A stretch of DNA of 36,017 nt. Origin: an uncultured delta proteobacterium (GTDB lineage: Bacteria; Myxococcota_A; Polyangia; Polyangiales; Polyangiaceae). The notes under the pieces were generated by a model. That model saw only the letters and a list, made by a program, of their open reading frames with translations. It searched no databases and had not been told where the DNA came from. The position numbers and the translations under genes were made by a program. Every line of letters starts with the position of its first letter. Position 1 is the first letter of the stretch. Shown here piece by piece: positions 1 to 36,017 of this stretch. The stretch covers positions 1 to 36,017 of the forward strand of contig CAIVJW010000448.1 of the NCBI GenBank assembly GCA_903906315.1, in the 5' to 3' direction.

Positions 1-2
1 CG

Positions 3-365
3 CCGCCCGCGATCGGCTTCGCCGGCGCCCCGGCCGCGGACGCGCCCGCCTCCGCGATCGCGCCGGTCGAGGCCGCGCCGCAGCCCCCCTACCCCGCCGC
101 GTCCCCGCCGCCGACGCGCAAGGTGAAGCTGCGCGCCCTCGGCAACCCGGAGGTCGTCGCCTACCTCCTGCGTGGCGGCCCCGGCATCGTCGGCGCGACG
201 GTCGTCGGCGGCGCGGTGCACGTGACCTACGTCGGCAACGACACGAAGATCGCCGAGATGGTCGTCCACCTCGTGAAGAACGGCATCGGCGTCACGGGCG
301 TCGAGCCCGAGCGCAACGAGCTCGAGCGCATCTTCCTCGAGGTCACGAAGGGAGAGATGCAGTGA
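3..365 (+). CDS. ABC transporter ATP-binding protein, C-terminal end (partial)
   Basis: The frame is open from the left edge of the window, so only the last ~120 residues are present. They begin with a Pro/Ala-rich linker (about residues 1-39 of the visible part). A compact C-terminal domain follows, ending in a VEPERNELERIFLEV stretch, which resembles the tail of ATPase subunits of ABC-2 type exporters, where the ending often reads 'LEeiFleiT'. The Walker motifs lie outside the window, so the assignment rests on this tail and on the permease immediately downstream. The stop overlaps the next start as GTGA (362-365), which implies translational coupling. Family placement is inference from context plus tail similarity. 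An internal GTG at 123 is not needed as a start. Confidence 0.75.
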   Translation, partial: PPAIGFAGAPAADAPASAIAPVEAAPQPPYPAASPPPTRKVKLRALGNPEVVAYLLRGGPGIVGATVVGGAVHVTYVGNDTKIAEMVVHLVKNGIGVTGVEPERNELERIFLEVTKGEMQ

Positions 366-2104
366 GCGCGCAGACCGGCACGGCCCCGCCGAGCGGCCCC
401 GCCTCGCAGCGCTTCGTCGACCGCGCGCGCTTCCGCGTCGACCGCCTGCGCGCGCAGCCGAACCCGATCTGGATCCGCGAGCTGAAGCAGGCCGCGCGCC
501 TCACGCGCACGCCCGTCGTGCTCTCGGTCCTCACGGTGCTGGCGACGCTCCTGATGGCCTCGATCGGCGGCCTCATGGCCTCGGAGGCCAGCCCGGCGAA
601 GACCGGCGTCGTCCTCTTCCAGGTCTTCTTCTCGCTCGCCTACTTCATCGTGACGGTGATCGGCCCGGCCGTCGCCGCCAACACGATCGCCTCCGAGCGC
701 GAGGGGCACACCTGGGAGGCCGTGCTGCTGACCGGCGTGCGCCCGCAGACGATCGCGCGCGGCAAGTTCCTCGCCGCGTACACCGGCGTCGGCATGTACA
801 TCGTGATGCTGGCGCCCGTCGGCGCGCTGCCGTTCCTCTTCGGCGGCGTCACGGCGCTCGAGACGCTCGTCGCGTTCCTCTTCCTGTTCCTCGTCGCGCT
901 CCTGAGCGTCGCCTTCGGCCTCGCGATAAGCTCGAAGATGGCGAGCATGCGCGGCGCGATCGTCGTGACGCTCCTGCTCGCGTTCCCGATGTCGATCTTC
1001 GCGTTCAGCACGCTCGGCGTCGGCCTCTCGTTCGCCGCGCACGACGCGTGGCCCGCCGTCGCGCGAGGAGCGCCCGTGTGGCTGCCGACCGCGTACGAGC
1101 GCGCGCCGTTCGGCATCGAGTACGTGATCTTCCTCCTCGCGCTGCCGATCGCGTCCGTCGCGCTGCCCGCGTGGCTGCTCTACGAGGTCACGGTCGCGAA
1201 CCTGACGAGCGTCACCGACGACCACTCGTTCGGCGTCAAGCGCTGGTTCCTCGCCGCCCTGCCCGTCCTCCTCGTCGCGTGCGCGCTGCCGATCGCCGTC
1301 ACGCGATCGGGCGACAAGCAGGCGGCCGCGATCGCGGCGCTCTCGACGCTGAGCATGTTCCTCGCCTTCGTGGTGTTCATGTTCGCCGGCGACCCGGTCG
1401 GCCCCTCGCGGCGCGTCACCCTGCAGTGGGATCGCCAGGGCGCCTCGCGACTGCGACGCTTCCTCGGCCCGGGCGTCATGCGCTCGGCGGCGCTGCTGAT
1501 CGGCGCCGGGGTCGCCGCGTACGGCCTGCTCGGCGCGGCCGGCGCCCTCGCCGTCGCGACGTCGGGAGCCCCGGGCGCCGCGTCGAAGACGTGGGGCGTG
1601 GCCCTATTCCTGGCCTACGCCGCGGGGTTCTTCGTGTTCACGGTCGGCCTCGCGGCCTGGCTGCGCGCGCGATCGGGCACGACGCTGGTCACGCGCGTGC
1701 TCCTCTTCGCCGTCCTCTTCGCGGTCGCGGTCGGGCCGTGGATCGTGGGCGCGATCGCGGGCGCGCTCGCCGACACGGGCGGCTTCCGCGATGCGTTCGT
1801 CGTCGCAGCCCCGTCGCCGTTCTATGCGTTCTTCATGCTCGATGCCGTGGGTCGATCCGATCCGGGATCGGTGCTGATCGCGGGGCTCGCTGCGACCGTC
1901 GGCTGGGTCGCCGTGGGGCTCGGCTTCCTCGCCGCCGGTCGATCGCGCTGCGCGCGCATCATCGACGACCACGAGATCGCGCTCGCCGAGTCGGACCGTC
2001 GCCTCGCGCAGGAGGACGAAGAAGCGGCCGCCGCACGCGCGGGCGCCGCGAGGGCTTTCGGCGGCGATCCCGCCGAGGAGCCGAGCCCGGCGGTGGCGTC
2101 GTGA
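362..2104 (+). CDS. ABC-2 type transporter permease
   Basis: Polytopic inner-membrane protein of 580 residues, the membrane partner of the preceding ATPase. A cytoplasmic N-terminus of ~45 residues carries the 'NPIWIRELKQAARLTRTP' type segment seen before the first helix of ABC-2 permeases. Hydrophobic helices follow at about 50-75, 83-108, 138-160, 170-190, 200-222 and 250-275, with a second hydrophobic set from ~300 to ~530. The motif ASEREGHTWEAVLLTGV after helix 2 is the characteristic coupling segment of ABC-2 permeases (usually 'ERExGTlexLLlTP'). The GTG start overlaps the upstream stop. The C-terminal ~50 residues are a charged, Ala/Glu-rich cytoplasmic tail. The substrate cannot be told from sequence. 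The stop again overlaps the next GTG start as GTGA (2101-2104), so at least three genes form one operon. Confidence 0.88.
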   Translation: MSAQTGTAPPSGPASQRFVDRARFRVDRLRAQPNPIWIRELKQAARLTRTPVVLSVLTVLATLLMASIGGLMASEASPAKTGVVLFQVFFSLAYFIVTVIGPAVAANTIASEREGHTWEAVLLTGVRPQTIARGKFLAAYTGVGMYIVMLAPVGALPFLFGGVTALETLVAFLFLFLVALLSVAFGLAISSKMASMRGAIVVTLLLAFPMSIFAFSTLGVGLSFAAHDAWPAVARGAPVWLPTAYERAPFGIEYVIFLLALPIASVALPAWLLYEVTVANLTSVTDDHSFGVKRWFLAALPVLLVACALPIAVTRSGDKQAAAIAALSTLSMFLAFVVFMFAGDPVGPSRRVTLQWDRQGASRLRRFLGPGVMRSAALLIGAGVAAYGLLGAAGALAVATSGAPGAASKTWGVALFLAYAAGFFVFTVGLAAWLRARSGTTLVTRVLLFAVLFAVAVGPWIVGAIAGALADTGGFRDAFVVAAPSPFYAFFMLDAVGRSDPGSVLIAGLAATVGWVAVGLGFLAAGRSRCARIIDDHEIALAESDRRLAQEDEEAAAARAGAARAFGGDPAEEPSPAVAS

Positions 2105-3234
2105 GCGACGACGCGCGGCCCGACGGCGGAGCGGGCGGCCCCGACCCGGTCGAGCTGTCCGAGGAGGAGAGCACGGTGCTGATGCTGCTCGACGGGGCCG
2201 GGTCGATGGACGACCTCGCCGCGTCGACCGGCGTCGAGATCGGCCGGCTGCGGATCGTCATCGGCCGCCTCGAGGCGCTCGGCCTGCTCGACGGCGCGCC
2301 CGCCCAGGTCACGGGCGCGCCGCCCGCGGATCCGCTCGCCGGCTCGATCGATCGACCGCTCGAGGACCTCGCGAATGACCTTCCGATCGAGCCGATCGAC
2401 GCGATCGACGCGATCGACGCGCTGGACGCGACGGGGGCGAAGGCGGCCCCGGATCCCGCCGAGGCGATCGCCCCGACGACCGACGACGCGCCCGACGCGC
2501 CCGATCCGGAGGAGCCCGCGCGCGCGGCTCTCGAGATCGACCACCGCAAGCGCTTCGAGGCGGAGCTGCACCCGCTCCCGGTCGACGTGCGCGCGGAGCT
2601 AGCCGCGACGAGCGGTGACGCGAAGGCGCTGCTCGCGCTCTGCTTCGACCCCGACGTGGGCGTGATCCGCGCGCTCTTCGACAACCCGAACGTCGGCCTC
2701 GATCACGCGCGCCTCGCGGCCTTCCACCACCGCACGATGACGGGCCTCGACGTGATCGCGTCGCGCGGCGACCTGCTGCGCGACGCGCAGGTGCAGCGGC
2801 GACTGCTGCGCAACCCGATGCTCGGCGAGGCGCTCCTGCGGCGCCTGATCAAGCCGAAGCGCCTGATCGAGGTCTACAAGCTGACGGGCGATCGCGACGT
2901 GCCGGATCGGAGCCGCGGGAGCGCGCGCCAGCTCTTGCGCGCGAAGTTCACGACCGCCGATCCCGAGGAGCGCTGCGAGCTCATCTGGTCGACGGAGGGC
3001 CGCGTGCTCGTCGCGCTCTCGGGCTGCACCTTCGACAGCCGCACGAGCGCGATGCTCTGCGGGCGGCCGGTGATGTCGATCCAGCTGATCCAGAGCCTCG
3101 CGCGCTTCCCCGCGACGCCGCCGATGATCCTCGCGCACCTGCTCAAGCAGCCGCTCGTGAAGCGGCAGCCGCACCTGCGCAACATGCTCTTGCAGCACCC
3201 GAACGCGCCGAGCGACGTGAAGCGCAAGGGCTAG
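2101..3234 (+). CDS. Helical-repeat protein of unknown function, coupled to ABC permease
   Basis: Predicted 377 residues from the GTG that overlaps the permease stop. The open frame extends much further upstream, but that part merely shadows the permease. Residues ~15-62 look like a small winged-helix-like domain (EESTVLMLLDGAGSMDDLAASTGV, then IGRLEALGLLDG), similar to the 'few-helix plus L-x-x-LG-L' modules common in myxobacterial regulators. An acidic Ala/Asp/Pro linker follows with an ID-A repeat encoded by 9-bp DNA repeats. The rest (~150-377) is helical, with recurring 'NP.....L...' segments (FDNPNVGLDHARLAAF, RNPMLGEALLRRL, LLQHPNAPSDV), reminiscent of HEAT/leucine-rich-variant repeats. 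No catalytic motif is visible. Tight coupling suggests it assists or regulates the transporter, but this is inference. Confidence 0.75.
   Translation: MSDDARPDGGAGGPDPVELSEEESTVLMLLDGAGSMDDLAASTGVEIGRLRIVIGRLEALGLLDGAPAQVTGAPPADPLAGSIDRPLEDLANDLPIEPIDAIDAIDALDATGAKAAPDPAEAIAPTTDDAPDAPDPEEPARAALEIDHRKRFEAELHPLPVDVRAELAATSGDAKALLALCFDPDVGVIRALFDNPNVGLDHARLAAFHHRTMTGLDVIASRGDLLRDAQVQRRLLRNPMLGEALLRRLIKPKRLIEVYKLTGDRDVPDRSRGSARQLLRAKFTTADPEERCELIWSTEGRVLVALSGCTFDSRTSAMLCGRPVMSIQLIQSLARFPATPPMILAHLLKQPLVKRQPHLRNMLLQHPNAPSDVKRKG
2395..2430 (+). repeat. 9-bp tandem repeat (GATCGACGC) inside coding sequence
   Basis: About four consecutive GATCGACGC-like units encode the Ile-Asp-Ala run in the linker of the helical-repeat protein. 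The unit length is a multiple of three, so copy-number change would alter linker length without shifting the frame. Confidence 0.7.
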
Positions 3235-3256
3235 CCGCGCGGCGGGAGGGGGCGGC

Positions 3257-3285
3257 TTGACGCCCCGCGATCCGGACGGGATAGT
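3257..3285 (+). promoter_or_regulatory. Putative sigma70-type promoter of the fur-family gene
   Basis: TTGACG (3257-3262), a 17-bp spacer and GATAGT (3280-3285; four of six consensus bases). The ATG at 3292 lies only 6 nt beyond the -10 box, so transcription would begin at or next to the start codon, which predicts a leaderless mRNA. No Shine-Dalgarno sequence is seen before the ATG, in keeping with this. Confidence 0.5.
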
Positions 3286-3291
3286 TCGCCC

Positions 3292-3777
3292 ATGAGCGCC
3301 GTGGGGGACCTCATGCCGCACGTGGTCGACGCGCCGACGATCGAGCGGCTGCGCGTGCGCCTCAACGGCTACATGGCGAAGAAGGGCCTGCGCTCGACGG
3401 CGCAGCGGCGGCTCATCATCGACACGTTCTTCGAGGGCGCGTCGCACCGCACGATCGAGGAGCTGCTGCAGGAGGTCCGCAAGCAGGATCGCGGCGTCGG
3501 CTACGCGACCGTCTACCGCACGCTGAAGCTCCTGGCGGAGTCGGGCGTCGCCTCGGAGCGGCGCTTCGGCGACGGCCTGTCACGCTACGAGCTCGCCGAC
3601 GACGCGACCGCGCACCACGATCACCTGATCTGCGTGACCTGCGGGACGATCACCGAGTTCGAGGAGCCCCGCGTCGAGGATCTGCAGGACGAGATCGCCC
3701 GTCGCCACGGCTTCCGCGTGACGTCGCACAAGCACGAGCTCTACGGCGTCTGCCGGGCTTGCCAGGCGAAGGCGTAG
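3292..3777 (+). CDS. Fur-family metal-responsive transcriptional regulator
   Basis: 161-residue cytoplasmic DNA-binding repressor of the ferric-uptake-regulator family. An N-terminal winged helix (about 25-100) contains the family sequence 'KKGLRSTAQRRLI' and the recognition segment 'VGYATVYRTLKLLAESGV'. The C-terminal dimerisation domain carries the metal site cluster HHDH (108-111), with H146 and H148, and two CxxC pairs (C114/C117 and C154/C157) expected to hold the structural zinc. The HHDHLIC sequence favours a Fur/PerR-like member over Zur or Nur, but the metal cannot be assigned. Length is somewhat above the usual ~140-150 owing to an N-terminal extension of ~15 residues. It is transcribed alone, after the ABC operon and convergent with the next gene. 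Confidence 0.93.
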   Translation: MSAVGDLMPHVVDAPTIERLRVRLNGYMAKKGLRSTAQRRLIIDTFFEGASHRTIEELLQEVRKQDRGVGYATVYRTLKLLAESGVASERRFGDGLSRYELADDATAHHDHLICVTCGTITEFEEPRVEDLQDEIARRHGFRVTSHKHELYGVCRACQAKA

Positions 3778-3795
3778 CGACGCCCCGACGACGCC

Positions 3796-3810
3796 GCGAG
3801 CGCCGCTCGC
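3796..3810. terminator. Small hairpin between convergent genes
   Basis: GCGAG (3796-3800), a 5-nt loop and CTCGC (3806-3810) lie in the 32-bp gap between the fur-family gene and the convergent lipoprotein gene. The stem is short and lacks a T-tract, so a bidirectional terminator role is only plausible. Confidence 0.3.
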
Positions 3811-4877
3811 TACTCGCCGACCTGCGCGACGTAGCTGACCACGGCGCCGGGGTCGCTGCCGAGGATCATCGCGGGCAGCGCCGAAAGCCCGCCCGCCGCC
3901 GCGGCGGCGTTGTCGAGGACGACGTAGTACTGGCCGGGCTGCAGCGCGTAGCGGCGGCTGTCGGGCACGCCCGGGCGAATGGGGCCGCTCGCGTAGACGG
4001 TCCCCGGCGCGGGGCCGAGCGGCTGCCCCGTCTGGTAGCCCTCGCGCCACACGTCGCCCGTGCGCTTGTCGACGACGTACACGCCGAGCGGCGCGGCGGA
4101 CTGGAGCTGGAACGAGAGGTAGAGCGCCTGATCGCCCTTCGGCACCTCGAAGGGCCCGAGAAAATCGCGCTGATTCGAGCGGATCTCGACCGTCTCGTTC
4201 GCGAACGTGAAGCGGTCGCTGTCCTTCACCTCGAACGGGTGGTGGGGCTTCTGCGGCGGCTGGAGCAGGCCGAGGGTGAAGTCGTCGCCGCCGTCGTTGT
4301 GCACGACCGTGAAGCCGCGCACGAGCTCGCCCGAGACGACCTGGTTGCCGAGGAAGTTCGCCAGGCTCCCGAAGGGCGGGATGTTGGCGGCCAGGTCGAC
4401 GACCCGGTTCTCGACGTAGCCGAGCTGGAAGCTCGGACCGGCCACGACGCGGTTGAGCTTGGCCCAGATGTACGCATCGTCTCCCGCGAGCAGGAAGTCG
4501 GCCCGGTACTCCGCCGAGACGCTGAGCTGGAAGCCGACGCGCTTGGCCGGCGCCAGGTAGGCGTAGCCGGTGCCCGAGACGTTGACCTGCACGATCTGGC
4601 GCGCGTCGTCGACGTTGTACGTGCAGCCGTTGACGTAGAAGCGGCCGATGGCGGGCGATCGGTCCTGCAGGCGGAGGGGCACCCCGGACTTCATCATCTC
4701 CGGGCACATGCGGCTGGCACCGAAGTTCGAAAACAGCCACCAGCGCAGGCCCGGGCTCACGTTCACGAGGCCCTGGCAAGGGCAGCCGACGCCGGCCACC
4801 GCGAGCACGAGCACGGTGAGCGCCAGCGCGGCTCGCGCGAGACCCTTCGACGGAGGTTGGACCACGGCCGGCAGCAT
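3810..4877 (-). CDS. Putative exported lipoprotein of unknown function
   Basis: Predicted 355 residues. The N-terminus has a basic patch (K11, R15) and a hydrophobic stretch (about 16-31), ending GVGC with C32 as a possible lipidation cysteine. The -3 residue is not the usual Leu, so simple secretion is also possible. The mature part is rich in beta-prone and aromatic residues and lacks transmembrane helices. It contains pieces such as GYAYLAPAKRVGFQLSV and YVVDKRTGDVWREGYQTGQ but matches no enzyme motif I recognise. A GTG at 4865 is an alternative start that would still leave the signal peptide intact. It is co-oriented with the extensin-like peptidase gene upstream (gap 63 bp), so the two may be cotranscribed. 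No function is proposed. Confidence 0.75.
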   Translation of the reverse strand: MLPAVVQPPSKGLARAALALTVLVLAVAGVGCPCQGLVNVSPGLRWWLFSNFGASRMCPEMMKSGVPLRLQDRSPAIGRFYVNGCTYNVDDARQIVQVNVSGTGYAYLAPAKRVGFQLSVSAEYRADFLLAGDDAYIWAKLNRVVAGPSFQLGYVENRVVDLAANIPPFGSLANFLGNQVVSGELVRGFTVVHNDGGDDFTLGLLQPPQKPHHPFEVKDSDRFTFANETVEIRSNQRDFLGPFEVPKGDQALYLSFQLQSAAPLGVYVVDKRTGDVWREGYQTGQPLGPAPGTVYASGPIRPGVPDSRRYALQPGQYYVVLDNAAAAAGGLSALPAMILGSDPGAVVSYVAQVGE

Positions 4878-4940
4878 AGCCGTTCGACGGACGAGGACCC
4901 CGGCGCATTCGCCGCGAGGCGCGCAGGCCCGACGCGCGGG

Positions 4941-5759
4941 TCAGCGCACGAGGTGCCACGGCACGTCGGGCGTGAGCTCGAGGTGCAGGTGGTTCTTGTG
5001 GTGACGGTCGTAGTGGGGCGTCAGCATCACCGTGAAGAGGTGCTGGTCGGCCGCCTCGCACACGATCGACCGCAGCTCGCGCGCCTCGATCGATTCGGGC
5101 CGGGGCGGCGGGGCGCCCGGGCCGCACGGCGGCGCGCCCGGCGTGCCGTGGAAGTCGCGGTCGACGTCGAGCGACGCCCGCGCGCCCGAGATCGGGTCGG
5201 CGCGCTTGACGAAGCGGTACGCGTCGATCGCCAGGCCTCCCGGGTGGCGGCGCTCGGGCGCGCCGCTCGCGTGACGGCCGGGGCGCCATGCCGAGAAGAT
5301 CAGCACCTCCTCGACGTCGTGGGCGCGCAGGAGCGCCGACCAGTCGTGGAGCGCGAGGACGATCCGGCAGTCGAAGACGTCGAACGGGCTCGACGCGCGC
5401 TGGTGCGCCGGCGCGGCCGTGCGGAACACGACGCCGCCGACGCCGTTGGGGATGCGGACGGGCGCGAGCACGCCGGGGGCGCTCTCGACGGCGGTGACCT
5501 CGAGCGACCGACGCGAGGCCTCGGCGCGGCAGGCGTCGGCGTCGAGCGCGGCGTAGCGGGTCGCGGGGTGGGTCGCCCAGTCGGGGTGGATCGTCACGCG
5601 ACCACGGCCGCGGATCGCGGGCGCGCCCTTGCGGCCCGATCGCTGGGCCGCCGGACCGCGCCGAGGCGCCGCGCCGATCGCCGCCGGCTCGCCCTGCGCC
5701 CGCGCGGGCCAGGCGGCCGCGAGCCCGAGGGCGAGGGAGATCAGGACCGCGCGACGCAT
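4941..5759 (-). CDS. Extensin-like / M15-type zinc peptidase, exported
   Basis: Predicted 272 residues with a signal peptide (MRRAVLISLALGLAAAWPARA; cleavage expected near residue 21). The C-terminal half has the layout of the Extensin-like C domain, a branch of the LAS/M15 D,D-carboxypeptidase fold. It shows RRHPGGLAIDAYRF with H172 and D179 as metal ligands, and a terminal HHKNHLHLEL with H257 and H259, the HxH pair that completes the zinc site. Cysteines at 77, 131, 212 and 234 could form two disulfides, as expected for a periplasmic protein. Cell-wall peptide cleavage is inferred from the family; the exact substrate is unknown. It is divergent from hrcA and upstream of the lipoprotein gene on the same strand. 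Confidence 0.82.
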   Translation of the reverse strand: MRRAVLISLALGLAAAWPARAQGEPAAIGAAPRRGPAAQRSGRKGAPAIRGRGRVTIHPDWATHPATRYAALDADACRAEASRRSLEVTAVESAPGVLAPVRIPNGVGGVVFRTAAPAHQRASSPFDVFDCRIVLALHDWSALLRAHDVEEVLIFSAWRPGRHASGAPERRHPGGLAIDAYRFVKRADPISGARASLDVDRDFHGTPGAPPCGPGAPPPRPESIEARELRSIVCEAADQHLFTVMLTPHYDRHHKNHLHLELTPDVPWHLVR

Positions 5760-5832
5760 GAAGTCTGCTTGTAGCGCGACCCGGCCCGGCTGGGCACCCG
5801 ACGCGCCGCCGCCCGGGCCGACGCGCCTCGGT

Positions 5833-5861
5833 TTGACGGTCGAGCCGCGAGGGCCTACAAA
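5833..5861 (+). promoter_or_regulatory. Putative sigma70-type promoter of hrcA
   Basis: TTGACG (5833-5838), a 17-bp spacer and TACAAA (5856-5861). This would start transcription around 5868, about 8 nt before the hrcA ATG at 5876, leaving almost no 5' leader. No CIRCE operator (TTAGCACTC-N9-GAGTGCTAA) is present here. Confidence 0.5.
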
Positions 5862-5875
5862 ATGAGCACGGATTC

Positions 5876-6916
5876 ATGGGTGACCTCTCGCATCGATCGC
5901 GCAAGATCCTCTTTTCGTGCATCACGGAGTTCATCGCCACGGGCGACCCGGTCGGTAGCCGCACCCTCGCCCGCAAGTACGGGCTCGAGCTCTCCGCCGC
6001 GTCGATCCGCAACGTCCTGGCCGACCTCGAGGAGGCCGGCTTCCTCGAGCAGCCGCACACCTCCGCGGGCCGGATCCCGACCGACCGCGCCTTCCGCGTC
6101 TTCATCGACGCGCTGCTCGAGCTGCGCACGGTCTCGCCCGAGGAGCAGGCCCGGATCACCGAGCGCTTCACGGAGATCTACTCGCTCGCCGACGACCCGC
6201 TGCGCGCCACCGCCAAGCATCTCTCGGAGCTCTCGGGCGGCGCGGCCGTCATCGGCGCGACGAAGCCCGAGCTCCGCACGCTCTCGCAGCTGCGCTTCAT
6301 CCCGACGCGGCCCGGGCAGATCCTCGCGGTGCTCGTCTTCGGTGATGGCACCGTCGAAAACCGCTTCGTCGCGCTCGACGCGCCCCTCGGGTCCTCGGAT
6401 CTCGAGCGCGTCCACAACCTCCTGGCCGACGTCGTCGAGGGGCGCAGCCTCGGCGACCTGCGCGACCTGTTCGTGCGGCGCCTCGCCGACGAGCGCCTCG
6501 CCGTCGACACGCTGCGCCGGCGCGCGTTCGAGCTCGCGCAGCGCGCGACCGCCGAGGTCGACCGGCCGGCCGAGGTCGTCATCGAGGGCCAGGCGCGCCT
6601 GCTCGATCTACCGGAGTACGGCACCGACGTCGGCCGCCTGCGCAGGCTCGTGCGCGCGCTCGAGGAGCGCGAGGAGCTCGTCGGGCTGCTCGACCGCACG
6701 CTCTCCGCCGGCGCGGTCACGGTCTTCGTCGGCAGCGAGTCCGGCGAGCTCGGCGGCGCGCAGCTGAGCCTGGTCGTCGCCCGGTACGGCCAGCGCGGTC
6801 GCGCGTCCGGCACCGTCGGCGTGCTCGGCCCGACGCGGATGGACTACGCGAAGGTGATGCCGCTCGTCGACGCGACGGCGGCGGCGATGAGCCAGGCGAT
6901 CGAGCGGGGGAAATAG
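5876..6916 (+). CDS. hrcA: Heat-inducible transcription repressor HrcA
   Basis: 346 residues, normal for the family. HrcA represses class I heat-shock genes by binding CIRCE operators and is kept active by GroEL. The N-terminal winged helix is clear: SRKILFSCITEFIATGDPVGS, then LELSAASIRNVLADLEEAGFL and the family signature QPHTSAGRIPTDRAFRVF at ~61-78. The central GAF-like domain and C-terminal part run to GVLGPTRMDYAKVMPLVD near the end, the typical HrcA terminus. The ATG at 5876 gives the canonical N-terminus. In many bacteria hrcA heads a grpE-dnaK-dnaJ operon; here it is followed by 471 bp without a gene and then a convergent gene, so it stands alone. Confidence 0.96.
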   Translation: MGDLSHRSRKILFSCITEFIATGDPVGSRTLARKYGLELSAASIRNVLADLEEAGFLEQPHTSAGRIPTDRAFRVFIDALLELRTVSPEEQARITERFTEIYSLADDPLRATAKHLSELSGGAAVIGATKPELRTLSQLRFIPTRPGQILAVLVFGDGTVENRFVALDAPLGSSDLERVHNLLADVVEGRSLGDLRDLFVRRLADERLAVDTLRRRAFELAQRATAEVDRPAEVVIEGQARLLDLPEYGTDVGRLRRLVRALEEREELVGLLDRTLSAGAVTVFVGSESGELGGAQLSLVVARYGQRGRASGTVGVLGPTRMDYAKVMPLVDATAAAMSQAIERGK

Positions 6917-7387
6917 CCGAGCGAAGGCGCACTCTTCGTTCACCGACGCGCCCGGACCGAGCCACCGGAGGCTGGTCGACAAGCAGGAGCGCGAGCCGGC
7001 CGACCCCGCCGCGGTGCTCACCGGGGCGCCCCGCCGAGGCGCGATAGCCGCCCGCGACGGAGCCTCGAACGGCAACCCTCACCGCCGCGGAGCCTGCGCG
7101 CCCGCCGCCCGCCGCACGCGCTCACGGCCCCCGGTTGGCGCGTCGTCCACCGGCTGGCTCGCAAGGCCGTGGAGCGGATGGATAGGGAGCGAGAGGGGCG
7201 CCAAGGACGCCAAGAGCGCCAAGGGAAGATTGGGGGTGGGGTGCCGCGAGCCTGCGCGTCCACGAAGGGCGCGTCCGACTGCCGGCCTCCGGCCCCGCAG
7301 GGCCCGCTTCACCCTTCCTCTCGCTTGGCGTCCTCGGCGTCCTCGGCGTCCTCCGGGATCCGCACCGCGGCGCCCGTGAACGCGTAC
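6917..7387. other. Non-coding gap between hrcA and a convergent TPR gene
   Basis: No convincing gene is seen on either strand. The small frames here are Arg/Pro-rich shadows. The second half is occupied by a long imperfect inverted repeat (listed separately), which could also end transcription from both sides. Confidence 0.6.
7191..7355. repeat. Long imperfect inverted repeat made of 9-bp units
   Basis: The left arm (7195-7225) holds three units of the type GCGCCAAG/GACGCCAAG/AGCGCCAAG. The right arm (7323-7355) holds CTTGGCGTC followed by two CTCGGCGTC units, which is approximately the reverse complement. The ~95-bp centre has further imperfect complementarity (GCGAGCCTGCG near 7246 against CGCAGGGCCCGC near 7297). 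It could fold as a large hairpin and lies between convergent genes. It resembles the intergenic CGCCAAGG-type repeats found dispersed in some large GC-rich genomes, which is a memory-based comparison. Confidence 0.6.
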
Positions 7388-9268
7388 TCAGGAATCGCCG
7401 GGCCCGGGGCCGCGGAGGTCCGCGTCGAGCCTCGCGATTTCGCGCTCGCAGGCCGCGTGCGCGAGGCCCCACGCGGCCGGCGGAGCGACCCCGCGCGCGA
7501 GCACGGCGAGCTCGCCCTCGGCCTCGGCCCAGTAGAGCCGCGCCTCGCGCTTGCGGCCGCGGGCCTCGGCGAGGCGAGCCTCGCGCGCGAGGGCGACGGC
7601 GAGGTCGTGACGGAGCGACGCGCGGTCGGGGTCGCGCTCGCAGAGGGCGCGGGCGATCCCCGTCTCCTCGTCGAGATCGACGAGCGCGCGGTCGAGGTCG
7701 CCGCGCGCGACGTGGGCGTCCCCGACGTGGCCGAGCGCGACCGACAGCTCGCGCAGCGCCTCGATCTGGGCTGGATGATCGGCCGCGAGGCGGCGCCGGA
7801 GCCCGAGGCACTCCTCGTAGACCGTGAGGGCGCGGCCGACCTCGCCGCGCGCCAGGCGGAGATCGCCGACGCGGTCGAGCGTCGACGCGAGGGCGCGCTG
7901 CCACGCGGGATCGGACGGGTCGCGGGCGGCGTGCTCGCGCGCGATCGCGAGCGCGTCGCCGAACGCCTCGAGGGCCCGATCGAGGGCGCCGCGCGCGCGG
8001 TGCGCGTCCCCCACGCGGTCGAGCGAGACCACCACGTCGCGCACCCGCTCGGGGACGCCGGGCGCGCGGCTCGCGAGGTGCCGCCGGATCGCGAGGGCCT
8101 CCTCGTAGGCGCCGAGCTCGGCGTCGCGCCGCCCGCGCGCGCCGGCGATGCGCCCGACGCGGTCGTGGCTCACGGCGAGGGCGCGCAGCGCGTCCACCGC
8201 GGCGCGGTCCTGGGCGACCACGCGGCGACGCAGGCCGAGGCTCTCCTCGTAGGCGGCGGCTGCCAGGTCGAGCTCCCCGAGCGCCGCGCGTGCATCGCCG
8301 ACCGCGTCGAGGCCGAACGAGAGGCCGAGCAGATGGACCGGGTCGTCCGGCCGGCGGGCGACCCGACGGCGCTCGGCGTCGACGCGCACCACGGCGAGCG
8401 CCGCGGCCCGGCTCACCGATCCGGCGACGAGCTCGTGGTGCACCACCGCCTCGAGGTGGGCGATCGCGTCGGCGAGCGCGTCCTCGTCCTCGGGCTCGGC
8501 CGCGAGGCGCGCGCGCGCCGCGACGAGGCCCGCCTCGAGGTCGGAGCCGGAGCGGCGCACGGCGCGGAGCGAGTCGGTGCTGATCGCGCGCATCGGCGTG
8601 CTGCGATGACGCCGGCCGCCGGGCACCGCCGCGGCGACGAGCTCGACCGGCACGTGGACGTCGACGACGGCGGAGGCGCCGCGGGCGCCGTCGAGGTGCG
8701 GCGCCTCGCGGGCGAACAGCGCCTCGAAGCGGACCGGCACGCAGAGCACGATCGGCCCTCCGATCACGCTCTCGAGGAGGTCGCGCCGCGCCTCGAGACG
8801 GCGGAAGCACTGGGCCCAGGCGTCGTCGTCGAGCGCGAGCGCGCGCGAGGCGTCCACGACGATCACCGCGCCGGGCGCGCGCTCCTCGGCGTCCGGCGCG
8901 ACGAGCCTCGCGAGGACCGTGCGGACCAGGACGTCGAAGGCGATCGGGTGACGCGCCGCCGTGTGGTGATCGTACGGATCGAGGCGCACGACGGGCAGCG
9001 GATCGCCAAGCTCGGCGGATGCCCGGGCGGCGACGACCTCGAGGGCCGCAGCGGCGACCCGCGGCGTGTCGCAGGCGAGCAGGTGCACGGAGAAGCCGTC
9101 CGGCGAGGCCAGGGCGACCGCGAGGCGGTCGAGCGCCGCGTCCGCGCGCAGCGCCGTGATCCAGGCTGGCTCCGAGCCGTCCCGCACGTCCCGCCCTCCT
9201 CCCGCCGAAGCGCGCCCCCCCGGGCGCGCCCGTCGCGCGACGCGCGCGCCGTCATAACAGCGTAACAC
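7388..9268 (-). CDS. TPR protein with degenerate NTPase-like N-terminal domain
   Basis: Up to 626 residues from a GTG at 9268. A second in-frame GTG at 9187 (residue 28) removes an Arg/Gly-rich head and may be the true start. Residues ~30-215 have the order of a P-loop NTPase: strand FSVHLLACDTPRV where the Walker A loop should be, AVIVVDASRAL as a Walker-B-like strand, DDDAWAQCFRRLEARRDLL, then GPIVLCVP like a sensor strand. The GxxxxGK[ST] loop is missing, so ATP binding is doubtful. Residues ~300-580 form about five tetratricopeptide-like repeats of ~48 residues with recurring 'DRVGD.....G....AL..Y.E.L..RR'. No enzymatic role can be assigned; a protein-interaction scaffold is likely. It follows the pseudouridine synthase gene on the same strand (gap 67 bp). 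Confidence 0.78.
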   Translation of the reverse strand: MLRCYDGARVARRARPGGRASAGGGRDVRDGSEPAWITALRADAALDRLAVALASPDGFSVHLLACDTPRVAAAALEVVAARASAELGDPLPVVRLDPYDHHTAARHPIAFDVLVRTVLARLVAPDAEERAPGAVIVVDASRALALDDDAWAQCFRRLEARRDLLESVIGGPIVLCVPVRFEALFAREAPHLDGARGASAVVDVHVPVELVAAAVPGGRRHRSTPMRAISTDSLRAVRRSGSDLEAGLVAARARLAAEPEDEDALADAIAHLEAVVHHELVAGSVSRAAALAVVRVDAERRRVARRPDDPVHLLGLSFGLDAVGDARAALGELDLAAAAYEESLGLRRRVVAQDRAAVDALRALAVSHDRVGRIAGARGRRDAELGAYEEALAIRRHLASRAPGVPERVRDVVVSLDRVGDAHRARGALDRALEAFGDALAIAREHAARDPSDPAWQRALASTLDRVGDLRLARGEVGRALTVYEECLGLRRRLAADHPAQIEALRELSVALGHVGDAHVARGDLDRALVDLDEETGIARALCERDPDRASLRHDLAVALAREARLAEARGRKREARLYWAEAEGELAVLARGVAPPAAWGLAHAACEREIARLDADLRGPGPGDS

Positions 9269-9335
9269 CGCGCCGCGCGGCCGCCCGGGCGGCGGTTCGG
9301 CGACGGGGCCCCGGCAGCGCGCGCCAACCCGGCGG

Positions 9336-10319
9336 CTACCGCACCCGCAAGCGCGCCAGCACCCGATCGAAGTCCTCGGGGGGCGGGTCCTCGAAGCGCA
9401 TGGGGCGCTCGTCGAGGGGGTGCGCGAAGCCGAGCTCCGCGGCGTGAAGCAGGATGCGCGGCGCCGGGATGGGCACGCCGCGGTAGTCGCGGATGTAGAC
9501 CCGCTCGCCGACGAGCGGGTGGCCCGCCTCCGACAGGTGGATGCGGATCTGGTGGGTGCGGCCCGTCTCGAGCCGGCACGCGACGAGCGTCGCGCCGTTC
9601 AGCCGCTCGAGCGGCTCGACGTGCGTCACCGCGAGCTGCCCCTCGCGCCGGCCCTCCTGGACCGAGCCGCGCAGGCGGTCGCCTCGATCGGCCACGAAAT
9701 GGCTGCGAAACGTGCGCTTCGGGACGTCGCCGTGGGCGATGCCGAGGTAGCGGCGGAGCATCGTGTGCTGGCGGAGCTGCTGACCGAGGTGCTTCTTCGC
9801 GGCGAACGTCCGCGCGAAGACGAGCAGGCCGCTCGTCTCCTTGTCGAGGCGCTGCACGACGCCGAGAGGGGCGCCGCGGTCGCGACCGCCCCCACCCTGC
9901 CGCCCGAGCACGTCGCGGACGAGCTCGTCGAGCGTCTCGGCGCGCTGCTCGGGCGTCTCGTCGCCGAACGGCACGGTGCTGATGCCGGCCGGCTTGCGCA
10001 CGACGACGACATGGACGTCGGCGTAGACGATGAGCGACTTGTCGAGCGCGGCGAGCCGCACCGTGCGCGGGCGGGGGGCCCGGACGCGCACCTCGACGAC
10101 CTCGCCGGGGGTCATCGAGCGGTCCGGGTAGACGTGCGTCTCGCCGCCGATGGCGATCTTCCCGGTCGCGACGAGCTCGCGCGCCTCCGACCATGGCCGG
10201 CCCGACAGGGCGCGCACGACGGCGTCGAGCCGCTTGCCGCCGAGCTCGATCGGGACCGTCCACGCGGTATCCGGCGTCGTGGGCGCGCTCGGCGCCTCCC
10301 CCGGAGCCGCCGCCTCCAT
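9336..10319 (-). CDS. RluA-family pseudouridine synthase
   Basis: Predicted 327 residues from the ATG at 10319; an ATG at 10409 would add a basic, low-complexity head of 30 residues. The enzyme isomerises specific uridines in rRNA or tRNA to pseudouridine. An S4 RNA-binding domain (about 27-80: GGKRLDAVVRALSG, VATGKIAIGGE, PGEVVEV) precedes the catalytic domain. The catalytic motif is VVQRLDKETSGLLVFA with D159 as the nucleophilic aspartate; the usual HRLDK is QRLDK here. Other family segments are VVRKPAGISTVP (~106), TGRTHQIRIHL and PRILLHAAELGFAHP. The target uridine cannot be told (RluC/RluD-like as a class). It is divergent from the response regulator gene. Confidence 0.92.
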   Translation of the reverse strand: MEAAAPGEAPSAPTTPDTAWTVPIELGGKRLDAVVRALSGRPWSEARELVATGKIAIGGETHVYPDRSMTPGEVVEVRVRAPRPRTVRLAALDKSLIVYADVHVVVVRKPAGISTVPFGDETPEQRAETLDELVRDVLGRQGGGGRDRGAPLGVVQRLDKETSGLLVFARTFAAKKHLGQQLRQHTMLRRYLGIAHGDVPKRTFRSHFVADRGDRLRGSVQEGRREGQLAVTHVEPLERLNGATLVACRLETGRTHQIRIHLSEAGHPLVGERVYIRDYRGVPIPAPRILLHAAELGFAHPLDERPMRFEDPPPEDFDRVLARLRVR

Positions 10320-10428
10320 CCGCCCGGCAGGCGGCGCTCGACGCGAGGATCCGGCCCTGGCACGTGGTCTTGCACCACGCGCGCCTGCATTTCTTCGACG
10401 GGTGTCCATGGCAACTCGATCCGCGATG

Positions 10429-10458
10429 TTGACACGTCGAGCGGCCGGGTCGGATGAT
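10429..10458 (+). promoter_or_regulatory. Putative sigma70-type promoter of the response regulator
   Basis: A perfect TTGACA (10429-10434), an 18-bp spacer and GATGAT (10453-10458; four of six) lie about 100 bp before the GTG start at 10558, in the divergent gap shared with the pseudouridine synthase gene. Confidence 0.4.
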
Positions 10459-10546
10459 TGCTTCGCCGGATTCGCCCCGGCGACCTCAAGACCCCGCGAT
10501 CGGGCCCCTCGGCCGGACCGCGCGCCGGTGCACCGCCGGCGCACCC

Positions 10547-10551
10547 AGGAG
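10547..10551 (+). promoter_or_regulatory. Ribosome binding site fixing the response regulator start
   Basis: AGGAG, 6 nt before GTG 10558. It settles the start well inside a longer open frame whose upstream part is not receiver-like. Confidence 0.75.
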
Positions 10552-10557
10552 ATTCTC

Positions 10558-11403
10558 GTGGCAGCCACCGTCCTCGCCGTCGACGACAGCGTCACCCTGC
10601 GCAAGGTGCTCGAAATCACCTTCGCGGGCCCGGACTTCCGCTGCGTGACAGCGAGCAGCGCCGACGCGGCGCTCCAGAAGCTCCGGAGCGACAAGCCCGA
10701 CGTGGTGGTCGCCGACGTCACCCTCGACGTCAAGAACGGCTACGAGCTCTGCCGGGCCATCAAGCAGGTGTCGCCGGAGACGCCGGTCCTCATCCTGTCG
10801 TCGAAGCACAACCCGTACGACCCCGCCAAGGGGTCGTCCGCGCAGGCCGACGACTACATGGACAAGCCGTTCGACACGCAGCAGATGATCGACAAGGTCA
10901 AGAAGCTGATCGCGGCGAAGGGCGAGGCGAAGCCCAAAGCCGCGCCGCTGCCGACCGCGCCGGTCGCGCAGCGCGCCCGCACCCTGACCTACAGCGCGGC
11001 GACGGGCGGCATGGGCGGCACGAGCGGGTCCGGTCCCATCGCCTTGACGCCGCAGCCCCGCGCGCCGGTCGCGCCCGCGCTCGGGACGCCCGCGACGGGC
11101 ATGCCGCTGCAGGCGCGCCTGCCCCCGCGCGACGCGACGCCGGTGAGCCCTGCCGCGATGCCGACGCGCACCCCCGCCGCGCCGCCGGTCGCGCCCGTCG
11201 CGCAAGCCCCTGTCGCCGCCGCGGTCGCCGCGCCCGTGAACGGCCAGATGGCCGCGAAGCTCGCCGACCTCGGCCTCACGCCGGCGCAGGTCGACGCGGT
11301 GCTGACGCTGTCGCGCGAGGTGGTCGAGCGCGTGGTGTGGGAGGTCGTGCCGGTGCTCGCCGAGACGATCATCAAGGAAGAGATCGCGCGCCTGACCAGG
11401 TGA
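10558..11403 (+). CDS. Response regulator with receiver domain and helical C-terminal module
   Basis: 281 residues. The N-terminal CheY-like receiver (1-120) has the acidic pair D9/D10, phospho-acceptor D53 (VVVADVTLD), switch S81 and K103 in DDYMDKPF, so all key residues are present. No DNA-binding output domain follows. Instead there is a Pro/Ala/Thr-rich linker (~125-235) and a C-terminal helical segment of ~45 residues (LADLGLTPAQVDAVLTLSRE, then VERVVWEVVPVLAETIIKEE). This tail recurs on deltaproteobacterial/myxobacterial regulators and probably mediates protein contacts; that is recalled, not tested. The partner kinase is not in the window. The TGA stop lies inside the first of three tandem hairpin repeats. 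Confidence 0.9.
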   Translation: MAATVLAVDDSVTLRKVLEITFAGPDFRCVTASSADAALQKLRSDKPDVVVADVTLDVKNGYELCRAIKQVSPETPVLILSSKHNPYDPAKGSSAQADDYMDKPFDTQQMIDKVKKLIAAKGEAKPKAAPLPTAPVAQRARTLTYSAATGGMGGTSGSGPIALTPQPRAPVAPALGTPATGMPLQARLPPRDATPVSPAAMPTRTPAAPPVAPVAQAPVAAAVAAPVNGQMAAKLADLGLTPAQVDAVLTLSREVVERVVWEVVPVLAETIIKEEIARLTR

Positions 11404-11495
11404 CGTTGGGGCCGCGAGCGGCCCCAAACCTTGGGTGACGTTGGGGCCGCGAGCGGCCCCCAACCCCAGGTGACGTTGGGGCCGCGAGCGGCCCC
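11401..11495. repeat. Three 35-bp-period tandem hairpin repeats
   Basis: Three identical 25-bp cores begin at 11401, 11436 and 11471 and are separated by 10-nt variable spacers, giving an exact 35-bp period. Each core contains GGGGCCGC-GA-GCGGCCCC, a GC-rich stem. In copy 1 it extends to TTGGGGCCGC/GCGGCCCCAA (11406-11427). The first three bases of copy 1 are the stop codon of the response regulator gene. There are no T-tracts. The array may act as a strong 3' mRNA structure or terminator, or may be a dispersed repeat caught here. Confidence 0.9.
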
Positions 11496-11626
11496 GGGCG
11501 TTGGGCGCCGCCGATGCGCGGCCGGGGCGACGACCGGCCGTGGCGGGTCGCGCCCGTCCACGCAGGCGGCGCTCGTGTCGCTTCTGGGCGCCGGATCCTG
11601 CGGCTTGTGGCAATCTCCGCGGCCGC

Positions 11627-14446
11627 ATGACGACCGAACTCGCCAAAGCCTACGATCCCAAGGACGTCGAGCCGCGCTGGTACCAGTACTGGCTCGACCA
11701 CGGCGTGTTCGCCGCGAGCGACGCGCCCGGCGACGCGCGCCCGACGTACGTCCTGCCGATGCCGCCGCCCAACGTCACGGGGTCGCTGCACATGGGGCAC
11801 GCGCTCTTCTGCACGCTCGAGGACGTGCTCGTGCGCTTCCACCGGATGGACGGCTACAACACGCTGTGGCAGCCGGGCATCGACCACGCGGGCATCGCCA
11901 CGCAGACGGTCGTCGAGCGCATCCTGAAGCGCGAGGGCAAGACGCGGCACGACCTCGGCCGCGAGAAGTTCCTCGAGCGCGTGTGGGACTGGAAGGCGCA
12001 GAGCGGCGACCGCATTCAGCTGCAGCAGCGCGTGCTCGGCGTGTCGGCCGACTGGCCGCGATCGAAGTTCACGATGGACGCGGACCTGTCGAAGGCCGTC
12101 CGCGAGGCGTTCGTGCGGCTCTACGAGGAGGGCCTCATCTACCGCGACAAGCGCCTCGTCTACTGGGACTGCGAGGTGCACACGGTGCTCTCGAACCTCG
12201 AGGTCGACAACGAGCCGGCCAAGGGGGAGCTCTTCGAGTTCGCCTACGAGGTCGAGGGCGGCGGCGAGATCGTCGTCGCGACGACGCGCCCCGAGACGAT
12301 GCTCGGCGACACGGCCGTCGCCGTGCACCCCGACGACCCCAGGTACACGCACCTGCACGGCAAGCGCGTGCGGCACCCCTTCCTCGACCGCACGTTCCCG
12401 ATCATCTGCGACGCCGTGCTCGTCGACCCGAAGTTCGGCACCGGCGCCGTGAAGGTGACGCCGTCGCACGACTTCAACGACTTCGCGACCGGCAAGCGCC
12501 ACGACCTCGAGTTCATCAACCTGCTCACGATCGACGGGAAGCTGAACGAGAACGGCGGCCCGTTCGCGGGGCTGGATCGCTTCGTCGCGCGCAAGGCCGT
12601 GAAGAAGGCGCTCGAGGAGAAGGGCCTCACGCGCGGGTCGAAGCCGCACGACCTGGTGCTGCCGAAGAGCCAGCGCACGGGCACCGTCGTCGAGCCGATG
12701 ATGTCGACGCAGTGGTACGTGAAGATGGCGCCGCTCGCCGAGCCTGCGATCGCCGCGGTCCGCGAGGGCAAGACCAAGATCATCCCCGAGGAGTGGACCA
12801 AGACGTACGAGCACTGGATGACGAACATCCTCGACTGGTGCATCTCGCGTCAGCTCTGGTGGGGTCACCGCGTGCCGGCGTTCTACTGCGCCGACTGCGA
12901 TCACGTGACGGTGACGCGCGAGGACGCGCCCGCGACGTGCGGCGGCTGCGGCGGGGCGAGCCTGCGGCAGGACGAGGACGTGCTCGACACGTGGTTCTCG
13001 AGCGGTCTCTGGCCGTTCTCGACGCTCGGCTGGCCCGAGAAGACGCCGGCGCTCGAGCGCTTCTACCCGGCGAGCGATCTCGAGACGGGCTACGACATCC
13101 TCTTCTTCTGGGTCGCCCGCATGATGATGATGGGCATCCACTTCATGGGCGAGCCGCCCTTCAAGCGCATCCTCTTGCACGGCCTCGTCGTCGACGAGAC
13201 GGGCGACAAGATGAGCAAGGTGAAGGGCAACGTCATCGACCCGCTCGACCTCATCCACGGAGCGACGTTCGACGCCGTGATCGAGAAGGCGCTGCCGGGC
13301 GCGCCGCACGACGAGGCGCTCCGCAAGTTCAAGAAGGCGTACCCGTCGGCCGGGCAGATGGGCGCGGGCTTCGCGTCATACGGCGCGGACGCGATGCGCT
13401 TCACGCTCGCGAGCTACTCGCCGCAGGCCAAGCGCATCCCGCTCTCGCCGAAGAAGATCGAGGGATACCGCAACTTCTGCAACAAGATCTGGAACGCGAC
13501 GCGCTTCGCGCTCGGCTACATCGACGGCGCGACGGTCGGCGCGACGCCGCCGAGGGCGACGACGCTCGCGAACCGCTGGATCCTGTCGCGCTTCGCGTTC
13601 GCGATCGACGGCGCGCGCACGGGCATCGCGGACTTCCGGCTCGATGACGCCAGCTCGGCGCTCTACCAGTTCTTCTGGGGCGACCTCTGCGACTGGTTCC
13701 TCGAGCTCACGAAGCCCACCTTCAACCCGAGCGAGGCGCTCGGCCCGGCCGCGGAGGGGCAGAAGGACGAGACGCGCGACGTGCTCGCCTACGTGATCGA
13801 GGGCGCGCTTCGGGCGCTGCACCCGTTCATTCCGTTCCTCACCGAGGAGCTCTGGCACCGCGTGCCGCGCGCGCCGGGCGCGCCGGTGTCGCTCGCGCTC
13901 GCGAGCTACCCGACGCCCGCGACGGCGCCGCGGGACCTCGACGCCGAGCGCGACATGGCCGCCGTGCAGGCCGTCATCGGCGCGGCGCGCTCGATCCGCA
14001 GCGAGCACGAGGTGCACCCGGGCGCGGAGATCCCGCTCGTGCTCCGCACCGACGACGCGCGCGTCGCCGCGCTGCTCGTGGCCGAGACGCGGGCGATCCG
14101 CACGCTCGTGAAGACGGCGGGGGCGCCGACGATCGAGGCGCGCGGCGGGGCGCGCCCGCACGGCACGGTGATGAGCGTCGCGGCCGAGACCGAGGTGCTG
14201 GTCGCGCTCAAGGGCCTCGTCGACCCGGCCAAGGAGACGGCGCGCGTCGATCGCGAGCTCAAGAAGGTCGAGAAGGACGTCGCCGCGCTCGAGAAGAAGC
14301 TCGCGCTGCCGAGCTTCGCCGACAAGGCGCCGCCGGAGCTCGTCGCGGAGTCGAAGGCGCAGCTCGAGGAGCTGCAGCGCAAGCGCGTCGCGCTCGGCGA
14401 GGCGCAGGGGCTCGCGGCGGAGCTCGGCGAAGCAGAGAAGCCGTAG
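11627..14446 (+). CDS. valS: Valyl-tRNA synthetase
   Basis: 939 residues from the ATG at 11627, the normal size for class Ia ValRS, which charges tRNA-Val and edits mischarged threonine. The HIGH motif is HMGH (55-58) within PPPNVTGSLHMGHAL. KMSKV (528-532) is the KMSKS equivalent. The editing (CP1) domain lies between, with TTRPETMLGDTAVAVHPDD and the KVTPSHDFNDF segment. A CxxC...CxxC zinc-like insert (FYCADCDHVTV, TCGGCGG) sits before DVLDTWFSSGLWPF. The anticodon-binding domain and a C-terminal coiled coil of ~65 residues (DRELKKVEKDVAALEKKL) complete the protein. The open frame extends upstream to 11501, but the conserved N-terminus starts at the chosen ATG. It is transcribed after the hairpin array and appears monocistronic. 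Confidence 0.97.
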   Translation: MTTELAKAYDPKDVEPRWYQYWLDHGVFAASDAPGDARPTYVLPMPPPNVTGSLHMGHALFCTLEDVLVRFHRMDGYNTLWQPGIDHAGIATQTVVERILKREGKTRHDLGREKFLERVWDWKAQSGDRIQLQQRVLGVSADWPRSKFTMDADLSKAVREAFVRLYEEGLIYRDKRLVYWDCEVHTVLSNLEVDNEPAKGELFEFAYEVEGGGEIVVATTRPETMLGDTAVAVHPDDPRYTHLHGKRVRHPFLDRTFPIICDAVLVDPKFGTGAVKVTPSHDFNDFATGKRHDLEFINLLTIDGKLNENGGPFAGLDRFVARKAVKKALEEKGLTRGSKPHDLVLPKSQRTGTVVEPMMSTQWYVKMAPLAEPAIAAVREGKTKIIPEEWTKTYEHWMTNILDWCISRQLWWGHRVPAFYCADCDHVTVTREDAPATCGGCGGASLRQDEDVLDTWFSSGLWPFSTLGWPEKTPALERFYPASDLETGYDILFFWVARMMMMGIHFMGEPPFKRILLHGLVVDETGDKMSKVKGNVIDPLDLIHGATFDAVIEKALPGAPHDEALRKFKKAYPSAGQMGAGFASYGADAMRFTLASYSPQAKRIPLSPKKIEGYRNFCNKIWNATRFALGYIDGATVGATPPRATTLANRWILSRFAFAIDGARTGIADFRLDDASSALYQFFWGDLCDWFLELTKPTFNPSEALGPAAEGQKDETRDVLAYVIEGALRALHPFIPFLTEELWHRVPRAPGAPVSLALASYPTPATAPRDLDAERDMAAVQAVIGAARSIRSEHEVHPGAEIPLVLRTDDARVAALLVAETRAIRTLVKTAGAPTIEARGGARPHGTVMSVAAETEVLVALKGLVDPAKETARVDRELKKVEKDVAALEKKLALPSFADKAPPELVAESKAQLEELQRKRVALGEAQGLAAELGEAEKP

Positions 14447-14696
14447 CGCGCTCGGCGGGCCGTCCCTCCTGGCGGCGCAATCGCGCGGCAACGGCGGGGG
14501 TGCGGCGCGGCGCGCGTCGATCCCCGGGGAGGCGCGCGTCCCGGTAGGCGCGCAGCCCATCGGTCGCCGCGGGGTGGCGCCGAGGCAGACGCTCGCGCCG
14601 CTCGCGCGCGGGTCGATCAGGGACGCCGCGCACCGCTCGGCGAGGCGTCCCCCCTGCGGCTTGTGCCACGCGCGGGCGCGTGGTCCGCTGCGCGCG
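14447..14696. other. Gap between valS and the first kelch/Cys-rich gene
   Basis: No gene, clear promoter or T-tract terminator is seen. The downstream open frame runs back through part of it, but the translation there is Arg-rich and unlike the paralogue. Confidence 0.45.
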
Positions 14697-17600
14697 GTGG
14701 AACACGAAAAGCGAGCACCTCATGTAAGTGGCACAGCTGTGCTCGCTTGCGTCGTCGTCGTCGCGAGCTGCGGCGCCGACCCCCGGGAAACGGCGAGCGA
14801 TTCGCCCAGCGCGCACCTCGCGCCCACGGCGCTCGGCACGGCAACGGAGGCGCGGCTTCGCGTCACGGCGCTGCGAGATCGCTTCCGCATCCCGACGATC
14901 CCCGCCGAGCCCCCGAACGCCGAACGACGACCCGCCTCGACGCCGCGGGAGTCGGAGCCCGTGGCCGTGGTGGGCCCCGGCGTCGCCACGTCCTTCGAGC
15001 CGACCGGCACCGGGAGCGTCCGCGCCGTGGTCCCGCGCGAGGCGAAGCGCCGGGTGCTTCGGGCCGCGACCGTCGAGCTGCCCCTGCGCGCGAACGCGAT
15101 GGCGCGGGTGGAGGACGACACCACGCACGTGAGCGTCGGATTCGCCCTGCGCGACGCGGTCGACGCGCCCATCGGCGTGGCCGACGGGATCGCCGTCTAC
15201 GCCGGCGCGCTCGCGGGGAGCGCGGTCGTGCACCGGGTCCACGCCGAGGGGACCGAGGACTTCGTCGTGATCGAGACGAGGCCGGCCCGCGAGGAGCTCG
15301 TCTACGACGTCGACGTGTCGCGCGTGGCGGGGCTTCGGCTCGTCAGCAACACGCTCGAGTTCCTGGACGAAGGGGGCGCGCCGCGGCTGCGCGTGGCGCC
15401 GCCGTATGTCGTCGACGCGAGCGGAATCCGGACCGATGCGCGGATCGCGGTCGACGGGTGCGCCTATGACACGGATGCCAGCGGGCCTTGGGGGCGCGCG
15501 GTGACGCGGGCCGGTGCGCCGCGCTGTGGGGTGCGCGTGACGTGGAGCGGAGCGCAATACCCGCTGATCGTGGATCCGAGCTGGATGGCGACCGGGTCGA
15601 TGGCGACGAACCGCGCGTTTCACTCCGCGACGCTCCTCCCCTCTGGCAAGGTGCTGCTTGCGGCCGGTTTCGCCGGCGCCGGAGCCGTCGTGCTGGCGAG
15701 CGCGGAGCTCTTCGATGGGAGCGCGAGCTTCGCCGCCACCGGCTCGATGACGACGGCGCGCAGGAGTCACACAGCGACGCTCCTGGCCTCCGGCAAGGTG
15801 CTCGTGGCGGGTGGAACCGACGTCACCAACAAGTCCATCGCGAGCGCCGAGCTCTTCGACGGGAATGCCGGCTTCGCGCCCACCGGACCGATGACGAAGA
15901 TCCGCGCCGGCCACAGCGCGACGAGGCTCCCCTCGGGGAAGGTCCTCGTCGCCGGCGGAATGAGCGCCGTGTACTTGTCGACCGCAGAGCTCTTCGACGG
16001 GAGCGCGAGCTTCGCGGCCACCGGCTCGATGACGACGGCACGCGTCGCTCACACTGCCACGCTGCTCCCCTCGGGCAAGGTGCTCGTCGCCGGCGGATCC
16101 TACGGCGGGGATTTGTCTGGCGCAGAGCTCTTCGACGGGAACGCGAGCTTCACAGCCACCGGCTCGATGACGACGCCCCGCTCCAGCCACACCGCGACAC
16201 TCCTCCCCTCGGGCAAGGTCCTCATGGCGGGAAGCGGATCGAGCGCGGAGCTCTTCGACGGGGGCGCGAGCTTCGCGGCCACCGGCTCGATGGCGGACGC
16301 CCGCAGAGGCCCCACGGCAACCTTGCTGCCTTCGGGCAAGGTCCTCGTCGTGGGCGGCGACGGGGGGGGTGGGGTCTATCTGTCGAGCAGCGAGGCCTAC
16401 GACGGGACCGCGAGCTTCTCAGCTACCGGCTCGATGGCCAAGGCACGCACCGGCCACACGGCGACGCTGCTCCTCTCGGGTCAAGTGCTCGTCACCGGCG
16501 GCATGGTAACCGGCAATGTCACGCTGGAGACCGCGGAGCTTCTCGGCATCGCGGCAGGCGCTCCCTGCGCCGGGGCAGCTGACTGCGCCTCCGGCTTCTG
16601 CAATGACGGCGTCTGCTGCGCGGGTCCGTGCGTCGGAGTCTGCTCGACGTGTGTCCTGGCGACAGGGGTGTGCGCGCTGGTGAAGAACGCCGTCGACCCC
16701 GACACCTGTGCAGTCGCCAACACCTGCGACCCGAGCGGCGCCTGCAAGCTCGCGAGCGGCCAGCCCGCGAACGACCCGGCGACCTGCGCGAGCGGCTTCG
16801 CCTCCGACGGCGCGTGCTGCGACACGGCCTGCGGCGCGGCGTGCGACGTGTGCCTGAAGTCGCTGGGTGCCCTCGCGGACGGCACGTGCTCCACCGCCCC
16901 CGCCGGCTACCCGGGCGAGCCTACGTGCGGCAACGGGCTCGCGTGCGACGGCGCGAGCTTGACCTGCCCCTCCTCGTGCGTCTCCGACCTCGACTGCGTG
17001 GCCGACGACTACTGCGCCGCGGACGGCACCTGCCGGCCGGTAGCGCTTCAAGGCGACTCGTGCAACACCGCCGCAGGCGCCGACTGCTTCGAGCCAGGCT
17101 GTCGCGAGTGCGCGACGGCCCAATGCGTCGACGGGGTGTGCTGTGACACCGCGTGCGACACCCCTTGTCAGGCGTGCACCGCCGCCCTGAAAGAGTCCGG
17201 GGCGGACAACGGCACCTGCGGCGCCGCGAAGGCGCAAACGAACCCCCACCACGACCCGTGCGAAACGAGCCCTACCTCGACCTGCGGCCCCAACGGGCTC
17301 TGCAGCGGCGCGGGGGCCTGCGGCCTCTACTACCCGCCCGGGACCTCGTGCGGCCCAAGCGTCTGCCTGCCCGGCAACAAGGCCGTCGGCGACGTCTGCA
17401 ACGGGAGCGGCAACTGCGGCACCGACCCTGGCGGCGTCAACTGCAACGAGTATCTCTGCGTCGACGGCTCGTGCCCGAGCCAGTGCGCGACCGATGCGGA
17501 TTGCATCGAGACAGCCTATTGCCAGACGGGCAAGTGCATCGCGAAGACGAGCAATGGCGCTGCATGTAAGAGCGCCAATCAATGCGCCAGCGCATTCTGC

Positions 17601-18338
17601 GTCGACGGGCGTTGCTGCAACGGCGCCTGCGACAGTCAGTGCTCCGCCTGCGACGCGACGGGGACCGAGGGGACGTGTACGCCGATCGTCGGCGCGCCCC
17701 ACAACGGTCGCCCGATGTGCCCGAGTGCCGACGCGACCAAGCCTTGCGCGACGGCGACCTGCGACGGCGTCACGGCCTCGACCTGCACGGGCTTCGTGGG
17801 CTCCGGCACGTCGTGCCGCGCGGCGAGCTGCGAGAGCGGACTGCAAACGCTCCGGGCGAACTGCGACGGCAAGGGGGGCTGCCCGGAAGCGACCACGAAG
17901 CCGTGCGCTTCCTTCGCGTGCGGCTCCACCGAGTGCAACACGACGTGCGCCGCCGATACGGACTGTGCTTCAGGCTACACGTGCGACAAGTCGACGAGCA
18001 CGTGCGTCTCCGGCGCTACGTGCGGCGCGGACGGCCACACGGCGACCGGCGCCAGCGGCACCACGACCGACTGCGCTCCGTTCAACTGCGATGGCAAGGG
18101 CTCGTGCAGGACGGCGTGCAGCAGCGTCGACGACTGCGCCTCTCCCAACGTCTGCGATGGATTTCACCACTGCGTCGCGCCCACGGCCTCCGCGTCCGGC
18201 GATGGCGGCGACTCGGGCGGATGCACGGTCGGCGCGGCTCGGCCGCAGCACTCCCCGTCGCGCACCCCGGCACTGATCGTCGTCCTCGGGCTCGCGGGCC
18301 TCGCCGCTCGCCGACGCCGAGCCGACCTCGTGACTTGA
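14697..18338 (+). CDS. Surface-anchored seven-repeat kelch-like, Cys-rich protein (paralogue 1)
   Basis: Predicted 1213 residues from GTG 14697, chosen because it gives a signal sequence like the paralogue's. A hydrophobic stretch ends VVVVASC, a lipobox-like VASC. Residues ~35-290 form a conserved domain shared with paralogue 2 (VELPLRANAMARVEDDTTH, VHRVHAEGTEDFVV, LEFLDEGGAPRLRVAPPYVV). Residues ~296-610 are seven kelch-like repeats of 42-50 residues with the core 'TGSM...R..HTATLLPSGKVLVAGG...AELFDG.ASF', consistent with one seven-bladed propeller. Residues ~620-1170 are Cys-rich, with many 'CVDGVCCDTAC' modules. The tail GGCTVG, a hydrophobic stretch and ARRRR match the MYXO-CTERM sorting-signal layout. 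Such Cys-rich proteins are often mislabelled as tryptophan synthase alpha chain. Adhesion or matrix binding is inference. Confidence 0.85.
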   Translation: MEHEKRAPHVSGTAVLACVVVVASCGADPRETASDSPSAHLAPTALGTATEARLRVTALRDRFRIPTIPAEPPNAERRPASTPRESEPVAVVGPGVATSFEPTGTGSVRAVVPREAKRRVLRAATVELPLRANAMARVEDDTTHVSVGFALRDAVDAPIGVADGIAVYAGALAGSAVVHRVHAEGTEDFVVIETRPAREELVYDVDVSRVAGLRLVSNTLEFLDEGGAPRLRVAPPYVVDASGIRTDARIAVDGCAYDTDASGPWGRAVTRAGAPRCGVRVTWSGAQYPLIVDPSWMATGSMATNRAFHSATLLPSGKVLLAAGFAGAGAVVLASAELFDGSASFAATGSMTTARRSHTATLLASGKVLVAGGTDVTNKSIASAELFDGNAGFAPTGPMTKIRAGHSATRLPSGKVLVAGGMSAVYLSTAELFDGSASFAATGSMTTARVAHTATLLPSGKVLVAGGSYGGDLSGAELFDGNASFTATGSMTTPRSSHTATLLPSGKVLMAGSGSSAELFDGGASFAATGSMADARRGPTATLLPSGKVLVVGGDGGGGVYLSSSEAYDGTASFSATGSMAKARTGHTATLLLSGQVLVTGGMVTGNVTLETAELLGIAAGAPCAGAADCASGFCNDGVCCAGPCVGVCSTCVLATGVCALVKNAVDPDTCAVANTCDPSGACKLASGQPANDPATCASGFASDGACCDTACGAACDVCLKSLGALADGTCSTAPAGYPGEPTCGNGLACDGASLTCPSSCVSDLDCVADDYCAADGTCRPVALQGDSCNTAAGADCFEPGCRECATAQCVDGVCCDTACDTPCQACTAALKESGADNGTCGAAKAQTNPHHDPCETSPTSTCGPNGLCSGAGACGLYYPPGTSCGPSVCLPGNKAVGDVCNGSGNCGTDPGGVNCNEYLCVDGSCPSQCATDADCIETAYCQTGKCIAKTSNGAACKSANQCASAFCVDGRCCNGACDSQCSACDATGTEGTCTPIVGAPHNGRPMCPSADATKPCATATCDGVTASTCTGFVGSGTSCRAASCESGLQTLRANCDGKGGCPEATTKPCASFACGSTECNTTCAADTDCASGYTCDKSTSTCVSGATCGADGHTATGASGTTTDCAPFNCDGKGSCRTACSSVDDCASPNVCDGFHHCVAPTASASGDGGDSGGCTVGAARPQHSPSRTPALIVVLGLAGLAARRRRADLVT
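14709..14748. promoter_or_regulatory. Perfect 10-bp inverted repeat overlapping a 12-bp palindrome at a gene start
   Basis: AAGCGAGCAC (14709-14718) and GTGCTCGCTT (14739-14748) are exact reverse complements with a 20-nt loop. The loop's end plus the right arm contain the perfect palindrome GCACAGCTGTGC (14731-14742), so two mutually exclusive structures are possible. It lies within the signal-peptide codons of paralogue 1. A role as operator or mRNA structure is inference. Confidence 0.55.
15582..16543 (+). repeat. Seven kelch-like coding repeats, paralogue 1
   Basis: Imperfect direct repeats of about 125-150 bp, with a recurring GAGCTCTTCGACGGGA and a following ACCGGCTCGATG, encode the seven propeller repeats. 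Blade 5 is the shortest because its inter-strand loop is reduced. Confidence 0.85.
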
Positions 18339-18390
18339 ACGGCGCTGTCACCGGCCCACGCGCGCCTCCGCGCGTCGGCCTCCTCACGGC

Positions 18391-18396
18391 AAGGAG
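18391..18396 (+). promoter_or_regulatory. Ribosome binding site of kelch/Cys-rich paralogue 2
   Basis: AAGGAG, 7 nt before ATG 18404, fixes the start inside a much longer open frame. CTCCT at 18380-18384 can pair with AGGAG (18392-18396) across a 7-nt loop and could partly mask the site. Confidence 0.75.
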
Positions 18397-18403
18397 CAAC
18401 CGG

Positions 18404-21400
18404 ATGCGAGCCTGGATCGTTTGGTGTGCGCGGACGACCTTCGCCGTGCTCGTCGTGGCGAGCTGCGGCACCGATCGTCGAGAACCCGCTTCCGGTCCCA
18501 CCGACTCGCCCTCGACGCCAACCGCCGTCTCGCGGTCGGACGCGGCGCGGGCCCGCGTGTCGGCGCTCCGGCGGCGCTTCCACGTCACGCCCGCCGCCTG
18601 GCCCGATCTCACCGAGCACGAGCCGCTCCCCACGCCGGCGCCGAGGCCCGTGATCGGCGAAGCCGCCGCCACGTCCTTCGAGGCGACCGCTGCCGGAAGC
18701 CTCCGCGCAGTCCTCCCGCACGAGGCGAAGCGCGCAGTCCTGCGAGCCGCGAGCGTCGAGCTTCCGCTGCGCGCGGACGCGATGGCGCGAGTCGAGGACG
18801 ACGCGACGCACGTGAGCATCGGGTTCGCACTGCGCGACGCCAGCGCCGCACCGATCGCGGTGGCCGACGGTATCGCGATTTACGCCGGCGCGCTTGCGGG
18901 GAGCGACGTGGTGCACCGCGTCCACGCGGAGGGGACGGAGGACTTCGTCGTGTTCGAGGCGAAGCCCGCGCGCGAGGAGCTCGTCTACGAGGTCGAGGTG
19001 TCCCGCGTGGCCGGCCTGCGGCTCGTGAACGGCACGCTGGAGTTCCTCGACGAGGGCGGCGCGCCGCGCCTTCGCGTGGCGCCGCCGTACGTGGTGGACG
19101 AAAGCGGCACGCAGAGCGCCGCGACGATTGCTGTCTTGGGGTGCGCTCATGACACGGATCCGAGCGCACCCTGGGGGCGACCGGTGACGAGGGCTGGTGC
19201 CTCGCGGTGCGAGGTGCGCGTCGCTTGGCACGGGACGGGGTATCCGCTGCTGGTCGACCCGAGCTGGACGGTGACGGGGTCGATGACGACTGCGCGCTAC
19301 CGGCACACCGCGACGCTGCTCGCTTCGGGCAAGGTGCTCATCGTCGGCGGCAACATCGGCGGCGTGATCACGAACGGGGCGGAGTTCTTCGACGGGAGCT
19401 CGAGCTTCGCCGCCACCGGCTGGATGACCACACCTCGGGAAAACCACACGGCGACGCTGCTCCCGTCTGGCAAGGTGCTCATCGCGGGCGGCAACACCGA
19501 CGCCGCCCTCCCGCTGAGCAGCGCGGCGCTTTTCGACGGAATTGGCAGCTTCGTCAATACCGGCTCGATGACGGCGCCGCGCCTCGAGCACACAGCCACA
19601 CTCTTGCCGTCTGGCAAGGTGCTCATTGCAGGTGGCCGCAACAAGGTGGCTTTCGAGGCCAGCGCGGAGCTCTTCGACGGAGGCGCGAGCTTCGCCCCGA
19701 CCGGCGCCATGGCGACCGGGCGTTACGGCCACAGGGCGACGCTCCTCGCCTCTGGCAAGGTCCTCGTCACGGGCGGACGAGGCGTCAGCGGAGACCTGTC
19801 GAGCGCCGAGGTCTTCGACGGGAACGGGAGCTTCACCCCGACCTCCTCGATGGGGGCCGTGCGCAAATATCACACCTCGACCCTCCTCTCGTCGGGGAAA
19901 GTGCTCGTCACGGGCTGGGGGGCGAGCGCGGAGCTCTTCGATGGAAGCGGCAGCTTCGCCCCGACCGGATCGATGGGCGCGACGCGCTCGAATCACACGG
20001 CGACCCTGCTGCCGTCGGGGAAGGTGCTCGTCGTCGGCGGGTACGCCCTGACGGAGCTCTTCGACGGGCACACGAGCTTCGGCGAGGCCGGCTCGATGTC
20101 GGCTGGACGCGCCTACCACACCGCGACGCTGCTGCCGTCGGGCCAGACGCTCGTGGCGGGCGGCTACATCACTTCGAGCGCGGAGCTATTCGGCGTGCCT
20201 GCCGGCGCTCCGTGCGCCGCCGCGCTCGACTGCGGCTCCGACATCTGCAACGACGGCATCTGCTGTGTGGGCCCGTGCGGCGGACTCTGCACGACCTGCG
20301 CGGCAGGGACGGGCGCGTGCACCTCGGTGAAGGACGCCGTGGACGCCGACAGCTGCGGACCTTCGACCTACGCTCTCGTCGGCGCCTACCATGGCGGGTC
20401 GCCCGACGTGAACGCGATCGACTTCCAGAGCGGGTTCGTCACCGAATCCGCGGTGGCGGACGGCTCCAAGGGCAAGAGCGCCCTGCGGTTCATCGCCACC
20501 ACCGACGGCACGCCCGGCAACCCCAACAAGTACGCCTACTGGCGGTTCTCGACGGCGTCGAGAGTCCTGGAGGCAGGCGACCACGTCGAGTACGACGTCT
20601 ACCTGGAGAGCGCCATTCCTGGCACCGGCGGCCTCGACATCCAGAACACCGACGGGACGTACTGGCGTGGAGAGGCTGGCTGGGCAGACCAGAACGGGGT
20701 CGGTGCCCATCCGGCGACCGACCTCACCTCGTACGCCACCGGCCAGTGGTACCACCGGATCCTTGCCGTTCCCGCTGGCGTGCTCGGCAAGACGATCGCG
20801 AGCTGGGACGTCGTGGACGAGGACGACGCCGTCTCCCGGACGGCGTCCGTCTACTACGCGAACGTGGCGATCACGAACGGCGTCCATGGGGTCAAGTCGA
20901 ACCGTTGCGACCCGAACGGGGTGTGCAAGCTCGCGAGCGGACAGCCCGCCTCGGATCCCGCAACCTGCGCGAACGGTCTCGCCTCCGACGGCTTCTGCTG
21001 TGACACGGCCTGCGGCGCGGCGTGCGACGTATGCGCCAAGTCGCTGGGTGCGCTCACGGACGGCACCTGCTCTGCGGCCGCCGTCGCGTACGCCGGCGAC
21101 CCCGCCTGCGGCAACGGCTTCGCGTGCGACGGAGTGAGCGTGATCTGCCCAGCCACGTGCGTATCCGACATCGACTGTCTCGCAGGCGACTACTGCGCGG
21201 CGAACGGCGCGTGCCGGGTGCAGAAGGCCCAAGGCGACGCGTGCAGCGGCGCCGCGGGGGCCGACTGCCTCGAAGGAGGGTGCCGCGAGTGCGCGACCGG
21301 TCACTGCGTCGACGGCGTCTGCTGCGACACGGCCTGTGACGCGCTCTGCCAGGCCTGCAGCGCGGCCCTCAAGGAGTCGGCGCTGGGCGACGGCGTGTGC

Positions 21401-22588
21401 GACAGCGTGAAGGCGCAGACCAACCCGCACGGCGACAACTGCCCGGACCAGGGAGCCGCGGCGTGCGGCGCGAACGGCCTCTGCAGCGGGGCGGGCGCGT
21501 GCAGCCTCTACTACCCGGCCGGGACCTCGTGCGGCGCAGGCGTGTGCCTCCCCGGCAACAAGGCAGGCGGCGACATCTGCAGCGGGAGCGGGAAATGCAG
21601 CGCAGACCCCGTGGGCGTCAGCTGCGAGAACTACCTTTGCGACCAGGGCTCGTGTCCCAGCACGTGCGTCGCTGACGCGCAGTGCGTCGCGACGGCCTCG
21701 TGCCAGCAGGGCAAGTGCGTCACCAGAGCGGTCGATGGCGCCCCGTGCACCGGCGCCAATCAGTGCATGAGCAACCTCTGCGTGGACGGCTACTGCTGCA
21801 ATGGCGCATGCGCGGGTCAATGCGCGGCGTGTGACGCGCCCGGCACGGAGGGGACCTGCACCCTGGTCGTCGGTGCGCCGCACGGAGGCCGGCCCACGTG
21901 CGGCGTCGCCGACGCGAGCGCTCCTTGCTCGGCGACGACGTGCGACGGAGTCACCTCGACGACCTGCGGCGGATTCGTGGGATCCAAGACGTCGTGCCGG
22001 GCAGGGAGCTGCGCGAGCGGCGTGGAAACGCTGCCGGCGAGCTGCGACGGCAAGGGCGAGTGCCCCGTCGTGATCACGAAGCCGTGCGCGCCGTACGCAT
22101 GCGGGGAGGCGGTGTGCAAGACCACGTGCGGCGCGGACGCCGACTGCGCGTCGGGCAGCAGCTGCGACGAGTCGACGGGCGCGTGCGTCGCGGGGGCGAC
22201 CTGCGGCAAGGACGGCCACACGGCGACCCGCGTCGACGGCACCAGCGTCGACTGTGCCCCGTTCAACTGCGACGGCACGGGAGCGTGCCGGACGACCTGC
22301 GGCACCGTGGATGACTGCGCCTCTCCCAGCGTCTGCGACGGCGCGCGCCGCTGCGTGGCGCCGGGCGCGTCCGGCGACGAATCGGCCGGGTGTGCGGTGT
22401 CCGCGCGTCCGCTTGGCGGGTCCGCTCCACGCCTCCCCGCGCTGCTCGTCGCGATCGGCCTCGCGGCCCTCGGGGTGCGCCGGCGCCGCGCACGCCCCGG
22501 CGCCTTCCCGCCCGACGGCCGGAGGTCGGGCGAGGCCGCTACGAACCGAGATCGATCGCCGGCGGGACCGCGCCGTCCGCGGAGATGA
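18404..22588 (+). CDS. Surface-anchored seven-repeat kelch-like, Cys-rich protein with inserted domain (paralogue 2)
   Basis: 1394 residues, from an ATG with a good ribosome binding site. Signal segment MRAWIVWCARTTFAVLVVAS precedes a lipobox-type cysteine (VASC). The order follows paralogue 1: conserved N-terminal domain (~35-287), seven kelch-like repeats (~288-600), Cys-rich stalk and a MYXO-CTERM-like end (AGCAVS, hydrophobic stretch, VRRRR). Two differences stand out. A segment of ~183 residues (20357-20905) interrupts the first part of the Cys-rich stalk; it is cysteine-free after its first position, beta-prone and aromatic (YWRFSTASRVL, HVEYDVYLES, GQWYHRILAVPAG), and resembles a jelly-roll/galactose-binding module. 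The C-terminus also continues ~30 residues beyond the Arg cluster, overlapping the convergent kinase gene by 50 bp. It lies 65 bp after paralogue 1, so tandem duplication and cotranscription are likely. Confidence 0.87.
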   Translation: MRAWIVWCARTTFAVLVVASCGTDRREPASGPTDSPSTPTAVSRSDAARARVSALRRRFHVTPAAWPDLTEHEPLPTPAPRPVIGEAAATSFEATAAGSLRAVLPHEAKRAVLRAASVELPLRADAMARVEDDATHVSIGFALRDASAAPIAVADGIAIYAGALAGSDVVHRVHAEGTEDFVVFEAKPAREELVYEVEVSRVAGLRLVNGTLEFLDEGGAPRLRVAPPYVVDESGTQSAATIAVLGCAHDTDPSAPWGRPVTRAGASRCEVRVAWHGTGYPLLVDPSWTVTGSMTTARYRHTATLLASGKVLIVGGNIGGVITNGAEFFDGSSSFAATGWMTTPRENHTATLLPSGKVLIAGGNTDAALPLSSAALFDGIGSFVNTGSMTAPRLEHTATLLPSGKVLIAGGRNKVAFEASAELFDGGASFAPTGAMATGRYGHRATLLASGKVLVTGGRGVSGDLSSAEVFDGNGSFTPTSSMGAVRKYHTSTLLSSGKVLVTGWGASAELFDGSGSFAPTGSMGATRSNHTATLLPSGKVLVVGGYALTELFDGHTSFGEAGSMSAGRAYHTATLLPSGQTLVAGGYITSSAELFGVPAGAPCAAALDCGSDICNDGICCVGPCGGLCTTCAAGTGACTSVKDAVDADSCGPSTYALVGAYHGGSPDVNAIDFQSGFVTESAVADGSKGKSALRFIATTDGTPGNPNKYAYWRFSTASRVLEAGDHVEYDVYLESAIPGTGGLDIQNTDGTYWRGEAGWADQNGVGAHPATDLTSYATGQWYHRILAVPAGVLGKTIASWDVVDEDDAVSRTASVYYANVAITNGVHGVKSNRCDPNGVCKLASGQPASDPATCANGLASDGFCCDTACGAACDVCAKSLGALTDGTCSAAAVAYAGDPACGNGFACDGVSVICPATCVSDIDCLAGDYCAANGACRVQKAQGDACSGAAGADCLEGGCRECATGHCVDGVCCDTACDALCQACSAALKESALGDGVCDSVKAQTNPHGDNCPDQGAAACGANGLCSGAGACSLYYPAGTSCGAGVCLPGNKAGGDICSGSGKCSADPVGVSCENYLCDQGSCPSTCVADAQCVATASCQQGKCVTRAVDGAPCTGANQCMSNLCVDGYCCNGACAGQCAACDAPGTEGTCTLVVGAPHGGRPTCGVADASAPCSATTCDGVTSTTCGGFVGSKTSCRAGSCASGVETLPASCDGKGECPVVITKPCAPYACGEAVCKTTCGADADCASGSSCDESTGACVAGATCGKDGHTATRVDGTSVDCAPFNCDGTGACRTTCGTVDDCASPSVCDGARRCVAPGASGDESAGCAVSARPLGGSAPRLPALLVAIGLAALGVRRRRARPGAFPPDGRRSGEAATNRDRSPAGPRRPRR
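19265..20195 (+). repeat. Seven kelch-like coding repeats, paralogue 2
   Basis: Seven imperfect repeats with the same core as in paralogue 1, again with short repeats at positions 5 and 6. Equal repeat number in both genes suggests the propeller predates the duplication. Confidence 0.85.
20357..20905 (+). other. Inserted ~183-residue beta-rich domain, coding part of paralogue 2
   Basis: Paralogue 1 has only five residues (AVANT) between the two flanking cysteines, whereas paralogue 2 has this whole module. The residues on both sides align well (NAVDPDTC/DAVDADSC before; CDPSGACKLASGQPA/CDPNGVCKLASGQPA after), so the insertion ends are sharp. Carbohydrate binding is suggested by the beta-rich, Trp/Tyr-rich character only. 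Confidence 0.7.
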
Positions 22589-24095
22589 TCACGTCCGCCG
22601 TGACCTCGCGGGCCCCGGCGCGCACGCGCACGCGACGGGTCGAGCCGACAGGCCCCGTGAGGTCGACGACCCCGTCGCGCGACGGGACGCGCGCGCCGTC
22701 GACATCGACCGTCGCGGTCGAGGGCAGGACGACGAGCCGCACCGTGCGCTTCGGGCCGAGGACCGCCGACGCCGACGCGGAGCCGCTGGCCGACGGCGCC
22801 GCGGTGGGTGCGGTCGCCATGGCGGACGGGATCGGGGGCGTCGATCGCGCGGGGGCTTCGGAGACCGTCCGAGCCGAAGTGGAAGCCTGCTCTGGGGTGG
22901 GCGGGCCCGACCCGGGTCGGATCAGCCCGAATCCGACCCACGCAGCGCCGCCGAGCGCGACGATCGCCAGCACCGCGCCGATCGGAGCGACCGCCGACGA
23001 GCGCACTGGAACCGAAGCGCCGGAGGACGTCATCGCGCCGCGCGCGTCCGTCGAGGACACCGACGACGAGCTCGCCGCGGACGCGGGCCCCTCGGTCCCG
23101 CCCGGCGCCGCGCGCGGGCCTGGGCTCATGACGACCGTCCCCTGGGGCCCGGAGGCGATGGGGCGAGAGAGCGGCGACGCCTCGCCCGGCGTCGTCGGTC
23201 CAGAGACCAGCATCGACGTCCGAAGGCCGAAGCCGCCCGGCACGAAGCGCCGGATCGCGTCGAGGAGCTCGGCGGCCGTCTGGAAGCGGTCCGCCGGATC
23301 GCGCATCAGACAGCGGTGGACGATCGCGGCGATCTCGGGGGGGACCCACGGGGCGACTTCGCGGATCGGCCGCGGCGGCTTGACGCACAGCTCGACGAGG
23401 AGCTCGGCAATCGACGTGACCCCGTGGAGCGGCGCCTTTCCGGCGAGGGTCTCGTAGAGCACGACACCCATCGACCAGACGTCGGTCCGGTGATCGATCG
23501 TCTTGAGCCCTTGAGCCTGCTCCGGAGACATGTAGGCGGGCGAGCCGAGGAGGCTCCCGGTCTTCGTCAGGCCCTTCTGACCGTCCTCGCCGAGGTGGTC
23601 CATCTTGACCTTGGCGATGCCGAAATCGAGGATTTTGACGACGATCTCGCCGGCCTCGCCCGTGGCGAGGAAGAGGTTCGCGGGCTTGAGGTCGCGGTGG
23701 ACGACGCCGACCTCGTGGGCCCTCACGAGCCCGACGCACGCCTGGCCCACGATGCGGAGCGCCACGTCGAGGGGCAGCGCGCCGAGGCGGACCACGACGT
23801 GGTCCAGGTCCTCGCCGGAGAGGAGCTCCATCGCGAGGTACGCGAAGCCACCCGGCTCGTCGGTGCCGCTGTCCAAGACCTGGACGACGTGCGGAGTGAC
23901 GATCTGGCCCGCGGCCTTCGCCTCGCGGTGGAAGCGCGCGACGTGCATGGCCTCGGCGAACGATCCGCCGAGGATGACCTTGAGCGCGACGCGGCGACCG
24001 GTCCCCTCGTGAATGGCCTCGTAGACCGCGCCCATGCCCCCCTGACCGAGGAGCCGGACGACCCGGTAGCGTGCGCCGACGAGCTGGCCAATCAC
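22539..24095 (-). CDS. Membrane Ser/Thr protein kinase with C-terminal PEGA-like domain
   Basis: 518 residues from GTG 24095. The open frame reaches 24269, but that part is Arg/Pro-rich and shadows the upstream kinase. Hanks-type kinase domain: GQGGMG loop (17-22), catalytic lysine K39 in VALKV, HRDLKPAN with D135, DFG (157-159) and GSPAYMSPEQ, so the kinase should be active. A Ser/Thr/Pro-rich linker leads to one membrane helix (~370-392). A second linker ends in a ~69-residue PEGA-like beta domain (about 450-518: VRLVVLPSTATVDVDGARVP to the end), expected in the periplasm. It starts 7 nt after the stop of the paralogous kinase upstream, so the two form an operon. Its last 50 bp overlap the convergent Cys-rich gene. 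Confidence 0.9.
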   Translation of the reverse strand: MIGQLVGARYRVVRLLGQGGMGAVYEAIHEGTGRRVALKVILGGSFAEAMHVARFHREAKAAGQIVTPHVVQVLDSGTDEPGGFAYLAMELLSGEDLDHVVVRLGALPLDVALRIVGQACVGLVRAHEVGVVHRDLKPANLFLATGEAGEIVVKILDFGIAKVKMDHLGEDGQKGLTKTGSLLGSPAYMSPEQAQGLKTIDHRTDVWSMGVVLYETLAGKAPLHGVTSIAELLVELCVKPPRPIREVAPWVPPEIAAIVHRCLMRDPADRFQTAAELLDAIRRFVPGGFGLRTSMLVSGPTTPGEASPLSRPIASGPQGTVVMSPGPRAAPGGTEGPASAASSSSVSSTDARGAMTSSGASVPVRSSAVAPIGAVLAIVALGGAAWVGFGLIRPGSGPPTPEQASTSARTVSEAPARSTPPIPSAMATAPTAAPSASGSASASAVLGPKRTVRLVVLPSTATVDVDGARVPSRDGVVDLTGPVGSTRRVRVRAGAREVTADVIISADGAVPPAIDLGS

Positions 24096-24102
24096 GCGGA
24101 GA

Positions 24103-25671
24103 TCACTCGAAGTTCCGGGCGGCCGCCGACGTCGGGGCGGCGGAAGGGCGCGGCGGCGCGGCGGCGGGCGCGACGGCCCTCGGCGCGGCCGACCTCGAGG
24201 GAGCGGGTCCGCCGACCCCGAGCTCGACCTTCGGGGGGATGGCGCCCCCCTCGGCGATGACCACGTCACTGCGGGTCTCGCGCGCGCCGACGGACACGCG
24301 CAGCGGGTGGACGCTGCCGAGCGTGCCAGAGACGTCCAGAATGCCGTCCTTGGCCGTGACGGGCGCGCCGTCGAGCTCGACGGACGCGGTCTTCGGGACG
24401 ATGACGACCTTCACCGTGCGCGCGGCGGGCTCGGCCGCGACGGGGGCAGGCGATGGCACCGGCGAGACGATGGGCGCGGAGCCCGCGGCGGCCGCCGGCG
24501 CCGCCGTGGCGACCGAGACGGGCCCGCTCGAGCCGGCGACCCTCGAGAGCGCGAGCCCGCCAATCCCTGCGACCAGGACGGCGCCGACGACGGCCATCGC
24601 CGCCGATCGCCTCGGCGCGGTCAGGGGCTGGGCGAACCCCTGATCGGAGCCCGTCTGTCCCGGGAGGCCGCCGGTGGCCCCCGACACGCCCGTCCCGCGG
24701 AGCGAGGCGAGCCCGTCGCCCGTCGTGCCCATCGCCAGGCGCGGCGCCACGTAGCTCCTCTGCTGCGGCGTGACGCCGACGAGCGCCTGCTCGGTCAGCG
24801 CGCTGCCGCCAGGCAGGCAGGCCCGCAGCGCCTCGAGCATCGCCTGCGCGGTCGGCGGGCGCAGATCCGCGTCCAGCTGCATCGCGCCGTGCACGATCGC
24901 CGCGACCTCGGCCGGCACCCACGGGGCGACCTCCTGGATGGGCGGCGGCGGCGCCGAGCAAATGGCGATGATCAGCTGTCCGAGCGTGTCGACGCGGTGA
25001 TACGGCGTGAGCCCGCTCAGCGCCTCGTAGAGCACGGCGCCGAGCGACCAGACGTCGGTCCGATGATCGATCGTCTTCAGCCCCTTGGCCTGCTCGGGCG
25101 ACATGTACGAGGGCGACCCGAGCATCGCGCCCGTGCGCGTCAGGCCGTGCCCCTCGTTGCTGCTCGCCTGGTCCATCTTGACCTTGGCAATCCCGAAATC
25201 GAGCACCTTGACCACGACCTCCCCGGCGTCGCGGCGCGCGAGGAAGAGGTTCGCAGGCTTGATGTCGCGATGGACGACCTGCGCCTCGTGGGCCTTGTGC
25301 AGGCCGATGGACGCCTGCGCCGCGATGCGCAGCGCCAGGTCCGGCGGCAGCGGCCCGACGCGGCGGATGAGCTGCTGGACGTCCTCACCCGCGAGCAGCT
25401 CCATCACCATGAACGGAAAGCCAGAGACCCCGTCGCGGCCCGTGTCCAGAACCTGGACGATGTGCTGCGTGTCGACGGCGCCCGCGGCCCGGGCCTCCCG
25501 CTGAAAGCGCGAGACCAGGTCCTGGTTCTTGGCCAGGTCCGCGCTGACGATGACCTTGAGCGCGACGCGCCGGCCAGTGCCGACGTGGACCGCCTCGTAG
25601 ACGGCGCCCATGCCCCCCTCGCCGAGCACGCGGATCACCTGATATTTGCCGTCGACGAGCTTCCCTATCAT
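24103..25671 (-). CDS. Membrane Ser/Thr protein kinase with C-terminal PEGA-like domain (first of pair)
   Basis: 522 residues from ATG 25671, with the typical start MIGKLVDGKYQVIRVLGEGG. All kinase landmarks are intact: GEGGMG (17-22), K39, HRDIKPAN with D136, DFG (158-160), GSPSYMSPEQ. One membrane helix at ~357-380 follows a Gly/Thr-rich linker. A PEGA-like domain (~418-485, VKVVIVPKTASVELDG and on) and an Ala/Pro tail of ~37 residues come last. It is closely similar to the downstream kinase along its whole length, indicating tandem duplication, though the linkers have diverged strongly. It is divergent from the TPR-PEGA-barrel gene, with 159 bp between start codons. PEGA domains are thought to act in envelope-associated binding; ligand and targets are unknown. 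Confidence 0.92.
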   Translation of the reverse strand: MIGKLVDGKYQVIRVLGEGGMGAVYEAVHVGTGRRVALKVIVSADLAKNQDLVSRFQREARAAGAVDTQHIVQVLDTGRDGVSGFPFMVMELLAGEDVQQLIRRVGPLPPDLALRIAAQASIGLHKAHEAQVVHRDIKPANLFLARRDAGEVVVKVLDFGIAKVKMDQASSNEGHGLTRTGAMLGSPSYMSPEQAKGLKTIDHRTDVWSLGAVLYEALSGLTPYHRVDTLGQLIIAICSAPPPPIQEVAPWVPAEVAAIVHGAMQLDADLRPPTAQAMLEALRACLPGGSALTEQALVGVTPQQRSYVAPRLAMGTTGDGLASLRGTGVSGATGGLPGQTGSDQGFAQPLTAPRRSAAMAVVGAVLVAGIGGLALSRVAGSSGPVSVATAAPAAAAGSAPIVSPVPSPAPVAAEPAARTVKVVIVPKTASVELDGAPVTAKDGILDVSGTLGSVHPLRVSVGARETRSDVVIAEGGAIPPKVELGVGGPAPSRSAAPRAVAPAAAPPRPSAAPTSAAARNFE

Positions 25672-25818
25672 CAGCGAGCGAGAGCGTAGAGGCTCACCGA
25701 ATCGCTCGCAAGCTGCGCCAGGATCGTGTCCGCCGCGCGCAAACGGCGCGGCGGCCGTCATTGGCGCCACGCGGCCTGGCTGACCCCGCTAGACTGCCGC
25801 CGATTCTCCCAATCCGCG

Positions 25819-25823
25819 AAGGA
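25819..25823 (+). promoter_or_regulatory. Ribosome binding site supporting a TTG start
   Basis: AAGGA, 7 nt before TTG 25831. The protein read from this TTG begins with a textbook signal peptide, whereas the upstream frame is Arg-rich. Confidence 0.65.
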
Positions 25824-25830
25824 ATCGCCC

Positions 25831-27627
25831 TTGAAGCTTCGACGAACCGCGGTCGCCGCCTCGCTCTTCGCCTGCACCGTCCTCCAGGGGTCCGCGCTCG
25901 CGCAGCCCGCGCACGCCGGCAAGGGCGCGGCGAAGCCCGCAGGCGCGCCGGCCTCGCCAGCGCCCACGCCCGCCGCGCAGGGGGGCGAGGATCAGGGGAA
26001 GAAGGACGCCGCGCGGGAGCACTTCCAGAAGGGCCTCACCCTCTTCGACGAGGAGGCCTGGGACGCCGCGCTGGTCGAGTTCATGACGTCGCGGTCGACG
26101 TACCCGACGCGATCGGCGACCAAGAACGCGGCGCTGTGCCTCCACAAGCTGCACCGCTTCGGTGAGGCGCTGGCGATGTTCGAGGAGCTCCTCGCGTTCC
26201 CGAACCTGCCCGCCGAGGACAGGCAGCTCGCCGAGCGGGAGGTCAAGACGCTCCGCGCGCTCGTCGGCACGATCACGCTCGCGGCTTCGGAGGCCGGCGC
26301 CTCCGTGACGCTCGACGGCCGGGATCAGGGCGCGGCGCCGCTCGCGGGGCCGATCCGCGTCGACGCGGGGACGCACACGCTGCGCGTCTACAAGGACGGC
26401 TTCGAGCCGTTCGAGGCCCGGCTGCAGGTGCTCGGCGGGCAAGCGCAGGAGGTGCGAGCGACGCTCCGCCCGCTGATGCAGGCGGGCCGCCTCAAGGTGA
26501 CCGAGGCGAACGGCCGGGTGCTCGACGTCGTCGTCGACAACGTGGTCGTCGGCAAGACGCCCTGGGACGGCGCGCTCGCGCCCGGCGATCACGCCGTCGT
26601 GCTGCGCGGCGCGGGCGCGCTCGGCACGCAGCCCGCGAGCGCTCCCGTGAAGCTCAACCAGGTGACGCCGATCATGCTCGCGGCCGAGGAGCTGACCGCG
26701 GAGGTCCGCGTCACGCCCACGCCCGCGGGCGCGACCATCGCCGTCGACGGCGTGACCGTCGGACGAGGCACCTGGGAGGGCAAGCTGCGCAAGGGCCGGC
26801 ACACCATCGAGTCCGCGCAGGAGGGGTTTCTGCCCTTCGCGCGCGTCGTCACCCTCGAGGACGACAACCGCGAGGTGATCGCCGCGGAGCTCCTGCGCGA
26901 TCCGAGCTCGCCGCTCTGGAACCAGAGCCGGCCCCGGTTCGTGCTCGAGCTCGACGCGGCGTTCGCGGTCGCGCCCAAGCTCGGCGGCGACGTCGCCGGC
27001 TGCGCCAGCCCGTGCCGGACCCGCCCCGCGCTCGGCTTCGCGGCCCTCGGGAGAGGCGTGTACCAGTTCCGGTCGGGCTTCGGGATCGGCGTCGAGGCCG
27101 GCTACCTGCTGCTCAAGACCTCCGTCGACGACCGCGCGACGACCCTCACGCCGACCGGCTTTCGCAACCCCGGCACGGCCCACGACGCGCTCACGCTCGG
27201 CGGCCTGATCGCCGGCGGCAACGCCGCGATGCGCCTCGGGTCGAAGGCGCCGCTGACCCTCCGCCTCGGCGCGGGCGTGCTGCTCGGCTCCGTGAGCGAC
27301 CAGCGCAGCGGGGACTTCGCGACCCAGGCGCGCGCCTCGAAGCCGTCCCATGCGTACTCGGTCGCCGACGTCGGGGAGTCGCCCGCGGCGCGCTACTTCT
27401 ACCTCACGCCCGAGGTCCGGGTCGCGCTGCCGATCGGCGATCACGTGGAGCTCTCGGCGGGAGTCCAGGCAATGGTGCTCATCGCCCTGTCGCAGCCGAA
27501 GTGGGTCGGGGATCAGAAGCAGGTCCTCGCCGGCGGCGACGGGAGCGGCACCTTCCCCGACGAGACGCTCACGGGCAAGACGATCGTCGTGATCGCCCCG
27601 GGATTGGGCGCGCGGTACGCGTTCTGA
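25831..27627 (+). CDS. TPR-PEGA protein with C-terminal outer-membrane beta-barrel
   Basis: 598 residues from TTG 25831. Signal peptide MKLRRTAVAASLFACTVLQG with cleavage expected after SALA. After a Pro/Ala linker, ~60-145 is a TPR-like helical region (AREHFQKGLTLFDEEAWDAA, FGEALAMFEELLAF). Then come about three PEGA-type beta domains (~145-365), for example GASVTLDGRDQGAAPLAGP, RVDAGTHTLRVYKDGFEPF and GATIAVDGVTVGRGTWEGKL. The last ~230 residues have alternating hydrophobic strands (RFVLELDAAFAVAP, GIGVEAGYLLLKTS, RVALPIGDHVELSAGVQAMV) and end in phenylalanine (GLGARYAF), the C-terminal signature of outer-membrane barrels. It is divergent from the two PEGA-bearing kinases, which makes a joint envelope function plausible. 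Confidence 0.85.
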   Translation: MKLRRTAVAASLFACTVLQGSALAQPAHAGKGAAKPAGAPASPAPTPAAQGGEDQGKKDAAREHFQKGLTLFDEEAWDAALVEFMTSRSTYPTRSATKNAALCLHKLHRFGEALAMFEELLAFPNLPAEDRQLAEREVKTLRALVGTITLAASEAGASVTLDGRDQGAAPLAGPIRVDAGTHTLRVYKDGFEPFEARLQVLGGQAQEVRATLRPLMQAGRLKVTEANGRVLDVVVDNVVVGKTPWDGALAPGDHAVVLRGAGALGTQPASAPVKLNQVTPIMLAAEELTAEVRVTPTPAGATIAVDGVTVGRGTWEGKLRKGRHTIESAQEGFLPFARVVTLEDDNREVIAAELLRDPSSPLWNQSRPRFVLELDAAFAVAPKLGGDVAGCASPCRTRPALGFAALGRGVYQFRSGFGIGVEAGYLLLKTSVDDRATTLTPTGFRNPGTAHDALTLGGLIAGGNAAMRLGSKAPLTLRLGAGVLLGSVSDQRSGDFATQARASKPSHAYSVADVGESPAARYFYLTPEVRVALPIGDHVELSAGVQAMVLIALSQPKWVGDQKQVLAGGDGSGTFPDETLTGKTIVVIAPGLGARYAF

Positions 27628-27647
27628 CCGCGGCCCCCCCCCCGCGG
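27628..27647. terminator. Hairpin between convergent genes
   Basis: CCGCGG (27628-27633) and CCGCGG (27642-27647), self-complementary hexamers around an all-C loop, fill most of the 26-bp gap between the TPR-PEGA-barrel stop and the convergent lipoprotein stop. No T-tract is present. Confidence 0.4.
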
Positions 27648-27653
27648 ATTACG

Positions 27654-28151
27654 TCAGGGCTTGACGCCGGAGCACGCCTCGAACGCGCCGTCGCAGTTCG
27701 TCGCGCGGCAGTCGGTGCACGCCTGACCGTTCTGGTCGGCCATGCAGTCCGTGAGGCACTTCGAGGCCGCGCACAGCACCTCGTCGCCGAAGCACGCGGT
27801 GCACGCGTCCGACAGGCCCGTCTTCTCCTTGATGCAGTCCTTGGTCGGCTTGTCCTGACCGATGAACGTGGTCGCGCAGTCGCTGATGCTCTTGTGGAAG
27901 GCCGTGGGGTCGGCGCTCTGGATGGCCTTGTCGGCGTCGTTCGTGCAGGCCGCTGTGGCGGCGCCGCCGCCCGCGCCCGCGCCGCCGGCGCCCGCGCCAC
28001 CCGCGCCGCCCGCGCCCGTGGCGGTCCCCGTCCCGGTCCCGGTCCCGGTGGTGGCGGAGGTGGTGGCGGACGTCGAGCCGGGCGTGGTGCTGCTGCTGCA
28101 ACCCGCGAGGGCGACGAGGAACGCGGAAACGAGGACGATCGAGCGGTGCAT
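27654..28151 (-). CDS. Small Cys-rich lipoprotein with Gly/Ala/Thr linker
   Basis: 165 residues from ATG 28151, with AGGAG (28161-28165) 9 nt upstream. The open frame extends beyond, but this start gives MHRSIVLVSAFLVALAGC, a good lipobox (LAGC, lipidation at C18). A low-complexity linker follows: Ser/Thr, then alternating Gly-Thr and Gly-Ala (~19-65). The mature domain of ~95 residues has twelve cysteines in C-x2/3-C and C-x4/8-C spacing (ACTACFGDEVLC, CLTDC, ACTDCRATNC), which suggests six disulfides outside the inner membrane. No enzymatic motif is seen. Small Cys-rich lipoproteins of this kind are frequent in myxobacteria; no function is assigned. It is divergent from the radical SAM gene. 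Confidence 0.82.
   Translation of the reverse strand: MHRSIVLVSAFLVALAGCSSSTTPGSTSATTSATTGTGTGTGTATGAGGAGGAGAGGAGAGGGAATAACTNDADKAIQSADPTAFHKSISDCATTFIGQDKPTKDCIKEKTGLSDACTACFGDEVLCAASKCLTDCMADQNGQACTDCRATNCDGAFEACSGVKP
27961..28065. repeat. Low-complexity GC-rich short repeats encoding the lipoprotein linker
   Basis: Runs of GCGCCCGCGCC-type and CCGGTC-type short repeats encode the Gly-Ala and Gly-Thr linker. The array is prone to replication slippage in multiples of three or six bases. Confidence 0.6.
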
Positions 28152-28329
28152 GGGTGCGGTCTCCTGCCCGCGCGACGAGTGGCGGGCGCGCAGCCGATAC
28201 CACCAACCCGGGGCTCGTAGGAAGGCTCCAGCGCGTGGCTCGCGCGGCGGCCGACGAAGGCGGGGCGAGCGAGCCGACGCCGAACGAAGGGCTTGCGCTT
28301 CGCGAGCGCGCGGTGGCACGTAGGCGGTC

Positions 28330-29967
28330 ATGCCGGTTCGGGCGGGATCGAGCGGACGGCGCGTCCTGACCCTCCTGGTCGAGCGGCGCTGCAACAGCTA
28401 CTGCCTCTTCTGCGGCCAGCGCGAGGTCGACGAGGCCCTCGTCGCCTCCCGACGGCGCCTCGGGCTCTCGGTCCCCGAGACGACGTTCGGCCACATCCGC
28501 GATCGGTACACGCTCGAGTCCGCGATCCAGGCGCTCGACGAGGCGCGCGCCCAGGGCTTCACCGAGGTGAGCTTCCAGGGCGGAGAGCCCACGATCTGGC
28601 CCGACCTCGCGTCGCTCGTCGGGCACGCGCGGGCGCTCGGGTTCGATCACGCGAGCGTGGTCACGAACGGCCGCCGCCTGGCGGACGCGCGCTTCGCCGC
28701 GCAGCTGCTCGAGGCCGGCCTCGACGGGATCACCGTCTCGGTGCTCGGCCCCGACGCCGCGACCCACGACCGGCTCGCGGCGGCCCCGGGGTCGTTCGAT
28801 CAGCTGGTCGCGGGGCTGCGCAACGTGCAGGCGCACGCCGCGCGATCGAGCCGCCCGGTGACGATCTCGGCGAACGTGGTCACGAGCGGCCTCTCGTACG
28901 CCTCGCTCGCCGAGGAGGTCGCGCTGCTGGCGGATCTCGGCGTCTCGAGCCTGACGGTGCACCTCGTGCGCTTCAGCGGGATGGCGAACGACCCGGCCAT
29001 CCGCGCGCTCCTCGGCTTCGACGCGCGGGCGATCGCGGGGCCGCTCCGCGCAGCGGCGGGGGTGGCCGCGCGCCGCGGGGTCGGGCTCCACGCGAGCGAC
29101 GTGCCGCTCTGCCTGCACGCCTCGCCGATCCGCGCCGAGGACGTGCGCGCGCTGGCCGACCGCGGGTCGGTCGAGGAGCACCGCTTCGAGGCGGCGGGCT
29201 ATGCGTACCGCGCGGGCACCTCGCAGGATCTGCGGAGCCCCGCGGGGTGCGCGCGCTGCCTCCTCGCGCCGCACTGCCCGCGGCTGCCGGGCGAGTACCT
29301 GCGCGGCGACGCGACGACCACGATCGATCCCCTGACGGCAGCCTCGTGGCGCGGATCGGTCGACGAGGCGCTCGCGGCGGTCGACCCGCGCGCGCCCGAC
29401 GCCGTGGGCCGCGTGTGCGCGCTGATCGAGACGTCGCGCGCGATCGAGGCCCTCACCGGGGACGTCGCCGTGCAGGCGACGAGCGCGCACGTCGACCGCG
29501 CGCTGACCGACCTCATGCCGTACGTCTGGAGGAGGCGCGACGCGACCGCGCTCGCGGCGGCCGTCGCGGCCCGCATCGGGCTGTTCCCCATGCGCGAGGT
29601 CCACCTCGAGGCGGACGCCTGGCTCTCGTTCGTGAGCGAGGCAGGGCTGCCGTCGTCGGGCCGCGAGGGGCGGTCGCCGATCCGCATCGCGTTCGGTGAC
29701 GCCCTTTCGGTGCGGCTCTCGGGCGCCGAGGCCGAAGACGGCGTGGTCGCGATCACCGGGGTGGCGATCGAGGTCACGCCGACGACCGACCTCGCCGAGC
29801 GGATCCTCCGACGCGCCGCCGCAGCGCTGATCGGCGGGCCTTTCGTGGGCGCTAGGCGCGCGCGGATCGGCCGACGGCGGATCGACGTCGAGACGGACCG
29901 GGGCTCGTGGGTGGTGATCGCGGCGCAGGGCGACGGCGCGATCGTCGTCACGCCAGCGGCGCGCTGA
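28330..29967 (+). CDS. Radical SAM protein with large unrecognised C-terminal region
   Basis: 545 residues. The Cx3Cx2C motif binding the radical-generating [4Fe-4S] cluster is CNSYCLFC (C21, C25, C28), directly after the first strand. The SAM-binding GGEP motif is FQGGEPT (84-87), and VVTNGRRL is at ~110. The radical SAM barrel spans ~10-230. A second cysteine group at C307, C310 and C316 (CARCLLAPHC), with C261 nearby, may hold an auxiliary cluster or metal, as in SPASM/twitch-type enzymes. About 220 residues beyond it (325-545) match nothing I recognise and end in a beta-rich stretch. No RiPP precursor or partner enzyme is seen beside it; the nearest small Cys-rich product is the divergent lipoprotein. 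The start is well placed but lacks a strong ribosome binding site. Confidence 0.88.
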   Translation: MPVRAGSSGRRVLTLLVERRCNSYCLFCGQREVDEALVASRRRLGLSVPETTFGHIRDRYTLESAIQALDEARAQGFTEVSFQGGEPTIWPDLASLVGHARALGFDHASVVTNGRRLADARFAAQLLEAGLDGITVSVLGPDAATHDRLAAAPGSFDQLVAGLRNVQAHAARSSRPVTISANVVTSGLSYASLAEEVALLADLGVSSLTVHLVRFSGMANDPAIRALLGFDARAIAGPLRAAAGVAARRGVGLHASDVPLCLHASPIRAEDVRALADRGSVEEHRFEAAGYAYRAGTSQDLRSPAGCARCLLAPHCPRLPGEYLRGDATTTIDPLTAASWRGSVDEALAAVDPRAPDAVGRVCALIETSRAIEALTGDVAVQATSAHVDRALTDLMPYVWRRRDATALAAAVAARIGLFPMREVHLEADAWLSFVSEAGLPSSGREGRSPIRIAFGDALSVRLSGAEAEDGVVAITGVAIEVTPTTDLAERILRRAAAALIGGPFVGARRARIGRRRIDVETDRGSWVVIAAQGDGAIVVTPAAR

Positions 29968-30033
29968 GGGGCCGCCGGACGGCGCGGCGGCGCTTGGTCC
30001 CGGGGCGATAAGTTGCTACGCCCGCGCCACCCG

Positions 30034-32742
30034 ATGAGCCAGACGCCGGAGACCGAGGCCAGCGCGGCCGAGAGCGAAGCCCAGCCCCGCGATTTCGAGC
30101 GCGCGGGCGAGCCGGACGCGATCCCTGGGGCGACCGACGAGGAGCCGAGGGCCGACGACGCCGAGGACGCCGATCCGGACGAGGGGCCGCCCCCGCTCCT
30201 GCCGCGCGGCAACCCGCTGCGGCTCGGGCGCGGCGGCGCGACCCTGGCGGCCGGATCGCTCGTCGCGTTCCTCGTGATGGCCATCGGCCCACAGTTCCGC
30301 TTCGGCGTGCCCGTCGCGACGATCGGCGTCCTCCTCGCCACGTTCGGGCTGCTCGATCTGCTCGGATCGTTCGACGACCCCGACGTCCGCGTGGCCAGCC
30401 GCGCCACGCTCCGCGGCCTCGCGCGCCCGCTCGCGGTCCTCGGCGGCTGCGGCCTCGCGCTCTTCGCCGCGGTGAGCGCGGCGGTCGCGGGGTACCTGCC
30501 CGTCGCCGCGTCGGCGGCGATCATCCCGGCGGCCTTCCTCGGCCTGGTCGTGGGCGGCTTCGGCGTCGCGGACGCGATCGGCGCGATCGCCCACGATCCC
30601 GACGGCACGCGCCGGCCGCTCCACCGCCGCCACGGCTTCTGGCTCGTCTGCGCGACCACGCTGCTCTACCTGCCGATGCTCGGCAGCCACTCGCTCTCCG
30701 ATCCGTGGGAGACCCACTACGGCGAGGTCGCGCGCGAGATCCTCGCCCGGAACGACTGGATCTCGCTCTGGTGGGCGCAGGACGGCTGGTTCTGGTCGAA
30801 GCCCGTGCTCGACTTCTGGCTGCAGGCGCTCGCGATGGCGACCTTCGGCGTGCGCTTCCGGTCGAACGGGATGCTCTCCGCCGTCACGGAGGGCCGCGAG
30901 CCCTGGCCCGAGTGGGCCGTGCGACTGCCGATCTTCCTGCTCACGCTGCTCGCCGGATACCTGCTCTACAAGGCCGTCGCGCGGACGTACGGCCGGCGCG
31001 CAGGCCTGCTCGGCGCGCTCGTCCTGACGACGATGCCGCAGTGGTTCCTGGTCTCGCACCAGACCATGACCGACATGCCGTTCGTCGCGACGATGGCCGC
31101 GACGATGGCCCTCTTCCTGCTCGGGGCGAGCGAGGACCCGGATCGCGAGGTCCGTGTCCACGAGCTCGACGTCTTCGGCGTGAAGCTCCGCTTCTCGGCG
31201 TATCACCTGGTGATCGGCGCGATCGTGGCCGTGACCCTGCCGCAGATCCTCTACCTCCTTTCGCGCAACTTCACGCTCGATCTCTCGCCCTTCCGGCCGC
31301 GCTTCCACCCCGACGTCTTCAGCAACGGGTCGCCGGGCAACTGCGGCCTGCCGGGCAACGACGGCTGCCGCGCCGTCAGCGCGACCGTGAAGGGGCTCAC
31401 GCCGGCGCTGCAGGCGCTGATCTGGGCGCAGGCGCTCGGCATCGTGCTCTACGTCAACTGGGGCGAGCGGCGCGCACAGCGGCTCTTCTTCCTCGGCGCG
31501 TGGTTCTTCGCCGCCGTGTCGACCATGGCCAAGGGGCCCGCCGGCTTCGCGCTGCCCGTGGTGGCGGCGCTCGGCTACGTCGTCGCGACGCGGCGCTACC
31601 GGGATCTCCTGCGCATGGAGGTGACCTCGGGCCTGATCGTGCTCGTGACGCTGACGCTGCCGTGGTTCGTCGCCATGTACGCGCGGCACGGACAGCCCTT
31701 CACCGATCGGCTCATCTTCCACGACATGTACAAGCGCGCCCTCACGCACGTGCACGACACGAACGAGGGCGAAGACGTGAGCTTCCGCTTTTACGTCTGG
31801 CAGCTCGGCTACGCGATGTTCCCCTGGACGGGGCTCGCGCCGGCGGGGCTCGTCGCGTGGCTGCGACGGCGTGAGGCCGCGAACGCGAAGAGCGACACGG
31901 CGATCTTCTTCGCCATGTGGTTTCTGTGCTCGTTCGCGCTCTTCTCGCTCATGCCGACCAAGTTTCACCATTACATCCTGCCGGCCGTGCCGCCGGCGGC
32001 GATGCTGATTGGCATTCTCCTCGACGACCTCCTCGCGCGCGCCGCCGACGGAGAGGGCGAGTCGGCGGCGGGCTCGGCGGCAGCGTTCCGACGGCGCTTC
32101 GAGCGAGCGATGCTGGGCGCGGCGGCCGCGTCGGGCGCCGGGCTGGTCGCGATCGTCGGCCGCGACCTCGCCAAGGACGTCGAGGGCCAGCCGAGCCACA
32201 TCCGGCTGCTGCACCTGTTCACGTACAACTACCGGCGACCGTGGCCGCCGTCGCTCGATTTCTCGCGACCGCTCTGGGCCTTCACGATCGCCGCCACCGT
32301 GCTCACGCTGGCGCTCGTCCTCGCGAGGCACCGCAGGTTCGTCGTGCCCGCGCTGGTCGCGCTCGGCCTCGCGTTCGCGGCGTGGGGCCTCGACGTGTAC
32401 TTCGTGAAGACGTCGCCCCACTGGGGGCAGCGCGAGACGACCGTCGCCTACTACCGCGCGTCCGTCGACCGGCCCGGCCCGCTCGTCGCGTACCAGATGA
32501 ACTGGAAGGGCGAGAACTTCTACACGGGCAACCACGTGCCGGCCTTCGTCTCGAGCGGCAAGAAGTTCACCGACTACGTCGCTGAAGAGCGCAAGAAGGG
32601 CTCGAAGACGCTCTATTTCGTCACCGAGCACGGCCGAGCCGGATCGCTCTCGACCGAGCTCGGCGCCACCAAGAGCTTCGAGAAGCTCACGACTCCCGAG
32701 CTCGACAACAAGTTCCTGCTGATCCGGGCCCAGTTCGAGTAG
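30034..32742 (+). CDS. GT39/ArnT-like polytopic glycosyltransferase
   Basis: 902 residues from ATG 30034; an upstream TTG at 30013 is less likely. A charged N-terminal tail of ~60 residues is followed by many membrane helices. The first periplasmic loop after the helix at ~205-218 carries SDPWETHYGEVAREIL with D223 and E226, the acidic motif of GT-C enzymes of the GT39/83 (PMT/ArnT) group. It is followed by WWAQDGWFWSKPVLDFWL. Such enzymes use polyprenyl-phosphate sugars to modify protein, lipid A or wall glycan on the periplasmic face. The segment TMPQWFLVSHQTMTDMPFVA also fits the family. A C-terminal soluble part (~800-902) ends the protein. The extra loop near residues 400-450 contains two cysteines. 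The acceptor is unknown. The sulfatase-type gene downstream is on the same strand. Confidence 0.88.
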   Translation: MSQTPETEASAAESEAQPRDFERAGEPDAIPGATDEEPRADDAEDADPDEGPPPLLPRGNPLRLGRGGATLAAGSLVAFLVMAIGPQFRFGVPVATIGVLLATFGLLDLLGSFDDPDVRVASRATLRGLARPLAVLGGCGLALFAAVSAAVAGYLPVAASAAIIPAAFLGLVVGGFGVADAIGAIAHDPDGTRRPLHRRHGFWLVCATTLLYLPMLGSHSLSDPWETHYGEVAREILARNDWISLWWAQDGWFWSKPVLDFWLQALAMATFGVRFRSNGMLSAVTEGREPWPEWAVRLPIFLLTLLAGYLLYKAVARTYGRRAGLLGALVLTTMPQWFLVSHQTMTDMPFVATMAATMALFLLGASEDPDREVRVHELDVFGVKLRFSAYHLVIGAIVAVTLPQILYLLSRNFTLDLSPFRPRFHPDVFSNGSPGNCGLPGNDGCRAVSATVKGLTPALQALIWAQALGIVLYVNWGERRAQRLFFLGAWFFAAVSTMAKGPAGFALPVVAALGYVVATRRYRDLLRMEVTSGLIVLVTLTLPWFVAMYARHGQPFTDRLIFHDMYKRALTHVHDTNEGEDVSFRFYVWQLGYAMFPWTGLAPAGLVAWLRRREAANAKSDTAIFFAMWFLCSFALFSLMPTKFHHYILPAVPPAAMLIGILLDDLLARAADGEGESAAGSAAAFRRRFERAMLGAAAASGAGLVAIVGRDLAKDVEGQPSHIRLLHLFTYNYRRPWPPSLDFSRPLWAFTIAATVLTLALVLARHRRFVVPALVALGLAFAAWGLDVYFVKTSPHWGQRETTVAYYRASVDRPGPLVAYQMNWKGENFYTGNHVPAFVSSGKKFTDYVAEERKKGSKTLYFVTEHGRAGSLSTELGATKSFEKLTTPELDNKFLLIRAQFE

Positions 32743-32871
32743 CGCCGCCCGGCGCGGGCGCCCCCGCCCCGATCGGTTCGCGCGCGCGTGGCGCCATTTG
32801 CTACGGTCGCGCGGTCGGGGCGAAGGGTCCCGTCGCTGCCGACGGATGGCAGCTGGAGCGAAGCGCAGCCC

Positions 32872-35022
32872 GTGGACGACCCGACCCTCGACCCCAGCAA
32901 GAGCACGCCCTCGGCGGATCCGCGAGGCCCCGCCGAGGCGGCGCCTCCGATCGCCGCGCCCGCGGCGGCAGCACCCGCCGAGGACGCAGCGGCGACCGAA
33001 GCGACGGCGCCGCCCGAGGCCGCGCCCGAGCCCGATCCGCACGCGGCGGAGCCCGAGGTGCCGCCGGTCGCCGTCGCGGACGCGGGCGGCCTCCAGGGCG
33101 CGACCGCGCTCCTCTGGTCTGCGGCGATCGTCGCGGCCTCGCAGGCCGGCGCGATGGTCACGCGGCGCCCCGCCGGGGCGAGCGCGCGCACCTGGGCGAC
33201 CGTCGAGGTCTACGTCGCGGGGCACGTGATCGCGATGGCCCTCGCCGCCGCGGCCGGCGTGCTCGCATGGCGGCAGATCGCGCCGCGCTCGCGCCTCGCG
33301 GGGTACCTCGTGATCGCCGGGATCGCGCTGCCGTTCGGGCAGATCACGCTCCGCGACGACCTCGCGGGCGCCGCGCAGAAGCTCGAGGACTCGACGAGGC
33401 TGCTCGTCGCCGTCGGGCAGCCGCTGCTCGTCGCCATCGTCGCGCTGTCGCTGCCCTTCGCCCTCGCCCTCGGCCGCGCCAGCGCGCGCCCGTGGGCTCG
33501 CTGGGCCGCCGTGCTCGCAGCCGCCGCGATCGGCGCCGCGGGCGCGGTGCTCCAGCCGCAGGGCTACGAGGGGCTGCACCTCCTGACCACGCTCATCGCC
33601 TGCGCGCTCGGCGCGGCCGCGATCGCGGGCGCCCGGCCGCCGGATCGCGCGCTCCGGTGGCCGCGCTGGGTGGGCCGCGGCGCGGTCGCGATCGCGGCCG
33701 CCCTCGCGATCGGATCCGTCGCCGTCTGGCCTCCGAACGCCGTCGTCGTGCTGCTCGGCGCCGAGCCCGCCGCGGTGCTCGTGCCCCACCTCGCCCGCGT
33801 GCACCTGCGCCTCGCGGCGACGCGCGTCGTCCCGCCCGCACAGAAGGAGTGGTTCTCCGATCGGTCGGCCCTGCCTCCGCGGCCCCCGACCCAGCCTGAC
33901 CGACCGCCCGCCGACCTCGTCCTGCTCATCGGCATCGACTCCGTCCGCGCCGCGCTCCTCGCCGACGAGGCGCAGCGCGAGCGCCTGCCGGAGCTCTTCC
34001 GCCTGCGCGACGAGGGTGTGTGGTTCACCGAGGCGCGCAGCGCCGGGGCCTCGACCGCGCCGGCGCTCGCGAGCCTGTTCTCGAGCCTCTACTACTCGCA
34101 GCTCCACTGGACGACGCACCCGAAGCGCAGCACCGAGGTCTTCCCGCACCTCGACCCCTCGCCGCGCTTCCCGGAGCTGCTCGGCGCGGCCGGCGTGCGG
34201 ACGGTCTCGATCGACACCACCGGCTGGCTCACGAACGAGTTCGGCATCGTGCGCGGCTTCAAGATCGAGGAGGGCGCCCGCAAGGGCCGCGGCTACCCGG
34301 CCGCCGACGTGGTGCTCGGGGCGCTCAACCGGCGCCTCGGCCGCGCGCCGTCGCGCACCTTCGGCTTCGCCCACCTGCTCGATCCGCACTCGCCCTACCA
34401 GAGCGCCGGCCGCTTCGCGACGCCGTACGAGGGGTATCTCGCCGAGATCGCGCTCGTCGACAAGGCGATCGGCCGGTTCCGGGCGAAGCTCGAGACGGAG
34501 GGCACGTGGGCCCGCACGACGCTCCTCGTGTTCTCGGACCACGGGGAGGCCTTCGGCGAGCACGGCACCACGTGGCACGGATCGACGGTGTACGACGAGC
34601 TGCTGCGCGTGCCGCTCCTGATCGTGTCGCCCGACCTGACGCCCCGCCTCGTCGCGGCGCCCGTGTCGCTCGTCGACCTCGGTCCCACCATCCTCGACCT
34701 CATGGGCGTCGCCACGCCCGGTCGCATGATGGGTCAGAGCCTCGTCGGCCTGGCGCGCGGAGAGGGGGCGCCTCCGACGCGGCCGATCGTCGCCGAGGCG
34801 CGCCTGAAGCGCGCGATGGTGCTGTCGAACGGCCTGAAGATCGTCCAGGACTCACGCAAGCTCGGCGTCGAGCTCTACGACCTCGCGCGGGACGCGAAGG
34901 AGGAGCACAACGTGTTCGACGACGTGCCCGACGGTCGCAAGAGCCTCGGCGTGCTGGGCGCGTTCTTCGACGAGCACACGCTCCGGCGCCCCGGCTACGA
35001 GGTGCCCTATCGCAAGTGGTGA
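32872..35022 (+). CDS. Membrane-anchored sulfatase/alkaline-phosphatase-superfamily protein
   Basis: 716 residues from GTG 32872, with GGAG 12 bp upstream; the frame is open from 32788. A Pro/Ala/Glu-rich N-terminal tail (~1-70) precedes several membrane helices (~80-310). The catalytic domain (~345-716) shows LIGIDSVRAALL with metal ligand D355. AGASTAPALASL provides a Ser/Thr nucleophile candidate (S394/T395) where sulfatases have CxPxR, so formylglycine chemistry is not expected. FSDHGEAFGEHG carries D556 and H557, and H569 sits in TWHGSTVYDELLRVPLL. This layout fits phosphoethanolamine/phosphoglycerol transferases as well as sulfatase-like hydrolases. Together with the glycosyltransferase 129 bp upstream it suggests periplasmic decoration of an envelope glycan or lipid. 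Confidence 0.85.
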   Translation: MDDPTLDPSKSTPSADPRGPAEAAPPIAAPAAAAPAEDAAATEATAPPEAAPEPDPHAAEPEVPPVAVADAGGLQGATALLWSAAIVAASQAGAMVTRRPAGASARTWATVEVYVAGHVIAMALAAAAGVLAWRQIAPRSRLAGYLVIAGIALPFGQITLRDDLAGAAQKLEDSTRLLVAVGQPLLVAIVALSLPFALALGRASARPWARWAAVLAAAAIGAAGAVLQPQGYEGLHLLTTLIACALGAAAIAGARPPDRALRWPRWVGRGAVAIAAALAIGSVAVWPPNAVVVLLGAEPAAVLVPHLARVHLRLAATRVVPPAQKEWFSDRSALPPRPPTQPDRPPADLVLLIGIDSVRAALLADEAQRERLPELFRLRDEGVWFTEARSAGASTAPALASLFSSLYYSQLHWTTHPKRSTEVFPHLDPSPRFPELLGAAGVRTVSIDTTGWLTNEFGIVRGFKIEEGARKGRGYPAADVVLGALNRRLGRAPSRTFGFAHLLDPHSPYQSAGRFATPYEGYLAEIALVDKAIGRFRAKLETEGTWARTTLLVFSDHGEAFGEHGTTWHGSTVYDELLRVPLLIVSPDLTPRLVAAPVSLVDLGPTILDLMGVATPGRMMGQSLVGLARGEGAPPTRPIVAEARLKRAMVLSNGLKIVQDSRKLGVELYDLARDAKEEHNVFDDVPDGRKSLGVLGAFFDEHTLRRPGYEVPYRKW

Positions 35023-35046
35023 GCGCCCGGAACGCGGCGGGCGCTC
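35021..35046 (+). terminator. GC-rich hairpin right after the sulfatase-like gene
   Basis: GAGCGCCCG (35021-35029) and CGGGCGCTC (35038-35046) are perfect 9-bp complements around an 8-nt loop. They begin within the TGA stop. No T-tract follows, as is common in such GC-rich genomes. Confidence 0.5.
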
Positions 35047-35716
35047 GCGCCGGAGCCCTCAACCCGGCGGGGCGATCGCCTCCGCGAGGGCCCGCAGCTG
35101 GGCGCGGCGGCCCCTGGCCCGTCGCGCTCCGTGACCCGCGCAAGGGAGGAGCGGTCGAATCAGATTCCGTCGTCGTGCTTCGGTCTCGCGCGCGCGGACG
35201 ACGGCTTCGGCGCGGAGGCGGGCCTGGCGGACGAAGACCCCGACGGCGCGGCGGCCGAGTCCGCAAGCGCGACGACGGACGCAGCGGGAGCGACGACGGG
35301 AACCGTGATCGCGGTCGCCGGGGGCGCCGCGCTCTGCGGGGCGCCGGACATGGCAGTCAGCGAGCGGACCGCGACGCCCGTCGACGACCCGCTTCCGGCC
35401 GGGCTGGCTCGATCGGGGGCGCTCTGCAATGGCCCAATCACGAACGCGCCGTCGCCGACGGAAGCCTTGCTGGCCTGCCCGGATCCGCTCGCCAGCGACC
35501 GACGCGAGGCCGAGGTCCGCGGGGCCGCACGTCGGGTCCCGGCACCACCCGCCGCGCGGACTTCGCCGTCCGGGCGGCGGGCTCATCGCCCCGGGTCCGG
35601 TGCCGGAGCGGATTGCGGGGCGAAAGCGCAGAGGCAACGGCCTTCCGCCGCGATCGAAGCGGCGCGCCGCCCATTTGGTGCTTCACCCGCGCCCGCCACG
35701 CTCCGATAGTGAGCGC
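35047..35716. other. Gap before the last lipoprotein gene; one doubtful minus-strand frame
   Basis: No confident gene is seen. On the minus strand, 35441-35160 encodes 93 residues from a GTG, Ala/Pro/Ser-rich, ending KPSSARARPKHDDGI. That tail resembles the low-complexity ends of myxobacterial kinases or secreted proteins. The frame is closed by a TGA at 35583-35585 and has no visible ribosome binding site, so it may be the remnant of a lost gene. Plus-strand frames here look like shadows. Confidence 0.35.
35682..35710 (+). promoter_or_regulatory. Putative promoter of the last lipoprotein gene
   Basis: TTCACC (35682-35687; four of six), a 17-bp spacer and GATAGT (35705-35710), then exactly 6 nt to ATG 35717. 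The -10 box and its distance to the start codon are identical to those of the fur-family gene, predicting a leaderless mRNA. Confidence 0.45.
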
Positions 35717-36017
35717 ATGGATCGTCTTCTCCTCCCCGCCCTCGCGCTCGCCCCCCTCCTCGCGATCGCCGCCGCGGCCTGCGGGTCCGGCGACGGGGCG
35801 AACGCGGGCGGCGACGGGACCTCGTCCTCGACGACGAGCGGCGGCGAGGGCGGCGCGGCCACGACGAGCGCCTCCGGTGGCGCGGGCGGGGCGTCGACCA
35901 CCACGGCCTCCGGCGGCGCGGGCGGCGCGACGACCACGAGCGCCGGCGGCGCGGGCGGGTCGACCACCACCACGGGCGCCGGCGGCGCGGGCGGGGTGCC
36001 CGGCGCGTGGTGCCAGC
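35717..36017 (+). CDS. Lipoprotein with Gly/Ala/Thr repeat linker (partial, runs off window)
   Basis: The first 100 residues are present; the gene continues past the right edge. MDRLLLPALALAPLLAIAAA precedes AC, with C22 as the likely lipidated cysteine. A linker of tandem Gly-Gly-Ala-Gly-Gly and Thr/Ser blocks follows (for example GGAGGASTTTASGGAGGATT), close in style to the linker of the small Cys-rich lipoprotein at 27654-28151. The visible part ends GAWCQ as a folded domain probably begins. The opposite-strand frame is Val/Pro/Ala low complexity and is rejected. The mature domain lies outside the window, so no function can be given. Confidence 0.8.
   Translation, partial: MDRLLLPALALAPLLAIAAAACGSGDGANAGGDGTSSSTTSGGEGGAATTSASGGAGGASTTTASGGAGGATTTSAGGAGGSTTTTGAGGAGGVPGAWCQ
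35875..35997 (+). repeat. Tandem GC-rich repeats in lipoprotein linker
   Basis: About four imperfect units of 30-36 bp built from GGCGGCGCGGGCGGG followed by a short ACGACCACG-like block. All differences keep the reading frame. Confidence 0.7.

Follow-up and report, generated by a model that had tools for sequence, protein, structure and literature searches.

The window analysed here, a stretch of 36,017 nucleotides on contig CAIVJW010000448.1, contains a short repeat array between a response-regulator gene and valS (the RR-valS spot). The host family was taken to be Polyangiaceae (Myxococcota), and the genome to which the window belongs (G000) is a draft of 8.79 Mb in 455 contigs with an estimated completeness of 98.55%. 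The features at this site are as follows:

10528–11403, forward strand: response-regulator gene (gene call) with a receiver domain (PF00072, E 2.3e-22); its TGA stop lies inside the first core
11399–11425, forward strand: repeat copy 1, core, with hairpin H1 at 11408–11425 and pairing that can be extended to 11406–11427
11426–11433, forward strand: spacer 1, AAACCTTG, similar in the family alignment to the beginning of the AAACCCC linker
11434–11460, forward strand: repeat copy 2, identical core, with H1 at 11443–11460
11461–11468, forward strand: spacer 2, CAACCCCA, with one mismatch to the family linker AAACCCC
11469–11495, forward strand: repeat copy 3, identical core, with H1 at 11478–11495
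11627–14446, forward strand: valS, the downstream gene in the same direction, 131 nt past the array

The three identical 27-nt cores (GGTGACGTTGGGGCCGCGAGCGGCCCC) start at positions 11399, 11434 and 11469, with spacings of 35 and 35 nt, and comprise the 25 nt recognized in an earlier note on this DNA plus two G. The note's description of an exact triple array with a period of 35 bp was confirmed, and the three-core pattern was not matched once in 100 dinucleotide shuffles. The gene call likewise agrees with the note that the TGA in the core, at 11401–11403, is the in-frame stop codon of the response-regulator gene, and the H1 hairpin of copy 1 starts 4 nt after this stop. A single copy has a predicted fold of -17.8 kcal/mol, and the fold predicted for 11396–11560, in which arms of different copies are able to cross-pair, is far stabler than those of shuffled sequences (z -5.2). 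The spacers, of 8–10 nt, are mutually related and are not the unique, roughly repeat-length spacers of a CRISPR-like array, which was correctly ruled out at the outset; the missing T-tract was also borne out, with no T-tract terminator found at window positions 11000–12000. No Rfam family scored above its gathering score in the window, and a single tRNA did so in 16 further loci, such that, this tRNA aside, membership in an Rfam family was rejected. The second hairpin of the repeat family, H2, is absent at its usual place in the window array. Elsewhere in the window, positions 14961–18338 and 18557–22588 encode two adjacent large Kelch-repeat proteins, the DNA of which also carries tandem repeats of 123–138 bp, and a 36-bp tandem repeat is located at the window end (35839–35994).

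The proposal that the core is a dispersed repeat held for the hairpin, while the full core turned out to be local to this spot. In the genome-wide search that the note had suggested, the exact 21-mer GTTGGGGCCGCGAGCGGCCCC was found in G000 only at the three places in the window array. Allowing up to two mismatches gave 78 matches, and the reversed control gave 1; the commonest form in this genome is GATGGGGCCGCGAGCGGCCCC. We searched 108 genomes of the family for the 18-bp H1 hairpin, GGGGCCGCNNGCGGCCCC, and recovered it at 66 places in G000, at 271 in Minicystis rosea DSM 24000 (G097; CP016211.1) and at 25 in a Byssovorax metagenome-assembled genome (G003); six of the remaining 105 genomes have a single place each and the rest have none.

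All copies are on one strand in 28 of the 29 multi-copy clusters, and the copies of one array have private changes in common, such as GGAACC in locus L070, GGGGGCGC in L087 and CTGGCC in L106 and L077. Such sharing favours local duplication, and the amplification suspected from the identical cores is supported as a local event. Jointly with the gene-3'-end reading set out below, we have moderate confidence that the window array arose when a single member of a dispersed family of palindromic repeats was triplicated locally, head to tail. At least 13 contigs of G000 start or end in or near repeats (C103, C112, C108, C114, C139, C240 and C244, and further C282, C284, C286, C303, C364 and C439; loci L075, L077–L079, L084, L085, L093, L094, L098–L101, L108 and L115); the repeats thus break the assembly, and the copy numbers of arrays are likely underestimated. 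At the start of contig C240 (L093:23-35), behind an H1 copy, is the sequence AGATCGGAAGAGC, which had no other match in 414 loci and which we take to resemble an Illumina adapter. No Y1 transposase (PF01797) was identified in G000 or G003, and mobilization by a RAYT was rejected on these grounds. A single weak match of 26 bits was obtained in Minicystis (L315, G097:C1:12045756-12045965), with no H1 copy at up to three mismatches in the 3.2 kb around it.

The position of the arrays relative to protein genes was examined in G000 with our own codon-usage gene caller. Among the 62 clusters scored, 49 were assessed; the 13 left out comprise eight that lie at a contig edge and have no gene upstream, four inside called genes and the one chance match in the window. 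The upstream gene is on the strand of the array in 44 of the 49 cases (p 8e-9 against one half), and five arrays are located behind a gene on the opposite strand. The distance from the stop codon to H1 is exactly 7 nt in 24 of the 49 arrays, 4 nt in 6 and at most 15 nt in 34, with 10 arrays, including one behind a tRNA-Cys gene, more than 15 nt from a stop. The stop codons of the host genes within 60 nt of an array (n = 40) are TAG in 33, TGA in 6 and TAA in 1, as compared to 88, 172 and 4, respectively, for the other genes in the same stretches (n = 264; p 4e-9 for the difference in TAG). In the 24 copies at 7 nt, the tetranucleotide with the TAG stop is GTAG in 13, TTAG in 7 and CTAG in 4. 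Of the 64 arrays outside gene calls among the 71 loci listed for Minicystis, 56 follow a gene in their own orientation, and the modal distance is once more 7 nt (16 arrays), here with a TGA stop in 14 of the 16. Thus, the stop codon changes between the two genomes, whereas the spacing stays the same.

In a 400-kb even-step sample of the Minicystis genome, H1 was found within 90 nt of 10 of 190 free gene ends, one of them reversed, and in an even-step sample of the same size from G122, which we take to be a Sorangium-like genome, at one of 142, with a poor match. The gap to the next gene has a median of 216 behind hosts and 60 elsewhere, and hosts show no enrichment for convergent neighbours (13 of 31, against 87 of 254 for other genes). 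The hosts in G000 include genes for RpoZ, the ribosomal proteins S9, L20 and S21, FtsH, PurH and citrate synthase. The inference of a dispersed family located at gene ends is well supported by these data.

Protein genes are not the sole hosts. A tRNA scan of 55 loci from G000, 23 from G003 (some places represented twice) and 71 from Minicystis identified five arrays directly behind tRNA genes on the same strand, in three genomes, with 10–14 nt between the tRNA end and H1:

tRNA-Cys, G000, same strand: 11 nt to H1
tRNA-Asp, G003, same strand: 14 nt to H1
tRNA-Arg, G003, same strand: 11 nt to H1
tRNA-Met, Minicystis, same strand: 10 nt to H1
tRNA-Gly, Minicystis, same strand: 12 nt to H1

Behind nine other tRNAs tested in the scanned loci no H1 was found; this count does not include one further tRNA, in L189, or a questionable one in L091. 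A distance of 7 nt from a stop codon equals 10 nt from the final sense base, so the spacing is nearly alike for protein and tRNA genes. The anchor is therefore the 3' end of the gene and not translation as such.

The anatomy of the unit was derived from 55 G000 stretches around copies, all put in one orientation. The usual order is gene end, a leader ending in CGAT, H1 with a CRAG-type loop, AAACCCC and the second hairpin, H2. The leader covers about 10 nt from the last sense base or tRNA end and in protein genes includes the stop codon, after which it reads, for instance, TCNCGAT or has a 4-nt form, CGAT, CGTT or AGAT. For the analysis of H2 each array contributed its first element alone, H1 being allowed no more than one mismatch, and identical rows were collapsed (from 41 to 37 in G000 and from 79 to 59 in Minicystis). 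Using perfect stems of at least 5 bp, H2 was found to start 7 nt after H1 in 21 of 41 elements in G000, 50 of 79 in Minicystis and 7 of 15 in Byssovorax, and was not found in 10, 13 and 5 of these, respectively. Its sequence varies and the pairing is kept, with 72% paired cells against 57% in shuffled alignments for the 41 elements in G000 and 87% against 75% for the 79 elements in Minicystis. In both genomes the covariation score and the paired cells exceeded those of 500 of 500 shuffles and of every slid register. There was no excess of pairs changed on both sides (shuffles as high in 276 of 500 for G000 and 98 of 500 for Minicystis); the number of pair types was in excess in Minicystis (1 of 500 shuffles as high) and not in G000 (221 of 500). 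A covariance model was built from 71 of 135 elements, picked for a recognisable H2, and its computed structure holds H1 only; in the genome search with this model 50 candidates per genome were scored, and the resulting counts are lower bounds.

A T-tract after H2 (at least 5 T in 8 nt) was found in 0 of 49 cases in G000, 0 of 100 in Minicystis and 2 of 10 in G003, with a mean number of T above the control in all three genomes (1.63/1.00, 2.16/1.08 and 2.50/1.70, respectively). As no T-tract follows at once after the hairpin in the window, in any of the 49 G000 cases or in any of the 100 from Minicystis, a canonical intrinsic terminator was rejected. The element behind tRNA-Asp in G003 (L055, 1475–1535), where H2 is followed by a T-rich run, resembles an ordinary terminator.

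We also searched the 108 family genomes for the pattern CGATGGGG-N6-16-CCCCAAACCCC, which was present in nine, with no match to the reversed control in any. The carriers are G000, G003, Minicystis and all six genomes of another genus, g15, each of these six with one to five places. The H1 stems in g15 are GGGGGGT, GGGGGGCG and similar, with the loop CCGAGA, and one copy (L385, about 1501, in G111) has a perfect 14-bp stem with a CAAG loop, in which the CACGAT and AAACCCC flanks are kept. In a RpoB tree, inferred with a quick method, SH-aLRT support only and a single g15 genome, the genomes G000, G003, G097, the g15 representative, G031 and three Sorangium-like genomes formed one group (8 of 21 rows, support 99). 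In the 108-genome scan the strict pattern was absent from the Sorangium-like genomes and G031, all inside the carrier clade, which indicates that the element is dispensable. A shorter pattern, CACGATGGGG-N6-16-CCCC, gave 6, 5 and 1 candidate matches in G122, G123 and G031 (1, 0 and 0 for the control). The element may have had a single origin with later losses.

Comparisons of orthologous sites provide a test of the earlier suggestion that the array had replaced the original 3' end of the response-regulator gene. The end of the response regulator was seen in 20 of 30 valS loci, which were located by searching for this protein end, so that any locus with a different end would have been missed. 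The g15 form of the element was found 4 nt after the stop in G113 and G014 and 33 nt after it in G112, and in G114 the stop is followed by a related hairpin that lacks AAACCCC. With G000 itself set aside, no such element was seen by eye in the other 15 of the 20. The protein end (EEIARLTK or a close variant of it, in some cases extended by one or two residues) is alike in genomes with the element or related hairpin (G113, G112, G014, G114) and without (G031, G129), and the stop in relatives is TGA or TAG. The array thus stands behind the native stop, and replacement of the 3' end was rejected. At this site the layout is found in two genera with different stems. At the rpoZ site the element is present in only 2 of 29 genomes, G000 and Minicystis, and comparison of 40 host proteins from G000 with 70 sampled hosts from the other two genomes gave three pairs with at least 60% identity that look orthologous, namely RpoZ, a NuoH-like protein and an unnamed protein of 163 aa.

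We interpret these elements, with about an even chance of being right, as a family of palindromic repeats that is tied to the 3' ends of genes within a single clade of Polyangiaceae and acts as a REP-like element of transcript 3' ends. The array would be transcribed as the 3' end of the host RNA, where the hairpin pair may help to set the RNA 3' end by U-tract-free termination or may shield it against 3' exonucleases, and copies would multiply locally through duplication of the palindrome. A role at the RNA 3' end is favoured by the presence of tRNAs among the hosts, by the pairing of two hairpins in one unit and by the wider gap before the next gene. As for termination, the missing T-tract and the lack of enrichment for convergent genes speak against it, although T is slightly commoner after H2 than in the control. 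Because arrays also stand behind tRNA genes, a role in translation only is regarded as a rival. By that account a hairpin behind the stop would stall terminating ribosomes and lower protein output, as described for E. coli REPs less than 16 nt from the stop in the consulted sections of PMC12306157. We judge it improbable: 34 of the 49 arrays in G000 do start within 15 nt of a stop, but the five behind tRNA genes have leaders nearly as long, with no stop codon at which the hairpin could act. An action on DNA, as a binding site for gyrase or a nucleoid protein whose location at gene ends would be coincidental, seems very improbable. The palindromes are near-perfect, and REPs of E. coli are described as targets of gyrase (PMC3733652), yet the strand bias to the upstream gene (44 of 49) and the short fixed spacing point to RNA.

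It is possible, if rather unlikely, that the family is a selfish or neutral REP-like repeat without a host role, spread by some copying mechanism and kept for the most part directly behind genes since its leader brings a stop, since TAG- or TGA-like triplets are the target, or since insertions elsewhere were lost. Counts ranging from 271 to 0 within one family would fit, as would the stop-bearing leaders copied along in tandem arrays (TGATCACGAT in Minicystis, TAGTCTCGAC in L074) and the leader behind tRNA-Cys in G000, which begins with TAG even there; GTAG REPs, according to the portion of PMC3733652 available, also often supply TAG stops and adjoin ORF 3' ends. Against this speak the absence of a Y1 transposase in G000 and G003, Minicystis having one weak match, and an H2 that, 7 nt from H1, varies between loci yet keeps its pairing, which simple copying does not predict. 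A further reading, possible but rather unlikely, is a new class of two-hairpin elements, with a leader of about 10 nt, that would mark the 3' ends of protein genes and tRNA genes alike in a single Polyangiaceae clade and be read by a machinery that forms or protects 3' ends. Each lineage would have exchanged its H1 stem throughout the genome (GGGGCCG in three genera, GGGGGGT/CG in g15) and retained the leader, the motif of the loop, the linker and the location at shared genes, and the class would have spread without a Y1 transposase.

Searches of an open-access literature library listed no description of the H1 family. The Minicystis genome paper (PMC8436480), in the text at hand, makes no mention of palindromes, hairpins, terminators or intergenic regions, and the retrieved sections of PMC12306157 do not mention myxobacteria, Minicystis, Sorangium or Polyangi- names. 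One close likeness is to the GTAG REPs (REP/BIME/SMAG), which in the part of PMC3733652 consulted are dispersed short palindromes by ORF 3' ends, in tandem clusters and uneven among relatives, with termini that often give a TAG stop. The H1 family is also a dispersed short palindrome mainly located 3' of genes. However, no unpaired GTAG stands at the foot of the stem; TAG is 7 nt away, as GTAG in 13 of 24 copies, and is replaced by TGA in Minicystis. Also, no RAYT was found in G000 (a draft, 98.55% complete), 28 of 29 clusters are head-to-tail and not predominantly head-to-head dimers, and the family differs in its second, covarying hairpin and its location behind tRNAs. The CGTC-tagged REPs are palindromes without a dedicated transposase and are defined, in the same partial text (PMC3733652), by a CGTC tag and first stem pairs of A/T, neither of which is seen in the family alignment. 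The leader of the H1 family is instead GTCNCGAT or TGATCACGAT, and the stem starts with a G-run and not with A/T pairs. The H1 family is like REPs in its size, dispersal and location. With the defining tags, as given in PMC3733652, lacking and no RAYT in G000, we file it as a variant of the REP kind that belongs to neither the GTAG nor the CGTC superfamily.

Liang, Rudd and Deutscher reportedly found in 2015 that E. coli REPs near the stop act on translation. For REPs less than 16 nt from the stop in E. coli, ribosome stalling and lower protein output have been reported (PMC12306157, sections seen), and the H1 hairpin is within this distance in 34 of 49 arrays in G000 and at 4 nt in the window; it differs from those REPs in standing behind tRNA genes too. 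Poly-U has been argued to be dispensable for termination where a single hairpin or a pair of them closely follows the gene (PMC8355165), and here, too, hairpins stand close behind the gene and lack a U-tract. In contrast to such hairpin clusters, H1 barely varies across the genome and keeps a nearly constant distance from the gene. REP-like repeats near gene ends are already known, and the H1 family is distinct in its nearly fixed gene spacing, in serving tRNA genes and in a copy number that ranges from 271 to 0 among relatives. The genome with the most copies belongs to Minicystis rosea DSM 24000, a named strain for which a complete sequence exists, and the family provides a natural test of the effect of gene-end hairpins on RNA and of the spread of repeats where no REP transposase was found.
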